Source of the DNA: Candidatus Magasanikiibacteriota bacterium
GTDB lineage: Bacteria; Patescibacteriota; Patescibacteriia; Magasanikbacterales; UBA922
Direction: 5' to 3'
Assembly (NCBI GenBank): GCA_018651085.1
Contig: JABIEQ010000001.1
Location: 1 to 39,914 of the forward strand
Length of the DNA: 39,914 nt
Part shown: positions 1-39,914 of the stretch, piece after piece
How the letters are laid out: each line of letters starts with the position of its first letter
Numbering within the stretch: the first letter of the stretch is position 1
Translations under genes and position numbers: made by a program
The notes under the pieces: generated by a model
Seen by the model: the letters and a program-made list of their open reading frames with translations, nothing else
The model's database searches: none
What the model was told of the DNA's origin: nothing

Positions 1-27
1 CTACTATATCAGAATCTTCTGTATTCG

Positions 28-1158
28 TCAAGATATAAGCCCCCCTACTTGTTGCTTATTTGCGTGAGTAATACTCTCGGCAATGCCGATGAGAAGACAA
101 CTCATTATTAATGACGATCCTCCATAACTAATAAATGGTAGCGTTACCCCTGTTAAGGGTAATAATCCTGTTGTTCCCCCTATATTAATAACAATTTGTA
201 TTAAAAATACGAGGGCAATACCAAGGACGGTGTAGGTAGCAAAGTCATTTTGGCAGTTTTTTGCTATGGCGACTAGCCGCCATAGTAAGACCATATAGAG
301 CAAAATGATGATCATCACCCCAATAAGGCCTAATTCCTCTGCAATAACTGAAAAAATAAAGTCTGTTTGAGCTTCTGGAAGAAAATGAAGCTGACTTTGA
401 GACCCAAATCCAAGCCCTCGTCCGGTTATCCCCCCAGCACCAATGGCTACGAGTGATTGACGAACATTATAGCAAGTGGTTTCTGCGCAAGCGGGGTCAT
501 TTGGGTTAATAAAGGCTGAAAGTCGTGCTTTTTGATAATCTTTTAAAAATCCAAACCATCCAAAGGTCGCAGTAATGACAAATATACATAATAAGCCTAT
601 AATATAGCGCTTTTTTGTTTCTACTAACAAAAGGAGGCCAAACCAAATACCAGCGATGACGAGTGCTGACCCTAAATCCGGTTGGAGCATGATAAGCCCA
701 ACACAAACCATAGTCACGAGTCCACTTGCGACAATAAACTGCCAAGAACGGAATCGTCTTCCGTACCGATAAATAAGCCACCCTAAAAATAAAATAATCG
801 CAAGCCGAGTAAGTTCTGCCGGTTGAAAAGAAAACCCTGCAAATCGAAACCACCCCGTGGTTCCTCGAATCTCGCTCCCTAAAAATAATACTAATATGAG
901 TGATGCAACTGACCCAATGTACATCACTTTCGCAATGGAACGATAAAAAGCCACATGAAGTGCTCCTGCTACAAATAATCCTGTCATTCCAATAGCAAAG
1001 GCAATAGTTTGTTTTGGAAAAAAGGTTAATGTTGACCCTCGAGACAGATCAACAGAATAAATTGCCGCAAGTCCGATCATTACTAAAATAATGACAACGG
1101 TAATAAGTACCCAGTCATATGTAGCAAGTGATCGAAAAAGATTGCGCCAAGATCGCAT
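28..1158 (-). CDS. rodA: SEDS-family peptidoglycan polymerase, RodA/FtsW type
   Basis: 376 aa polytopic membrane protein of the shape, elongation, division and sporulation (SEDS) family, which polymerises lipid II glycan strands together with a class B penicillin-binding protein. About ten hydrophobic segments are visible. The hallmark region near residue 255 has a QSQL-FLPE-TDFIF arrangement, which resembles RodA, followed by AEELGLIG. The C-terminal part has LPFISYGGSS, shared by RodA and FtsW. A small cysteine-containing insert (CAETTC) precedes the conserved loop, so an extracytoplasmic disulfide is possible. The start is the only sensible ATG, and the stop is TGA. It lies 26 nt downstream of the gene at 1185-2081, probably in one transcript. 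RodA versus FtsW cannot be settled because no PBP2 or ftsZ partner is in view. Confidence 0.85.
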   Translation of the reverse strand: MRSWRNLFRSLATYDWVLITVVIILVMIGLAAIYSVDLSRGSTLTFFPKQTIAFAIGMTGLFVAGALHVAFYRSIAKVMYIGSVASLILVLFLGSEIRGTTGWFRFAGFSFQPAELTRLAIILFLGWLIYRYGRRFRSWQFIVASGLVTMVCVGLIMLQPDLGSALVIAGIWFGLLLLVETKKRYIIGLLCIFVITATFGWFGFLKDYQKARLSAFINPNDPACAETTCYNVRQSLVAIGAGGITGRGLGFGSQSQLHFLPEAQTDFIFSVIAEELGLIGVMIIILLYMVLLWRLVAIAKNCQNDFATYTVLGIALVFLIQIVINIGGTTGLLPLTGVTLPFISYGGSSLIMSCLLIGIAESITHANKQQVGGLIS

Positions 1159-1184
1159 AGATACAGTGGATTAAACCCCCTATA

Positions 1185-2081
1185 TTATTCTCCTGGCGCC
1201 ACGAAGAAAGATGGATCAAAAATATTATTGATTGGGATGACCCGAATATTTGTGATTTGCAATGAATCTACTGTTGAACGAAGATCTACATTCTTTACTT
1301 CTCCTGCGCGAAAGACATCTAGAGTAAGAGGAAGATATCCTACGGCTTGTGATCCATTTAATAGCTCAACAATAAACCGTGGCTGCCAGTAGCCATAGGC
1401 TGTGTCATTGATCATAGCAAACTCAATCTGGTGTGTCACGGCATCAGTTACTCCCCTTGCTGGTGTATAAACAAATTGATCTAGTGTTACTTGCTCGTGT
1501 TCTTGCATATATTCCCCTACATTTGATGTATCATGTGGGTCAATATACTCCCAGGTAATGTCTTCAATAAACAATCGCACGTTTGAAGGAAAAGTAAATG
1601 ATTCATATCCAAATACAACGAGTGGAACTTCTTGATTTGGAAGTACGGTCACGTAATCAATACTTGTTTTACTTTTTCCAACGAGATATGAAAATTCAAT
1701 GTGTGCAATGTAACGTTCATTTGGATTTTGTATAAGAGAGGCAAAAGCGAATCTATCTTCCCCACTTGGGTATACCTTTGTGTCTTTTACTTTAATGTCT
1801 ACGGCACTATATCTTGTGTGAAAATTTGTATAATTTTCTAACTGGGATAATGATACTAATCTGGCTCTATCTTCACCGTACCCAAAGAAAAGATATCCGC
1901 CCCACCCTATCACACTTATACCAAGGGTAAATATACAAAAAACAATGAGTATCGTAAGCCCAATATTTTGTAATATAATTTTATGACGAATATACCACGT
2001 AGCAAGGGAAAGATTTCTGTTTGAAAATTCTCCCGTTGCATCGATATAACGGGACATTTTTTTTTGTGGTTTTTTACTCAT
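1185..2081 (-). CDS. Single-pass membrane protein of unknown function
   Basis: 298 aa, not recognised. A basic N-terminus (MSKKPQKK) is followed by one strong hydrophobic segment at about residues 36-67. The rest is a mostly beta-strand-like soluble part, which by the positive-inside rule would lie outside the cytoplasm. No catalytic motif or cysteine pattern is visible. It is the first gene of the minus-strand unit that continues into the SEDS gene, so an envelope role is a reasonable guess but only from context. It is divergent from gyrB, with 126 bp between the two start codons. The ATG at 2079-2081 is preceded by T, as at all other starts here. Confidence 0.7.
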   Translation of the reverse strand: MSKKPQKKMSRYIDATGEFSNRNLSLATWYIRHKIILQNIGLTILIVFCIFTLGISVIGWGGYLFFGYGEDRARLVSLSQLENYTNFHTRYSAVDIKVKDTKVYPSGEDRFAFASLIQNPNERYIAHIEFSYLVGKSKTSIDYVTVLPNQEVPLVVFGYESFTFPSNVRLFIEDITWEYIDPHDTSNVGEYMQEHEQVTLDQFVYTPARGVTDAVTHQIEFAMINDTAYGYWQPRFIVELLNGSQAVGYLPLTLDVFRAGEVKNVDLRSTVDSLQITNIRVIPINNIFDPSFFVAPGE

Positions 2082-2113
2082 AGATATGACAGGTCTTTTC
2101 TCATTATTTTTTA

Positions 2114-4271
<2,158 letters not shown>

Positions 4272-4291
4272 CTTCTCCCTTCCAACATAAT

Positions 4292-4315
4292 AAAAACGGC
4301 CTTGCGCCGTTTTTT
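4292..4315 (+). terminator. Intrinsic terminator of gyrB
   Basis: Perfect 9-bp stem (AAAAACGGC / GCCGTTTTT) with a 5-nt loop CTTGC and a T tract, 21 nt after the gyrB stop. Confidence 0.9.
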
Positions 4316-4368
4316 GTTTCCAATTACCCTCACAGCCTATGTATAATGCATATATAAGGGGAACCCCA

Positions 4369-4397
4369 TTGACAAAAGATATACTTTGTAGTATAGT
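4369..4397 (+). promoter_or_regulatory. secE-nusG-rplK promoter
   Basis: Near-consensus TTGACA, 17 bp, TATAGT. The same two hexamers and spacing recur upstream of rplA (7864-7892) and of the RNA candidate at 39357-39385. Expected start near 4404, giving a leader of about 50 nt. Confidence 0.85.
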
Positions 4398-4408
4398 GAA
4401 GACACTTT

Positions 4409-4426
4409 CAGCCATAGGCTGTTTTT
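4409..4426 (+). promoter_or_regulatory. Terminator-like hairpin in the secE leader
   Basis: CAGCC-ATA-GGCTG followed by five T residues, starting about 5 nt after the predicted transcription start and ending 26 nt before the secE ATG. It has the form of a short intrinsic terminator or attenuator. The 3-nt loop and 5-bp stem make it weak. It may also simply be a 5' end stabiliser. Confidence 0.5.
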
Positions 4427-4452
4427 AAATACTTGTATTACACAAGCAAAAT

Positions 4453-4641
4453 ATGACATTTTTTGCTAAAACAAAGGACTATTTTCAAGGCGCAGCAAGT
4501 GAATTGAAAAAAGTGGTATGGCCAACAAAAAAGCAAACCATCGATTATAGTATTATCGTGGTTGCGCTTAGTCTTGGTATGGCTGTTTTTTTCGGTGTAC
4601 TTGATTGGATTTTTAGTAATCTCCTTGGACTTTTGATCTAA
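4453..4641 (+). CDS. secE: Preprotein translocase subunit SecE
   Basis: 62 aa, the small single-TM form of SecE that clamps SecY in the SecYEG channel. The amphipathic N-terminal helix has the family signature FxxxxxELKKVVWPTKKQT at about residues 10-30. One transmembrane helix at about 33-58 runs to the C-terminus. Its position directly before nusG and rplK is the classic bacterial order. No L33 or tRNA-Trp gene precedes it, unlike in many bacteria. It is first in the transcript from 4369-4397. Confidence 0.95.
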   Translation: MTFFAKTKDYFQGAASELKKVVWPTKKQTIDYSIIVVALSLGMAVFFGVLDWIFSNLLGLLI

Positions 4642-4668
4642 CTATTTCTAGCCTGTCTTTATTTTTCT

Positions 4669-5214
4669 ATGGCAAAACAAACCTTAGACCTCGGTCGACG
4701 ATGGTATGTCCTTCATACTTATAGTGGATACGAGGAAAATGTAAAACGTAATTTGGAACAACGTATTGATACGTTTAATATGAGCGGTAAAATTTTTAGC
4801 GTTCTTGTTCCAAAAGAAAAAAAGATCAAAATTAAAAATGGAAAACGTACAACCATTGAAGAAAAGATCTTCCCTGGCTATGTACTTATTGAAATGATTG
4901 TGACGGATGATTCATGGTACGTTGTACGAAATACTCCAAATGTAACAGGATTTGTTGGATCAGGGACTACCCCTACTCCAGTTAACCCACGAGAAGTTGA
5001 TGCCCTTCAAAAACGTATGGGTGTTGAAGATCCAACACATACGATTGATGTGCAAATTGACGAACCAGTGAAGATTGTCGACGGACCATTTAAGAACTTT
5101 GAAGGAAAAGTAAGTGCTGTTGACGAAACACGTGGAAAGATTAAAGTTCTTGTAAACATGTTTGGACGAGAAACTCCGGTTGAACTTGATGCACTGCAAG
5201 TGAAAAAAATCTAA
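4669..5214 (+). CDS. nusG: Transcription termination/antitermination factor NusG
   Basis: 181 aa. The NGN domain (about residues 8-115) has WYVLHTYSGYEENVKRNLEQR and FPGYVLIEM, the RNA-polymerase-clamp-binding face. The C-terminal KOW domain (about 128-181) has VKIVDGPFKNFEGKV, which typically contacts NusE/S10 or Rho. The length is that of standard NusG without inserts. It lies 27 nt after secE and 74 nt before rplK in the same orientation, so the three are probably cotranscribed. Confidence 0.96.
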   Translation: MAKQTLDLGRRWYVLHTYSGYEENVKRNLEQRIDTFNMSGKIFSVLVPKEKKIKIKNGKRTTIEEKIFPGYVLIEMIVTDDSWYVVRNTPNVTGFVGSGTTPTPVNPREVDALQKRMGVEDPTHTIDVQIDEPVKIVDGPFKNFEGKVSAVDETRGKIKVLVNMFGRETPVELDALQVKKI

Positions 5215-5288
5215 ATATTTATCCCATTGGTAGTTTTTTATAAACTCCGCTTCTCCTTGGGGAATATGTACTGTATTAATATAATATT

Positions 5289-5711
5289 ATGGCTAAAAAA
5301 TTAGTTACTCAAATCAAACTACAAATTCCTGGAGGATCAGCTAACCCTGCGCCACCGGTTGGACCAGCACTTGGTCAACACGGACTAAACATTCAAGATT
5401 TCTGTACTCAATTTAATAATGCAACTGCTGACAAAAAAGGAGAAATTGTTCCTGTTATTATCAGCGTATATGAAGATCGAAGTTTTGACTTCATTACTAA
5501 AGTTGCTCCAGCGAGTGCCCTTGTTAAAAAGGCTGCTGGTATTAAAAAAGGTGCAGGGAATCCACTAAAAGATAAAGTTGGATCAATCACTGAAGCTCAA
5601 CTTCGTGAAATTGCTGAAAAGAAAATGCCTGACCTGAATGCAAATGATATTGAAGCTGCAATGAAAATTATTGCTGGAACAGCAAAACAAATGGGTGTTC
5701 AAGTTAAATAA
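5289..5711 (+). CDS. rplK: 50S ribosomal protein L11
   Basis: 140 aa, full length. The N-terminal domain shows the proline-rich switch region [19 protein letters not shown] (residues 14-32) and the C-terminal rRNA-binding domain includes [12 protein letters not shown]11 forms the base of the L7/L12 stalk with 23S rRNA and takes part in factor binding and stringent signalling. It ends the secE-nusG-rplK unit and is followed by a strong terminator. rplA, its usual immediate neighbour, is 2.2 kb further on behind its own promoter. Confidence 0.97.
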
Positions 5712-5740
5712 TCTCAATCATTTTTTTCTTCACACAATAA

Positions 5741-5766
5741 AAACTCGCCTATATAGGCGAGTTTTT
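5741..5766 (+). terminator. Intrinsic terminator of the secE-nusG-rplK unit
   Basis: A 24-nt perfect palindrome with AAACTCGCC and GGCGAGTTT arms around TATATA, followed by T residues, 30 nt after the rplK stop. Confidence 0.9.
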
Positions 5767-5774
5767 GGTATACT
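5766..5774 (+). promoter_or_regulatory. ldh promoter (extended -10)
   Basis: TGG-TATACT immediately after the rplK terminator. No clear -35 exists because that position is inside the terminator arm. Expected start near 5781, 21 nt before the ldh ATG. Confidence 0.6.
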
Positions 5775-5801
5775 TACATTTCATATTAATCTATTTATGT
5801 T

Positions 5802-6728
5802 ATGCGTTCGCCTTCTGGTACTACCATTGCCATTATTGGTGCAGGTGCTGTTGGAGCAACCATTGCTTACACCGCAGCAATAAAACATCTTGCATCAAAA
5901 ATTATACTTGTCGACATTGATAAACAGAAAGAAGCTGGTGAGGTTATGGATATGTGCGACGGTCTTTGCTTTATGGATACAGGTATTATTAGTGGCGGAA
6001 CATATAAAGAAGCAAAAGCAGCTGATATCATCGTTATTGCAGCAGGCGTAACACAAAAGCAACAAGGGGCTGACTCACGACTTGATCTTATTGAAAAGAA
6101 TAAAGGAATTTTAAAATCTATTTTGAAATCTATTGGGAGACTTAAAAAAGACACTATTTTGCTTATTGTTTCTAACCCGGTTGATATTTTAACTCACCTT
6201 GCGGTACGCTTTACTAATCTCCCAACCTCTCAGATTATAGGAACAGGGACACTCCTTGATACTGCTCGTATGCGAGAAGCTGTTGCATCTCACCTCCATG
6301 TACATCCACAAAACGTCCATGGTTATGTACTTGGTGAACATGGAAATAGTAGTGTTATCGTTTGGAGTTCTGTTACGGTGGGTGGAATACCTATAAAACA
6401 AATCCCTTCGTTTACTACACATATCAAAAAACAAATTGAACAATCTGTAAAAAAACGCGCTCATGCCATTATTAAAAGAAAAGGTGTGACTTGTTATGGT
6501 GTTACCCTTGCAACTATGACTCTTCTTGAGGCCATTATATATAATCAACATAAAACACTTTCTATAAGCACTACAATTCGCTCTTGGAATGGTGTATCTC
6601 ATGTTGCCCTTGGTGTGCCTGCTGTCATTGGTCGTGCTGGAGTTGAACGTATTTGGCCATTGACGCTTTCTTCTTTAGAAAAAAAAGCCTTTCATAAGTC
6701 AGCTTCTTTATTAATCCATTACTTGTAG
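5802..6728 (+). CDS. ldh: L-lactate dehydrogenase (NAD-dependent)
   Basis: 308 aa cytosolic enzyme that would reduce pyruvate to L-lactate and regenerate NAD+ in fermentation. The Rossmann motif GAGAVGAT is at 13-20, and Asp38/Asp40 (LVDID) favour NAD over NADP. Substrate discrimination points to lactate rather than malate: Gln85 (AGVTQK) stands where malate dehydrogenases have Arg. Arg93 (SRLDL), Asp153 and Arg156 (LLDTARMR) and His180 (GEHG) supply the catalytic set. Residue 182 is Asn in GEHGNSS where Asp is usual, a mild deviation. It is transcribed from its own promoter with the lipoprotein gene 6 nt downstream. Fermentative metabolism fits a CPR organism. Confidence 0.9.
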   Translation: MRSPSGTTIAIIGAGAVGATIAYTAAIKHLASKIILVDIDKQKEAGEVMDMCDGLCFMDTGIISGGTYKEAKAADIIVIAAGVTQKQQGADSRLDLIEKNKGILKSILKSIGRLKKDTILLIVSNPVDILTHLAVRFTNLPTSQIIGTGTLLDTARMREAVASHLHVHPQNVHGYVLGEHGNSSVIVWSSVTVGGIPIKQIPSFTTHIKKQIEQSVKKRAHAIIKRKGVTCYGVTLATMTLLEAIIYNQHKTLSISTTIRSWNGVSHVALGVPAVIGRAGVERIWPLTLSSLEKKAFHKSASLLIHYL

Positions 6729-6734
6729 AATTGT

Positions 6735-7520
6735 ATGTTCCGTCGTATTCTCTTTTATTTTTTTCTTTGTCTTCCACTTCTCGTCTTTACCGGATGTGGA
6801 GATGCCCCAATTGAAGAAAATATCACTTCCCCACCAACTACTACCCCTCGTCATGTTGCGACTGATGGTCAACAGGCTTTTTTACATTGCTTGCAGCAAG
6901 GATATAGCCCTGAACTTCGTTTTGATGTACAAAAAAACAATACAATTCTTTTTTGTGTCTTTGGTCCGACTAGTGCCTGTTATGCTGATGCTTTTTTCCA
7001 AGATACCTGTACTCCAACGAGTACCCAAGCATTTGATTTTCCTACTGATGGATTTCAGGAAGAAGGTGGGGAGTGTTCTGATCCATCGTTTGTCTGTGGA
7101 GAAGATGGATATACTTATGCAAATGGTTGTATAGCTGAATTACAAAAGGTTCGTATTATTCACACCGGAGCTTGTATCGGTGACACGAGTGACACTGTTA
7201 CTACTTCTACTCCATCTTCACCAAATGATCCATCTACTCCGTTTCTTTCTCCCGCAGAAGATGAAGAATGGCTTGATACCCTTACCGGTTTTCGTGAAAC
7301 AGAGAGTGATAATGCTGGTGCGATTGTTGAAGAATGTCGATATGGACAAGGGATTGTGTATTTTAGTAGTCAAAAAGATTGTCCAACCTGTTTTTCTACC
7401 CTTTATAACTCTCGTGGAGAAACACTCTGCCACCCAAGTAATGATTTTTCTAACGAATGCCCAAGCTACTTCTCTGCGGCGACACGTTCTCGTGCATGTA
7501 GTACCCTTTGGGAAAAATAA
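6735..7520 (+). CDS. Predicted lipoprotein with a Kazal-type domain
   Basis: 261 aa. The N-terminus is a signal peptide with a lipobox-like FTGC ending at Cys21, so lipid anchoring outside the membrane is likely. Residues 114-147 form a Kazal-like module: VCGEDGYTYANGC followed by a spaced GAC, the cysteine and Tyr-Asn pattern of Kazal serine protease inhibitors. A Ser/Thr/Pro linker (about 150-172) separates it from a C-terminal cysteine-rich part with paired cysteines near 216/219. At least twelve cysteines in a mature exported protein suggest disulfides. It starts 6 nt after ldh. Kazal domains are also found in non-inhibitory surface proteins, so protease inhibition is a family-based suggestion, not shown. 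Confidence 0.75.
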   Translation: MFRRILFYFFLCLPLLVFTGCGDAPIEENITSPPTTTPRHVATDGQQAFLHCLQQGYSPELRFDVQKNNTILFCVFGPTSACYADAFFQDTCTPTSTQAFDFPTDGFQEEGGECSDPSFVCGEDGYTYANGCIAELQKVRIIHTGACIGDTSDTVTTSTPSSPNDPSTPFLSPAEDEEWLDTLTGFRETESDNAGAIVEECRYGQGIVYFSSQKDCPTCFSTLYNSRGETLCHPSNDFSNECPSYFSAATRSRACSTLWEK

Positions 7521-7528
7521 TACTGTTT

Positions 7529-7867
7529 ATGCCAGCATCTTCCGGTTTCACCATTATCGAAAGCATCCAACTTCCTCCTGATAATAGATCTGATGATATC
7601 TTTATTCAACGTATAGAAAATTCCACCACAGGAGAAAAAGGAATGGCTATCTATGAGGAGTCTCGCCGTGGGGGATTTGATTCAGAACACTGGCATCATA
7701 GAGGCTATATTCTTGATGAATCATCCTATAATGAACTTAGCCTCCTTATGTCCATGAAAGATCGTAAGGAGGCTATTTCTCGCCTTGAACGACTATATCA
7801 GAATCACTTCTCTGAAGGGGAAATAACTGTCGTATGGGATAAGGGCTTCACTATGCCCTCTTCTTGA
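7529..7867 (+). CDS. Small hypothetical protein
   Basis: 112 aa, not recognised. The predicted soluble alpha/beta protein has a His/Trp-containing stretch (EHWHHRGY) near residue 55, then a helical segment rich in Leu and charged residues. There is no signal peptide, no TM segment and no cysteine. The ATG at 7529 lies 8 nt after the lipoprotein stop; a GTG at 7508 would overlap that gene. It ends in TGA, which overlaps the -35 of the rplA promoter. It is last in the ldh unit; no terminator follows, so read-through into rplA is possible. Confidence 0.6.
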   Translation: MPASSGFTIIESIQLPPDNRSDDIFIQRIENSTTGEKGMAIYEESRRGGFDSEHWHHRGYILDESSYNELSLLMSMKDRKEAISRLERLYQNHFSEGEITVVWDKGFTMPSS

Positions 7868-7892
7868 CATTTTCGGCTTTATAGCGTATAGT
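7864..7892 (+). promoter_or_regulatory. rplA promoter
   Basis: TTGACA, 17 bp, TATAGT, identical in both hexamers and spacing to the secE promoter. Expected start near 7899. The leader of about 56 nt contains a possible long-range pairing TGTGG (7906-7910) with CCACA (7936-7940), a conceivable L1 target though this is speculative. Confidence 0.85.
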
Positions 7893-7954
7893 TTTCCTAT
7901 TATTTTGTGGGACCTTAATCACTTGAGGGCTTGCACCACATATCTCTTTTCTCT

Positions 7955-8635
7955 ATGTCTAAACGTATGGATGAGCTCAAAGCACAGATTGATGCTAAAA
8001 AGCTCTACTCTCTTTCTGAGGCTATTGCCTTAGTCCAAAAAACAGGTGCTCTTAAGTTTGATTCATCTGTTGAACTTCATGTTCGTCTTGGGATTAACCC
8101 AAAAAAGACTGACCAACTTATTCGTGGGACAGCAATGCTTCCTCACGGAACTGGAAAAATAAAACGTATTGCAGCATTTGTAAGTGCAAACGATCAAGCA
8201 GCAGCAAAAGAAGCTGGCGCTGATCTTATTATGGGGGAAGAAGAAATTAAGATTCTTAAACAAACGGGAAAGATTGACTTTGATATTGCTGTAGCTACTC
8301 CTGACATGATGCCAAAAATCGCTATGGTTGCACGGATCCTTGGACCACGTGGAATCATGCCTAATCCAAAAGTTGGAACAGTAGGTGCTGATGTGAAAAA
8401 GATGATTGGTGAATTGAAAAAAGGAAAGTTCTCATTTAAAAATGATGATACTGCAAACATTCATCAAGTAGTTGGAAAAGTAAGTTTTGACGCTTCTAAG
8501 CTTGAAGAAAATATTGATACTTTTCTTGAAATTCTTTTAAAAGCAAAACCAAACGGTGTGAAAGGAAACTTTATTAAAGCGATGTACCTTACAAGCAGTA
8601 TGGGGCCAAGTGTGAAACTTGAAATTCCTTCATAA
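7955..8635 (+). CDS. rplA: 50S ribosomal protein L1
   Basis: 226 aa, full-length two-domain L1, which binds 23S rRNA helices 76-78 and forms the mobile L1 stalk. Family landmarks are VELHVRLGINPKK, RGTAMLPHGTGK and ILGPRGIMPNPKVGTV. The start ATG at 7955 gives the usual N-terminus (MSKRMDELKAQ); a TTG at 7931 in the same frame would lengthen it by eight residues and lies in the leader. Some Parcubacteria lack L1 and this lineage keeps it. The gene has its own promoter and terminator, rather than following rplK directly. Confidence 0.96.
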   Translation: MSKRMDELKAQIDAKKLYSLSEAIALVQKTGALKFDSSVELHVRLGINPKKTDQLIRGTAMLPHGTGKIKRIAAFVSANDQAAAKEAGADLIMGEEEIKILKQTGKIDFDIAVATPDMMPKIAMVARILGPRGIMPNPKVGTVGADVKKMIGELKKGKFSFKNDDTANIHQVVGKVSFDASKLEENIDTFLEILLKAKPNGVKGNFIKAMYLTSSMGPSVKLEIPS

Positions 8636-8650
8636 TACTCTTTTCTTTTT

Positions 8651-8683
8651 AAAAAGACCCACAAAATTGTGGGTCTTTTTTTT
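8651..8683 (+). terminator. Intrinsic terminator of rplA
   Basis: A long stem, AAAAAGACCCACAA with TTGTGGGTCTTTTT, closed by a very short loop and followed by T residues (8676-8683). Confidence 0.92.
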
Positions 8684-8685
8684 GT

Positions 8686-8714
8686 TTGCCAGAGGACTTG
8701 TCATTTGGTACACT
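8686..8714 (+). promoter_or_regulatory. Promoter of the deoxynucleotide operon
   Basis: TTGCCA, 17 bp, TACACT with a TGG extended -10. Expected start near 8721. The -35 coincides with the TTG codon at 8686 that would otherwise be a possible start, which favours the ATG at 8734. Confidence 0.8.
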
Positions 8715-8733
8715 TCAGGAAATCTTATCATCT

Positions 8734-9606
8734 ATGCCTATGTCAGCATTTGACCACCAATACCAAACTATTCTTACCCGTATTATGGATGAAGGTCATG
8801 AATTATATGACCCGCTTCATGATATTAAGATGAAAGCGCTTCCTGGCCTCACGATGGAACTTGATATAGAAAAAGACGGTCTGCCCATCCTCACACTACG
8901 GAAGATGCCCCTTCGCTTGTGTATTGCGGAACAAATTTGGTTTTTAATGGGAGAAAAGAACCCTGATATCTTTTTAGGAGATTTTACTAAAATTTGGCAT
9001 GATTTTCTTGAAGAAGATGGTACCATTGGTTCAGCATATGGATATCGCTGGCGTCATCATTTTGGAAGAGATCAGATTGGTGACCTCCTTAAATTATTAC
9101 AAAAAAACCCCTACTCTCGTCACGGTGTTGTGATTGCATGGGATCCTGCTGACGACGGGTTAGGATCAGGAACAGTCAAAAAAAATGTTCCGTGTCCATT
9201 TAGTTTTACTGTAAACATTATAGGAGGAAGACTTCATCTTCATAGCATTATCCGTTCTCAAGATATGATGCTCGGAAATCCCCATGACACCGCTGGATTT
9301 GCATTACTTATGATGTTTTTAGCACAAAAGCTTGAAGTAAAACCAGGGAAACTCACCGTTTCTATGAGCAATGCCCATGTATATGAAAATCACTACGAAC
9401 AAGCACGTGAAGTAATTAACCGAGAGATTTCTCACGACCCAATTCATATTGCTCTTCCCCCTGAAAGTTTTTCTCGTGCTGAGCAAGGTGACAAAGCTCT
9501 TGTTTCTGACATATTTTCTCAAATAAAATCTCAATATTCTCCACAACCTTCTTTAGGACGTATGAAAATATCTGAATACGAGAATATTGATATGATGACT
9601 ATTTAA
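8734..9606 (+). CDS. Thymidylate synthase-family enzyme with a dCMP-type active site
   Basis: 290 aa. Folate-dependent pyrimidine C5-methyl or hydroxymethyltransferase fold. Catalytic Cys154 (VPCPF), Glu66 (AEQIWF), Tyr102 (AYGYRW), Arg129, Arg174-Ser-x-Asp177 (RSQD) and His215/Tyr217 (NAHVYENH) align one-to-one with E. coli ThyA. Asp185 (GNPHDTAGF) occupies the place of E. coli Asn177 (LPFNIAS), the residue that recognises uracil. Asp at this place is known from T4 dCMP hydroxymethylase and from TS Asn-to-Asp variants that prefer dCMP. The N-terminal RTGT phosphate-binding motif is also absent (DPLHD instead), and Arg127 of ThyA is His130 here. It is first gene of the operon, 2 nt before the next. 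An automatic label would be thymidylate synthase; dCMP as substrate is my inference. Confidence 0.85.
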   Translation: MPMSAFDHQYQTILTRIMDEGHELYDPLHDIKMKALPGLTMELDIEKDGLPILTLRKMPLRLCIAEQIWFLMGEKNPDIFLGDFTKIWHDFLEEDGTIGSAYGYRWRHHFGRDQIGDLLKLLQKNPYSRHGVVIAWDPADDGLGSGTVKKNVPCPFSFTVNIIGGRLHLHSIIRSQDMMLGNPHDTAGFALLMMFLAQKLEVKPGKLTVSMSNAHVYENHYEQAREVINREISHDPIHIALPPESFSRAEQGDKALVSDIFSQIKSQYSPQPSLGRMKISEYENIDMMTI

Positions 9607-9608
9607 TT

Positions 9609-10274
9609 ATGGCTGTTCTTACTCGAAAAGAAATGCTTGAAACTATTAATAATGGTGGTATTTCGTTTACTCCACCTCTTGATGGGTTTCAACTTCAACC
9701 CCACGCAATTGATCTACGTCTTGGGACAACTTTTTATATCCCAAAACCATGGCGTATCACCGAACAAGGACGAGAAGCCATCAATGTTGACCCACTTCGT
9801 GAGATTGATGACGGGAATTCTTTTGATATTGTCCAACTTTCTCCTGGTCAGCACTTTGAGATCCTTCCTAACGAATTTATTATTGCTGCAACGCTTGAGA
9901 AAATTGCTATTAACAATACAAAACTCATGGCAATTTTATATCCTCGTTCATCCATTAACCGTCGAGGTTTATCCGTTGATTTAAGTGGTATTATTGATAC
10001 AGGTTATAGTGGAACGCTCATGATCCCTATTCAAAATAATACAAACAACCAAGTTATTAAAGTGTACCCTGGTGAACGTATTTGCCAGATTGTTTTTGAA
10101 GAGCTTATTAGTGCTGTGCCAAAAGATACGGTGCATATTCATGGTCTTAACACGGCAAAATATATTGATGCGAATGATCAGACCCTTAGTTCTAAAAAAG
10201 ATAAGCGTGAAGAAATAGATCTTATCAAAAAAGGTAATCTTGATAAGTTAAAAAAACAATACCCTATTACTTAA
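9609..10274 (+). CDS. dCTP deaminase/dUTPase-superfamily protein
   Basis: 221 aa trimeric beta-fold nucleotide hydrolase family. The N-terminal half is Dcd-like: HAIDLRLGTTF at 32-42. Motif 2 is YPRSSINRRGL (111-121). Motif 3 reads GIIDTGYSG (127-135), with Asp130 and Tyr133 as in dUTPases, and the stretch after it is LMIPIQN. The catalytic Glu138 of E. coli Dcd (VLEFYN) aligns with Pro140, so deamination by the known mechanism looks impossible. Motif 4 is YPGERICQIVF, again dUTPase-like. The glycine-rich dUTPase motif 5 is missing and a lysine-rich tail replaces it. The likely activity is a dUTP or dCTP diphosphatase giving dUMP or dCMP. Automatic annotation would probably say dcd. It starts 2 nt after the synthase gene. 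Confidence 0.8.
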   Translation: MAVLTRKEMLETINNGGISFTPPLDGFQLQPHAIDLRLGTTFYIPKPWRITEQGREAINVDPLREIDDGNSFDIVQLSPGQHFEILPNEFIIAATLEKIAINNTKLMAILYPRSSINRRGLSVDLSGIIDTGYSGTLMIPIQNNTNNQVIKVYPGERICQIVFEELISAVPKDTVHIHGLNTAKYIDANDQTLSSKKDKREEIDLIKKGNLDKLKKQYPIT

Positions 10275-10287
10275 TAGCATATTACGT

Positions 10288-10743
10288 ATGTTAGATATTC
10301 CTTATCCATATATGCCAGAAGGGCGAACCATTCTTTATGTTTCAATGGATAATTCCTTCATGCAAGATGCAAAAAAAACAGCACAGGAATATTCTCTTGA
10401 TAAAAACTACCCAAATGCATCAGTTATTGTAAAAGACGGCATGATTATTGCTCGTGGTGCTAATGGATCGACGTATCATGATGAACATGGTTGTGAGAGA
10501 CGTCGACAAAATATTCCAACAGGACAAGGATATGAACTTTGTGAAGGATGTCATCCTAAAAACCATGGTGAACCGAGCGCACTTCGCGATGCGAAAGAAA
10601 AGGGTGTTGATCCAACTGGTGCTGATCTTTATTTATGGGGGCATTGGTGGTGTTGTGAACCTTGCTGGAACATGATGATTGATGCTGGAATTAATAATGT
10701 CTATTTACTTGAAAATGCCCACGAAATTTTTGTAAAAAAATAG
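10288..10743 (+). CDS. dCMP (deoxycytidylate) deaminase-family protein
   Basis: 151 aa zinc-dependent cytidine/deoxycytidylate deaminase fold. Catalytic zinc ligands are His93 with proton-shuttle Glu95 (HGEPSAL, where HAE is usual) and Cys123/Cys126 (CEPC). The region GCERRRQNIPTGQGYELC (68-85) with CEGCHP matches the insert of dCMP deaminases and offers Cys69, Cys85, Cys88 and His89 for a second structural zinc. The family converts dCMP to dUMP; some members also turn 5-methyl-dCMP into dTMP. It is third in the deoxynucleotide operon, 13 nt after the Dcd-fold gene. CMP/dCMP specificity cannot be read from sequence alone. Confidence 0.85.
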   Translation: MLDIPYPYMPEGRTILYVSMDNSFMQDAKKTAQEYSLDKNYPNASVIVKDGMIIARGANGSTYHDEHGCERRRQNIPTGQGYELCEGCHPKNHGEPSALRDAKEKGVDPTGADLYLWGHWWCCEPCWNMMIDAGINNVYLLENAHEIFVKK

Positions 10744-10759
10744 TAACTCTCACGTGCGT

Positions 10760-11341
10760 ATGAATCATGTTGTGGCTATTGTTGGTATGTGTGGCGCTGG
10801 GAAAAGCACCGTTTCAGATATCTTTGTAAAAAAAAGGTATGCCTTTGTTCGTTTTGGTCAAATCACTCTTGATATCGTGAAAGAACGTGGTATGGAAGTG
10901 AATGAACACAACGAAAAACTTGTGCGAGAAGGCTTACGACATGAACATGGGATGGCAGCCTTTGCAACACTTAATATTCCCAAATGTGACACACTTCTTC
11001 AAGAGAAAAATCTTGTTATCGATGGTTTATATAGTTGGTCTGAATATAAAGTCATGAAAACTCATTATGGGAAACGATTGTTTGTCGTAGCGGTCTACAG
11101 TCCTCCATCAGAACGCCATGAACGACTTTCTCATAGACATTCTGATAAAGAAGACACTGATCTACGACGCCGGCATTTTACAAAAGAAGAGGCTCGCTCT
11201 CGTGATTATGCTGAAATCGAGCACATTGAAAAAGCAGGGCCTATTGCTATGGCTGATTATACTATTATCAATGCGTGGGACGAACAAACGCTTGAAGAAA
11301 ATACCAACCGTATTATTGACCTTATTCAAAACAGATCATAA
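10760..11341 (+). CDS. P-loop kinase, UPF0200/dephospho-CoA-kinase-like
   Basis: 193 aa. Walker A GMCGAGKS is at residues 9-16. The pattern RFGQITLDIVKERG, then LREEHGM-like (LRHEHGM), then VIDGLYSWSEYKVM, and a C-terminal ADYTIINAW is that of the UPF0200/AAA_18-type small kinases best known from archaea, which resemble adenylate and dephospho-CoA kinases. The natural substrate is unknown. Its place between dCMP deaminase and DHFR suggests a (deoxy)nucleoside monophosphate kinase, by inference. A GTG at 10754 would add two residues; the ATG at 10760 was chosen because it is preceded by T like the other starts. It lies 6 nt before the DHFR gene. Confidence 0.75.
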   Translation: MNHVVAIVGMCGAGKSTVSDIFVKKRYAFVRFGQITLDIVKERGMEVNEHNEKLVREGLRHEHGMAAFATLNIPKCDTLLQEKNLVIDGLYSWSEYKVMKTHYGKRLFVVAVYSPPSERHERLSHRHSDKEDTDLRRRHFTKEEARSRDYAEIEHIEKAGPIAMADYTIINAWDEQTLEENTNRIIDLIQNRS

Positions 11342-11824
<483 letters not shown>

Positions 11825-11827
11825 GCT

Positions 11828-12538
11828 ATGGGAACTTTTATCATGTTAGATGGCATTGATGGATCTGGGAAAAGTACTATAATCTCTTCTTGGGTAGAGC
11901 ATCTTGAACAACGCCAAAAAGTATTTAGATTAAAACCGTATTGGCTCACGCACCATAAGCATCCGACCCTTCAAGAACTTGAATCATATGATGTGATTGT
12001 CTCTTCTGAGCCTACATCTGTGTGGGTTGGAGCCGCTATCCGTCAAGAACTTGTTCAAAATCATGATGATTATTCTCAAAACACGGTTGTTCGTGCGTTT
12101 GCCCTTGATCGACTCATTTTATACAAACGTCTTCTTGTTCCTCTTCTTGCACAAGGAAAAACAATCATTCAAGATAGAGGAGTAAGCACCTCTCTTTGTT
12201 ATCAACCACTTGAACCACACGGTATGAGACGAGCAGACATTGCCCTTGTTCGAGGGAATGATTTTGCACTTACCCATGCCCCTCATCACCTGGTTATTAC
12301 TGATATCCCCGTGTCATCTGCTATGAATCGATTAGGAGGTCGCACTGAAAAACAAGATAATGCAGTGTTTGAAAAAGCATCATTTCTTGAAGATGCTCGA
12401 CAAACTTTTTTATCAAAAGATTTTCAACAATACTTTACAAGGCAAGATACAGCTATTCACTTGTTGAATACTGACAGCTCAATTGATATAATGAAAAAAG
12501 ATGCTATTACTCTTTTAGAGTCCATCCTTCATTCTTAG
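11828..12538 (+). CDS. tmk: Thymidylate kinase
   Basis: 236 aa. It phosphorylates dTMP to dTDP. The P-loop GIDGSGKS is at 9-16. SEPTS (61-65) stands in place of the more common REPGGT. DRGVSTSLCYQ (117-127) is the DR-S-YQ signature that contacts thymine and phosphate. A LID-like GGRTEKQDN lies near residue 165. The protein is slightly longer than the 205-215 residues of most bacterial Tmk. It is last of the nucleotide enzymes in the operon, and 11 nt separate it from the membrane protein gene. Confidence 0.88.
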   Translation: MGTFIMLDGIDGSGKSTIISSWVEHLEQRQKVFRLKPYWLTHHKHPTLQELESYDVIVSSEPTSVWVGAAIRQELVQNHDDYSQNTVVRAFALDRLILYKRLLVPLLAQGKTIIQDRGVSTSLCYQPLEPHGMRRADIALVRGNDFALTHAPHHLVITDIPVSSAMNRLGGRTEKQDNAVFEKASFLEDARQTFLSKDFQQYFTRQDTAIHLLNTDSSIDIMKKDAITLLESILHS

Positions 12539-12549
12539 TCTGTCACTTT

Positions 12550-13293
12550 ATGCTTATATCTTCTCGCGCTATTATTTCGCAAAGTTTCTCTTTATACACG
12601 AAACATCTTTCTTTGTTTCTTCGTGCATCTCTTTTGTTGTTTTTACCATCATTACTTATTGTACTTTCACGTGTGGCTTCAATCAGCTTATTTCAAAATG
12701 GCGTAGTCCCTGTTTCTCTCAATGTTGGTATATTTTTTATTTTATTTTTGTTTTTTTCAATTATTGCTATCTGGTACACTCTTTTACTTACTCGGGTTGT
12801 TGCAGCAAGATATGTTGGAGACAACACCACGTCTATTACAACGGCACTTAAAGAAACAAGGCCATTGGTTTTTTCTGCGATTGGGGCATCTATTCTTGCG
12901 ACTTTAATTTCTATTGGTGGTTTTTTCCTTTTCTTTATCCCTGGTTTTATTTTCTCTTTATGGTTCATCTTTGCTTTATATGCTATTGCTATTGATAAAC
13001 AAAAGGCTATTGCTTCTTTGAAAACAAGTAAGCATCTCGTGCAGGGTCGTTGGTGGGCTGTATTATGGAGATTTCTTGTTCCCCTTGTCCTCTTTGTCTT
13101 TTTAGCTTTTCTTGTACAAACTGTTCTAAAATTTCTTGTTACCAGTACTCTTGTTGGTATTCTTCCTGACACTATTGCCTTTATTATTTTAAGCTCACTT
13201 ACTTATTTAACAGCATCTCTTTTTGCTCCATTCACAACGACAGCTCAAACCATTCTATACCTTTCTTTAAAACAATCAGCTTCAGAAAGCTAG
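12550..13293 (+). CDS. Polytopic membrane protein of unknown function
   Basis: 247 aa, about six hydrophobic helices (roughly 20-45, 58-82, 110-150 as two, 170-195, 205-235). Basic loop segments such as KQKAIASLKTSKHLVQGRWW lie between helices. The layout, with a repeated pattern of helix pairs and a W-containing loop, resembles the membrane domain found in glycerophosphodiester phosphodiesterases and DUF975-like proteins, but I do not recognise it with certainty. It ends the deoxynucleotide operon before the terminator at 13316. The protein at 27083-28060 has a comparable architecture. No link to nucleotide metabolism is visible beyond cotranscription. Confidence 0.65.
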   Translation: MLISSRAIISQSFSLYTKHLSLFLRASLLLFLPSLLIVLSRVASISLFQNGVVPVSLNVGIFFILFLFFSIIAIWYTLLLTRVVAARYVGDNTTSITTALKETRPLVFSAIGASILATLISIGGFFLFFIPGFIFSLWFIFALYAIAIDKQKAIASLKTSKHLVQGRWWAVLWRFLVPLVLFVFLAFLVQTVLKFLVTSTLVGILPDTIAFIILSSLTYLTASLFAPFTTTAQTILYLSLKQSASES

Positions 13294-13315
13294 GCATTTT
13301 TTGTCTTAACAAAGC

Positions 13316-13343
13316 GAAAAGCCTCATACATATGAGGCTTTTC
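13316..13343 (+). terminator. Terminator of the deoxynucleotide operon
   Basis: A 13-bp perfect stem (GAAAAGCCTCATA / TATGAGGCTTTTC) with a CA loop. The T tract is short (four), so efficiency is uncertain. Its right arm overlaps the gatB -35. Confidence 0.65.
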
Positions 13344-13367
13344 AAATATAGGTGTGCATGATACAAT
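13339..13367 (+). promoter_or_regulatory. gatB promoter
   Basis: TTTTCA, 17 bp, TACAAT with TGA extended -10. Expected start near 13374, 19 nt before the ATG at 13393. This excludes the ATG at 13354, which is inside the promoter. Confidence 0.65.
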
Positions 13368-13392
13368 TCGGGTATATTTATCTGATTTTTTT

Positions 13393-14949
13393 ATGGCTAC
13401 ATATACTCCAATTATTGGTATGGAAGTGCATATTGAACTTAATACCAACAGTAAGATGTTTTGTGCTTGCTTAAACAATCCTGATGAGCAAACACCAAAC
13501 ACAAACATTTGCCCTATCTGTACAGGTCACCCCGGGACCCTTCCTACACCAAATAAGGCTGCTATTATTTCTACCATCACCATTGGAAAGGCTTTAGGGT
13601 GTTCTATTAGAGAACTCTCAAAATTTGATAGAAAACACTACTTTTATCCTGACCTTCCAAAAGGATATCAGATTTCTCAGTATGATGAACCTATTGCTGA
13701 ATATGGTTCTATTTCCCTTACGTTCCCTCTTGAAGAGAACATCCGTGATACAGCGAAGATTGGGATATGTCGAGCCCACCTTGAAGAAGACACCGCCAAA
13801 CTTCTTCATGATACTGATGGAAGCACTCTTGTTGATTTTAATCGGTCGGGGACCCCTCTTGTTGAAATTGTAACTGATCCTGATTTTAAAACAGCATTAG
13901 AAGCAAAAATATACTGCCAAGAACTTCGTATTCTTCTTCGCGCACTCGACGTAAGTGATGCTGACATGGAAAAAGGCCACATGCGTTGTGAGGCCAATAT
14001 TTCTATTCAAGAAAGTGGCCAATTCGAAATTGTTGATGGTGTTGTAAAACCACTTAATGGGTACACCCTTCTTCCAAAAGTAGAATTGAAAAATCTAAAC
14101 TCTTTTAAGGCTGTTGAACGTGGTATTGCGTATGAAATCAAACGACAGACAGCACTTATTGAAAAAAAGGAATCCTGGCATCAAGAAACACGTGGATGGG
14201 ATGAGGCAACACAACAAACAGTTGCCCAAAGAACAAAAGAAGATGCAGCAGAGTATCGTTACTTCCCAGAACCAGATATTCCTCCTTTTCACCCACAAGT
14301 ATTTTTAAAAAATATTTCCCTTCCTGAACTTCCTCAGGCAAAACGTATTCGGTTTAAAGAAGAATATGGCTTTTCTTATGCTGATTCCATGCTTTTAAGT
14401 AAGCATAAAGCCTGGGCTGATTTCACCGAACACACCATGAGTGAACTTGTTGATTGGTTATATACGCTTCCTGATATAAAAGGAGATAGCGATGAAATAA
14501 AAGAAGAGAAAAAAACTAAACTTGCCCGACTAGCAGGTGGTTGGATTACAACTAAACTTATGGGCGCTATGAATGAAAGAAATATTGTTATTTCTTCTCT
14601 TCACATGAGTGCAGAAAATTTTGCTGAACTTATTGCTCTTATTTATGCAGGTCGCATCAATTCCACTAATGCTCAAAAAATTCTTTCACACATGCTTGAC
14701 GCTACGACTGATAAAGATCCAACGCACATTATGGAAGAACACGGTTATGGCCAAATTACTGACACCTCAGCACTTGAACCTCACATAGCAACGGTTATTA
14801 CTAACTTTCCTAAACAAGTTGCTGCGTTTCAATCAGGAAAAGAACCTATACTCAAGTTCCTTATTGGTATGGTTATGAAAGAAACAGAAGGAAGTGCTGA
14901 TCCTGAGGTTGTTGAACATCTTCTTCGAGAAAAATTGATTACTCTTTAA
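13393..14949 (+). CDS. gatB: Aspartyl/glutamyl-tRNA amidotransferase subunit B
   Basis: 518 aa, usual length is about 475-500. GatB activates the side chain of misacylated Glu-tRNA(Gln) or Asp-tRNA(Asn) for amidation by GatA-derived ammonia. The cradle domain begins TPIIGMEVHIEL and has CPICTGHPGTLP, with zinc-binding cysteines, FDRKHYFYPDLPKGYQISQ and NRSGTPLVEIVTDPD. The tail is a YqeY-like helical domain (about 350-518). A Lys/Glu-rich insert lies near residue 375 (KGDSDEIKEEKKTK). The start was chosen from the promoter position. gatA and gatC are not in the window, so it is a monocistronic gatB. Confidence 0.95.
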   Translation: MATYTPIIGMEVHIELNTNSKMFCACLNNPDEQTPNTNICPICTGHPGTLPTPNKAAIISTITIGKALGCSIRELSKFDRKHYFYPDLPKGYQISQYDEPIAEYGSISLTFPLEENIRDTAKIGICRAHLEEDTAKLLHDTDGSTLVDFNRSGTPLVEIVTDPDFKTALEAKIYCQELRILLRALDVSDADMEKGHMRCEANISIQESGQFEIVDGVVKPLNGYTLLPKVELKNLNSFKAVERGIAYEIKRQTALIEKKESWHQETRGWDEATQQTVAQRTKEDAAEYRYFPEPDIPPFHPQVFLKNISLPELPQAKRIRFKEEYGFSYADSMLLSKHKAWADFTEHTMSELVDWLYTLPDIKGDSDEIKEEKKTKLARLAGGWITTKLMGAMNERNIVISSLHMSAENFAELIALIYAGRINSTNAQKILSHMLDATTDKDPTHIMEEHGYGQITDTSALEPHIATVITNFPKQVAAFQSGKEPILKFLIGMVMKETEGSADPEVVEHLLREKLITL

Positions 14950-14963
14950 CTCCCTCATACAAA

Positions 14964-14990
14964 AAAACATCCCACATAGTGGGATGTTTT
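14964..14990. terminator. Bidirectional terminator between gatB and the basic-protein gene
   Basis: A 12-bp stem AAAACATCCCAC / GTGGGATGTTTT with a 3-nt ATA loop. The A run on the left gives seven T on the minus strand. The stop codon of the minus-strand gene overlaps the right end. Confidence 0.85.
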
Positions 14991-15699
14991 AGTTTTGTAG
15001 ATTATCTATGATTTTTTTAAAATCATTCATGTCATTTTTCTTGATGACACCGCTTTTATACTTTTTATACACATCTCGTTTCATGTATTTTTTATCTCGT
15101 GCAGTGATGGTTCCCCCTGTTGGCCTTTTTTTTGCATACCCTGACACTAGACTCTTAAAATATTCCTGATCTTTTTTGTCAACGTGCTGGTATATTCCTC
15201 GTTTATGTTTTTTGAAAAACTTCTTTATTTTTTTATCAAATCCACCAAGTCCTGTTCTTTTAAATTCATTCCCTGTTTTTACCTTTAATGTATAAGGTCC
15301 TCCCGTTGCGACTTCTTTTTTAGCAAGATCCTGTGCCTGTTTTCGTTCTTTTATCATTTTTCTAATATACGCATAACGCCTTCTGTTAGCAAGCTCACTA
15401 TCTTCTTTTACCCCATATCTATCACCTGACCACCCTGCATCAAATACAGATCTTTTAATATGCCCTGATCTTCCGACTGTTGTTTTAGCAGCATCCCTTT
15501 TATTTGCAATAACGTGGCTAATTGATGTTGTTGCTCCATATTTTTTATGTTGCTCACGTGATAGCTGATTCGCTGAAACACGAGCCTGATCTGCTTTTTT
15601 ATGTTGATTGAGTTTTGTCACGCTGTGCTTTTGTGCTCTTACAGGCCTACTTGAAGATGGCCGCACGGCTCGTGATTGTGAAAAACGTAGTGCACTCAC
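14989..15699 (-). CDS. Highly basic hypothetical protein with an internal repeat
   Basis: 236 aa, not recognised. It is extremely rich in Lys and Arg throughout, with few hydrophobic stretches, no TM and no cysteine. Residues 161-188 (FFKKHKRGIYQHVDKKDQEY onward) and 211-234 (YKKYKSGVIKKNDMNDFKKI onward) look like copies of one another: KK-hydrophobic-K-x-G-hydrophobic, then D-x-x-D-x-F-K. Nucleic-acid binding is plausible from charge alone. The start is GTG, the only non-ATG start I assign; an in-frame TAA lies four codons upstream and leaves no better choice. It follows miaA by 26 nt and is the last gene of that unit. Confidence 0.6.
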   Translation of the reverse strand: MSALRFSQSRAVRPSSSRPVRAQKHSVTKLNQHKKADQARVSANQLSREQHKKYGATTSISHVIANKRDAAKTTVGRSGHIKRSVFDAGWSGDRYGVKEDSELANRRRYAYIRKMIKERKQAQDLAKKEVATGGPYTLKVKTGNEFKRTGLGGFDKKIKKFFKKHKRGIYQHVDKKDQEYFKSLVSGYAKKRPTGGTITARDKKYMKRDVYKKYKSGVIKKNDMNDFKKIIDNLQN

Positions 15700-15725
15700 A
15701 AAAATATCTTATGTTTACTCTTCTA

Positions 15726-16682
15726 TTATTGCTTGTTTTTTAAAAACTGTCCAACGAAAGTGTTTACTTGCTCGAAATTTTCACACCAATTGATACGAGT
15801 ATCCCTTTTAAACCATGTTTTTTGTCTTCTGGCAAAGCGTCTTGTATCTCGTTTTAATAATTCAACGGTTTCTTCAAGTGATTGTTCATTTATAAAGTAT
15901 TTTTGAAACTGCCTATACCCAATACCACTCATGCTTGGTAATTGCCAGCTGTATTTTTGTTTTAATAATTTTTCAATTTCTTCGACTAATCCACCTGCGA
16001 TCATTTCATCAACCCGTACACTAATTCGATCATATAATAACTCCTTTGGCGCATCAATACCAACTTGTAAAATATCAAATATCGGCTCCCCTGATTTTCT
16101 TTGTGAAGAAAATGATTCACCTGTCATGATGCATACTTCTAATGCTCTGATAATTCTTCGTTTATTCTTTTTATCAATACTTTTTGTGATTTCTGGGTCA
16201 AGCTTTTCAAGTAACAACATTAAATCTTCATTACTCTTTTCTTCAAGGCTTGCCCGTAATTTTTTGTTTGGTGGAACACGAGGGATAGCAAAATTATCTA
16301 CGAGTGCAGAAATATATAACCCTGTTCCCCCAACGATAAAAGGAATTCTCCCGTGAGAGTGTGCAAATTTACAATACTTTATTGCTTGATCTCTAAATTC
16401 TGCAACAGTAAACCGTTTTCCTGGATCAAGAAAATCAATCAAATGATGTGGTACATCATTTACAAAATATGTTCTTCTTGGACCACTTTTTGTAAACCAC
16501 CAGCGCCACTCCCCAGGTTCTTTTGCTGTCCCAATGTTCATTTTTTTATAGATCTGTCTTGAATCTGCTGAAATAATTTCACCGTTATACTTTTCCGCCA
16601 ACTTTAAACTCCAACTGGTTTTCCCAGAGGCAGTTGGTCCTAGTAGGACAACAACTTTTGGTAACCCTTCCTTTTTTTTCAT
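15726..16682 (-). CDS. miaA: tRNA dimethylallyltransferase
   Basis: 318 aa. It transfers the dimethylallyl group to N6 of A37 in tRNAs reading UNN codons; MiaB then methylthiolates the product. The P-loop GPTASGKT is at 15-22, then ISADSRQIYKKMNIGTAK, and VPHHLIDFLDPGKRFTVAEF for substrate binding. VGGTGLYISAL and the C-terminal RYARRQ-like RRFARRQKTWFKRD complete the set. A roughly 15-residue Trp/Arg-rich insert precedes VPHHLID. The ATG at 16682 starts 2 nt after the miaB stop; the upstream start at 16718 would overlap miaB. Confidence 0.95.
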   Translation of the reverse strand: MKKKEGLPKVVVLLGPTASGKTSWSLKLAEKYNGEIISADSRQIYKKMNIGTAKEPGEWRWWFTKSGPRRTYFVNDVPHHLIDFLDPGKRFTVAEFRDQAIKYCKFAHSHGRIPFIVGGTGLYISALVDNFAIPRVPPNKKLRASLEEKSNEDLMLLLEKLDPEITKSIDKKNKRRIIRALEVCIMTGESFSSQRKSGEPIFDILQVGIDAPKELLYDRISVRVDEMIAGGLVEEIEKLLKQKYSWQLPSMSGIGYRQFQKYFINEQSLEETVELLKRDTRRFARRQKTWFKRDTRINWCENFEQVNTFVGQFLKNKQ

Positions 16683-16684
16683 AT

Positions 16685-18028
16685 CTATACTGTTATATGA
16701 TCTCCAAAAAGCATCCACTCACCAGCTTTATATACTTTTACCCGCGAAACACTCCCAATAAGTGATTCTTCCCCTTTAAATTGTACTCGTTTCATCTCAC
16801 TTGAATTGCCACTACACCATCCACGATGCCAATCATCTACTAATACTGACACTTCTTTATCTAGATATGCTTGATTTTTTTTCAATACGATCTTTTCCAT
16901 TAAGCGTTGCAATTTCCACCATCTTTTTTTCTTTTCTTCTTGTGTTACATCGTCTTTAAAGGCTTTTGCTGCAACTGTTCCTGATCGTTCTGAATACTTT
17001 GCCGTGTATGAAATGTCAAAATCACATATCTCATATAAACTTACAGTATCATTGAACTGTTCTTTTGTTTCTCCACAAAATCCAACGATAATATCTGTTC
17101 CGATTGCAATGTTTGGTTTTTTTTCTCGAATCTTTTTAATTGTTTCGATAAATAGTTCTCTATCGTGACGCCTATTCATTTTCTTAAGCATGTCCGTATT
17201 CCCTGATTGTACTGGAAGATGCAAAAAATTTACTTGCTTTGGGAGTGTTAACGCATCGATAACTTCGTCCGTCATATACAATGGATGCGGGGCGGTATAA
17301 TGAATACGCTTAATCCCTTCTATTTGATTTAATTCCCACAAAAGTTTTGCAAAGTCACTTTCTTTATACGGATTACTCGCTGAAAAGTATTCTGGGTCTG
17401 GTGCAACATAATGATTTACAATTTGCCCAAGCAGAGTTATTTCTATGTACCCATTTTTTGCAAGTAAGCGACATTCTTCAAGAATAGCTTGTAATGATCT
17501 ATTTACTTCAAGTCCCCTAGAGAATGGTACCACACAATACGTGCAAAAGTGGTTACATCCTGTTTGAATAGTTACAAATGCCTGAAATGTACTTTTATAC
17601 GTTGGCTGCAATTGAAGATAATCTTCTTTTAAATTTTCCATCACTCGAAGATCTGGATTCAATTCTGTTAACCACTTTGGTAAGTGGATCATGTCTTTTG
17701 TTGGAAAGTATAAATCGACACCTTTTAACTTTGAACCCATCTTATCTTTTTTGTCTCGCCCAGGCATACACCCAGTGACCCCAACGATAAGATGCGGTTT
17801 TTCTTTTTTTAATTTTGAAAGATTCCTTGAAAGCCCAAAAATACGATCTTCAGCAGCTTGCCTTACTGAACAGCTATTTAATAGCACAACATCAGCATCT
17901 TCTGGTCCATCCACAGCTTTTAGCCCCATATTTTCTAAAATAGTGGCCATTCTTTCTGAATCACTTTTATTCATCTGGCACCCGAAGGTAACAATGTGAT
18001 AGGAATATTGTTGACTAGTTGTTAACAT
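16685..18028 (-). CDS. miaB: tRNA-2-methylthio-N6-dimethylallyladenosine synthase
   Basis: 447 aa radical SAM methylthiotransferase acting on i6A37 made by MiaA, its immediate downstream neighbour. The UPF0004 domain carries the three auxiliary cluster cysteines in FGCQMNKSD, LNSCSVRQ and TGCMPGRD. The radical SAM CxxxCxxC is in GCNHFCTYCVVPFSRG. A C-terminal TRAM domain covers about residues 375-447. The ATG at 18028 was chosen over 18067, as it yields the conventional N-terminus and is preceded by T. I could not find a convincing promoter in the AT-rich 122 bp upstream. Confidence 0.95.
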   Translation of the reverse strand: MLTTSQQYSYHIVTFGCQMNKSDSERMATILENMGLKAVDGPEDADVVLLNSCSVRQAAEDRIFGLSRNLSKLKKEKPHLIVGVTGCMPGRDKKDKMGSKLKGVDLYFPTKDMIHLPKWLTELNPDLRVMENLKEDYLQLQPTYKSTFQAFVTIQTGCNHFCTYCVVPFSRGLEVNRSLQAILEECRLLAKNGYIEITLLGQIVNHYVAPDPEYFSASNPYKESDFAKLLWELNQIEGIKRIHYTAPHPLYMTDEVIDALTLPKQVNFLHLPVQSGNTDMLKKMNRRHDRELFIETIKKIREKKPNIAIGTDIIVGFCGETKEQFNDTVSLYEICDFDISYTAKYSERSGTVAAKAFKDDVTQEEKKKRWWKLQRLMEKIVLKKNQAYLDKEVSVLVDDWHRGWCSGNSSEMKRVQFKGEESLIGSVSRVKVYKAGEWMLFGDHITV

Positions 18029-18114
18029 ATTTTCATTGATTTTAATACAAAACAGCAAAAAAATCAAGTATTAGCTTAACCTAGCTAAAAAATATTTAAA
18101 AATGCAAAAAAATG

Positions 18115-18123
18115 TGCTATACT
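18115..18123 (+). promoter_or_regulatory. Promoter of the DUF4116-like gene pair (extended -10)
   Basis: TGC-TATACT, with no good -35 (TTTAAA at 17 bp). Expected start near 18130, 21 nt before the ATG at 18151. Confidence 0.6.
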
Positions 18124-18150
18124 ACATATTAGTATTTTTTTTCTTCATAT

Positions 18151-21096
18151 ATGGTAGATGTTATTAGAAAAGGGGTCTCTCACCATATGCCCCCAACTCC
18201 TGAAAGGCATCTTGATTCAGCTCGTCCAAGTGTTGAACTTCATCCAACAAGACCTCCTATTGAGGTTTTCCCTTCTTCCTCTTTAAAAGAACTTGAAGAA
18301 ACTGGCCCAACCATAGATGAACTTTCTGCTGCCTATGAAAAGGCTAAAATAGATTTTCAAGATACGGTATTATTAACAACTCAACGCCTTGCAGATTTTA
18401 ATACAGAAAATTTTGTCGACATTCCTAGTAATCTTCACCAAAGTCCTGAGATTTCTACTGCCAAAGGACGACAAACTATTGTTGATTATTTAGAAGGTAT
18501 AAAAGAAGAACTTTCTTTTTTTATTGAAGACTCTGATCAAAAAGAGCATATTAACGCTACTTTTGACACTACTTTTAACACGCTTCTTGAAGCGAGTGAT
18601 GTCATATACGATGCCTATCTTTCCATGGAGCGCTTTGATCCTTCTCTTCTTTATGTATCTGATAAACGAGAAACAGTAAAAGAATACCTCGGTACTATTT
18701 CTGATTATTACAAAACAAAAAATTTACCGGCCAGCGCTCCTGAAAGAAAAAATGCCGAAGCAGCATACAGTACACGCCTCGACATGTATAAAGATGTATT
18801 GAATAACAAAGAACTTCCAACACACCATGAATTTATAGAACTTTTTGTTGCATTGATTGAAAATCATACTATTGATCTCCCAGAAATACGTTTTCTTCTT
18901 CAAGGAAATTCAAACCCTGATCTTATTTTGGCTGCTGTCAAACTATCTGCGACTCTTTTACTTGAACAAGATCAAACCACATATGATGCTGAGACACAAA
19001 CATATACCACAACCATAGTACCTGGTATTGGAGATGGTTCTGTGAGAAAAAATAAAGAAATTCTTCTTGCGGCTGTTGAACAGTTTCCTCCAATTATTTC
19101 TTCTTTCTCTGAAGAGACCCAAGTACAGGTGCTTAATGATGAAGTCATTGCTAAAAAACTTGTCAGTAGACAAGGTGTCTATTTAGGCTCTTTTTCTGAA
19201 GCTATTCGTGATAATGAAGATATTGTTTGGGCAGCAATTCAAAACAATCGCCATGCTATTCAATTTGCTTCTTCACGTATTCGAGATAAAGCTGAATTTA
19301 TGACTCTTTCTCTTTCGAAAAAAGAGCTTGATCCACGAGTACAAAATTACACAAAGGCGTCCCAGGTATCTATTGGGAAAAATCTTCGTTTTGCCTCTCC
19401 TCGTCTTCTTGGAAATACTATCACTGAGATTCCTGATGAAAAAGGGAAGATGCGTGAATCATTTTCTCCTTTTTCTGACAATTGGCATGACCCTCAAACT
19501 CAAAAAGATACCCAAGACCTTCTTTTACAGGCCGTTGTAACAAATCCAGAAGCACCACGATATATTGATCCAGAATACCTTCTTATACTATTTGAAGTAG
19601 ACCCCCTTTTTGAAAACCAGTTGCTTGCCCAAGCTCCCTTTGAAAAATATAAAAAAGACCTTGAAAGAATTATTAGCATTGCGAGAGAAAAAGTGGCAGG
19701 ACGACAAGCTCTAGATCGACAAGCCTCTACTCCTACTAATGTTATCCATCTTCCAAAAAATGGACTTACCCCTGATCTTTTACCTCAAACTGGGGATAAT
19801 AGTAAAGATCATACAAAAAAGGCAGACAAACAGGTTCGTTTTTTAAAACGTGCTATTAAAGTAGCCACGGGTGCTCTTGTTACAGCAACGGTGACACTTG
19901 CTGCCATCATAGGATTAAAATTTGGGAATAAAGCAGACACTCCAATTGATACTCACAAATCTAAGCCCTCCCCTCAAAAACAAGTTTCTCATGAAAAACC
20001 TAATCCTAGTCCTCATTACACTGTAGATCTTCCCCCCCCTCCTAGTCGCGTAAAATTTAATGACACAACATCTCCTACTGATGTTTTACCTCCCCCACCT
20101 GATGATTCCACTGACGGAGAACTATCTTTTGATACACATGATACTGAAATTGCCTTTCCATCCTCCCAATCGTTTACTGTTGAGGCTCGGCGTGGTAGTA
20201 ATGGTTGGTCCCTTATCAGGAGTGCTGCAAAAAAAATGCAAGAGCATCCAAAAACATACCAATCTATTTTTGATCTGCTTTACCCAGATCATGAAGGAAA
20301 TCTGGCTATGCAAACACAACTATGGGCAAAAGATCAGGCACCAGCACTACGTGATCTACTTGTAGATCATATTGATAAAGACGGAAAATGGCACTATAAG
20401 GCTGGTATTCGCCCTGACTCAAGTCTTATCCTCACTTCTACGACAGACGGCGCTATTAGTTGGAATATATCGGGACTTCATGAATACAAGAAGCCACATG
20501 CTCTTGATACTCCTAGTCCTCCTTTGCCAACAGATAATAATATTACTTTATCAAAAGAACCTTCACCTCCACTATCAGGTGAATCATCTATACTTTCTAC
20601 TGATCCTATACCTTCAGCAGAACTTCCCTCTGTTATGGTTGAGAAATCATACGAAGGGGCTGTTGAACATATCGATCAACCTCCTTCAGTTGTTATTGAT
20701 AAGGCCTACACAGATGACATTGAACGAGCCTCTAATATTGACACTCTGTCCCCAAGCACTGAAATACTTACTCCCCAACATGTTGTAGAGACGTTATTTA
20801 ATAATGGAACCATTGTCCACTCACTTCGAGACATTCTTGGATGGTATAGGGGAACAACAGGGGAAAGTTTGATTTCTAAAATACAGGATGTTTATGGTAG
20901 AGTATCTGATGTAGAAGCGACGCTTGCAAGTGCTCCTATCTATAAACGTTTATTTATGCGAAAAGAAAAGAAACAGCTCACAGCTGATAAAGCACGTATT
21001 ACTAAACTGAACAATCTTATAGGGCTTATATTTGAAGAACGGATTCATGATGAAGGAATCACTTCAGATCAACTTATTCAAAAACTTATTGTCTAA
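18151..21096 (+). CDS. Large single-pass protein with DUF4116-like repeats
   Basis: 981 aa. The N-terminal 565 residues are soluble and mostly helical. Within them are DUF4116-like units (NKEILLAAVEQFPPII near 301-316, and DNEDIVWAAIQNNRHAIQFA near 354-373 followed by RIRDKAEF), with partial units at 254-266 and 455-465. One TM helix spans about 569-591. After it comes a Pro/Ser/Thr-rich region with PPPP runs (about 600-655), then a compact domain (about 675-775: FTVEARRGSNGWSLIRSAA), a second Pro-rich linker, and a charged helical C-terminus. An approximately 18-residue motif is duplicated at 826-862 (PSVMVEKSYEGAVEHIDQ and PSVVIDKAYTDDIERASN). There is no signal peptide, so the repeats are probably cytoplasmic and the C-terminal part external. 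Function unknown. The next gene starts 12 nt downstream. Confidence 0.8.
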   Translation: MVDVIRKGVSHHMPPTPERHLDSARPSVELHPTRPPIEVFPSSSLKELEETGPTIDELSAAYEKAKIDFQDTVLLTTQRLADFNTENFVDIPSNLHQSPEISTAKGRQTIVDYLEGIKEELSFFIEDSDQKEHINATFDTTFNTLLEASDVIYDAYLSMERFDPSLLYVSDKRETVKEYLGTISDYYKTKNLPASAPERKNAEAAYSTRLDMYKDVLNNKELPTHHEFIELFVALIENHTIDLPEIRFLLQGNSNPDLILAAVKLSATLLLEQDQTTYDAETQTYTTTIVPGIGDGSVRKNKEILLAAVEQFPPIISSFSEETQVQVLNDEVIAKKLVSRQGVYLGSFSEAIRDNEDIVWAAIQNNRHAIQFASSRIRDKAEFMTLSLSKKELDPRVQNYTKASQVSIGKNLRFASPRLLGNTITEIPDEKGKMRESFSPFSDNWHDPQTQKDTQDLLLQAVVTNPEAPRYIDPEYLLILFEVDPLFENQLLAQAPFEKYKKDLERIISIAREKVAGRQALDRQASTPTNVIHLPKNGLTPDLLPQTGDNSKDHTKKADKQVRFLKRAIKVATGALVTATVTLAAIIGLKFGNKADTPIDTHKSKPSPQKQVSHEKPNPSPHYTVDLPPPPSRVKFNDTTSPTDVLPPPPDDSTDGELSFDTHDTEIAFPSSQSFTVEARRGSNGWSLIRSAAKKMQEHPKTYQSIFDLLYPDHEGNLAMQTQLWAKDQAPALRDLLVDHIDKDGKWHYKAGIRPDSSLILTSTTDGAISWNISGLHEYKKPHALDTPSPPLPTDNNITLSKEPSPPLSGESSILSTDPIPSAELPSVMVEKSYEGAVEHIDQPPSVVIDKAYTDDIERASNIDTLSPSTEILTPQHVVETLFNNGTIVHSLRDILGWYRGTTGESLISKIQDVYGRVSDVEATLASAPIYKRLFMRKEKKQLTADKARITKLNNLIGLIFEERIHDEGITSDQLIQKLIV

Positions 21097-21108
21097 TATT
21101 ATTTATAT

Positions 21109-22041
21109 ATGAATGTTGCCCCTCGAAAGCCTGATGGACTTCCTAAAAGCCCTCCTGATTTATTTCAGATGGTTGACAATCAACCTAGTATGAAAATCAT
21201 TCCTCCTACCGAAAGTACCCCTGATTTATTTGATACAGTTGATTCTCATGCACAAGAGGTATCTGCATTTGCTGAGGCGATCAATTTTTCAGATCAACAA
21301 AAAAAATCTATTGTTGATAATACGTTATCTTCTCATTTTATTGTTAAGGCAATTGAGACTGGGTATATGCCAATTAGAAACATTGGTTTTATTTTAGATC
21401 ATTACCCTCATGACAGGAACATAGCACTGAGTGCTGCCCGACACTCAGATATTGCTCTTCACAATATGTCTGAAGAAATGAAACGCGATGAAGAAATAAT
21501 AGATATTGCTCTTACAAGACAACCCAAACAACTTGAATGCACCTCTGTTGATGTACAAATTAGATACGCAGAAAAAGACCCCATTGGCCATGTGAACTCG
21601 TTATCCCGCGATGGACTTGCTCGATTTATTTCTCTACACCCTTTTTATATTATATATACCATTCAAGGTGCCGTTGATGAATTATTGGAACGAGAGGATA
21701 TTGACTCAAATGCTATTTTGAGTCAAACAGCAGCAGACCTACTCGCTTATCCAGAACATATTCCTCGTGTTTCTTTACGACTTTGCCAAATGCTTTCAAA
21801 AATAATCGAAAATTTTGACCCAACATCTCTTTCTTCTCAACAACAGCTGAGTATTCCGCTTCTTGAAGCTCGTAGACAAGGACGTATGTCAGGAGTTGTT
21901 GAGAAAATGACCAAAAAAAATGAACTCGAAGAAAAAATTTTTAATAATGATACTCCAGAACCTGTTTCACATCATACCCCCACAAAAAAGTACATGGAAG
22001 AATTTTCTCCAATGGACCAAGAATCTGTATTATCTTCTTAA
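21109..22041 (+). CDS. Hypothetical protein with a DUF4116-like segment
   Basis: 310 aa, soluble, no signal peptide or TM. The N-terminus carries a doubled short motif, SPPDLFQMVDN and TPDLFDTVDS (about residues 14-24 and 37-46). Residues about 100-135 (HDRNIALSAARHSDIALHNM, then EEMKRDEEIIDIAL) fit the same DUF4116-like pattern as in the upstream 981-residue protein. The rest is helical. Cotranscription and shared repeat type suggest that the two proteins act together; the function is unknown. It ends shortly before a bidirectional terminator facing thrS. Confidence 0.65.
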   Translation: MNVAPRKPDGLPKSPPDLFQMVDNQPSMKIIPPTESTPDLFDTVDSHAQEVSAFAEAINFSDQQKKSIVDNTLSSHFIVKAIETGYMPIRNIGFILDHYPHDRNIALSAARHSDIALHNMSEEMKRDEEIIDIALTRQPKQLECTSVDVQIRYAEKDPIGHVNSLSRDGLARFISLHPFYIIYTIQGAVDELLEREDIDSNAILSQTAADLLAYPEHIPRVSLRLCQMLSKIIENFDPTSLSSQQQLSIPLLEARRQGRMSGVVEKMTKKNELEEKIFNNDTPEPVSHHTPTKKYMEEFSPMDQESVLSS

Positions 22042-22059
22042 TACTTTATCTACACGCAC

Positions 22060-22088
22060 AAAAAAGAGGTGATAATCACCTCTTTTTT
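22060..22088. terminator. Bidirectional terminator between the DUF4116-like pair and thrS
   Basis: An 11-bp stem AAAAAGAGGTG / CACCTCTTTTT with loop ATAAT, T tract on plus and A tract on the left giving T on minus. Convergent genes end on both sides. Confidence 0.88.
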
Positions 22089-22090
22089 AT

Positions 22091-23845
22091 TTATACTCTT
22101 CTTTTTGTTTCGTCTTCGATGCGTTGTATAAAAGTATCTTTACTCATGCTTTCTTGTTCTTCTTGCCCTCTTACGCGTATTGACCAATCTTCTCCTTGAA
22201 GTTCCTTGTCTCCTACCACAATGATGTATGGTGATTTTTCTTTTGCTGCTTTTCTAATCTTTTTTCCAACAGTTTCGTCTGCTTCGTCGATGGCGATACG
22301 AATGTCATGGTCTTTAAATTCTTCGGCAATCTTTCTTGCTCCTTCGATATGCTTTTCTGATACTGGGACAAATTTTACTTGTACTGGTGAAAGCCATACA
22401 GGGAATGCCCCTGCAAAGTGTTCAATTGCTACACTTAAGAATCTTTCAAGAGATCCCATAAGAGCAAAATGGATCATTACCGGTGTTTTTTCTTTCCCGT
22501 CACTATTTGTGTAAGTAAGGCCAAATCTTTTTGGTTGAACAAAGTCTAACTGCGGTGTTGCAAGCTGCCATTCGCGTCCTAACGCGTCTTGTACCATAAA
22601 ATCGATCTTTGGCCCATAAAAAGCTGCTTCGCCATTTGCAATAAAATAATCAAGGTTATTTTTTTCTGCAATATCTTTTAAAATACCTTGTGCCTTTTCC
22701 CAAAGAGCATCTTCTCCAAGATACTTTTCTTTTTCATGCTCATCACGAAATGATAAACGTGCTCGGAACTTCATCCCTAATGTATCGTAGAATGTTTTTA
22801 CAATTTCAATTAATGTTTGATACTCTTTTTCTATTTGCTCAGGTGTACAAAAGATATGACTATCGTCTTGTGTGATTGATCGTACGCGCGAGAGCCCTAA
22901 GAGCTCCCCCGCTTTTTCGTCTCGATAGATTGTTGTTGTTTCAAGATATCGTAATGGTAAATCTCTATAACTTCTTAATTGTCCTGCAAAAATTTGTTGA
23001 TGATGAGGACAATTCATGGGTTTCAATACTAATTCATCACTTGTTTCTTGGCTTTTTACTAAAAATAATTCATCACCAAACTTATCCCAATGACCAGAGG
23101 TCTTATAGAGATCATTTTTGGTCATGTGTGGTACCCATACTTTTTGGAACCCTTTTTTTAATCGTAATTTTTGAGAAAACTCATTTAATAGTTCTCGAAG
23201 CATCGCTCCTTTTGGAGTAAACAGTGGTAGACCTGAACCCACTAGTGGTGAAAAGGTAAATAGATCAAGTTCTTTTCCGAGTTTTCTGTGATCTCTTTTT
23301 TTTGCTTCCTCGATCATGCGTAAATGTGCTTTTAACTCTTCTTTACTTGGAAAACAAGTACCATAAATTCGTGTAAGCATTTTGTTGTGTTCATCCCCAC
23401 GCCAATATGCACCCGCAACTGATAATAATTTAAAGTGTCTTAATTCTTTTTTCAAATCATCAACATGTCCTCCCTTACAAAAATCTAAAAAGTCACCTTG
23501 TTTTGTTTCAGTTAATGTTTGCCCTTCCTTTGCAAATTCTTCAATGAGCTCAATCTTATATGGGTTATGCGCAAAGTCTTTTCTAGCCTTTTCTACACTC
23601 ACTTCTTCTATAGAAAATGTATCCCATTGTTTTATAAGCTCTTTCATTTTTTGTTCAATCTTTTGAAAATCTTCTTCACTCACTTTTAGGTCTCCAAAAT
23701 CAAAATCTTGATAAAATCCTTTATCAATGGCAGGCCCAATAGCATTATGTGTTCCAGGGTACAATTCTAATACCGCTGCAGCTAAAAGATGCGCACATGA
23801 ATGGCGTAACATTTTTAAGTATTCATCACTTTTATGATCTTGCAT
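22091..23845 (-). CDS. thrS: Threonyl-tRNA synthetase (no TGS domain)
   Basis: 584 aa class II synthetase. It begins directly with the editing domain: HSCAH at 15-19 and CKGGH, the zinc-like HxxxH and CxxxH ligands for hydrolysing Ser-tRNA(Thr). The N-terminal TGS domain of E. coli ThrS (642 aa) is missing. The catalytic core has NCPHHQQIF with zinc-binding Cys, motif 2 YRDEKAGELLGLSRVRSITQ followed by DDSHIF, and motif 3 GSLERF. An anticodon-binding domain occupies about the last 100 residues. The start ATG at 23845 is preferred over an in-frame TTG at 23860. Expression is governed by the T-box leader upstream. Confidence 0.96.
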   Translation of the reverse strand: MQDHKSDEYLKMLRHSCAHLLAAAVLELYPGTHNAIGPAIDKGFYQDFDFGDLKVSEEDFQKIEQKMKELIKQWDTFSIEEVSVEKARKDFAHNPYKIELIEEFAKEGQTLTETKQGDFLDFCKGGHVDDLKKELRHFKLLSVAGAYWRGDEHNKMLTRIYGTCFPSKEELKAHLRMIEEAKKRDHRKLGKELDLFTFSPLVGSGLPLFTPKGAMLRELLNEFSQKLRLKKGFQKVWVPHMTKNDLYKTSGHWDKFGDELFLVKSQETSDELVLKPMNCPHHQQIFAGQLRSYRDLPLRYLETTTIYRDEKAGELLGLSRVRSITQDDSHIFCTPEQIEKEYQTLIEIVKTFYDTLGMKFRARLSFRDEHEKEKYLGEDALWEKAQGILKDIAEKNNLDYFIANGEAAFYGPKIDFMVQDALGREWQLATPQLDFVQPKRFGLTYTNSDGKEKTPVMIHFALMGSLERFLSVAIEHFAGAFPVWLSPVQVKFVPVSEKHIEGARKIAEEFKDHDIRIAIDEADETVGKKIRKAAKEKSPYIIVVGDKELQGEDWSIRVRGQEEQESMSKDTFIQRIEDETKRRV

Positions 23846-23860
23846 ATATTTGTTTATCAA

Positions 23861-23906
23861 AAATAAAAACCCCGATGGACAATACGCAAATAGTGTCCAT
23901 CGGGGT
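23861..23906 (-). terminator. T-box regulated terminator upstream of thrS
   Basis: A 13-bp perfect stem (ACCCCGATGGACA / TGTCCATCGGGGT) with a 12-nt loop and a T tract on the minus strand. Its left arm overlaps the antiterminator pairing region. Confidence 0.92.
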
Positions 23907-24070
23907 CCTTACCTTCTTAAAGAGTAATGACGGTTCCACCCGAATGTTTTCTTTATATAGTTGTTCAAAACTTGATAGTGGTACCATGCACGATCATTCT
24001 CAAGAAGGCTCTCAGTCTATGACCTTCTTTCCCTGTGAGTGATTATTGTGCTGGGCTAATTATCTTCAGT
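23861..24070 (-). ncRNA. T-box riboswitch leader of thrS (Thr specifier)
   Basis: On the minus strand the thrS leader carries the T-box core CGGGTGGAACCG (23931-23942 region), close to the consensus GGGTGGNACCGCG. Stem I can be drawn: GATA with TATC at the base, GCAC with GTGC above, and AAGAAGG with CCTTCTT distally, enclosing ACTGAGAG. The internal loop between the first two helices contains ACC at 23982-23980, a threonine codon, followed by A. TCGGG of the T-box can pair with CCCGA in the left arm of the downstream terminator, which is the standard antiterminator. T-box RNAs sense the uncharged fraction of a tRNA and permit transcription when charging is low. The ACC specifier and thrS downstream agree. 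Confidence 0.9.
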
Positions 24071-24076
24071 GCTTTT

Positions 24077-24105
24077 ACTTTAGCTCCTGACCTCTTTTTT
24101 GTCAA
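24077..24105 (-). promoter_or_regulatory. thrS promoter
   Basis: On the minus strand TTGACA, 17 bp, TAAAGT. Expected start near 24070, immediately before the T-box stem I. The promoter lies just below the stop codon of the upstream gene (24113). Confidence 0.8.
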
Positions 24106-24112
24106 GACTACC

Positions 24113-25258
24113 TTATTCTACCTGTTTTACGATAATATTTACGTGATCTGGGACATGCGGCACAGTTCTTGTCCAAGCTGGACTTAATCGAACTTGTACA
24201 CCACTCACATGATCAAGAGAAAGCACATACCGACGAATTTCGTCTTTAGTTTTTCCGTAAAACATGAGCTTTTGAAGTTGTTTACTCTCAGGCACTAATG
24301 TTACAACTCCATCATGAAATACTTCGAGCGTAGCAAGTCCATCGTCTTTATCATATGAATCAAATGTAACGGTTGGCATACTATCGTTTATATCGAGTTG
24401 TTCTGAATCATCTACAACGTGCTTTAATAGTGCTTGTTCTGACAACCCTGTCACATCTTCTTCATCATAGAGCACGGCTATCACCTCAGCGACACCCTCT
24501 AATACAAATGATGATGTTTCTTCTCCTATGATATTATCTGGCACAGTAATTGTAGTATCAGTAACACCAAAGACTATTTTTTTATCAGTTGATAATGTCG
24601 TTGTAACTTCTTCTGCTTTTTCTTCAAGTAATTGCACTAACTTCTTTTTTGCAATATCTATATCTTCATCACTTACGGTTCCTACTTTTCTAATTCCTCC
24701 ACTCATAGATGTTTCACTTGAAGCATATACATCATTTTGTCGTAAACTTGAAAGCCCTGGAATTCTAAATCTCTTTACTGGAGCAATATTTCCTTGTTTT
24801 CCTTCCACATCAGCATATACCCCAACTTCTATGGATCCGTTTGCCGGAACAATGACATCTTTATTTATTCGAAATAATATATCGTCTGATGTAAGTAAAC
24901 GAGTGACTTTTACTAATGGTTGATCTCTATCTGAATCATTATGGAGTGTTACCTCTCCTACAGCAATGCCCGGTTCTTCTCTATTTCCGGTTGGTGCACC
25001 AGCAAATGTTGTCGATACGGTCATTAATCTAATTTGTCCAGGAATATCTCCTTCACTTCCTACGGTTACACTTGTACTTACATCAACGGGGTTTGTCGTC
25101 GTCGTCACAACAATAGTTGCTCGCTTTGACACCATAAACATTACAACGGCAAACAATACCACAGTGAGACCTAAAAATGAAAGTGCAATCATTTTATAAA
25201 AACGTACAGAATGCATGCTTGGTGGCGGAGGAGTTGTTTGTTTTCTTCTTGGAGTCAT
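24113..25258 (-). CDS. Baseplate-J-like single-pass membrane protein
   Basis: 381 aa. A short cytoplasmic tail with PPPP, one TM segment (about 24-45) and a large external part. The segment GEVTLHNDSDRDQPLVKVTR (about 100-120), followed by RLLTSDDILFRINKDVIVPANG and QGNIAPVKRFRIPGL, is the pattern I associate with baseplate J/gp47-like proteins that are common in Parcubacteria. The C-terminal half is acidic and beta-rich. Its function in CPR cells is unknown; it has no phage neighbours here. It lies just upstream of thrS and downstream of the PilB-type ATPase in the same orientation, so a cell-surface role related to pili is possible by context. Confidence 0.7.
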   Translation of the reverse strand: MTPRRKQTTPPPPSMHSVRFYKMIALSFLGLTVVLFAVVMFMVSKRATIVVTTTTNPVDVSTSVTVGSEGDIPGQIRLMTVSTTFAGAPTGNREEPGIAVGEVTLHNDSDRDQPLVKVTRLLTSDDILFRINKDVIVPANGSIEVGVYADVEGKQGNIAPVKRFRIPGLSSLRQNDVYASSETSMSGGIRKVGTVSDEDIDIAKKKLVQLLEEKAEEVTTTLSTDKKIVFGVTDTTITVPDNIIGEETSSFVLEGVAEVIAVLYDEEDVTGLSEQALLKHVVDDSEQLDINDSMPTVTFDSYDKDDGLATLEVFHDGVVTLVPESKQLQKLMFYGKTKDEIRRYVLSLDHVSGVQVRLSPAWTRTVPHVPDHVNIIVKQVE

Positions 25259-25292
25259 AGAGGACAGGCTACGAGGTTAAAATACAAAGCGT

Positions 25293-25301
25293 AGTATACC
25301 A
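25293..25301 (-). promoter_or_regulatory. Promoter of the baseplate-J-like gene (extended -10)
   Basis: The minus strand reads TGG-TATACT. Expected start near 25286, 28 nt before the ATG. It lies inside a near-palindrome (25291-25320) with GTAGTATA and TATACTAC ends and an inner CCAT/ATGG pair. Confidence 0.55.
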
Positions 25302-25324
25302 TATTTATGGCTTATACTACATAA

Positions 25325-27055
25325 TTATTCAATGACACGAAATATTTCTTCAACTGAGGTGATACCTTCAAGTGCTTTTCTTATACCATCTTGCACCATG
25401 GTACGCATACCATGCTTTATTGCAACACGCTCAATATCAAATTCAGATACATTTCCTGACAAAATCAATTGTTCAATGTCTGCATTCATGACAAATATTT
25501 CATAGATTCCAATTCTTCCTTTATATCCAATATCACCACATTCATCACACCCTTTAGGAGTATAAAAAGTCATCTCTTTTCCTTGTATCTCCGCTCTATC
25601 TTTTTCAGACATGGCTTCTATGAGTTTATTTACTCGATCTTGTTCTTTTTCATCTAATACTTTTTCCTCTCGACAATGTTCACACAATTTCCTTACTAAC
25701 CGTTGCCCGATGATACTGTTTACTGCCGGAGCTAATAAAAATGGCTTTACTCCCATCGATAAAAACCGTGGAATGGCTCCTGCGGCACTATTTGTATGCA
25801 CAGTTGAAAGGATAAGATGCCCTGTTAGAGCTGATTGCACGGCAATGTCAGCAGTTTCAATATCTCGGATTTCTCCAACCATCGCAATATCTGGATCTTG
25901 ACGAAGCATTGAACGGAGTCCCTTTGCAAATGTGTACCCTTTTGAATGATCTATCTGACTTTGATTAATCCCATCCATTTTATATTCAACGGGATCTTCT
26001 AATGTAATAATCTTCACTCCAGGTTTATTTAAAATTTGCATGATTGCATACAAGCTTGTTGTCTTACCACTTCCCGTTGGACCAGTAGTAATAATCATTC
26101 CATTTGGTCTTGTAATCTCATGCATGAGCATCTCATAGGCATCTCCTCGGAGACCAAGACTATCAAGAGATAGCCCTTCACGGCTTTGTTTTAAAAGACG
26201 CATCACAATACTTTCTCCATACACGGTTGGAATTGTTGAAACACGAACATCTACCTCCCCTTCTGGAAGAAGAATAGAAAACCTTCCATCTTGTGGTTTA
26301 TCTTTTACATTAATTTTTAATGATGATACTAATTTTATTCTTGATACTAATTTTTTATACATCTCTTTTGGTAGATCTACCGCATCATGCAAAATACCAT
26401 CAAGTCTTAGACGAACCACGATCCCTTTATCTTCTGCTTCGATGTGCATATCTGAAGCTTCAAGCTTTAGTGCCGCACCTAACAAGAACGTTAGCGTGTC
26501 TGTTGTGCTTGTTCTTTCAATTAGTTTTTTAAGGCTCTGGAAATTATCGATGTCTGCCTGTACTTTTTCTAAATCTCCTGCGTGGATGGTGATATCTTTT
26601 GTTAGGGCTTCTACTACAGGAAGATTGTCATATAATTTATGAGCCCTTTCTAAACTTTTTTCAGAAATAACGTAGAGACCTATTTTTGCAGGTGTTCTAT
26701 GCTTTAGTTCTTCTACAAAGCTTTCGACATCTTTCATTGTAGGATCAACAGCACCAATCCGAATTTCCCCTTGTGTTGCATAAAAACATACGGCCTGTAA
26801 ATTTTCTGATTGTTCACGTGACATGATCTTCAGTGCATATTGTGTCACAGGGAATGTTCCTAAATCAATGTGTGGCACACCAACTTGTGAAGCAAAACGG
26901 AGTGCCTCTACTTCTTTTTCTTTTCTTTTTACCTGTTTCATCTTCTTTTCTAGTTTTTCTTCAGTATCGTTTGATGCTACATGCAAACCACCGGAACCTT
27001 GTGGTCCGGTGTTTTTATCTTTTACTAAATCATCCAATGACGGAAATTCTGACAT
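25325..27055 (-). CDS. Type IV pilus assembly / type II secretion ATPase (PilB/GspE family)
   Basis: 576 aa hexameric secretion ATPase that powers pilus extension or pseudopilus assembly. An N-terminal MshEN-like region (about 40-150) precedes the motor. Walker A is GPTGSGKTTSLY, followed by the Asp box (TLEDPVEY), Walker B (VGEIRDIETADIA) and the His box (TGHLILSTVHTNSA). A tetracysteine zinc motif, CEHC with CDEC about 50 residues later, is typical of PilB/GspE. ATG 27055 was chosen; a TTG two codons earlier is the alternative. The gene lies between two membrane-protein genes in one minus-strand unit. Platform protein, pilin and PilT are not in the window, so PilB versus GspE cannot be decided. 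Confidence 0.9.
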   Translation of the reverse strand: MSEFPSLDDLVKDKNTGPQGSGGLHVASNDTEEKLEKKMKQVKRKEKEVEALRFASQVGVPHIDLGTFPVTQYALKIMSREQSENLQAVCFYATQGEIRIGAVDPTMKDVESFVEELKHRTPAKIGLYVISEKSLERAHKLYDNLPVVEALTKDITIHAGDLEKVQADIDNFQSLKKLIERTSTTDTLTFLLGAALKLEASDMHIEAEDKGIVVRLRLDGILHDAVDLPKEMYKKLVSRIKLVSSLKINVKDKPQDGRFSILLPEGEVDVRVSTIPTVYGESIVMRLLKQSREGLSLDSLGLRGDAYEMLMHEITRPNGMIITTGPTGSGKTTSLYAIMQILNKPGVKIITLEDPVEYKMDGINQSQIDHSKGYTFAKGLRSMLRQDPDIAMVGEIRDIETADIAVQSALTGHLILSTVHTNSAAGAIPRFLSMGVKPFLLAPAVNSIIGQRLVRKLCEHCREEKVLDEKEQDRVNKLIEAMSEKDRAEIQGKEMTFYTPKGCDECGDIGYKGRIGIYEIFVMNADIEQLILSGNVSEFDIERVAIKHGMRTMVQDGIRKALEGITSVEEIFRVIE

Positions 27056-27082
27056 ATACAATGTTTCTATATTTCGCTCTTT

Positions 27083-28060
27083 TTACTTTTTCTTGTGGAA
27101 CCAAAATCCATGCAGACGACTCCTTATACCTTTTTTATGCATTTTCATAAATAGGTAGGTCCATGTTGTGGTTGTAAATACTGTAAATATTGATTGGGCA
27201 AACATGATAAATAGAAAGAATATTCCGGCAAGAAGGACTGTCCCGATGACAAAGAGCCCAGGCACTCCCATAGCATTAAACACTAACCAAAACAGTATAC
27301 CTTCAAGTACCGTCAGCACAAGTCCTCCTGCAACGAATGCCGCAAGGACAACATTACACGCGAGAAGAATAACACCAACTTCTAAAGAGACTAATTTATG
27401 AGAAAGAAATAATTTCCATGCGGCTTTTAATGATTTTATAAAGGTATATTCTTCTACCACAACATACCCAGCAGCATATATGACCCAAAATGACATGATC
27501 ATGCCAATAATAGAAAGAAGGACAAATATAATACCAAGCATTATTGCTGCGGCCATTGACCCACTCTCCGCTGCCACATGTACAACATACCCAAGTAATA
27601 CAATAAGTAGTGCAAGTATTCCTTTTTTTACAATATTTAAGAAAAATAATCGCCAAAAATGTGTTACTCCAGCGTGCCATGCCTTATCTGTATCTGGAAG
27701 CTTCTTTTTTAACCTTTTTGTTGATGCTGCTGCTGAATGGATTAAGGCACCTTGTGATACCACAGATACAAAAACAAAAAATAAACCAAATCCTAATAAA
27801 ATCACTCCAACCCAGGCCAATGCAGCCCATCCATCAAGAGGCAAAGAGGCACTTTGAAGTGCACTACAGACGATACGTACCTGGTCCCAGATTCCTACAA
27901 CAGTATAATCTGCACTTGCAGTACTAAATTGTGCAACAAGCTCCATTATTCCCATTTGTCCTAAAAATGCAGCAAAAAGTCCAAATAGCCACAATAGTTT
28001 ATGCTCCCAGGCGAGTCGCCATCCATGGTGTAGTGCTTCACGATACAATGGTTTTTTCAT
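27083..28060 (-). CDS. Polytopic membrane protein of unknown function
   Basis: 325 aa, about seven hydrophobic helices. It starts MKKPLYREALHHGWRLAWEH, a short amphipathic cytoplasmic segment, followed by TM helices. The arrangement, with a soluble loop STKRLKKKLPDTDKAWHAG in the middle and a basic C-terminal tail, recalls the glycerophosphodiesterase membrane domain-like proteins and the product of 12550-13293. No enzymatic motif is seen. It is first gene of the transcript that includes pilB, 27 nt upstream. Involvement in envelope or pilus function is a guess from context. Confidence 0.65.
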   Translation of the reverse strand: MKKPLYREALHHGWRLAWEHKLLWLFGLFAAFLGQMGIMELVAQFSTASADYTVVGIWDQVRIVCSALQSASLPLDGWAALAWVGVILLGFGLFFVFVSVVSQGALIHSAAASTKRLKKKLPDTDKAWHAGVTHFWRLFFLNIVKKGILALLIVLLGYVVHVAAESGSMAAAIMLGIIFVLLSIIGMIMSFWVIYAAGYVVVEEYTFIKSLKAAWKLFLSHKLVSLEVGVILLACNVVLAAFVAGGLVLTVLEGILFWLVFNAMGVPGLFVIGTVLLAGIFFLFIMFAQSIFTVFTTTTWTYLFMKMHKKGIRSRLHGFWFHKKK

Positions 28061-28114
28061 ATGACAGGTTTAGATATGATAAACATATCTTTAAATACAA
28101 AAATATGCATGTAC

Positions 28115-28123
28115 AGTATACCA
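28115..28123 (-). promoter_or_regulatory. Promoter of the 27083-28060 gene (extended -10)
   Basis: Minus strand TGG-TATACT with a weak -35 (TTTTCT). Expected start near 28108, 48 nt before the ATG. Confidence 0.55.
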
Positions 28124-28158
28124 TAGGTTTTCTCTATAGAAAAAACATGTTTCCTTTA

Positions 28159-28187
28159 TTGATAAAATTCAACGCTTTGTATATGAT
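28159..28187 (+). promoter_or_regulatory. Promoter overlapping the start of the foreign-looking gene
   Basis: TTGATA, 17 bp, TATGAT. The expected start near 28194 falls just after the ATG at 28188, so either the promoter is fortuitous or translation begins further in. AGAAGGAG at 28195-28202 is the only convincing Shine-Dalgarno-like sequence near a gene start in this window, but no start codon sits at the right distance; the next in-frame one is TTG at 28218. Confidence 0.5.
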
Positions 28188-28715
28188 ATGTTCAAGAAGG
28201 AGCTTATCGGGAGCTCTTTGACATCTTTTAGAGGTACTGATGTGGAACCCATACATAGTCCGCCACTCGTAGAAGGATACAATGAACAAATTGTTCTGCT
28301 GAGGGCCCTTGCTCTTAGAATTGAGCATAGAGTTCGCGCCCAAATTGACGTACGGCGCTTCATGCTGAACTCAGGAGATCGAGTGTATAGATTCTCGGTT
28401 CCATCGTGTTCGGCGAACCGACCTCGAGAATTTTCCTACGTTCATGCGCAAGATCATGAACGAAAAGGCACCGTCCTCACCCTTCTTTCTGAGCTCCTTC
28501 GCTATTTCGCAGATATCCATGCGTGCCAAGCACTACAGGCACGATACATGGGTAACGAAGCGGAATATACCACCCAGATGACAAATACTGGGGTGTATAA
28601 TCAACGAGCTCGTGAGGCTGATTTCCACGCCAGACGGGAAGTTACAATTTCTCACATCCACAGACAACGCATCATAGAGTTAGACGGCAAAAAGCCCGTC
28701 TCTAGAAAACTCTGA
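28188..28715 (+). CDS. Hypothetical protein of unusual composition, possibly acquired
   Basis: 175 aa, not recognised. The reading frame is open for 176 codons and looks coding, but codon use differs sharply from all neighbours: many CGA/CGC/CGG Arg, CTG/CTC Leu, GCG Ala and TCG Ser codons, and clearly higher GC. The protein is Arg-rich and mostly helical, without TM segment or signal peptide. It stands alone between divergent and convergent genes, with its own promoter and the long hairpin at 28754. The start is uncertain: ATG 28188 overlaps the promoter, TTG 28218 is the alternative. These traits suggest lateral transfer, from composition only. Confidence 0.55.
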   Translation: MFKKELIGSSLTSFRGTDVEPIHSPPLVEGYNEQIVLLRALALRIEHRVRAQIDVRRFMLNSGDRVYRFSVPSCSANRPREFSYVHAQDHERKGTVLTLLSELLRYFADIHACQALQARYMGNEAEYTTQMTNTGVYNQRAREADFHARREVTISHIHRQRIIELDGKKPVSRKL

Positions 28716-28753
28716 TGTGCTCGACTACCGTTCCCACCTTACCTCCTTCCAAC

Positions 28754-28826
28754 AAAAAACCACCTCGTCCGTTCAGTATTTCTTTATTATAAAGATATAT
28801 TGAAAGGAGTTTTGAGGTGGTTTTTT
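28754..28826. terminator. Long imperfect hairpin, probable bidirectional terminator
   Basis: Perfect 13-bp ends (AAAAAACCACCTC at 28754-28766, GAGGTGGTTTTTT at 28814-28826) separated by 47 nt. The interior is itself an imperfect palindrome around CTTTATTATAAAG with TTCA and TGAA flanks. It separates convergent genes and gives T tracts on both strands. The size and nested structure are larger than for the other terminators here. Confidence 0.6.
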
Positions 28827-28840
28827 AATTTGTGTATGTA

Positions 28841-30682
28841 TTACTTATCTTCTTTTTTTGTTCCCATGATGCTATTAAACTCTTCTTGCTCTACGGTTTC
28901 TTTTTCTAAAAGAATACGTACAAGCTCATCCATTTGATGTCGGTTTTCTTCAATTGTCTTTTTTGATTGTATTTTTGCTTCCTCTAGAATTCTATTAATT
29001 TCTTCGTCAATTATCTGAGCTGTACTTTCACTATAGTTTTTCTTTGCATGAATTTCTTGCGCAAGAAAAATCATTTCTTCTTGTTCTCCGTACATTCGTG
29101 GTCCGAGTTTATCACTCATTCCATAACGCATCACCATGCTTGTGGCCATTTGGGTAGCCTTCTTTAGATCACTTGAAGGTCCTGTTGATAATTGATCGTC
29201 CCCATAGATCATTCTCTCTGTGACATATCCTCCAAGGATCATAGCTAGATCGTCTTTAAATTGCGCAATGGTTCTATACCGTTTATCTCTTTCAGGAGTA
29301 CTTAAGGTATATCCTCCAGCTTGCCCACGACCAATGATTGATATTTTTCTTACGGGATCACAATTTTCAAGGAAATGTCCAACAACTGCGTGTCCTGCTT
29401 CATGATATGCAGTCATTTTTCTTTCATGTTTTGTCATGACACGTGATCTTTTTTCTGGTCCAAGAAGCACTTTCTCAATACTATCTAAAATATCTTCTTG
29501 ATCAATTTCTTTTTTGTTTAACCGCACGGCACGGATAGCCGCTTCGTTCAATAAATTTGCTAAATCTGCTCCGGCAAACCCCGGTGTTCTTTCTGCAAGC
29601 TTTTGCAAGTTTACTTCTTTACTCATTGGTTTATTTCCTACATGTACTTTTAAGATAGCTAACCGATCAGAAATATCTGGCATGTCAACGGTTACACGTC
29701 TATCAAACCGACCCGGGCGAAGTAGTGCTCGATCAAGGACGTCTGGTCTATTTGTTGCACCGATTACAATGACTCCAAGATTTGGTTCAAACCCATCCAT
29801 CTCTACAAGAATTTGATTTAAGGTTTGTTCTCGTTCATCGTGACTTCCACCAAGCCCTGCGCCACGCTTTCTTCCAACAGCATCCATTTCATCAATAAAC
29901 ACAATTGCTGGTGCTACTTTCTTTGCCTTATTAAATAAGTCTCGCACACGACTTGCTCCAACACCTACAAACATTTCGACAAACTCTGACCCACTGATAT
30001 GAAAAAATGGAACATCAGCTTCTCCGGCGACAGCTTTTGCCATTAATGTCTTTCCTGTACCAGGAGATCCCATAAGAAGGACTCCTTTAGGAATTTTTGC
30101 TCCCATGACAGCAAATTTCTTTGGGTTTTTCAGAAATTCAACAATTTCTTGAAGTTCTTCTTTTGCTTCTTTTGCTCCAGCAACATCCTTAAATGTTATT
30201 TTGCTTTTTTCGTCTTTTTTTGCTTCACGAGCACGACTTTGTCCAAATCCCATTGCCTTACTATTTGCTCCTTGCACTTGGCGACTCATAAAATAGATGA
30301 GCCCAATAATAAGAAGGATTGGAAGAAGATACGGAAGAAGAGCCCCTGCCCAGAATTTAAATCCTGTTTCATCTTGAACACTAACATCAATGCTTTTGAG
30401 CTTTTCTGAGTCTACCCCATAATTTTGTGTGAGTTCAGAAAAAGATTGTCCCAATTCTTTTCGGACTTCTTTTTGTTTTGCTCCTTCTTCTTTTGTTGTC
30501 ACTAATAATGTGTCCCCTCTTACCTCAATGCTTGTAATATTCTCTTGGTTAATGTCTTCTATAAGGACATTAATCCCAACTTTTTCTGTTTTTTCTTCAG
30601 TAAAGTTTGAGTACCCAAGGATTGAAGCTACAACGAGGAGCACAATGATGATAATTCCAAAGTTTTTTAACAAATTTTTCAT
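28841..30682 (-). CDS. ftsH: ATP-dependent zinc metalloprotease FtsH
   Basis: 613 aa membrane-anchored AAA+ protease that degrades misassembled membrane and regulatory proteins. TM1 is about residues 8-24, a periplasmic-type domain follows, and TM2 is about 113-131. The AAA module has Walker A GSPGTGKT, Walker [12 protein letters not shown] and the SRH ([20 protein letters not shown]). The M41 protease domain has the HEAGHAV zinc motif and a downstream third ligand Asp region. It is normal length for bacterial FtsH. It is monocistronic, with a near-consensus promoter at 30720-30748. Confidence 0.97.
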
Positions 30683-30719
30683 ACAATAATAGTAGTCTTT
30701 TTAGGTTTAACGTCTTCGT

Positions 30720-30748
30720 AGTATAGGGAACAAGGTCTCTTCTGTCAA
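30720..30748 (-). promoter_or_regulatory. ftsH promoter
   Basis: Minus strand TTGACA, 17 bp, TATACT. Expected start near 30713, about 30 nt before the ATG. Confidence 0.85.
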
Positions 30749-30764
30749 TCGTGATCCCTACTAT

Positions 30765-30787
30765 AAAAAACCCCGGACAAATCCGGG
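30765..30787 (-). terminator. Intrinsic terminator of rpsA
   Basis: CCCGGA / TCCGGG stem with a 4-nt loop, followed on the minus strand by a run of six T, 13 nt after the rpsA stop. Confidence 0.85.
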
Positions 30788-30799
30788 ATATTTTTATAT

Positions 30800-31984
30800 T
30801 TAGGCAGCTACTTCTTCTTTTTCTTCTGCGTCTTCTTTTACTGGTTCTTCAGTTTTCTCTGTAGCGACTTCTTTTTTCGGTGGTTTTCCTTTTACGCCTT
30901 CGACTTTCAGTCCGAGCCGATGTTCTGCTGGCTCAATGTTCATGATTTCGAATTTGTAATTTTCACCGATAGTGAATTTTTCTTTCAGATCTTCAATGCC
31001 ACGAACTGGGCTATTTGATACTTCTGAAATGTGTGCAAGTCCATGAATTTCTTCATCAAGTTTTACCATGAGTCCGAATGGTTCAATCTTATGCACTCGT
31101 CCTTCTACGATTTGTCCTTTTTTGTACTTATCTTTGACGCTTTTCCAAGGATCATTGATAAGTCGTTTCATTGAAAGGTAAATCTTTGACTTATTAAAGT
31201 CGATAATTTGTGCAGTTACTTTGTCTCCCACTTTCAAGATGTCTTTTGGATGATCAATTCGTTGCCATACCATTTCTGAAATGTGCACAAGTCCTTCAAG
31301 TCCTTGTCCGAACTTGATAAAGGCCCCAAATGAAGTAAGTGCACTTACTTCTCCGTCAACAGTGTCCCCAATCTTATATGATTCAAGGATTGCTTTTTGA
31401 TCATCTTCCCACACAGCTTTTTGTGAGACAATAAGTTTTTCTTCTTTTTTGTTTGCGGTAATAACCTTTGCTTGAAACGTTAAGCCAATCATTTCTCGAA
31501 GTTTTTCCAAGATAAGATTCTTATCTCCGTTTGCAACGCGTGGGTAATTCTCTGGTGAGAGTTGTGACACTGGCATAAATCCAGTAAGAGCATCAATTTT
31601 AATCATCAAACCACCTTTGTTTGCCGCAATTACTTTCACTTCAATAGTTAAACCATCATCCACGTGCGCCAACATACGATTCCATACTTTTTGGTATCCA
31701 GCTGAACGGAATGATAATTCCATTTCTCCTGTTTCGTTTTCTAGTTCAATAACGGTAGATTCTACTTCGTCACCAACTTTAACATTTGCAAATTCTTGTG
31801 ACTCAGAAAATAGTTCTTGTCCACGAACAAGTCCTGTAGTCATTCCATTAAGATCTACACGGATTGCTCCTTTATCAATTGAAAGGACTATTCCTTTTAC
31901 GAGTTCACCTACTTTTGGGAGTTGTGAAAAATAATCTTTCAATAGCTTCCCAAATTCGCTATTTTTTAGCTTGTCGTCTTCCAT
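30800..31984 (-). CDS. rpsA: 30S ribosomal protein S1 (four S1 domains)
   Basis: 394 aa with four OB-fold S1 repeats at about residues 23-92, 108-176, 193-260 and 278-346. Repeats 3 and 4 show the strongest signatures (GxVxxxxxFGAFIKFGQGLEGLVHISE and GLMVKLDEEIHGLAHISE patterns). The tail is acidic and Glu-rich. E. coli S1 has six domains; the four-domain form is that of many other bacteria. S1 binds U-rich single-stranded leaders and helps unwind mRNA at initiation. That is relevant because starts here lack Shine-Dalgarno sequences. It is monocistronic between its own promoter and terminator. Confidence 0.93.
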   Translation of the reverse strand: MEDDKLKNSEFGKLLKDYFSQLPKVGELVKGIVLSIDKGAIRVDLNGMTTGLVRGQELFSESQEFANVKVGDEVESTVIELENETGEMELSFRSAGYQKVWNRMLAHVDDGLTIEVKVIAANKGGLMIKIDALTGFMPVSQLSPENYPRVANGDKNLILEKLREMIGLTFQAKVITANKKEEKLIVSQKAVWEDDQKAILESYKIGDTVDGEVSALTSFGAFIKFGQGLEGLVHISEMVWQRIDHPKDILKVGDKVTAQIIDFNKSKIYLSMKRLINDPWKSVKDKYKKGQIVEGRVHKIEPFGLMVKLDEEIHGLAHISEVSNSPVRGIEDLKEKFTIGENYKFEIMNIEPAEHRLGLKVEGVKGKPPKKEVATEKTEEPVKEDAEEKEEVAA

Positions 31985-32030
31985 ATTATGAATTAAATAT
32001 TACCCAAGAAGAAACGATGCTTCTGTAGGG

Positions 32031-32048
32031 TCTAGCTCAATGGCTAGA
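32031..32048 (-). promoter_or_regulatory. Hairpin in the rpsA leader
   Basis: On the minus strand TCTAGC-CATTGA-GCTAGA, a 6-bp stem in the leader about 47 nt before the ATG. It might be part of S1 autoregulation, known in other bacteria; no other evidence. Confidence 0.35.
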
Positions 32049-32066
32049 GTGAATAAAAGTGGCCTT

Positions 32067-32095
32067 ATCTTAGCATAAAATTTATACTAATGCAA
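32067..32095 (-). promoter_or_regulatory. rpsA promoter
   Basis: Minus strand TTGCAT, 17 bp, TAAGAT with TGC extended -10. Expected start near 32060, leader about 76 nt. The gene-free stretch 31985-32286 holds this promoter, the rpsA leader and the divergent promoter at 32202-32230; I see nothing else in it. Confidence 0.7.
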
Positions 32096-32201
32096 GACTC
32101 TCCATATGACTGTATTTACTCTGATATTCCTATATATATAAATCATCCACATTTTCTTATTTTTGCCTAAAATACGCGGTTTTCTTCTTCTATGGCCCCC
32201 C

Positions 32202-32230
32202 TTGCAATAAAATGACTGAAACGGTATACT
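32202..32230 (+). promoter_or_regulatory. Promoter of the MBL-like gene
   Basis: TTGCAA, 17 bp, TATACT. Expected start near 32237, with a leader of about 50 nt that begins with a small ACGTC/GACGT hairpin (32235-32249). Confidence 0.75.
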
Positions 32231-32286
32231 ATTCACGTCTTCGCGACGTAGTTTCTGTCCATTTTTTCTTATATTTTCTCTAAATT

Positions 32287-32901
32287 ATGCATATTTCTTG
32301 GCTTGGTTCGACTGCTTTTCGTATTCAAACAAAACCTGACGCAGATGATGTGGTTGTTGTGATTGACCCTTATAAACCTAAAGAAGGAACATTTCCTCGA
32401 AGTCTCACACCACAGATTGCGCTTTTCACTCGTGGAGAGGAAGATGCTATCACCTTATCAGCCGACCCATTTACCCTTTCTCACCCAGGTGAAATTGAGA
32501 CAAAGGGTGTACTTGTTACAACCGTACAAGGGCATGAAAAAAATACCTTGATGATCCGTGTTGATTCAGAACATATGAGTATTGGTCATGTTGGACACAT
32601 TAGTAAACCACTTACTGATGAACAGCTTGAAGTTATCTCTGGCGTTGATATTTTATGTGTTCCTGTTGGCGGAAAAGATTGTTTTAACGCAGAAGCTGCC
32701 GTAAAGATGGTTAACACGATTGAACCTCGCATTGTTATTCCAATGTCCTTTAAAAGTGACAATGATCCAGAAGAAGCAGATGTTTCTGCCTTTTTAAATG
32801 CAATTGGTGCACCAAATGATGGTGCAGAAAAGAAAGTGATCATTAAACATAAAGATCTTCCTCAAGAAGAAACTCGCATTATTGTTCTTGCGAAAGAATA
32901 A
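32287..32901 (+). CDS. Metallo-beta-lactamase-fold protein lacking metal ligands
   Basis: 204 aa. The fold outline is that of UlaG-like MBL proteins: MHISWLGSTAFRIQT, VVVIDPYKP, then PGEIETKGVLVTTV, IGHVGHISKPLTDEQLE, VDILCVPVGG and PRIVIPMSF. The metal sites are gone: where UlaG-like enzymes have THxHxDH there is FTRGEEDAI, the DxG after the sheet is HVGHIS, and the final His of IPMHY is Ser. It is therefore probably a non-hydrolytic relative. It is cotranscribed with a one-pass membrane protein (10 nt gap) and perhaps gyrA. Its role is unknown. Confidence 0.75.
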   Translation: MHISWLGSTAFRIQTKPDADDVVVVIDPYKPKEGTFPRSLTPQIALFTRGEEDAITLSADPFTLSHPGEIETKGVLVTTVQGHEKNTLMIRVDSEHMSIGHVGHISKPLTDEQLEVISGVDILCVPVGGKDCFNAEAAVKMVNTIEPRIVIPMSFKSDNDPEEADVSAFLNAIGAPNDGAEKKVIIKHKDLPQEETRIIVLAKE

Positions 32902-32910
32902 CCCTGTCGT

Positions 32911-33564
32911 ATGCCAAAAAAGAAGGCATCAAAACCAAAACGAAGAAAGGCTTCAAAAGAAGTCCGCGCTGAAATTGAAAAAATGGTTGATGGATTACCA
33001 GAACTTCTTTCGGATACACAAGAAGAACCTTGGAATCCAGAAACCCATGACTGGGATAATGATCCAGAAGAACCGCATGGTAAAAAACGTGACAGTTATT
33101 ATTCGCATCATGACTCCGACGATATTTTATCGTCTAAAGACATTAAACGAGCATGGGGAGACCAAGCGCACCACCACCACAGAAAACGACAAATGGTTAT
33201 ATGGGGTGTTGTTGCTATTGCGGTTATGATCTTTGCTGTATGGACAGTTAATGCACGCATTGTCATTCATGACATTGCAAATGCTCCGACGCCATCTACT
33301 GAAGGACAACTCCTTAATACTGCAAAAAACGATTTTTCTGCTATTATTGATACGATTTCTTCTCAAGAAGAGGCGAAAATCCGTGCAAATAGTCAGATAC
33401 GTGAAGCAGAAAAAGAAGTGCAAGAAGAACAAACTATTAAAGAACGACTCGGGGCCCTTTTTACTGCTCTTAAAAATGTAAATACGGCTTCTTCTACAAT
33501 AGACACACTTCCTTCTTCAACGTCTACTGCCACTACGACGTCATCACCTCAACAAGTGGAATAA
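32911..33564 (+). CDS. Single-pass membrane protein of unknown function
   Basis: 217 aa. A Lys/Arg-rich start (MPKKKASKPKRRK), an acidic/His-rich cytoplasmic stretch with HHHH before the membrane, and one TM helix at about 94-113. A coiled-coil-prone segment follows (about 150-185: EEAKIRANSQIREAEKEVQE) and then a Ser/Thr-rich C-terminus. It has no recognisable domain. The gene starts 10 nt after the MBL-like gene and is followed by a palindrome and gyrA. Confidence 0.65.
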   Translation: MPKKKASKPKRRKASKEVRAEIEKMVDGLPELLSDTQEEPWNPETHDWDNDPEEPHGKKRDSYYSHHDSDDILSSKDIKRAWGDQAHHHHRKRQMVIWGVVAIAVMIFAVWTVNARIVIHDIANAPTPSTEGQLLNTAKNDFSAIIDTISSQEEAKIRANSQIREAEKEVQEEQTIKERLGALFTALKNVNTASSTIDTLPSSTSTATTTSSPQQVE

Positions 33565-33572
33565 AAGATAGA

Positions 33573-33606
33573 TATATAGATGTCTTTTTATATACATCTA
33601 TATACT
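33573..33606 (+). promoter_or_regulatory. Palindrome and possible -10 upstream of gyrA
   Basis: An 11-bp perfect inverted repeat TATATAGATGT (33573-33583) and ACATCTATATA (33594-33604) with a 10-nt T-rich spacer. The right arm overlaps TATACT at 33601-33606, which would place a start near 33613, 19 nt before the gyrA ATG. No clear -35 is seen. It may be an operator or a supercoiling-sensitive cruciform; it lacks a following T tract, so it is not a normal terminator. Confidence 0.4.
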
Positions 33607-33631
33607 TATCTTGTATTAATGGGATCTTGTT

Positions 33632-36124
33632 ATGCCAAAAAAGAAAAATACTGCGGCCGTTGAGCCAGAGGTTGTTGAATCTGGTGCGCTTGGAAAGATT
33701 GAACCAATTCAACTTGTTGATGAAATGAAACGATCATATCTTGATTATGCAATGAGTGTAATTGTTTCTCGTGCACTTCCTGATGTACGGGACGGATTAA
33801 AACCCGTACACCGACGTATCTTATATGCCATGTGGAAATTAGGACTTCGGCATAATGCGAAGTTTCGTAAATCTGCAAATGTAGTTGGACAAGTGATGGC
33901 GAAGTATCACCCCCATGGTGATGCCTCAATTTATGATTCCCTTGTTCGAATGGCGCAAACGTTTAGCATGCGGACACCACTTGTTAATGGTCAAGGAAAC
34001 TTCGGATCAATGGATGGAGATAATGCCGCTGCGATGCGTTATACTGAGGCGAAACTGCAAGCTGTTGCAGAAGAACTTCTCCATGATATTGAAAAAGATA
34101 CTGTTGACTTTGTACCAAACTATGATGGATCGGCAAAAGAGCCAAAAGTACTTCCAACAAAACTTCCAAACCTACTCATGAATGGAAGTATGGGTATTGC
34201 GGTTGGAATGGCTACAAACATTCCCCCACATAACTTAGGGGAATTATGTACTGCTATTCTCCACCTTATTGAGACTCCAACAGCAACGATTGAAGATCTA
34301 TTAACGCACGTGAAAGGACCAGATTTTCCAACTGGTGGAATTATTTATGACAAAAAAGATATCTTAGCGGCATATGCAACAGGTCGTGGAGGTATTGTAC
34401 TTCGAGCACAAACGGAAATTGAAGAAACAGCAAACGGAAAATTTCGTATTCTTGTCACTGAAATTCCATATCAAGTAAATAAAGCAAAACTTATTGAAAA
34501 GATTGCTACGCTTGTACAAGAAAAGAAATTAGATGGTATTCGTGATCTACGAGACGAATCTAATAAAGAAGGAGTACGTGTTGTTGTTGAACTTAAAAAA
34601 GATGCGTATCCGAAAAAGGTGCTTAACCGTCTTTTCAAAATGACGCAACTACAAACAACGTTCCATTTAAATATGATTGCGCTTGTTGATGGGATTCAAC
34701 CACGAGTGTTGAACCTGAAAGCAATTCTTGAAGAATATATTAAACATAGACAAGTTGTTGTACGACGGCGAACTGAGTTTGATCTTCATAAAGCAAAAGA
34801 ACGAGCACACATTTTAGAAGGGTTAAAAATTGCGCTTGATAAAATTGATTTAGTTATTGATACGATTCGTAAATCAAAAGATAAAGAAGAAGCTAAGATT
34901 AACTTGATTAAAAAATTTAAGTTTAGTGATCGCCAAACGGTTGCTATTTTAGACATGCGGCTCCAACAACTTGCAAACTTAGAACGACAAAAAATTGAAA
35001 TGGAATTAAAAGATAAGAAAAAACTTATTGCAGAGCTTGAAGCAATTCTTGCTAGCCCGAAGAAAATTCTTTCTATCATTAAAGAAGAAACAACGACTCT
35101 GAATGATTCATTTTCTAATCCTCGACGAACAAAAATCATGCCAAAAGCTGTCGGGGACTTTAGTATGGAAGATCTTATCCCGAACGAGCCGACTATTATA
35201 ATGATTACTGAGGCTGGATACATTAAACGCTTGCCACCTGATACGTTTAAAACACAAGCTCGTGGCGGAAAAGGAGTGCGAGGCCTCTCAACTAAGGCTG
35301 ATGATGTTATTGATCAATTGATGTCAACAAATACACATGACAATCTTCTGTTTTTTACGAGTCGTGGACGTGTGTTTCAACTACATGCCTATGAAATCCC
35401 ACAAGGATCACGTATTGCAAAAGGACAAGCGCTTGTAAACTTCTTGCAACTAGCTCCTCATGAAAAAGTAACAGCAGTGCTTTCAATGGCAGACATGAGT
35501 AAATACAAAAACCTTGTCATGATGACGGTAAAAGGAAACATTAAAAAAACAAAGATCGAAGATTTTTCTAATGTCCGACGATCTGGTTTGATTGCTATGA
35601 AACTTAAAGAAGAAGATAGTTTAGAGTGGGTTCACCCATCTGCGGGAAAAGATGAAATCATGATTGTGACAACTGGTGGACAAGCAATCCGATTTAAAGA
35701 AAGTGGTGTCCGTGCAATGGGACGAGCAGCAAGTGGTGTCCGTGGTATAAAACTTAAATCAACTGATACCGTTGTAGGGATGGAAGTTGTATCAGGTGAT
35801 CTTGTGAAAAAAGGTGTCCTTGAGCTCTTCGTTATCTCAGAAAAGGGTCTTGGAAAGAAAACAAACCTTAAAGAATATAAGGTTCAAGGTCGTGGTGGGT
35901 CTGGAATTAAAACCATGTCTATTACAACAAAAACAGGTAATATTGTAAGTGCTCACGTAGTGAATAATACGGAAGAAAAAGACGTGATGCTTATTTCTAC
36001 CAAGGGACAAGTTGTAAGAACACCTCTTAAGAAGATATCGACATTAGGACGCGCTACTCAAGGAGTTCGCATCATGCGATTTAAAGCTGGTGGAGACTCT
36101 GTAGTGAATATGACGTTGCTATAA
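33632..36124 (+). CDS. gyrA: DNA gyrase subunit A
   Basis: 830 aa breakage-reunion subunit of gyrase, partner of GyrB at 2208-4271. The winged-helix region has the active tyrosine Tyr137 (AAMRYTEAKL). The coiled-coil gate follows (KKKLIAELEAIL). The C-terminal beta-pinwheel contains a GyrA box QARGGKG, the motif that distinguishes GyrA from ParC. At the quinolone-determining site HPHGDASIYD, Ala98 stands where E. coli has Ser83, while Asp102 matches Asp87. Ala at this position is also natural in mycobacteria and weakens quinolone binding. A strong terminator follows the gene. Confidence 0.96.
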   Translation: MPKKKNTAAVEPEVVESGALGKIEPIQLVDEMKRSYLDYAMSVIVSRALPDVRDGLKPVHRRILYAMWKLGLRHNAKFRKSANVVGQVMAKYHPHGDASIYDSLVRMAQTFSMRTPLVNGQGNFGSMDGDNAAAMRYTEAKLQAVAEELLHDIEKDTVDFVPNYDGSAKEPKVLPTKLPNLLMNGSMGIAVGMATNIPPHNLGELCTAILHLIETPTATIEDLLTHVKGPDFPTGGIIYDKKDILAAYATGRGGIVLRAQTEIEETANGKFRILVTEIPYQVNKAKLIEKIATLVQEKKLDGIRDLRDESNKEGVRVVVELKKDAYPKKVLNRLFKMTQLQTTFHLNMIALVDGIQPRVLNLKAILEEYIKHRQVVVRRRTEFDLHKAKERAHILEGLKIALDKIDLVIDTIRKSKDKEEAKINLIKKFKFSDRQTVAILDMRLQQLANLERQKIEMELKDKKKLIAELEAILASPKKILSIIKEETTTLNDSFSNPRRTKIMPKAVGDFSMEDLIPNEPTIIMITEAGYIKRLPPDTFKTQARGGKGVRGLSTKADDVIDQLMSTNTHDNLLFFTSRGRVFQLHAYEIPQGSRIAKGQALVNFLQLAPHEKVTAVLSMADMSKYKNLVMMTVKGNIKKTKIEDFSNVRRSGLIAMKLKEEDSLEWVHPSAGKDEIMIVTTGGQAIRFKESGVRAMGRAASGVRGIKLKSTDTVVGMEVVSGDLVKKGVLELFVISEKGLGKKTNLKEYKVQGRGGSGIKTMSITTKTGNIVSAHVVNNTEEKDVMLISTKGQVVRTPLKKISTLGRATQGVRIMRFKAGGDSVVNMTLL

Positions 36125-36138
36125 TCCCATAGTAATAT

Positions 36139-36168
36139 AAAAAGACACCCCGATGTGGGGTGTCTTTT
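36139..36168 (+). terminator. Intrinsic terminator of gyrA
   Basis: A 12-bp stem AAAAGACACCCC / GGGGTGTCTTTT with a 5-nt loop, then ATTTTTT. It overlaps the stop of the convergent gene by two bases and may act on both strands. Confidence 0.9.
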
Positions 36169-36505
36169 ATTTTTTAAGCTTTCGTAATTTTCTCACTATA
36201 GCATCTTGATATAATCTGAATGCTTTTCTTTTTTCTTTCTTATATATATACGCTGTACCAATTATTTCTTTACACACTTTACATTTTAATGCTGGAATTT
36301 CTTTTATCTTTAGAGATTGTATACCCATTAGTGACGGAGGATCCAATATTCTATCTACATACAACCGCCGTAACGTTCCCGGCCCATCTTTTTGATATAC
36401 AAGAACAGTAGCATCACATTTTCTACAACAAATATCAAGTAACCGTGAATAACCACCACGAGCACTTTTGTATTTGTCTTTTTTAAATGAAAATTCTTTT
36501 TTCAT
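36167..36505 (-). CDS. Small zinc-knuckle protein
   Basis: 112 aa, basic. Two CxxC pairs, CRKC near residue 28 and CKVC near residue 75, are placed as in a zinc ribbon. The stretch RLYVDRILDPPS between them and the C-terminal basic helix (AIVRKLRKLKK) suggest nucleic-acid contact. It is last in the pepA-ruvA-GGCT-like unit, 11 nt after its neighbour. A zinc-ribbon protein of this kind is frequent in CPR genomes, but the function is unknown. Confidence 0.65.
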   Translation of the reverse strand: MKKEFSFKKDKYKSARGGYSRLLDICCRKCDATVLVYQKDGPGTLRRLYVDRILDPPSLMGIQSLKIKEIPALKCKVCKEIIGTAYIYKKEKRKAFRLYQDAIVRKLRKLKK

Positions 36506-36516
36506 ACTTAGGTATG

Positions 36517-37110
36517 TTAGATGTTTTCTTCTATTCTATTAGAAAAATGTTCAGGAATACATTCCTTTAAAATTTTGTCTATTTTAAAAGTTGACAAACC
36601 ACTTAAGTGCCTTGGATACAAAGGTTTACTTCTGTCATTTACCCAGGGATATTGCCAGTCATTTGTCGTCAAAATACACTCTTTAGCAAAAGATTCGCTT
36701 ATAGACATACAAGCGTCTATTATAACATCCACCATGGTTTGTGTAATAGGAGTTTTTGTTGTTGGTACCTTCGGCGCTATTGGAATATACATCCAAAATT
36801 CCCCATCTGGCATCTTTCCATCCATTGGTTTCAATATTGAGGTATCTTCTATTTTATGACGCAGATATCCCACTTCTCTTTTATCAAACAAAGAAAAATC
36901 TTTTTCTAAAATACTTACCAATGTGCCGGTTGTGTATGCATTTTTTTCATACTCTATCCCAGCGGCACTCCTCTGTTGTTTAGGTATTGGAAAACTCCAT
37001 CTTCGTATATGATCTTCTATCCTACATGGTATATATTCAAAAGAATCACCAGTTTTTTCTGTAATTTTTTTATTTACCAATGTACCGTAACTTACTATCC
37101 ACTGTTTCAT
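36517..37110 (-). CDS. Gamma-glutamylcyclotransferase-like protein
   Basis: 197 aa. The N-terminus WIVSYGTLVNKKI has the YGTL/YGSL loop of the GGCT/BtrG/ChaC fold, followed by a basic RRWSFP strand. EVGYLRHKIE may be the equivalent of the acidic residue region. The family releases 5-oxoproline from gamma-glutamyl peptides or amines, but sequence similarity is limited and the natural substrate is unknown. The C-terminal half (about 110-197) is longer than in minimal GGCT domains and contains WQYPWVNDRSKPLYPRHLSG. It is 15 nt after ruvA in the same operon. Confidence 0.6.
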   Translation of the reverse strand: MKQWIVSYGTLVNKKITEKTGDSFEYIPCRIEDHIRRWSFPIPKQQRSAAGIEYEKNAYTTGTLVSILEKDFSLFDKREVGYLRHKIEDTSILKPMDGKMPDGEFWMYIPIAPKVPTTKTPITQTMVDVIIDACMSISESFAKECILTTNDWQYPWVNDRSKPLYPRHLSGLSTFKIDKILKECIPEHFSNRIEENI

Positions 37111-37125
37111 ACCTTATGTTATACA

Positions 37126-37692
37126 TTAGTTCCTCTTCAAAGCTTCTTTTAAAAGAGTTTCAGTATCTTTCCCTTTTGGATCCAAGGTCTGCACAACATC
37201 TTTTGCTTCAGATCTAGTGTACCCCATTGAAACGAGTCCATCCATAACTTCAGATAAAATTCCTCCAGTGATATCTTGCCCAATGTCTTTCACTGCTATC
37301 TTAGATTTTAACTCTACCACCATTCTTTCGGCTGTCTTTTTACCCATGCCTTGAACGGCTGTAAGATATTTCACATCTCCTCGTACGATGGCAGATTTAA
37401 TGTCATCAATTGATCCGAGGGCTAAAATATTCATGGCACTTTTTGGCCCTACTCCTGAAACTGTAAGGAGCTTCATAAAGAATTCTCTTTTTTGAATACT
37501 CGGGAACCCATATAATTCTAATGCTTGTTCAGCTACTTTTAAATACGTATGAATCGTTGTACCTTCACTCACAGCGTATTGAGTTAGTTCTAAATTACTC
37601 ATACGGACTTCATACCCTACCCCACTTGGTGTGAGGAGGGTAAGGTATCCTTTTCCTTTTGCTTCGACTGTTCCCCTTAAAAGTGTAATCAT
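37126..37692 (-). CDS. ruvA: Holliday junction branch migration protein RuvA
   Basis: 188 aa. RuvA tetramers bind four-way junctions and recruit the RuvB motor. Domain I is an OB fold (MITLLRGTVEAKGKGYLTL), domain II has tandem helix-hairpin-helix motifs (LLTVSGVGPKSAMNILA and VQGMGKKTAERMVVELK), and domain III (about 145-188) is the small UBA-like RuvB-binding domain. Full length. It begins 1 nt after the pepA stop, so translational coupling is likely. ruvB and ruvC are not in the window. Confidence 0.95.
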   Translation of the reverse strand: MITLLRGTVEAKGKGYLTLLTPSGVGYEVRMSNLELTQYAVSEGTTIHTYLKVAEQALELYGFPSIQKREFFMKLLTVSGVGPKSAMNILALGSIDDIKSAIVRGDVKYLTAVQGMGKKTAERMVVELKSKIAVKDIGQDITGGILSEVMDGLVSMGYTRSEAKDVVQTLDPKGKDTETLLKEALKRN

Positions 37693-37693
37693 A

Positions 37694-39184
37694 TTATCGG
37701 AGGTAATCTACGAGTGTTTGCACGCCAAATCCATTTGCACCGTGTCTAATCCAAGCACGTCCCTTATCACTATAGTATGATGACCCCAGATCAATATGTG
37801 CCCATGGGTAATCTGTAAAAAATTGAAGAAATGCGGCAGCAGTTGAGGCTCCACCAAAGCGTGGATTCCCAACACCTCCAGTATTTTTAATGTCAGCCAC
37901 TAAACTATCCATGGCTTTTGAGTATTCTTCTCCAACAGGGAGGTGCCAGAGTTGCTCTCCGGTGTCGTTTGCAGCACTTATAAGTTTATCTACTATCTTT
38001 TGCTCTGGACTAAAGAGTCCTGATCGTTCGTTTCCAAGAGCAACAAGACACGCACCAGTAAGCGTTGCAAAATCAATGACTTCTTTTGGCTCATATCGAC
38101 TTGCGTAAGAAAGTGCATCTGCTAACACAAGTCTTCCTTCAGCATCAGTATTTTTTACTTCAACTGTTTTCCCATTCATGGCTGTTAAAATATCATCAGG
38201 TCTATAGGCATTAGGTCCAGGCATGTTTTCGCAACTTGCGATAAGCCCAACAACATGTTTTTTAATTCCTAATGCAGCAATAGCTCTAAAAATACCAAGA
38301 ACAGTTGCTGCTCCTAACATATCGAACTTCATGTCAGTCATATAAGCCCCAGGTTTTAGGGATAACCCACCACTGTCAAACGTAATTCCTTTTCCAACAA
38401 GCACTGTTGGTTTCGTTGGTTTATCTGTTCCTTTATATTCTAAAATAATAAACTTTGGTTCCATTTCTGATCCTTTGGCAACACCCAAAAGACAACCCAT
38501 TTTATGTTTTTTAATTTCTGGCTTACTTAATACTTTTACTTTTACCTTTTTGTATTCCTTTCCAATATTTTCTGCTTCTTTTGCAAGATATGTTGGCGTC
38601 ATATCATGTGGTGGAATGTTTCCAAGTCGTCTCGTCATGTTTACTCCAGCCGCAATACGTTGTCCTTCTTCGATTCCCTTTTCCCATTGTTTCTTTTTAT
38701 TCGTATCAAGGTCTCCTACAATGTATACACTTTTGATTGGTGTAACGTGTGCATCTTTTTGTTTATATGTATCAAAACTATAGTTTGCAACTTCAATAGA
38801 AACAACGGTTTCTAGTCCCATCTTTTTGGCTCCCCACATTTTTTCTCCTTCAGTTATAGCAACACACCCAATACGATTCATCTTTTTTGATTGTGCATTC
38901 ATTACTGCGGCACCGATTACTTGTTTATACTTTCTAATGGTTAATTCTTTTTGTTTTCCAAGACCAACAAGTAATACCCGTGGTGTGGCATTATCTTTTG
39001 TGTATAAAAGACTCAGTTCTCCTCGTTTTCCTTCAAAGTCTTTCATCTCGACAACCTCATTAAATATCCCTTCAAACACTTCATCTAATTCCTTTACTAA
39101 GGTGCTTGGTTTTTTATCTTCAAATAACGGAACGATAAGACATTCCATTCTAGTCTTTTCTTCTGCAAATGCGTAACTGATCAT
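37694..39184 (-). CDS. pepA: Leucyl aminopeptidase (cytosol aminopeptidase, M17)
   Basis: 496 aa. A hexameric two-metal exopeptidase that releases N-terminal residues; in E. coli it also binds DNA at cer/xer sites. The M17 signature NTDAEGRLVLADAL is present. Other metal and active-site residues are in VGKGITFDSGGLSLKP and KFDMLGAATVLG. The N-terminal macro-like domain is complete. It is first gene of the operon from the promoter at 39215-39243. The PepA-RuvA adjacency is intriguing since both relate to DNA recombination in E. coli, but coincidence is possible. Confidence 0.94.
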   Translation of the reverse strand: MISYAFAEEKTRMECLIVPLFEDKKPSTLVKELDEVFEGIFNEVVEMKDFEGKRGELSLLYTKDNATPRVLLVGLGKQKELTIRKYKQVIGAAVMNAQSKKMNRIGCVAITEGEKMWGAKKMGLETVVSIEVANYSFDTYKQKDAHVTPIKSVYIVGDLDTNKKKQWEKGIEEGQRIAAGVNMTRRLGNIPPHDMTPTYLAKEAENIGKEYKKVKVKVLSKPEIKKHKMGCLLGVAKGSEMEPKFIILEYKGTDKPTKPTVLVGKGITFDSGGLSLKPGAYMTDMKFDMLGAATVLGIFRAIAALGIKKHVVGLIASCENMPGPNAYRPDDILTAMNGKTVEVKNTDAEGRLVLADALSYASRYEPKEVIDFATLTGACLVALGNERSGLFSPEQKIVDKLISAANDTGEQLWHLPVGEEYSKAMDSLVADIKNTGGVGNPRFGGASTAAAFLQFFTDYPWAHIDLGSSYYSDKGRAWIRHGANGFGVQTLVDYLR

Positions 39185-39214
39185 AGATACAAATTAAATA
39201 AATACATCCCCTCT

Positions 39215-39243
39215 ATTCTATGAGAAAGTATCCTTTCCGTCAA
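39215..39243 (-). promoter_or_regulatory. pepA operon promoter
   Basis: Minus strand TTGACG, 17 bp, TAGAAT. Expected start near 39208, 24 nt before the ATG. Confidence 0.75.
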
Positions 39244-39356
39244 CGCTCTTTATCTTTCTCTTTTTTATCACATTTTTGTATAGCTTAACTAAACAATATT
39301 TTTCACTCTACCATCTTATAAATATAGTATTATTTATAATTATTGTATGGTAAGAC

Positions 39357-39385
39357 TTGACAATACCTGGTTTTTATGGTATAGT
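39357..39385 (+). promoter_or_regulatory. Strong promoter of a non-coding transcript
   Basis: TTGACA, 17 bp, TATAGT with TGG extended -10, the best promoter in the window. The gene-free stretch 39185-39617 holds this promoter, the RNA candidate with its terminator, the pepA promoter on the other strand and the promoter of the next gene. Confidence 0.85.
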
Positions 39386-39391
39386 ATATAT

Positions 39392-39568
39392 ATTCATACA
39401 TTGGATAGTCGTACCAAAAAGCAAATGATCCTTTTTTTTCGCTTAACCTAGCCAAATCTACTTCTTTTCCCTATAAGAATCCTTATAGCTAAAGGAAGCA
39501 TCTTGACAGGCCTCGTGCTTGATCAAGATGTGCTTCAAAAGAATCTACGTAATACCGTAGATTTTTTT
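39392..39568 (+). ncRNA. Candidate structured small RNA or riboswitch-like leader
   Basis: A transcript of about 177 nt is predicted from the promoter at 39357-39385 to the intrinsic terminator at 39542-39568. There is no plausible reading frame with a start near its 5' end. Three hairpins follow one another: CTATAAG/CTTATAG (39471-39488), GAAGCA-TCTTG with CAAGA-TG-TGCTTC (39495-39536), and the terminator. The 5' part is unpaired and holds a T8 tract and GCTTAACCTAGC. It does not match 6S RNA, SRP RNA, tmRNA, RNase P or T-box by the motifs I know. It could be a free sRNA or a leader controlling the downstream ATPase. Confidence 0.5.
39542..39568 (+). terminator. Intrinsic terminator upstream of the AAA_28-like gene
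   Basis: AATCTACG / CGTAGATT stem with 6-nt loop TAATAC followed by seven T. It ends the RNA candidate 49 nt before the next ATG. Confidence 0.85.
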
Positions 39569-39583
39569 GATCTCTTTTTTTTG

Positions 39584-39592
39584 TGGTATAAT
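39584..39592 (+). promoter_or_regulatory. Promoter of the AAA_28-like gene (extended -10)
   Basis: TGG-TATAAT, a perfect -10 directly after the terminator, without a good -35. Expected start near 39599, 19 nt before the ATG at 39618. Confidence 0.7.
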
Positions 39593-39617
39593 ATGCACCG
39601 AGCTTGTCAAAAACTCT

Positions 39618-39914
39618 ATGAAAATTGCCATTATTGGTACCCATTCAACTGGAAAAACAACTATTGGGAAGTGTCTCTCTCAGACCCTTCAGGAGCGTGG
39701 CAATAGAGTTCATTATCTTCCTGAGCTCTCTCGTTCGTGTCCAATGATTGTGAACGAACACACCACGATACAGGCCCAAGAATGGATTTTAACGCACCAA
39801 GTTGCTCATGAAGCGCAAACGTATGAGAACGGTGCTTTTTTAATTTGTGACAGAGCAACAATTGATAACTTTGCTTACATGCATAGAAGCACAGATGGCA
39901 AAGGTATCGAAAAG
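39618..39914 (+). CDS. AAA_28-type P-loop ATPase (partial, runs off the window)
   Basis: The first 99 residues are present and the frame is open to the last base, so the 3' end lies outside. It begins MKIAIIGTHSTGKTTIG, with Walker A GTHSTGKT at residues 7-14 on the first beta strand. Then comes YLPELSRS, matching the E-x-x-R region of NadR/Ttd14-like kinases (AAA_28), and FLICDRATIDNFAY as a Walker B-like strand with Asp-Arg. Family members phosphorylate small molecules such as nicotinamide riboside or bind nucleotides; the substrate here is unknown. It has its own -10 and a preceding RNA terminator, so it could be regulated by read-through. Confidence 0.8.
   Translation, partial: MKIAIIGTHSTGKTTIGKCLSQTLQERGNRVHYLPELSRSCPMIVNEHTTIQAQEWILTHQVAHEAQTYENGAFLICDRATIDNFAYMHRSTDGKGIEK

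Follow-up and report, generated by a model that had tools for sequence, protein, structure and literature searches.

The window, that is, the whole stretch of 39,914 nucleotides analysed, constitutes an entire contig (C3) of a CPR genome (G000; 947 kb, 99% complete) and carries on its plus strand a run of six genes separated by gaps of 2-13 bp, comprising (i) an Asp-type thymidylate synthase (TS) homologue, hereafter TS-D, predicted from its PF00303 match, alignment and phylogeny to be a dCMP C5-methyltransferase (8734..9606); (ii) a member of the DCD/dUTPase superfamily, called a dCTP deaminase by profile (9609..10274); (iii) a zinc deaminase of a distinct clade (10288..10743); (iv) a P-loop kinase (AAA_18/AAA_17; 10754..11341), a probable nucleotide kinase whose role is not established; (v) a dihydrofolate reductase (DHFR; 11348..11824), the expected recycler of dihydrofolate from reductive methylation; and (vi) a thymidylate kinase (11828..12538), the last three being assigned by profile matches. 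Direct reading of the sequence places a terminator-like hairpin followed by a T run (8650..8684, plus strand) between rplA, encoding L1, and this module. In many genomes encoding TS-D, the module is surrounded by nusG/rplK/rplA and gatB. That the window copy stems from a phage or prophage is unsupported, given the flanking nusG/rplK/rplA and gatB, the absence of any match in viral_contigs and a single weak phage match for the deaminase. Homologues of the P-loop kinase adjoin the TS-D module at two further loci (L043, L159), and in genome G250 one sits next to a canonical TS.

TS-D is a genuine thymidylate synthase homologue. Its stop-free frame encodes 290 residues that match PF00303 with an E-value of 3e-53 and a score of 181 bits, the threshold being 24.3, and the nearest named relative, from a Candidatus Magasanikbacteria genome, displays 75% identity. 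Translation could start at the ATG at either 8734 or 8740, and a longer frame opening with TTG at 8686 is an unlikely start since it begins just past the hairpin, which ends at about 8684. Fold searches retrieve TSs of many kinds, matches that do not discriminate the substrate. Alignment with E. coli ThyA bore out the correspondences put forward in the initial annotation, with C154 (codon 9193-9195) equivalent to the nucleophile C146, the RSQD motif R174-D177 to R166-D169, the HxY motif H215/Y217 to H207/Y209 and, at the base-recognition site, D185 of GNPHDTAG (codon 9286-9288) to N177 of GLPFNIAS. In addition, P155 (codon 9196-9198) occupies the position of E. coli H147, a replacement absent from that annotation which, together with N177D, makes up a published signature pair (PMC8670742).

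The general catalytic residues are retained in TS-D (E66, W88, Y102, R129, C154, R174, S175, D177, H215, and Y217), and the comparison with E. coli ThyA discloses a common fold, the catalytic Cys and equivalents of Glu58, Trp80, Tyr94, Arg166, Asp169, His207, and Tyr209. On the other hand, TS-D carries the changes N177D, H147P, W83F, S180G, and R127H/Q (E. coli numbering). The enzyme thus conforms to the ThyA family in its fold and in Cys146, Glu58, Tyr94, Arg166, and Asp169, but not in the Asn177/His147 pair, replaced here by Asp185 and Pro155. Two phosphate-site arginines, 21 and 127, are missing from the window protein. The replacement of the RTGT phosphate loop, also pointed out in the initial annotation, is real in this protein and its closest relatives (L003, L004, L124), which have lost Arg21 (residues 21-32) and gained a C-terminal extension (SEYENID.., residues 275-290), unlike the remaining subfamily; as a marker of specificity it was discarded, R-T-G being kept by most members.

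A survey of 380 genomes of the phylum separates the TS matches into two groups with a wide gap between them, one comprising 15 genomes with 47-100% identity to the window TS-D (E < 1e-80) and the other about 180 weaker matches (E > 1e-37). In E. coli numbering, all 17 members compared from the first group, including three from named records, display Asp at 177 and no His at 147, whereas the 15 TSs compared from the second all preserve Asn177 and His147. A class-level sample of 204 genomes, partly overlapping with the first, contributed 12 further Asp members, each with D177 and P147. N177 and H147 are also preserved in six more canonical TSs, most of which come from families where Asp-type enzymes occur as well, two of the six being from the family of the window genome. 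Altogether, Asp at 177 and the absence of His147 are observed in 29/29 TS-D and Asn177 with His147 in 21/21 canonical CPR TSs, so that an Asp arising in this column by chance or misalignment can be rejected. The residue equivalent to P155 is Pro, Val or Leu across the subfamily, and N151 (codon 9184-9186), three positions before the catalytic Cys, is an invariant Asn in the 17-member alignment. The C-terminus is TS-like in most members (..KIVL), with the extended tail described above in the window protein. Sharing about 30-36% identity with the canonical CPR enzymes, TS-D is a separate CPR subfamily.

The TS-D clade is supported at 93/93 in the tree and is sister to the Asp-type TSs of the Xp12 phage group, with a joint branch supported at 96/87 and the canonical TSs apart; the program warned of long branches, above all that of T4 gp42, which possesses D177 and is too divergent to be placed. 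The closest phage enzymes, of which four were read (YB23, DoCa5, RcSimone-Hastad, and Tedan), carry D177 and P147. TS-D therefore agrees with the Xp12-group dCMP methyltransferases in the Asp at 177, the non-His residue at 147 and the common clade. Phage Xp12 is a Pamexvirus (PMC9206674) with 100% 5mC in its DNA (PMC7653180), and its route combines a dCMP methyltransferase with a 5-methyl-dCTP deaminase (Wang & Ehrlich 1982; Kuo et al. 1982, cited in PMC12088426), the latter specific for 5mdCTP, which it converts to dTTP (PMC12088426). Methylation precedes deamination and a thymidine nucleotide stands at the end, the order proposed here for the TS-D locus.

The comparison rests on phage relatives of Xp12 and not on its own record. 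These relatives contain a parallel set of genes, pyrophosphohydrolase - TS (D177, P147) - dCMP deaminase - DHFR, with a PRA-PH/MazG pyrophosphohydrolase encoded immediately ahead of the TS. In common with the CPR locus, they have a DHFR, a pyrophosphohydrolase (predicted on the CPR side) and a TS-family enzyme that falls within the same wider clade and carries Asp177 and Pro147, but their deaminases differ in sequence type and their pyrophosphatase is MazG-like and not DCD-like. Xp12 further differs in that 5mC is also placed in the phage DNA and that its deaminase works on the triphosphate, whereas in the CPR the genes lie on the chromosome, with TS-D as the apparently sole dTMP synthase. The Pamexvirus TSs have been described as enzymes converting dUMP to dTMP (PMC9206674); despite this description, the YB23 enzyme (L119:3899-4768) and its relatives carry Asp177/Pro147, the reading being of these relatives and not of AXL1 itself. 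Judged by these residues, YB23-type TSs of Pamexvirus relatives are likely dCMP methylases.

According to one source, position 177 dictates TS specificity, and its change from Asn to Asp leads to the use of dCMP with 5mdCMP as the product (PMC8670742, and mutagenesis cited through it); the same study ranks positions 177 and 147 as the top two discriminating TSs of cytosine-modified from unmodified contigs. The proposal in the initial annotation that TS-D acts on dCMP is supported by the subfamily-wide replacement of both residues, the grouping with TSs of 5mC phages (96/87) and this mutagenesis, the activity being inferred in the absence of activity data. As to the product, that annotation had left the choice between 5-methyl-dCMP and 5-hydroxymethyl-dCMP, of which the methylated nucleotide is likely, again by inference without activity data.

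A hydroxymethylase resembling T4 gp42, which has in common with TS-D the Asp at the base-recognition site, is hardly credible here. In the T4 enzyme, the D179N substitution lowers kcat by up to ~3600-fold, and Asp145, three residues before the Cys, is required, D145N being dead (PMC6400193); hydroxymethylation yields tetrahydrofolate, whereas methylation yields dihydrofolate (PMC6400193). TS-D lacks the Asp(-3)/Ser signature of gp42, with the invariant Asn151 in place of the required Asp and the signature Ser not conserved, and, instead of ending without a tail, preserves in most members the TS-like C-terminus by which the active site of TS is sealed. In addition, DHFR occurs in 14/15 TS-D genomes of the phylum sample. 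It is on account of this Asn, these tails and the associated DHFR that 5-methyl-dCMP is favoured. MilA-type CMP hydroxymethylases display Ala in place of Ser at E. coli position 167 (PMC5175136), a change not found in TS-D, which retains Ser175.

The zinc deaminase displays the H-x-E / C-x2-C zinc site (H93-x-E95, C123-x2-C126) and the fold of dCMP-deaminase-like zinc deaminases, its best fold and profile matches being dCMP deaminases. Known representatives of these (S-TIM5, PBCV-1, T4, human, and S. mutans) share the fold and zinc site at about 20-25% identity, whereas the 10288 protein forms its own clade, with extra cysteines (C69, C85, C88) and a GHWWCCEPC motif. It is the sole PF00383 match in the window genome; TadA was not seen there with this profile and may be missed or absent.

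Members of the deaminase clade occur in 14/380 genomes of the phylum sample, 13 of the 15 with TS-D and one of the 365 others, and in 18/204 of the class sample, 16 of the 17 with TS-D and two of the 187 others (Fisher p about 3e-21 and 1e-20, respectively, and 3e-15 for the class genomes without the shared ones). These tests are uncorrected for relatedness, and the members are spread over many families. Among the 15 TS-D genomes, a clear clade deaminase is missing from G318 and from G008, which is 84% complete and contains only a weak relative; conversely, the clade is present without TS-D in G362, beside a double ThyX, and in G552 and G504. Within the window's family (f1), both types switch together, G114 and G128 encoding a canonical TS and a HAE/PC-type deaminase, and G000 and G099 encoding TS-D and the special deaminase.

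This association could also accommodate an ordinary order of steps with an unusual TS, in which the deaminase converts dCMP to dUMP, which TS-D, its Asp notwithstanding, then methylates to dTMP. The adjacency of the two genes, the existence of paired dCMP deaminases and canonical TSs in relatives, and the need for dTMP in genomes devoid of other synthases are all compatible with it. We nevertheless regard it as unlikely, given that the Asn177 to Asp change is the best-studied dUMP-to-dCMP switch (PMC8670742), that Asp and a non-His residue at 147 are fixed in all members, with sister enzymes from the 5mC phage group, and that a simple dCMP deaminase would need no separate clade switching with the TS type.

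The supply of dTMP bears on the fate of the methylated nucleotide. A second ThyA or ThyX in the complete genome, for which the initial annotation had proposed a search, was sought family by family in the window genome and none was found; ThyX is absent from every TS-D genome, and thymidine kinase was not found in 12/15 of them. With neither ThyX nor thymidine kinase, TS-D is the sole recognised source of dTMP in these 12 genomes, whereas the window genome does contain a thymidine kinase, making salvage possible there. E. coli ThyA is likewise a sole TS, with DHFR and tmk nearby. If TS-D makes 5-methyl-dCMP, de novo dTMP could arise in those cells only through its deamination, a step that would most naturally fall to the deaminase travelling with TS-D; DCTD-type enzymes do accept 5-methyl-dCMP (PMC12088426). 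The contention that TS-D does not form dTMP directly would then be right, dTMP probably remaining the end product by way of the adjacent deaminase.

These absences weigh on the notion that 5-methyl-dCMP, or hydroxymethyl-dCMP, is made for the cell's own DNA, the purpose served by the known phage Asp-type TSs (PMC8670742, PMC7653180), since the 12 genomes without ThyX or thymidine kinase would then have no de novo source of dTMP. With the deaminase, DHFR and tmk coming next in the run and a chromosomal housekeeping setting in many members, we hold DNA modification to be very unlikely.

The DCD homologue shares its superfamily and the dUTPase-type motifs with E. coli Dcd and Mycobacterium Dcd:Dut but differs in the catalytic Glu, which is Pro in its whole clade. 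Pro140 (codon 10026-10028) stands at the position of Glu138 of E. coli Dcd, whereas D130 of the GIID motif is kept. This clade comprises 16 genomes (E < 1e-55, the next match at about 1e-20), 14 of which encode TS-D, and displays Pro in 16/16 cases; the other CPR DCDs compared have Glu throughout (14/14). Glu138 we take to be indispensable for deamination by E. coli Dcd, the enzyme on which E. coli relies in place of a dCMP deaminase; on this assumption, the 9609 protein is not plausibly a deaminase of the known mechanism, and its candidacy as a source of dUTP was rejected. As it is the sole dUTPase-superfamily match, no dCTP deaminase is recognisable in the window genome. Retention of the dUTPase-type Asp makes pyrophosphate hydrolysis of dUTP or dCTP plausible, and the protein is predicted to be a dUTPase or dCTP pyrophosphohydrolase and not a deaminase. 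Pro-type homologues are also encountered in a genome whose TS is canonical and whose deaminase is of the dCMP type (L110, G364) and in one without a TS match (L111, G284), occurrences that fit a housekeeping dUTPase or dCTPase role.

The explanation that we favour, with somewhat better than even confidence, is an inverted route from dCMP through 5-methyl-dCMP to dTMP, whose substrate, product and order of steps are inferred. TS-D would methylate dCMP, and not dUMP, with 5,10-methylene-tetrahydrofolate, yielding 5-methyl-dCMP and dihydrofolate, the latter to be recycled by the DHFR of the same run; the adjacent lineage-specific zinc deaminase would remove the 4-amino group from 5-methyl-dCMP to give dTMP, which the thymidylate kinase would phosphorylate. 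For the DCD homologue, the probable role is hydrolysis of dCTP to furnish dCMP, sanitation by hydrolysis of dUTP or 5-methyl-dCTP, or both. The net outcome would be dTMP formed without passing through dUMP, by a sequence of steps that turns the textbook one around. Against this reading stand the exceptions to the association of the deaminase clade with TS-D, the thymidine kinase of the window genome and the loss of the two phosphate-site arginines from the window protein.

A further reservation concerns the deaminase, whose sequence does not reveal its substrate and which could act on dCMP or, as in Xp12, on 5-methyl-dCTP. In the latter case, 5-methyl-dCMP would be phosphorylated and the order reversed at the triphosphate level, with dTTP as the product, an arrangement that has the 5mdCTP-specific enzyme of Xp12 as a precedent (PMC12088426) and could find its kinase in the P-loop gene directly after the deaminase. 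It appears improbable given the thymidylate kinase in the same run, the non-phage type of the CPR deaminase and the exposure of free 5mdCTP to incorporation into DNA; the choice of the monophosphate is itself an inference.

Whether some CPR lineages perform all de novo thymidylate synthesis through dCTP, dCMP, 5-methyl-dCMP and dTMP, bypassing dUMP and dUTP with the help of a deaminase dedicated to 5-methyl-dCMP and of a pyrophosphatase of DCD fold that descends from dCTP deaminase, is in our estimate evenly balanced. The known dTMP synthases, ThyA and ThyX, are both described as methylating dUMP. Outside the precedent of cells infected by phage Xp12, the methyl-first order is so far unreported, and no report of it in a cellular organism was found in the open-access literature, subscription papers lying outside the search; as a cellular de novo route it would be new, by inference and without biochemistry. 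If true, it would represent a third way of making T that avoids uracil nucleotides as intermediates and would connect the making of thymidylate in cells with the chemistry that 5-methylcytosine phages use. Proteins of CPR genomes annotated as 'ThyA' or 'dCTP deaminase' may also act on another substrate than these names imply.

Several gene arrangements deserve mention besides. In family f164, which contains several Asp-type members, one ORF of G545 (L163:1595-3625) seems to encode a fusion between a dCMP deaminase and a TS (Asn type), both canonical, and L003:2046-3565 contains two adjacent deaminase copies, the second within a 338-residue ORF with a further region. Many CPR genomes (G062, G142, G021, G043, and others) display a tandem-like ThyX, one long ORF with two weak PF02511 matches. 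In G362, an apparent tandem ThyX (G362:C21:48507-49877; L112:7379-8974) adjoins a deaminase of the TS-D-associated clade, and for this reason the double ThyX might also act on dCMP.
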